NCBI GenBank assembly: GCA_028698535.1
Contig: JAQVDA010000019.1
Span: forward strand, 1-10,291
Direction of reading: 5' to 3'
DNA length: 10,291 nucleotides
DNA from: Bacilli bacterium
GTDB taxonomy: Bacteria; Bacillota_I; Bacilli_A; RF39; UBA660
Shown in pieces: positions 1-10,291 of the stretch (positions within the stretch are counted from its first letter, which is position 1; the number at the start of each line of letters is the position of its first letter). The translations under genes were made by a program, and so were the position numbers. The notes beneath the pieces were generated by a model, which worked only from the letters and a program-made list of their open reading frames with translations, had not been told where the DNA came from and made no database searches.

Positions 1-57
1 GTTACCCGATCTACGCCCTTAGCAGGGGCGCCTCTTCAGCCTCTTGAGTACTGCTCC
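1..57 (-). tRNA. tRNA-Ser(GCT), 3' part outside window
   Basis: The 5' portion of a serine tRNA read leftward. The acceptor strand begins GGAGCAG at 57, followed by the D-arm and an anticodon stem CGCCC/GGGCG around the loop CTGCTAA (anticodon GCT). The sequence stops in the long variable arm at the window edge, so the T-arm and 3' end cannot be seen. It is the last gene of the Ile-Asn-Glu-Ser transcript and is separated from tRNA-Glu by one base. Confidence 0.9.
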
Positions 58-58
58 T

Positions 59-134
59 TGGTGACCCGTACGGGATTTGAACCCGTGAATGCATGCGTGA
101 AAGGCATGTGTGTTAACCGCTTCACCAACGGGCC
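59..134 (-). tRNA. tRNA-Glu(TTC)
   Basis: A complete 76-base cloverleaf read leftward. The acceptor GGCCCGT pairs with ACGGGTC with one G-U pair, the discriminator is A and CCA is encoded. The anticodon stem CATGC/GCATG encloses CTTTCAC (anticodon TTC), and the T-loop TTCAAAT is canonical. It is the third gene of the leftward tRNA cluster. Confidence 0.95.
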
Positions 135-138
135 ATAA

Positions 139-214
139 TGGCGCCTGATGTAGGACTCGAACCTACGACAATCCGGTTAACAGCCGGGTACTCTACCAAC
201 TGAGCTAATCAGGC
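139..214 (-). tRNA. tRNA-Asn(GTT)
   Basis: A complete 76-base cloverleaf read leftward. The acceptor GCCTGAT pairs with ATCAGGC, the discriminator is G and CCA is encoded. The anticodon loop is CTGTTAA (anticodon GTT) and the T-loop TTCGAGT is canonical. Four bases separate it from tRNA-Glu. Confidence 0.96.
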
Positions 215-220
215 AAATAA

Positions 221-297
221 TGGTGGGCTTGAATGGACTTGAACCATCGACCTCACGCTTATCAGGCGTGTGCTCTAACCAGCTGAGCTACAAGCCC
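221..297 (-). tRNA. tRNA-Ile(GAT)
   Basis: A complete 77-base cloverleaf read leftward. The acceptor GGGCTTG pairs with CAAGTCC-type bases apart from one wobble position, the discriminator is A and CCA is encoded. The anticodon loop CTGATAA gives anticodon GAT. It is the first gene of the cluster and lies about 12 bases from the predicted transcription start. Confidence 0.95.
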
Positions 298-309
298 CTC
301 TTAATTATT

Positions 310-344
310 TTGTATATTTTATCACAATCTAAGGTTATACAATT
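310..344 (-). promoter_or_regulatory. putative promoter of tRNA Ile-Asn-Glu-Ser unit
   Basis: On the minus strand an extended -10 (TG-A-TAAAAT, TAAAAT at 316-321) lies about 19 bases upstream of tRNA-Ile. The only -35-like hexamer, TTGTAT, is at a short 15-base spacing, so the call rests on the extended -10 and on position. Confidence 0.4.
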
Positions 345-367
345 AAAATATTTAATGGGTATAATAA

Positions 368-426
368 TTTTAACTCTTTAATAAGGGTTAAAGAGTTGAA
401 AAATAATCTTATTTAATTATTAAGAT
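368..426 (-). terminator. weak hairpins after the glycosyltransferase gene
   Basis: Two stem-loops lie between the glycosyltransferase stop and the tRNA promoter. One is a perfect 10-bp stem, AACTCTTTAA (372-381) with TTAAAGAGTT (388-397). The other is a 6-bp stem, ATCTTA (406-411) with TAAGAT (421-426), followed on the minus strand by TATTTTT. Only the second has a U-tract in the right direction and its stem is weak, so termination is plausible but not secure. No gene was seen in 298-493. Confidence 0.35.
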
Positions 427-493
427 CATTCATATTATATAGGAATATAGTAAATAAATCAACATTATCCGGTCATATTTATTCCTTTTGTAT

Positions 494-1126
494 TTATTTT
501 GGTTGTTTAATAATTTTTAATATTTCTAAATACATTTGAAATCTACTCATTAATCCTTTTCTAAAACCATGTTTTTCTTCTTTAGTAATATGGGTTAGTT
601 TATTTAAATTGACTTTAATAAAAGGAACATTATTCTTTTTTACATATTTAGTAAGAGCCATTTCCACTCCATAACGGGAGATATCAACCGCGGTTAGTTC
701 TTCAAATAAGATTTTTTTCATCGCTCTTTGGCCTGATAAAAAAGGGGCGAACACATGGGCTAAGTCAGTCATGATACGGCCATTAGTAAATACCCCAATG
801 GTCATATCTGTTTTTTGATTTAAGATAGGACGAATTAACCGGCGGATATGATTCCCTGTTAACCCAACTAAATCAGCATCAAGAAAGACAATTATTTCCT
901 CTTGACAATTCTTAACACCGATACTCATAGCCCCACCCTTACCAATGTTTTTGGGTAAATCCATGACTTCAACGCCACACTTTTTCGCAATAGAAACGGT
1001 ATTATCAGTTGAACCATCACTAACCACAATGATGCGGTTTATTTCTTTAACCGTCTTAACTTTTTCAATTATTTTTTTAATTGTTTTCCCTTCATTGAAG
1101 GCCGGAATAATAACAGCTATCGACAT
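494..1126 (-). CDS. family 2 glycosyltransferase, GpgS/DPM-synthase-like
   Basis: A 210-residue GT-A-fold transferase that would move a sugar from a nucleotide-sugar to a small acceptor or lipid phosphate at the cytoplasmic face. Visible family-2 motifs are IIPAFNE (6-12), VSDGSTDNT (35-43), the nucleotide-proximal NIGKGGAM (60-67), and the metal-binding DAD in VFLDADL (80-86). SGQRA (131-135) resembles the acceptor-side motif of glucosyl-3-phosphoglycerate-synthase-like proteins. There is no C-terminal membrane segment, so it is a soluble or peripheral enzyme, shorter than typical GpgS. The ATG is preceded by AAAGGGAGC at a good distance. It stands alone, with tRNAs downstream and a divergent secreted-protein gene upstream. 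Donor and acceptor cannot be read from the sequence. Confidence 0.85.
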   Translation of the reverse strand: MSIAVIIPAFNEGKTIKKIIEKVKTVKEINRIIVVSDGSTDNTVSIAKKCGVEVMDLPKNIGKGGAMSIGVKNCQEEIIVFLDADLVGLTGNHIRRLIRPILNQKTDMTIGVFTNGRIMTDLAHVFAPFLSGQRAMKKILFEELTAVDISRYGVEMALTKYVKKNNVPFIKVNLNKLTHITKEEKHGFRKGLMSRFQMYLEILKIIKQPK

Positions 1127-1460
1127 AAGAATGCTCCCTTTATTTTATAATTCTTTTAGAATTTATTAATGATGGTTTGATAAAAAATCAAAACTATACA
1201 CTTCATAAATCTATTTATATTATATCATAATTTTATTTAATAAAAAGAATAAAATCGGATATTATAATTATTAATGTCAAGGATACATTACTAAATAACT
1301 ATTATTCGCCACCATTTTTGTATCTTTATTATATAGTATGCGAATAACTTAAAAGTAATTATTTTTTACTTAATAAAAGACCCTATTTATGCAAAATATG
1401 ATTAATATAATATTGAATAAAAAAATAAAATTAGGTCAAAATATTAACGGAAGGAGGTAA
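1127..1460. other. divergent intergenic region, 334 bp
   Basis: No gene was found. The region holds the leftward extended -10 described separately and a rightward TATAAT (1406-1411) without a convincing -35. It also holds an inverted repeat TTATTCGC (1302-1309)/GCGAATAA (1340-1347) and a 6-bp stem AAGTAA (1353-1358)/TTACTT (1366-1371). The inverted repeats could be operator or leader structures for the repeat-protein gene, but nothing more specific is visible. Confidence 0.5.
1219..1227 (-). promoter_or_regulatory. extended -10 promoter for the glycosyltransferase gene
   Basis: Minus strand TG-A-TATAAT, a full extended -10, lies about 93 bases upstream of the glycosyltransferase ATG. No good -35 hexamer is present at 16-18 bases, which extended -10 promoters tolerate. 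The leader would be roughly 85 bases and contains a short AATTCT/AGAATT inverted repeat. Confidence 0.4.
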
Positions 1461-1463
1461 ATG

Positions 1464-1865
1464 ATGAAAAGATTTTTGATTGGTTTAATTGGTAGTGCCT
1501 ATTTAATTAGTTTGGTTTTAAACCTACCGACGGTATTGGCCCAGTATGTTCCAGTTCAAAATCCCCCTAATAATGATTTAAGGGATAATATTGATACCGA
1601 CCCGAATACGCCTCGTGATAATATTGATACCAATCCCGGAACTAACAATGATAATATTGACACCGATCCTAATATAACCCCGCCTAATAATAACAATTTA
1701 AAAGAAAAAGATAATACTGATAATAACAATGGTGTCTTGGATAATGATGATGATAAAATCCGTGATACGGACCTTACCACTAATTTATCTTATGGGATTG
1801 GCGGGGCAGTAATAGGTGGCATATTATCTTACTTTATTTTCCGTGATAATAGAAGAACTATATAA
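1464..1865 (+). CDS. secreted/anchored small protein with Asp/Asn-rich 11-residue repeats
   Basis: About 133 residues. It starts with a signal peptide: MKRF, then a hydrophobic stretch of roughly 18 residues, and a likely cleavage after TVLA. The exported part is low-complexity and very rich in Asp, Asn, Pro and Thr, with three tandem 11-residue repeats built on DNIDT(D/N)P. Near the C-terminus a glycine-zipper-like hydrophobic segment (GIGGAVIGGILSYFIF) is followed by a basic tail (RDNRRTI), which fits a membrane anchor with the acidic region outside. AGGAGG at 1452-1457 is only 3 bases from the ATG at 1461 but 6 from the ATG at 1464, so the second ATG is preferred. No enzymatic domain is visible. 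The Asp/Asn repeats could bind cations, but that is inference. An intrinsic terminator overlaps its stop codon. Confidence 0.75.
   Translation: MKRFLIGLIGSAYLISLVLNLPTVLAQYVPVQNPPNNDLRDNIDTDPNTPRDNIDTNPGTNNDNIDTDPNITPPNNNNLKEKDNTDNNNGVLDNDDDKIRDTDLTTNLSYGIGGAVIGGILSYFIFRDNRRTI
1584..1682 (+). repeat. three 33-bp in-frame tandem repeats
   Basis: The core GATAATATTGATACC recurs, with GATAATATTGACACC as the third variant, at 1584, 1617 and 1650. The period is exactly 33 bp and encodes 11-residue units beginning DNIDT. The copies differ mostly in their second half. The in-frame period suggests expansion by slippage or unequal recombination. Confidence 0.85.
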
Positions 1866-1883
1866 AATTATATAGTTTTTTTT
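1856..1883 (+). terminator. intrinsic terminator of the repeat-protein gene
   Basis: A perfect 9-bp stem AACTATATA (1856-1864)/TATATAGTT (1869-1877) with a 4-base loop runs into eight T residues (1876-1883). The TAA stop at 1863-1865 lies inside the hairpin, and the T-tract touches the stop codon of the convergent metallo-hydrolase gene. Confidence 0.8.
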
Positions 1884-2502
1884 ATGTTAGAAAAGGGTTG
1901 TTTTCTCTTTCTTGACCAAGGTTAGTAGTCGGACCATGTCCCGGATAAATAATCGTATCATCAGGAAATACTAATAATCTATCTTTAATAGAAGTAAGTA
2001 ATTGTTGATGAGAGCCACCAGGTAAATCAGTGCGACCAATTGAGCCTTGAAAAAGGGTATCACCACTAAAGATAACATTTTGACATTTTAAAGAAATGCC
2101 ACCACGAGTGTGACCCGGCGTGTGTATTACTTCTATTTCTAAGGTGCCTGCTTTTATCTTATCTTGATCTTTTAACTTTCTAGAAGAAGTAATCAAAACT
2201 CCTTTTGATAATAAAATGGCCGTTAGATTTAACATACTATCACTTAATAATTCTTGATCATGTGGGTGAATATAAACGGGAATATTATAACGTTTGACTA
2301 AATCAGGGACCGCCCCAATATGATCCCCATGTGCGTGCGTTAAGATAATGCTTTGGGGGATTAAATTTAGCTTAGTTATTTCTTTAATTATTCTTTTACT
2401 ATCATAACCAGGATCAATAATAATCGCTTGGTTGGTTTTCTTACACCCTAATAAGTAACAATTAGTCATATAAGAGCCTACCGTAATCTTTTTAATAATC
2501 AA
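1882..2502 (-). CDS. MBL-fold metallo-hydrolase, glyoxalase II-like (YqgX/YcbL type)
   Basis: A 206-residue cytoplasmic metallo-beta-lactamase-fold hydrolase, probably acting on glutathione- or other thiol-linked thioesters such as S-lactoyl-thiols. The metal ligands are all present: THAHGDH (55-61), TPGH (128-131), SGDTLF with Asp148, and PGHG with His189. SIGRTDLPGG and the C-terminal TTNLGQERENNPF are family signatures of the short YcbL/YqgX-type glyoxalase II. The start chosen is TTG at 2502, because AAAGGGGTGA sits 6 bases upstream and the resulting MIIKKITVGSYMTNC matches the usual N-terminus. A frame extension to TTG at 2520 has no good ribosome site. It follows the epimerase-like gene by about 32 bases and is likely co-transcribed with it. 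Confidence 0.88.
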   Translation of the reverse strand: MIIKKITVGSYMTNCYLLGCKKTNQAIIIDPGYDSKRIIKEITKLNLIPQSIILTHAHGDHIGAVPDLVKRYNIPVYIHPHDQELLSDSMLNLTAILLSKGVLITSSRKLKDQDKIKAGTLEIEVIHTPGHTRGGISLKCQNVIFSGDTLFQGSIGRTDLPGGSHQQLLTSIKDRLLVFPDDTIIYPGHGPTTNLGQERENNPFLT

Positions 2503-2534
2503 TCTTATCACCCCTTTCAAAATTAAATCTCTTG

Positions 2535-3533
2535 CTACTTAAAAAACCGTTTAATTAATACTTTATTATTGGTTTGTAACGCGTATTTAGGCTCAGAACT
2601 ACTATTTAAACGCCACATAATAAAATAAGATAACGCTTTGGTTAAATTCTTTTTAATAACACTAGTATTATCACTTAAGTATTGATAGTAACTATCTAAA
2701 GTATCTTCCTGAAAGTTAACAATATCATTGAGAATATGTCCATCAATATAATAACCACAATGAAAATTTTTATCAGCAAAAGCTGATTCATCTAAATAAT
2801 TATAATTTAAGCCATATATCTTAAAACAAGTTTTTAAAAATTCACGATAAGTAGTACGGCACTTCTTGCCACCGCCTAAATTATAAATATTTTTATTTAA
2901 GATACCCTTATGTTTAATCCCGTTAACAAAGGCTCTAGCGGTATCACGAGCGGTCGCAATTTCTAACTTGGTATCTAAAGGCATATGAAACATTAAAGGA
3001 TCAATCTGGGGCTTATCCATAATCGCCGTTAACCGGAAAATAGTATGATTAATGTTGCTTTTTTTAATCATATCCTCGGTTTGGATTTTAACAAGGGCGT
3101 AATAGTCACCGTCACTATTTTTAAGCTTATCACCAACTTTAATTTGATAATTATTAAGGCGATCACCATAAACACTAATTGATGAGGAGAACATTAAAAA
3201 ACAAGTTGGATTATATTTTGTTATGGCCGAGACAATATTTTTAGTACCAAAATAATTAACTTGGCGAGTTAGTTCAGGCCAGCTATCAGCATAAGGGGGA
3301 ATTAATCCCGCCAGATGGATAACAACGTCTTGATCTTTTATAATTTTATTGAGTAAATCACTATCCGTAATATTACCCCAAATTAATGTTATTTGTTGAT
3401 GATATGGTTTTAACGCTTTTAAGTTTTTTTTAGTTTTAAGTTCAATAACCGTAACTTGATAATTATGATCAAGTAATTGTTTAAGAACATGATGTCCAAC
3501 CGTACCGGCGGCACCCGTAAGTAAGATTTTCAT
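2535..3533 (-). CDS. NAD(P)-dependent epimerase/dehydratase-like protein (extended SDR)
   Basis: A 332-residue Rossmann-fold protein. The N-terminal dinucleotide site is TGAAGTVG (6-13, pattern GxxGxxG). An SDR-type NAG-like motif lies in HLAGLIPP (73-80), a catalytic Ser in FSSSISVYG (115-123), and the Tyr-Lys pair in YALVK (145-149), so it should be a competent oxidoreductase or epimerase. The substrate cannot be told; sugar-nucleotide or sterol/isoflavone-type reductases are family possibilities. The C-terminal half is divergent. GGGGTG precedes the ATG. It is co-directional with the glycosylase gene upstream (99-base gap, no terminator seen) and the metallo-hydrolase downstream. Confidence 0.8.
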   Translation of the reverse strand: MKILLTGAAGTVGHHVLKQLLDHNYQVTVIELKTKKNLKALKPYHQQITLIWGNITDSDLLNKIIKDQDVVIHLAGLIPPYADSWPELTRQVNYFGTKNIVSAITKYNPTCFLMFSSSISVYGDRLNNYQIKVGDKLKNSDGDYYALVKIQTEDMIKKSNINHTIFRLTAIMDKPQIDPLMFHMPLDTKLEIATARDTARAFVNGIKHKGILNKNIYNLGGGKKCRTTYREFLKTCFKIYGLNYNYLDESAFADKNFHCGYYIDGHILNDIVNFQEDTLDSYYQYLSDNTSVIKKNLTKALSYFIMWRLNSSSEPKYALQTNNKVLIKRFFK

Positions 3534-3632
3534 TATTACACCCCAATCATTATTTTTTTTATTATTATCCCCAAATACATAATATATTAAAGTTTACTAT
3601 TATTAATATAACATATATTTTAAATATTTAAA

Positions 3633-4157
3633 TCAAAAAGTAGCTTCTCTTTTCATAATATAACGCCATTTAATACTCTTATATGGTTCGGAAGCATAAT
3701 CAATACCAACTCGGTTAGCAGTTGTATATTGAGCTTTAAAGCCATCATCTTCAAGCCATATCGCATTTGAAGTAGTAAGATCAGCCATATTTAATGATTG
3801 ATTAATATGCATCATGTTAGTTAATTTAGCTGGTCCATGATATCCCTCAACTCCTCTTATTAAAACCGCTTGCGGATAATCTTTTAAACCAGTAACAACA
3901 TTAAACAAATAGTGTATTCCATAACATAAATAAACATAAGCATAGCCGCCCCGTTTATATAAAGGATAAGTACGTTTTGTTTTACCAACGCGGGCATGAC
4001 AAGCCATATCTTCTTCCCCGCGGTAGGCTTCGGTTTCTGTAATACGATAACGCATAATCTTCCCATCGGGGAATTGTCTTACTAATAACTTGCCAATTAA
4101 AGCAGGAGCGACCACTAAAACATCTTGTCTATAAAAATCTATTCCTAATCTTGACAT
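3633..4157 (-). CDS. 3-methyladenine DNA glycosylase (AAG/MPG family)
   Basis: A 174-residue monofunctional base-excision repair enzyme that removes alkylated or deaminated purines (3-methyladenine, hypoxanthine) from DNA. Family motifs appear in order: FYRQDVLVVAPALIGKLL (8-25), ETEAY with the water-activating Glu43 and intercalating-side Tyr45 (41-45), ACHA with His54, GGYAYVYLCYG (70-80), AVLIR with Arg101, GPAKL (108-112), and the C-terminal RVGIDYA...WRY. It is slightly short (family about 190-200) because of compact loops, and all core motifs are present. GGGAGG lies 7 bases before the ATG. It ends on TGA right at the expected family C-terminus, evidence that UGA is a stop here. It has its own extended -10 promoter. 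Confidence 0.93.
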   Translation of the reverse strand: MSRLGIDFYRQDVLVVAPALIGKLLVRQFPDGKIMRYRITETEAYRGEEDMACHARVGKTKRTYPLYKRGGYAYVYLCYGIHYLFNVVTGLKDYPQAVLIRGVEGYHGPAKLTNMMHINQSLNMADLTTSNAIWLEDDGFKAQYTTANRVGIDYASEPYKSIKWRYIMKREATF

Positions 4158-4186
4158 GATTTGCCTCCCAATATTTTTCAGTAATT

Positions 4187-4195
4187 ATTTTATCA
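4187..4195 (-). promoter_or_regulatory. extended -10 promoter of the DNA glycosylase gene
   Basis: Minus strand TG-A-TAAAAT with TAAAAT at 4187-4192, about 30 bases upstream of the ATG. The -35 is poor. It sits just downstream of a terminator, so the gene would be insulated from the tRNA transcript. The same TGTGATAAAAT string occurs at the tRNA-Ile promoter. Confidence 0.4.
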
Positions 4196-4203
4196 CAAAA
4201 GAT

Positions 4204-4231
4204 AAAAAAAGATTGTAAGTTTTTACAATCT
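4204..4231 (-). terminator. second terminator behind the tRNA-Val/Lys unit
   Basis: On the minus strand a perfect 9-bp stem, AGATTGTAA/TTACAATCT (4210-4218 with 4223-4231), is followed by seven T residues. It lies about 115 bases after the first tRNA terminator with no gene between, so it probably acts as a back-up that shields the DNA glycosylase promoter. Confidence 0.7.
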
Positions 4232-4335
4232 CATAAATTAATTAATAATAATTAACATTTATAATATATCATTTTGCTTCATTTTTTATCACTTTTTAGT
4301 CTCACATCATTTACAAACGTACACTTTAAATTTTA

Positions 4336-4366
4336 TAAAATAAAAGAATCAATTTAAAATCGATTC
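4336..4366 (-). terminator. terminator of the tRNA-Val/Lys transcript
   Basis: Minus strand 9-bp stem starting GAATC and closing GATTC (4346-4366), with one G-U pair and a 3-base loop, followed by TTTTATTTT. It lies 42 bases beyond the tRNA-Lys 3' end. Confidence 0.7.
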
Positions 4367-4407
4367 CTATTATAGACTTGAAATGTTTATTCCAAGTTTT
4401 TTTCTAT

Positions 4408-4483
4408 TGGTGTCCCGTATAGGATTCGAACCTATGGCCCACTGATTAAGAGTCAGTTGCTCTACCGGCTGAGCTAACGGGAC
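4408..4483 (-). tRNA. tRNA-Lys(CTT)
   Basis: A complete 76-base cloverleaf. The acceptor GTCCCGT pairs with ACGGGAC, the discriminator is A and CCA is encoded. The anticodon stem ACTGA/TCAGT encloses CTCTTAA (anticodon CTT). It is second in a two-gene leftward unit, three bases after tRNA-Val. Confidence 0.95.
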
Positions 4484-4486
4484 ACA

Positions 4487-4563
4487 TGGTGGACGATATA
4501 GGACTCGAACCTACGACCTCTACCTTGTCACGGTAGCACTCTAACCAGCTGAGCTAATCGTCC
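4487..4563 (-). tRNA. tRNA-Val(GAC)
   Basis: A complete 77-base cloverleaf. The acceptor GGACGAT pairs with ATCGTCC except for a T-T-type oddity-free wobble set, the discriminator is A and CCA is encoded. The anticodon stem CTACC/GGTAG encloses GTGACAA. T33 is followed by GAC, which reads valine GTC codons. The loop should not be confused with tRNA-Asp, whose anticodon is GTC. Confidence 0.9.
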
Positions 4564-4575
4564 ATCAACACCTTT

Positions 4576-4604
4576 ATTTTATAATATTTATTAGTTATTT
4601 GCAA
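4576..4604 (-). promoter_or_regulatory. sigma-A promoter of the tRNA-Val/Lys unit
   Basis: Minus strand -35 TTGCAA (4599-4604) and -10 TAAAAT (4576-4581) with a 17-base spacer. The predicted start is about 6 bases upstream of tRNA-Val. Confidence 0.6.
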
Positions 4605-4715
4605 TATGTATCAAGATAATTATTGGTTGAAATTTTAATAGGTTTTGCTGATAGAGTTACTTCTCCCTTTATTTTAAACATATCTATTAATTAGTTTTAT
4701 TTTGATACTTATAGT

Positions 4716-4744
4716 TAATAAAAACCTATCGTAAGCGGGTTTTT
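4716..4744 (-). terminator. terminator downstream of the nucleotidase gene, beside the att-like repeat
   Basis: Minus strand AAAAACC (plus one G-U pair) with GGTTTTT (4720-4744) forms a stem followed by ATTA. It is modest because the U-tract is part of the stem. It would serve the leftward kinase/nucleotidase operon. Its position 8 bases from the degenerate tRNA-Leu end copy suggests it was the original tRNA-Leu terminator before integration (inference). No gene was found in 4564-4855. Confidence 0.55.
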
Positions 4745-4751
4745 CCTTTTA

Positions 4752-4774
4752 AATGGTACAGACGAAGAAAACTT
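4752..4774 (-). repeat. degenerate copy of the tRNA-Leu 3' end (att-like)
   Basis: AATGGTACAGACGAAG (4752-4767) matches the end of tRNA-Leu AATGGTGCGGACGAAG (8113-8128) at 14 of 16 bases in direct orientation. ACTT follows in both after a small indel. Both mismatches are transitions that would leave G-U pairs in the acceptor stem. It is the expected far-end duplicate of an element inserted into a tRNA 3' end. Confidence 0.6.
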
Positions 4775-4855
4775 ATATACTGATTATTATAAATTGTAAA
4801 ACTTAATATGAAAATAATTTATGTTATAAGAAATGATAATTATAATAATAAAGAC

Positions 4856-5419
4856 TTAATCAGCAGTATATTTGTCAAAATTACTGGAAATTATTTTTCG
4901 GTTTTGCTTTGGTCTTTCTAGACGACGCTTTAATAATTGTATATATCTATCTTCATCCCTTGCTAATTCCTCATATTCTTTTTCTGATAAAGTTATGTCT
5001 GGGAATTGTTTTTCATAGGCGACCAATATTGTAGATGGATGCCATACATTAAAACCAGCCCCTTGTACTTTTTTCAATATAGATAAGTCATCATCAATCA
5101 ATAATATATCTTCTCTTTTTAGACTCTGTTTTTCGGCATATTTAATTAAAAACTCGGCTTTGCATTCGCCGGGGTATTTAACAAAATGGCGTTCTTCAAT
5201 GGGACAATATATATCTAGCCATCCGTTCTTTTCTTTTATACCCATTTCATGTGGTGAGGCTGATAATATTGCTAATGGATAACCAGTAAACAACTCAAAA
5301 ATGGCTTTTATGTTGATTAGTATCGGTTTTTTATTATAAAAAAAGCCCTCCTCGAACTCCGTTTGAGTAAAACTACCTGTATAGCTCGCTAATACACCGT
5401 CCATATCTATAAATATCAT
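4856..5419 (-). CDS. HAD-superfamily 5'(3')-nucleotidase-like protein
   Basis: A 187-residue HAD phosphohydrolase, most like the 5'(3')-deoxyribonucleotidase type carried by phages and low-GC bacteria, which dephosphorylates nucleoside monophosphates. Motif I is FIDMDGV with nucleophile Asp5 and acid Asp7. Motif II is the LSAS serine (Ser53). The probable motif III lysine is in GECKAEF (Lys87), and motif IV is LLIDDD (107-111), so the catalytic set looks complete. The basic C-terminus after about 165 (RRLERPKQNRK) is an extension of unknown role. Its ATG overlaps the TGA of the kinase gene by 4 bases (ATGA), giving translational coupling. It is the last gene of the operon, with a terminator about 110 bases downstream. 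Substrate is inferred from family and neighbours. Confidence 0.78.
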   Translation of the reverse strand: MIFIDMDGVLASYTGSFTQTEFEEGFFYNKKPILINIKAIFELFTGYPLAILSASPHEMGIKEKNGWLDIYCPIEERHFVKYPGECKAEFLIKYAEKQSLKREDILLIDDDLSILKKVQGAGFNVWHPSTILVAYEKQFPDITLSEKEYEELARDEDRYIQLLKRRLERPKQNRKIISSNFDKYTAD

Positions 5420-5967
5420 CTTATCAACCTCTTTATATCTTCTTTTTCATAAGGAAAATTAAAAATAACATCGGCACCTGTATTTTTAAATATTTCTTTA
5501 TCTTTTATAAATCGCTCTTCGGCAATTAGTGGATTATCGCCTCGCTTTTTAAAACGGTCTAAAATAATATGATCTGGAGCTTCTAATTGGATAGTTAAAA
5601 TATTAAAACGGTCCGATAATGCTTGTTTTAATTGCTTTGCTCCGTCTGGTTCAACTATAACTATGTTATCTCTGCCAAAGTCAAAACTATCAGCATTTAA
5701 ACCATAATAGTTGCCATTGTATTCTATATATTCAAATAATTCTCCCCTATTTTTCATTTCATTAAATCTTTCAATACTAATAAAATTATAATCCGCGCCA
5801 TTTGTTTCGCCGGTTCTAATTGCTCTAGTAGTAAAAGAAAGAGCTTCATGAAAATCATCTTTTAAGCTTTTAACTAGGGTTGTTTTCCCGGTACAACTTC
5901 TCCCCATTATAATTAATAAAATAGGATTAATTCTTTCATCTATTTCCTTTAAAGTTAATGTTTTCAT
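5416..5967 (-). CDS. guanylate kinase-like protein
   Basis: A 183-residue P-loop kinase of the guanylate kinase family, expected to make GDP from GMP with ATP. The Walker A is GRSCTGKTT (22-30), unlike the GPSGxGKGT of housekeeping Gmk and closer to phage-type versions. The GMP-binding residues are all conserved: SFTTR (44-48), Arg51 in RTGE, Tyr60 in ADYNF, Glu79 in LFEYIEY and the Tyr pair in GNYYG (85-89). The lid has RFKKRGDN (138-145) and ERF. It overlaps the upstream phosphoesterase stop and the downstream nucleotidase start by 4 bases each. It is probably an accessory, phage-derived paralogue rather than the essential gmk. An unusual nucleotide substrate is possible. Confidence 0.8.
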   Translation of the reverse strand: MKTLTLKEIDERINPILLIIMGRSCTGKTTLVKSLKDDFHEALSFTTRAIRTGETNGADYNFISIERFNEMKNRGELFEYIEYNGNYYGLNADSFDFGRDNIVIVEPDGAKQLKQALSDRFNILTIQLEAPDHIILDRFKKRGDNPLIAEERFIKDKEIFKNTGADVIFNFPYEKEDIKRLIR

Positions 5968-6929
5968 TTTTTAATTAGCACCTTACTAGCTTTTTTCTCT
6001 TGGCTTTCATAAACAGGAATTAATTCAGGAATTAATGATATAATATTACCTTGTTTATCAACTTTTGCCTCAATAATCCAAGCCCCCATATCATTACCTA
6101 ATGCAAAACTACGCATGAAAGGAGTATAACCTTGAACAGACGGAATTGAAAAAGCATGTATATTCCTATAAAACATATAAAAAGTCTTGTGATAATGTCC
6201 TTGGGCTAGTATGTTTGGTTTTTCACCGCCACGCATAGCATCTATAAACTTTTGCAACTTATAACTTCTAGCATAAGCAGAGCCCCCGCCAGGATGATGC
6301 ATGTGTATTTTACAGTTATTAATAATAACCTCGGCAAAATCAATGCCTAAATATTCCATATCATCTCGCTCTCTTGCTATTGCCCGTCCAATATCAGTAC
6401 CACCATTTTTTATGTGAGTATGGTCATGGTTACCAGTGATAAATAGAGTTCTTATTTTATCGCGTTTAGGGTATTTTTCTATGATGTATTCGGCTTGTTC
6501 ATCACTACCAAATGCTTTTAATTGGAATATATGCTCTGGTCTATTTTTATAAAAACCATCACTTATATCTCCACAATGTAATACTAATCTTATATTCCTT
6601 TTTTCAAATTCATCATATAAAGCATTAATTATCGCAGGCTGGTCTTGTTTACTACATAAATGAGTATCACTAATTAAAGTAAAACGAATCTTTTTGAGAC
6701 GGCCGTCGTATAACTCATATTTATTTTGCGTTTTTATTACTTTGTTTGCTTGTAATTTAATCATTATTTGCTTATTTTGCTGATAGACATCAATGTTATG
6801 ACCATCTAGTTTTAATTTTTCAATCAGACCTAATATTTCATAATCTTGAATATCTATTTTTTTACACAACCAGTTTAATTCTCGTTCTTTTTTAAGTAAA
6901 TTAAGTAATTTTAGGATTGTTTCTTCCAT
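5964..6929 (-). CDS. calcineurin-like metallophosphoesterase with N-terminal helical (HTH-like) region
   Basis: A 321-residue protein. Residues 1-75 are a charged helical region that reads like a winged-helix module (LNWLCKKIDI...LGLIEKLKLDG). From about 80 the metallophosphoesterase core follows: SDTHL (87-91), HCGDISDG (118-125), TGNHDH (165-170), HMHHPGG (209-215) and AQGHYHK (242-248), the full set of di-metal ligands. Such enzymes cleave phosphodiesters or phosphomonoesters in nucleic acids or nucleotides, and phage and plasmid members are common. GAGGT precedes the ATG. It is the first gene of a tightly coupled operon and ends in ATGA shared with the kinase start. Expression should be controlled from the operator-containing promoter at 7069-7097 through a leader of about 130 bases. 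Exact substrate is unknown. Confidence 0.85.
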   Translation of the reverse strand: MEETILKLLNLLKKERELNWLCKKIDIQDYEILGLIEKLKLDGHNIDVYQQNKQIMIKLQANKVIKTQNKYELYDGRLKKIRFTLISDTHLCSKQDQPAIINALYDEFEKRNIRLVLHCGDISDGFYKNRPEHIFQLKAFGSDEQAEYIIEKYPKRDKIRTLFITGNHDHTHIKNGGTDIGRAIARERDDMEYLGIDFAEVIINNCKIHMHHPGGGSAYARSYKLQKFIDAMRGGEKPNILAQGHYHKTFYMFYRNIHAFSIPSVQGYTPFMRSFALGNDMGAWIIEAKVDKQGNIISLIPELIPVYESQEKKASKVLIKK

Positions 6930-6933
6930 AATT

Positions 6934-7044
6934 CTACCTCACTTTTAATTTGTTTAAAGCATCTGATGCTTCTTTTTTGAATGGGTTTATAACATTATTT
7001 CGTGTGGATGCGTTAAGAGATTGCCGCTTCTAAGTTATTTTTAT
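6934..7044 (-). pseudogene. possible decayed leader peptide gene
   Basis: A 37-codon frame begins with ATA at the exact spacing (6 bases) from GGGGGT that the intact paralogous leader at 7743 uses for its ATG. It carries TAG at codon 5 and then 31 open codons (KRQSLNASTR...NPFKKEASDALNKLKVR) with coding-like composition. It ends in the Shine-Dalgarno of the phosphoesterase gene. A lost start plus an early stop fits a pseudogene. In DNA this AT-rich, a frame this short could also be chance. Confidence 0.25.
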
Positions 7045-7068
7045 CTTTCCACCCCCATCTTAATTTTA

Positions 7069-7097
7069 ATTATACTGTGGTTATACCGCAGTGTCAA
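7069..7097 (-). promoter_or_regulatory. consensus sigma-A promoter of the phosphoesterase operon with spacer operator
   Basis: Minus strand TTGACA (7092-7097), a 17-base spacer, then TATAAT (7069-7074), a perfect consensus match. The spacer is a near-perfect palindrome: ACTGTGGTTATACCGCAGT on the plus strand (7074-7092), 7-bp arms with one mismatch around a 5-base centre. A dimeric repressor bound here would block RNA polymerase directly. The divergently encoded XRE protein is the obvious candidate. Confidence 0.85.
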
Positions 7098-7137
7098 CCG
7101 TTTTTTGTTGTTTTAAACGCATTATAATTATAGTTTG

Positions 7138-7207
7138 AATTTCCGTTTTCACTATTTATTCGGAATCTAGTCTAATAAATACAACGATTTATTAAAAAAC
7201 GGAAATT
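7138..7207. repeat. 12-bp inverted repeat with CGGAA boxes upstream of the XRE gene
   Basis: AATTTCCGTTTT (7138-7149) is the exact reverse complement of AAAACGGAAATT (7196-7207). A third CGGAA box lies between them (7161-7165), and an 8-bp TAATAAAT/ATTTATTA stem (7173-7180 with 7187-7194). The arms flank the region just upstream of the XRE gene -10 and may be binding sites for autoregulation or DNA looping. Confidence 0.6.
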
Positions 7208-7245
7208 ACTCTAAAAATTTACCTGTTTTTTAACACAAAACATAG

Positions 7246-7251
7246 TATAAT
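7246..7251 (+). promoter_or_regulatory. -10 element of the XRE regulator gene
   Basis: A perfect TATAAT with no good -35 at 16-18 bases, so the promoter may be weak or activator-dependent. The predicted start (about 7258) falls at the AAGGAGG ribosome site (7257-7263), giving an unusually short leader. The SD-to-ATG gap of 12 bases is long. Confidence 0.5.
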
Positions 7252-7275
7252 TGTATAAGGAGGAAACAAAATAGT

Positions 7276-7650
7276 ATGAGTGATTTGGAAAATAAAAAAG
7301 TTTTTTCCGAAAACCTTAAGTATTACATGAAATTATATAATAAAGATAGAAATAGCATCTGTAAGGATTTAAATTTTAAATATACAACTGTTAGAGACTG
7401 GGTAAAAGGAAGAACATATCCAAGAATAGAGAAAATTGAAATGCTTGCTAATTATTTTCGTGTGCAAAAATCAGACTTAATTGAAGAAAAAACAAAAGAT
7501 GTTGAAAAAAAAGAATTGCAACAACTAGCAACTGTGATGAGAAAGTTAGGTTTTCTGGGTGAAAACGAAGAAGATTCAAGCGATGAAGAAATGGCAAATT
7601 TTTTAAAATGGTATAAGGCTAATAAAGATTTTATAAGAAATAAAAAATAA
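7276..7650 (+). CDS. XRE-family HTH transcriptional regulator
   Basis: A 124-residue protein with an N-terminal Cro/CI-type helix-turn-helix (residues 10-66). The recognition helices are in SICKDLNFKYTTVRDWVKG (27-45) and the typical ending is PRIEKIEMLANYFRVQKSDLIE. The rest (71-124) is acidic and helical, with a coiled-coil-like KDVEKKELQQLATVMRKLGFL, likely for dimerisation. There is no S24 peptidase domain, so it is not a LexA/CI protein cleaved on DNA damage. It is transcribed away from the phosphoesterase operon, whose promoter carries a palindrome that fits an XRE dimer. Its 3' end overlaps a possible small antisense reading frame. The start is the only ATG near AAGGAGG. Role as repressor of the neighbouring operon is inferred from arrangement. 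Confidence 0.88.
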   Translation: MSDLENKKVFSENLKYYMKLYNKDRNSICKDLNFKYTTVRDWVKGRTYPRIEKIEMLANYFRVQKSDLIEEKTKDVEKKELQQLATVMRKLGFLGENEEDSSDEEMANFLKWYKANKDFIRNKK

Positions 7651-7743
7651 AAACACTTCCCTACTATTAAGAACATGTTTTATTATCTTTTTAAAAATAT
7701 TTTCCCTTTTCAACATAATATAGATTTTTAGTAAGTTTGTCAT
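7603..7743 (-). CDS. possible 46-residue small protein facing the XRE gene
   Basis: An ATG at 7743 lies 6 bases after GGGGGT, downstream of a 17-base-spaced promoter (7769-7797). The product begins MTNLLKIYIMLKREN, has a basic middle (FKKIIKHVL) and a hydrophobic C-terminus (FLFFISYKIFISLIPF). The last 48 bases run antisense through the end of the XRE gene. Initiation signals are good, but length and overlap are weak points. It is not recognised. A small membrane-active peptide or merely an antisense transcript are both possible. Confidence 0.3.
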   Translation of the reverse strand: MTNLLKIYIMLKRENIFKKIIKHVLNSREVFLFFISYKIFISLIPF

Positions 7744-7768
7744 ACTTCTACCCCCATGTTAAGATATT

Positions 7769-7797
7769 ATAATACCACAGATTGCCAGCATAGGCAA
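7769..7797 (-). promoter_or_regulatory. second leftward promoter facing the XRE gene
   Basis: Minus strand -35 TTGCCT (7792-7797) and -10 TATTAT (7769-7774) with a 17-base spacer. An inverted repeat TTGCC/GGCAA covers the -35, and the half-site CTGTGGTAT shared with the operon operator abuts the -10. The following leader matches that of the operon promoter. Confidence 0.55.
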
Positions 7798-7814
7798 GTA
7801 TAGAAAATTTCAAG

Positions 7815-8065
7815 AACTCTTGACATTTAACCATTAAAAAGAAGTGTTTTTTCTATGACTAGGAAAGGACAAATATTTAAGAAGTTTTCTGATAAAGACA
7901 AAATAAAAGTTATAATGGGATGCGTAAACAGTTTAGGAGCTTATAGTTGATATATTCAATTATGGAGCTAAATATCGCAATATCAATGAAAACATTTCCA
8001 CTTAAAGAGGCCGTTTTGAAAAACTTTTTCACCGCTCTCTATTATATGGGGTCAAAAAGCACATT
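7815..8065 (+). pseudogene. decayed IS3-like element (orfA fragment)
   Basis: A 31-codon frame at 7855-7950 begins MTRKGQIFKKFSDKDKIKV, resembling the N-terminus of IS3-family OrfA proteins (pattern KGQxFxxYSxExK). It is broken by TGA, with OrfA-like codons (YGAKYRNI) continuing in another frame to about 8005. TATGGGGTCAAAAAG (8046-8060) resembles IS3-family right ends and a TTGAC stretch at 7820 could be the left end. The rest of orfA and all of orfB are missing. The similarity is judged by eye, so family assignment is tentative. Confidence 0.4.
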
Positions 8066-8072
8066 GTTTGAT

Positions 8073-8103
8073 AAAAAAATAAAAACCCTTGTACAATAAG
8101 GGT
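8073..8103 (-). terminator. terminator of the tRNA-CAT/tRNA-Leu transcript
   Basis: Minus strand stem ACCCTT/AAGGGT (8098-8103 with 8085-8090) and a 7-base loop, followed by TTTTATTTTTTT. It lies 10 bases beyond the tRNA-Leu end. Confidence 0.85.
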
Positions 8104-8112
8104 ATAATAATC

Positions 8113-8134
8113 AATGGTGCGGACGAAGGGACTT
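8113..8134 (-). repeat. tRNA-Leu 3' end copy (att-like, intact side)
   Basis: This is the last part of tRNA-Leu including CCA, the partner of the degenerate direct repeat at 4752-4774. The T-stem here relies on two G-U pairs (GGGGG with CCCTT), as could happen if the 3' half was replaced on integration. Confidence 0.55.
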
Positions 8135-8199
8135 GAACCCCCATGGATTACTCCGCTAGATCCTAAGTCTAGTGCGTCTGCCAGTTCCGCCACGTCCGC
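8115..8199 (-). tRNA. tRNA-Leu(TAG)
   Basis: An 85-base class II tRNA with a long variable arm. The acceptor GCGGACG pairs with CGTCCGC, the discriminator is A and CCA is encoded. The anticodon stem CTAGA/TCTAG encloses CTTAGGA (anticodon TAG). It is second in a two-gene leftward unit, and its 3' end appears to be an integration site. Confidence 0.95.
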
Positions 8200-8207
8200 C
8201 AATATTT

Positions 8208-8284
8208 TGGTGGACCCTGCAGGATTCGAACCTGCGACCGTCCGGTTATGAGCCGGATGCTCTAACCAACTGAGCTAAGGGTCC
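8208..8284 (-). tRNA. tRNA with CAT anticodon, probably tRNA-Ile2 (lysidine type)
   Basis: A complete 77-base cloverleaf with the acceptor GGACCCT paired to AGGGTCC, discriminator A and encoded CCA. The anticodon loop CTCATAA sits in stem TCCGG/CCGGA. It is not an initiator because position 1 pairs and the anticodon stem lacks the GGG/CCC run. The C4-G69 and C5-G68 pairs are those TilS uses to recognise tRNA-Ile2, and the whole resembles firmicute Ile2 genes more than elongator Met. Elongator Met remains possible. Confidence 0.85.
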
Positions 8285-8296
8285 ACTTGCTTTTAT

Positions 8297-8325
8297 ATAA
8301 TATCATATTAAGATGAAATTATCAA
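8297..8325 (-). promoter_or_regulatory. sigma-A promoter of the tRNA-CAT/Leu unit
   Basis: Minus strand TTGATA (8320-8325), a 17-base spacer ending in TGA (extended -10), then TATTAT (8297-8302). The predicted start is about 6 bases before the tRNA. Confidence 0.7.
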
Positions 8326-8364
8326 TATGAATATGTACTTTTTAATAGTCCTATTGAAGCACAT

Positions 8365-8394
8365 AAAAAGATAATCATTCCGTTGATTATCTTT
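8365..8394 (-). terminator. terminator of the 139-residue protein gene
   Basis: A perfect 11-bp stem AAAGATAATCA/TGATTATCTTT (8384-8394 with 8367-8377) and a 6-base loop end in a short T-run on the minus strand. The gene's TAA stop (8387-8389) is inside the first arm. Confidence 0.8.
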
Positions 8395-8806
8395 GAATCA
8401 TATTTAGTAAATTAATTTTAAACATATCCCGTGATGGATCTTTTTTAGAGATCATAACGCCTTTATAGGTAGATAATTCAGCGCGATGTCCTTCATCTAA
8501 TATAGCTACCGGTGTAATATTAGTTAATAAAACCATCCGATCAGATTCATAGACAATATAATGTAAGGTAATATCGCCATGAACTTTAGAGAAAAGTGGT
8601 GCCGTTGGTAATTTTATTTGGTAAGTCTTGGTCTGGTTTTTTCTTGATACAGAGATTAACTCACCTTGGAAATTACCATCTCTTAAGCTCGGATAGATAC
8701 TAAATACTAACTTTTTATACGCCAGCATATTATATTTTTTAACTGAACGCTCTAATTTTTTAAACATTACTTCGTTTTCATACTCTAAAGTATAACCATT
8801 CTTCAT
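8387..8806 (-). CDS. conserved-looking hypothetical protein, 139 residues
   Basis: Not recognised. It is a soluble, basic protein with no signal peptide and no membrane segment. The N-terminus is helical and charged (YENEVMFKKLERSVKKYNML). The middle looks beta-rich (LVFSIYP, GELISVS, YQIKLPT, ITLHYIVYE, RMVLLTNITPVAIL), and it ends MFKINLLNMIQR. AGGGGG lies 8 bases before the ATG. A consensus promoter, its own terminator and ordinary codon use support a real, expressed gene. It is divergent from the THUMP methyltransferase gene, and a 24-bp palindrome sits between the two promoters, so the two may be co-regulated. Confidence 0.75.
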   Translation of the reverse strand: MKNGYTLEYENEVMFKKLERSVKKYNMLAYKKLVFSIYPSLRDGNFQGELISVSRKNQTKTYQIKLPTAPLFSKVHGDITLHYIVYESDRMVLLTNITPVAILDEGHRAELSTYKGVMISKKDPSRDMFKINLLNMIQR

Positions 8807-8857
8807 CTTTACAACCCCCTGAATTTTAGATATTTTCCTTTCTTATAATGTTTGGAA

Positions 8858-8886
8858 ATTATAACATAAATAGGGGTTTTTGTCAA
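8858..8886 (-). promoter_or_regulatory. consensus sigma-A promoter of the 139-residue protein gene
   Basis: Minus strand TTGACA (8881-8886), a 17-base spacer, then TATAAT (8858-8863), a perfect match to consensus. The leader is about 45 bases. Confidence 0.85.
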
Positions 8887-8903
8887 ATAAAAAGGGATCC
8901 TGG

Positions 8904-8927
8904 TGTCATTATCGCGCGATAATGACA
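8904..8927. promoter_or_regulatory. 24-bp perfect palindrome between divergent promoters
   Basis: The half-site TGTCATTATCGC is followed directly by its reverse complement GCGATAATGACA. It ends 4 bases before the rightward -35 and starts 17 bases beyond the leftward -35, the place expected for an operator acting on both. As RNA it would also make a 10-bp stem with a GCGC loop, but no U-tract follows on the plus strand. It is not a match to CIRCE or another operator I can name. Confidence 0.7.
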
Positions 8928-8931
8928 TAAG

Positions 8932-8960
8932 TTGATTTAAAATAAAGGTAATGTTATAAT
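8932..8960 (+). promoter_or_regulatory. sigma-A promoter of the THUMP methyltransferase gene
   Basis: TTGATT (8932-8937), a 17-base spacer, then TATAAT (8955-8960). The leader is about 50 bases and ends in AAAGGAG. Confidence 0.75.
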
Positions 8961-9017
8961 TTTAAAAACAAAAAAGAATATTTTATTTGGTGATGAAATT
9001 ATCAAAGGAGTAGTTTT

Positions 9018-10052
9018 GTGAGTTTATTTATCGTAACTTTTACTCCACATTTTAAAAAAAACGTTATAAGGGAATTAGTGTCAGTTGATGAATTAATTAA
9101 TGTTAAAGGTGTTTTTTCTGATAGTATTGTTTTAGTCGCATCAACAAAAAAATCAAGGGATTTTATTGATGGATTAATTAAAAAGAATCCAATATCTATT
9201 AAGCATATAATGCCAGTTATGAAAACAGGTAAAATAAAGGGGAAATTAGATACTGATAAACAAATCCTTCATAATGCGGCTATTGATATAACTAATATGA
9301 CTAAAGGCAAAGAATTTGCTGTCCAATGTAGAATTGTTGATGGTAAATTAGATTATTCCGCCAAAGATATTGAAGTGTTCTTGGGGCAATATTTTTATCA
9401 AAAGGGACTTATGCCATCTTTTTCTGACAATGAGCTGCGTAATGAAGATATTGATATAGTTTCAATATTAATAAATAAAGATAATTATTATTTAGGATTT
9501 TCTAATAGTAAAGAAAACTTAAACTCACATAGTGATGAATATCGTATTTGTTCAAAAGAGGGACGTAAAATATCAAGAGCTGAAAATAAACTAAAAGAAG
9601 CCTTAGTTAAGTTTAATATAACCTTAGATGGAAAAGGAATAGCTCTTGATGTTGGGGGCGCGCCTGGCGGTTGGAGGAAAGTTTTAATTGATTATGAATT
9701 TAAGGTAATAGCTGTTGATCCTAGTGAATTACATCCAGACTTACAACAGCATCCAAGATTAAAACATTTTAAATGTCGAATTGAAAAATTAAATTTTAAT
9801 AACTATTTTGATATTATTGTAAATGATATGAATATAGAGCCAGTTGATACGGCTAAAATTATGAATTCCTTATCGGCGGTGTTAAAAGAAGATGGGATTG
9901 CTATTGTTACTCTTAAATTGCCAAAAAACCCAGAAGAAGCAATAAACAAAGCTAAAAAAATATTAAATGAACAGTATGATGTATTGAAAATTAAAAGTTT
10001 GTTTCATAATAGACAAGAGGTTACAGTATTAATTAAAAAAAGGATTAAGTAA
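9018..10052 (+). CDS. THUMP domain-containing RrmJ/FtsJ-like RNA 2'-O-methyltransferase
   Basis: A 344-residue, SAM-dependent RNA methyltransferase of the RlmM-like architecture. The N-terminal region includes a THUMP-type RNA-binding domain (about 60-165), followed by an RrmJ-fold catalytic domain (about 185-344). SRAENKL (186-192) supplies the first catalytic Lys191. DVGGAPGGW (211-219) is the SAM-binding motif I and AVDPSEL (232-238) motif II. Asp270 in IVND, Lys300 in VTLKLP and Glu334 in NRQEVTVL complete the K-D-K-E tetrad of 2'-O-methyltransferases. RlmM methylates C2498 of 23S rRNA in gammaproteobacteria; the target here is unknown. GTG at 9018 is the start, 7 bases after AAAGGAG. A strong terminator follows. 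Confidence 0.87.
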   Translation: MSLFIVTFTPHFKKNVIRELVSVDELINVKGVFSDSIVLVASTKKSRDFIDGLIKKNPISIKHIMPVMKTGKIKGKLDTDKQILHNAAIDITNMTKGKEFAVQCRIVDGKLDYSAKDIEVFLGQYFYQKGLMPSFSDNELRNEDIDIVSILINKDNYYLGFSNSKENLNSHSDEYRICSKEGRKISRAENKLKEALVKFNITLDGKGIALDVGGAPGGWRKVLIDYEFKVIAVDPSELHPDLQQHPRLKHFKCRIEKLNFNNYFDIIVNDMNIEPVDTAKIMNSLSAVLKEDGIAIVTLKLPKNPEEAINKAKKILNEQYDVLKIKSLFHNRQEVTVLIKKRIK

Positions 10053-10111
10053 AGCCAAAATAAAAGATGATAAATTAATTTAAAGTAATCATAATTAATG
10101 TTTTCTATAAG

Positions 10112-10150
10112 ATAAAAGATTAGTAACTATATGCTACTAATCTTTTATTA
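10112..10150. terminator. bidirectional intrinsic terminator between convergent genes
   Basis: A perfect 14-bp stem, ATAAAAGATTAGTA (10112-10125) with TACTAATCTTTTAT (10135-10148), and a 9-base loop. T-rich sequence follows on the plus strand, and the arm itself gives a TTTTAT tract in the other direction. It serves the methyltransferase gene and probably the partial gene to its right. Confidence 0.8.
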
Positions 10151-10170
10151 ATTTAAATTATTTAATTGGG

Positions 10171-10291
10171 TTAAATAGTAATTAATCTAGTTCGTTTTTC
10201 ACCAGTTCTAACCCATCCCGGTATTGATAATTCAGTCGACCATTTATACTCATCACGAGAAGATACCTTTTTATAGCTATAAGCATACAAC
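10171..10291 (-). CDS. C-terminal end of an unidentified protein (partial)
   Basis: Thirty-nine in-frame codons precede TAA at 10171-10173, and the gene continues off the right edge. The residues include SSRDEYKWSTELSIPGW and RTGEKR. The aromatic WS...GW...TG spacing looks like a repeat or binding-module end of a surface or extracellular protein, but I do not recognise the family. Support comes from coding-like composition, convergent placement and the shared terminator. Confidence 0.55.
   Translation of the reverse strand, partial: LYAYSYKKVSSRDEYKWSTELSIPGWVRTGEKRTRLITI

Follow-up and report, generated by a model that had tools for sequence, protein, structure and literature searches.

A probable decayed remnant of an integrated element at the 3' end of tRNA-Leu(UAG) in a Bacilli bacterium

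In the window, i.e. the whole 10,291-nucleotide stretch analysed here (contig JAQVDA010000019.1 of the Bacilli bacterium assembly GCA_028698535.1), five genes or gene fragments lie between an intact tRNA-Leu(UAG) and a second, imperfect copy of its 3' end (Table 1). This raises the question whether the 3.36 kb from 4752 to 8112 were left by an element which, as the initial annotation had claimed, was integrated at the tRNA-Leu 3' end. We favor this view and put the probability at roughly four in five that the interval is the remnant of an element integrated there by tyrosine-recombinase site-specific recombination. It is supported by the repeat, by phage-type genes between its copies and by other elements at the same tRNA in relatives.

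Table 1. Features of the tRNA-Leu(UAG) locus and its flanks
Feature	Position	Strand	Basis
Methylpurine-DNA glycosylase (MPG), distal flank	3633..4157	-	PF02245
tRNA-Lys(CTT), distal flank	4408..4483	-	ARAGORN
tRNA-Val(GAC), distal flank	4487..4563	-	ARAGORN
Weak terminator-like hairpin after the displaced tRNA end	4720..4744	-	sequence; fold z +0.68, not above shuffles
Distal, putatively displaced tRNA-Leu 3' end AATGGTACAGACGAAG	4752..4767	+	14/16 vs 8113-8128; scans of window and assembly
HAD/NT5C-like phosphatase	4856..5419	-	phrog_420 (unknown function) E 1e-7; phrog_2643 (5'-3' deoxyribonucleotidase) E 5e-7
Guanylate-kinase-like nucleotide kinase	5416..5967	-	PF00625; phrog_1815 E 2e-36
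Metallophosphoesterase, reads towards distal repeat	5964..6929	-	PF12850/PF00149
Cro/C1-type HTH regulator, phage-type, reads towards tRNA-Leu	7276..7650	+	PF13443; phrog_2967 E 2e-20
IS3-type scrap: 31-codon orfA-like start (7855-7950), then stop	7841..7950	+	similarity to IS in relative G047
Terminator-like hairpin after tRNA-Leu	8081..8103	-	sequence; fold z -1.03
tRNA-proximal direct-repeat copy, att-like core AATGGTGCGGACGAAG	8113..8128	+	sequence, mismatch scan
tRNA-Leu(UAG), presumed integration target, intact	8115..8199	-	ARAGORN (tag); Rfam tRNA 54.4 bits
tRNA-Met(CAT), upstream flank	8208..8284	-	ARAGORN
Conserved 139-aa protein gene, upstream flank	8387..8806	-	matched in 49/121 fetched context loci

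Because ARAGORN places the tRNA at 8115-8199 on the minus strand, the repeat at 8113-8128 covers the 3' strand of the acceptor stem, the CCA encoded in the gene and two bases of flank. The copies are in direct orientation and identical in 14 of 16 bases, as initially annotated. They were the only matches at ≤3 mismatches within the window, where 200 shuffles gave a mean of 0.01. The source assembly (670,357 bases, 80% complete) contained at the same threshold the tRNA (0 mismatches), the site at 4752 (2 mismatches) and three scattered sites with 3 mismatches, and the reversed-pattern control gave 1 match. Apart from tRNA-Leu itself, 4752 is the sole site in the assembly within 2 mismatches. 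Both substitutions of the distal copy are C to T when read in the tRNA sense and, by inspection, preserve acceptor pairing as G-U. The ACTT reported beyond a small indel is present as well, the indel being a single base. When the 3'-terminal 30 tRNA bases and a 60-base flank were aligned locally, with gaps, to the 3.6 kb downstream, the score was at chance level (34 of 200 shuffles reached it), and the flank alone was not significant in the window (78/500). In one relative, G017, the same alignments gave 1/200 for tRNA end and flank and 40/500 for the flank alone. The repeat signal is confined to the ungapped core of 14 to 16 bases. The G+C content of 0.294 showed no contrast to the flanking genes (0.28-0.36).

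Terminators starting with AAAAACC had been noted next to either copy, on corresponding sides. Their position was confirmed; the distal one, however, folds no better than shuffles, and the type is not diagnostic, because a very similar terminator (86% over 70 bases) trails tRNA-Gly on contig C25. Thus we dropped the terminators as evidence for integration.

The tRNA-Leu(UAG) gene was then considered across the family, whose members have small genomes of 0.4-1.9 Mb. We surveyed 110 loci, the window and 109 selected family members, with 705 kb of downstream DNA for each locus's own tRNA-end 14-mer at ≤2 mismatches. The 14-mer core was chosen after the window's copy had been seen; therefore the relatives constitute the independent test. 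Copies were found 8 times on the same strand and never on the opposite strand. Reversed cores yielded 0 and shuffled cores a mean of 0.4 (0 to 2 in 20 shuffles); a scan with tRNA-Met ends at 51 loci found a single copy. The repeats were exact in G157, G396, G226 and G217, with one mismatch in G264 and two in G017 and G358. The G358 repeat was judged a chance match (CCA broken, no hairpin behind) and is still included in the 8. A stricter scan with a 16-mer at ≤3 mismatches detected no copy in 30 loci, window included; the window's copy was missed because it has 4 mismatches to the final 16 bases of the tRNA.

Five relatives carry a tyrosine-integrase gene or fragment within 110 bp of tRNA-Leu(UAG). 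The genes converge on the tRNA with their near ends 7 (G396), 14 (G009), 57 (G226) and 108 bp (G157) away, and an 88-aa fragment lies at 62 bp in G256. Three of the five loci with exact or one-mismatch 14-base far-end repeats belong to this integrase-bearing set. G157 and G396 contain Zot-family genes, G396 and G009 Rep_OBD genes, and the elements in G157 and G396 are inovirus-like. For inovirus prophages the available text of PMC6813254 describes the use of canonical tRNA att sites. With G157 and G396 as representatives, the window shares the tRNA-Leu(UAG) target, the bacterial family and a far-end direct repeat. In contrast, no Zot-family (Zot/pI-type ATPase), Rep or integrase gene was found in its interval (ORF list, Pfam and PHROG for the former two), and it is tailed phages that encode relatives of its phosphoesterase and kinase. 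Thus, in a single bacterial family, several unrelated types of element, including two that are Zot-bearing and inovirus-like, reuse one tRNA gene.

These data bear on the possibility that chance alone produced the 4752 copy, or that it is left over from an in-place tRNA-Leu duplication, with the genes between having arrived by ordinary recombination. The two mismatches and the gapped alignments would agree with this, and gene content turns over here anyway, since G026, alone among 20 relatives in having the order Met-Leu then Val-Lys, holds 8.1 kb of other genes between the pairs. Yet the rarity of the repeat in window and genome, the strand bias and the exact repeats accompanied by integrases in relatives argue against it. 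Moreover, the similarity in the window resumes at AAGT past the one-base indel, the same point where the exact match of G217 ends. We regard such an origin as highly improbable.

If an element was inserted, relatives may lack it. In four of them (G031, G358, G142 and G253) tRNA-Leu is followed by MPG and the window's cargo is absent; tRNA-Val/Lys do not lie between there. The exact empty site that had been predicted, tRNA-Leu followed by terminator and tRNA-Val/Lys, was not seen in any relative examined; the 386 family genomes searched all belong to other genera. The interval does not reflect a gene order shared among relatives, which would speak against an insertion: in their fetched tRNA-Leu neighbourhoods the four cargo proteins had no match at E 1e-8. 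A distant phosphoesterase just downstream of tRNA-Leu in G006 (E 2e-8) was rejected as shared cargo in view of its 27% identity and the widespread family.

Within the interval the regulator resembles lysogeny-type repressors by family. Its relatives lie upstream of serine recombinase genes in two IMG/VR contigs; in L090 the two genes are adjacent, and in L089 two ORFs intervene. For defence families PADLOC returned weak matches for the regulator and none for the three operon proteins. Over 7841-7885 the insertion-sequence scrap is 84% identical to the beginning of an IS in G047 that consists of two ORFs, the second with rve and HTH_21 domains; the 31-aa orfA-like product matched nothing in Pfam or PHROG. 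The phosphoesterase has its closest relative among the genomes searched on contig C31 of G210 (81%, partial, 130 aa), followed by G142 (68%), and a 45% relative is located on an IMG/VR phage contig about 3.4 kb before a terminase gene. Against the two near relatives dN was 0.14 and 0.26 with a dS of about 3, which is near saturation; the protein is strongly constrained. The kinase matched 120 phage records, every one below 60% identity; its own cluster is represented on 18 contigs, the longest of 209 kb. The HAD/NT5C-like protein itself had no Pfam or NCBIfam match and none among annotated phages, while its homologues bear PF06941. Neither it nor the kinase found a relative among viral contigs at the sensitivity of that search.

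No integrase was detected in 4752-8112 by the ORF list and a six-frame reading of the gaps, and a PF00589 search of the source assembly had no match on C29, the window's contig. The two PF00589 genes in the 80%-complete assembly are both Xer-like. Structural, packaging and lysis genes were likewise absent from the interval by ORF list, Pfam and PHROG. Thus, compared with a complete temperate tailed prophage, the locus has the putative lysogeny-type repressor (phrog_2967), yet none of these modules.

The absent integrase and the IS scrap would also fit accretion, in which an integrase-bearing element disappeared, leaving just an att scar, and one or more different phages later supplied the present genes. 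In line with this, separate searches with the phosphoesterase and the HAD protein found no sibling element with this cargo in the 386 family genomes. On the other hand, the gene polarity fits a single prophage with a deleted middle, and we consider accretion unlikely. Alternatively, the interval could be a small non-autonomous element or phage satellite that can still move, with regulator and operon as its full payload and a helper integrase acting in trans. The open frames of the regulator and all three operon genes and the constraint on the phosphoesterase would suit it, as would the small elements at the same tRNA, 2.1 kb between the repeats in G217, where no recombinase was found, and 2.4 kb with an integrase in G226. 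Yet the distal repeat is decayed, the scrap lies inside, only Xer-like recombinases are at hand in the assembly, and the dN/dS averages over all the time since divergence, most of it spent in other hosts. We therefore view a mobile satellite as very unlikely.

For the decayed remnant we counted the rare repeat, the 8:0 strand bias, the integrases at the same tRNA, the PHROG matches, the cargo relatives on integrase- and terminase-bearing contigs, the polarity and the cargo-free tRNA-Leu-MPG order. Counted against it were the missing integrase and structural genes, the 14/16 repeat, the non-significant gapped alignment, the weak distal terminator, the unseen exact empty site and the uniform base composition, furthermore the divergent regulator and tRNA-unmatched att-like site of G210 (see below) and the 6.4-kb contig of G142, on which no phage gene was recognised.

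In the favored course of events, the incoming element, probably a temperate phage, would have brought along a duplicate of the tRNA 3' end; therefore integration would have left the tRNA whole, with the original 3' end and the terminator behind it displaced beyond the insert. Two end modules would survive, the regulator towards the tRNA and the nucleotide-metabolism operon (phosphoesterase, kinase and HAD/NT5C-like phosphatase) towards the far att site. The element may have lost its middle together with the integrase, which would be expected between regulator and tRNA, where the scrap now sits. The displaced tRNA end would since have decayed through its C-to-T changes. A wider scenario, in which deletion cut a prophage to these end modules, the host now keeps the operon under its phage-type regulator for nucleotide handling or anti-phage purposes, and tRNA-Leu(UAG) is a standing dock throughout the family, seems to us quite unlikely as a whole.

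A partial counterpart is the 4.2-kb prophage-like contig C31 of G210, which encodes an integrase, a repressor, a dATP/dGTP diphosphohydrolase-domain gene and the phosphoesterase relative. On this contig the phosphoesterase side is directed at an att-like TTCTCCACCA plus terminator; integrase and repressor face the same site from the opposite direction. The relative polarity of repressor and att-like site matches the window. In contrast, integrase and diphosphohydrolase-domain gene are missing from the window, and the att-like end represents another tRNA type. The two elements are not the same, because their regulators are only 31% identical. No tRNA in G210's own 52%-complete assembly matches the att-like site. 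Ends in ATATTCTCCACCA occurred in a tRNA-Ala at one fetched locus and a tRNA-Val at another, and none was found in G210.

The islands collected by Islander have, according to the available text of PMC4383910, an intact tRNA with a displaced 3' fragment in the same orientation downstream, a length of 2-200 kb and a tyrosine integrase gene inside. Likewise, the window has an intact tRNA, a same-orientation 3' fragment outside the genes, 3.36 kb between and phage-type genes therein, a combination that is the usual hallmark of integration targeted to a tRNA; it differs in lacking the integrase and in its decayed fragment. We assign the locus to this known kind, as a probable decayed remnant at a tRNA where integration recurs. 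Such a footprint, found here from a repeat spotted by eye, would be rejected by a finder that requires an integrase.

The initial annotation held that an element had been integrated at the 3' end of tRNA-Leu. The direct repeat it described was confirmed: a displaced tRNA-Leu 3' end lies at 4752-4767 in the same orientation, with 14 of 16 bases identical. Both substitutions are C to T when read in tRNA sense. The chance level in the shuffled window was 0.01 matches at up to three mismatches, and a scan of the own assembly at this threshold returned the two window copies and three scattered sites with three mismatches each. This assembly is fragmented (670,357 bases in 85 contigs, 80% complete), and the window is its entire contig C29 (10,291 bases). 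The signal is limited to the ungapped core; gapped alignments taking in the repeat flank were no better than shuffles.

Features of the interval between the two tRNA-Leu ends and of the adjacent tRNA units
Feature	Position	Strand	Remark
tRNA-Lys	4408-4483	minus	ARAGORN
tRNA-Val	4487-4563	minus	ARAGORN
HAD/NT5C-like phosphatase	4856-5419	minus	overlapping operon inside interval
guanylate-kinase-like protein	5416-5967	minus	overlapping operon inside interval
metallophosphoesterase	5964-6929	minus	overlapping operon inside interval
Cro/C1-type regulator	7276-7650	plus	inside interval
tRNA-Leu(tag)	8115-8199	minus	ARAGORN
tRNA-Met	8208-8284	minus	ARAGORN

The phosphoesterase, kinase-like and HAD/NT5C-like genes form one minus-strand operon with overlapping, intact frames. 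A scrap of an IS3-type element is located between the regulator and tRNA-Leu; 45 of its bases are 84% identical to the start of a two-ORF IS in the family genome G047, which carries rve and HTH_21 domains on the second ORF. Neither the ORF list nor a six-frame reading of the gaps showed an integrase, or a fragment of one, in the interval. Two PF00589 genes occur in the own assembly: the first exceeds the NCBIfam XerD cut-off, and the second, a partial frame, has XerC/XerD as best match but stays below the cut-offs.

The repeat was examined comparatively in 110 tRNA-Leu(UAG) loci, i.e. the window and 109 same-family relatives that were selected and not drawn at random, with 705 kb of downstream sequence (at least 3 kb in 85 loci). 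In each locus the query was the final 14 bases of its own tRNA, with up to two mismatches allowed. A 16-mer at up to three mismatches missed the window's copy; because this copy was already known when the 14-mer core was settled, it is the relatives that provide the independent test. On the same strand, eight downstream copies were found (window, G017, G157, G396, G226, G264, G217 and G358), while the opposite strand and the reversed core yielded none among the 110 loci. Shuffled cores gave a mean of 0.4 copies (20 shuffles, range 0-2) and tRNA-Met ends as a control 1 copy in 51 loci. Two more copies, in G095 and G016, were upstream. The repeats are exact in G157, G396, G226 and G217 and have one mismatch in G264. 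The exact match of G217 extends back to AAGT in the T-loop, and in the window similarity resumes at AAGT past the one-base indel. The repeat of G358 was judged to be a chance match. In G017 (locus L047) a displaced end with two mismatches lies 1427 bases downstream of tRNA-Leu near the contig end, and the only gene found between the two is of nucleotidyltransferase type; this is possibly another integrase-less footprint.

Tyrosine-integrase genes converge on tRNA-Leu in G396, G009, G226 and G157, their near ends being 7, 14, 57 and 108 bases away, respectively, and G256 has an 88-aa integrase fragment 62 bases from it. No repeat was found in G009, where the contig ends 4.3 kb downstream, or within 8.5 kb in G256. 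The exact repeat is 8.3 kb from tRNA-Leu in G157 (L176) and 6.7 kb in G396 (L185). Both have Zot-family genes, that of G157 barely above the Pfam cut-off, and Rep_OBD genes are present in G396 and G009. Because of the Zot-family genes and, in G396, Rep_OBD, the elements of G157 and G396 resemble prophages of the inovirus type, with both of their ends defined. In PMC6813254, the canonical att sites of inovirus prophages were defined from direct repeats within a tRNA. In G264 (L242) a serine recombinase lies between tRNA-Leu and the repeat; according to PMC4383910, tRNA genes are not a known target of serine integrases. An IS110-like transposase was noted there by reading only. The G217 element has an HNH protein. 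No fetched tRNA-Leu neighbourhood had a match to any of the window's cargo proteins at E 1e-8, three short loci (G001, G020, G022) being excluded. Thus the tRNA-Leu(UAG) site is reused by unrelated elements. We met no report of its use for integration in the UBA660 family in a literature search that was far from exhaustive. At 5723-7082 of L100 (G016:C24) tRNA-Met and tRNA-Leu, neighbours in 19 other loci examined, are about 1.2 kb apart, which suggests an insertion between them.

The phosphoesterase family is common, with a match in 154 of 386 family genomes including the own one; among the matches listed, only G210 and G142 exceed 45% identity. The G142 protein is 68% identical, and no phage gene was recognised on its 6.4-kb contig. 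The G210 protein (81% identity over 130 aa) lies at the start of a contig, where it is followed by a protein with a dATP/dGTP diphosphohydrolase domain, another of 63 aa, an att-like TTCTCCACCA and a terminator-like hairpin. Beyond the hairpin and facing TTCTCCACCA come a tyrosine integrase, a protein of 91 aa and an HTH repressor. Contig and window share their polarity, with the regulator towards the tRNA-side att and the operon towards the far att. We infer that the G210 contig is phage sequence spanning attP and that the window interval is a prophage from which the middle has been deleted. With just 31% identity between their regulators, the two elements are not the same. Against its two near relatives the phosphoesterase is under strong constraint, which mostly reflects other hosts.

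On a 41-kb IMG/VR contig a terminase gene follows a 45%-identical phosphoesterase at a distance of about 3.4 kb, and the two viral relatives of the window regulator are located upstream of serine recombinase genes. The kinase-like protein matches a phage PHROG and 120 phage records, every one below 60% identity. The HAD protein is rare: 53 of the 386 genomes, own included, have any match, none of those listed from other genomes exceeds 43% identity, and in a large collection 20 proteins matched with an E value of 0.001 or less. Tandem metallophosphoesterase pairs recur across other family genomes; at 8385-17068 of L085 (G026:C3) tandem genes of the same family have a Xer-like integrase and Cas9 gene nearby.

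The exact empty site predicted initially, tRNA-Leu followed by the terminator and tRNA-Val/Lys, was not found in the relatives; the 386 family genomes include none of the same genus. A cargo-free order of tRNA-Leu and then MPG, the methylpurine-DNA glycosylase gene found just past tRNA-Val/Lys in the window, occurs in G031 and G358 of one genus and G142 and G253 of another, with tRNA-Val/Lys absent in between in all four. In G031 the two genes are about 106 bp apart, and in G142 the gap contains a 194-aa frame. MPG is rare (7 of 243 family genomes, own counted), and the fetched MPG neighbourhoods of G016, G095 and G223 contain no tRNA. In G026, Met-Leu is followed by Val-Lys as in the window; the two units are 8.1 kb apart, and no gene between them matches any of the window's.

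The best reading is integration by a tyrosine recombinase at the 3' end of tRNA-Leu(UAG), followed by losses and decay. The element's own copy would have restored tRNA-Leu and displaced the old 3' end; later the integrase and the prophage interior would have been lost and the displaced end would have decayed. The integration step is supported by the anatomy and the sibling elements; the order of the losses is what we infer. A tRNA with a displaced end is the basis of Islander (PMC4383910), which requires an integrase. Since the window element is without one, we class it as a remnant of an Islander-type island and not a full member. Elsewhere in the window, positions 1461-1865 encode a small protein that looks secreted and contains degenerate DNIDTDPN repeats.
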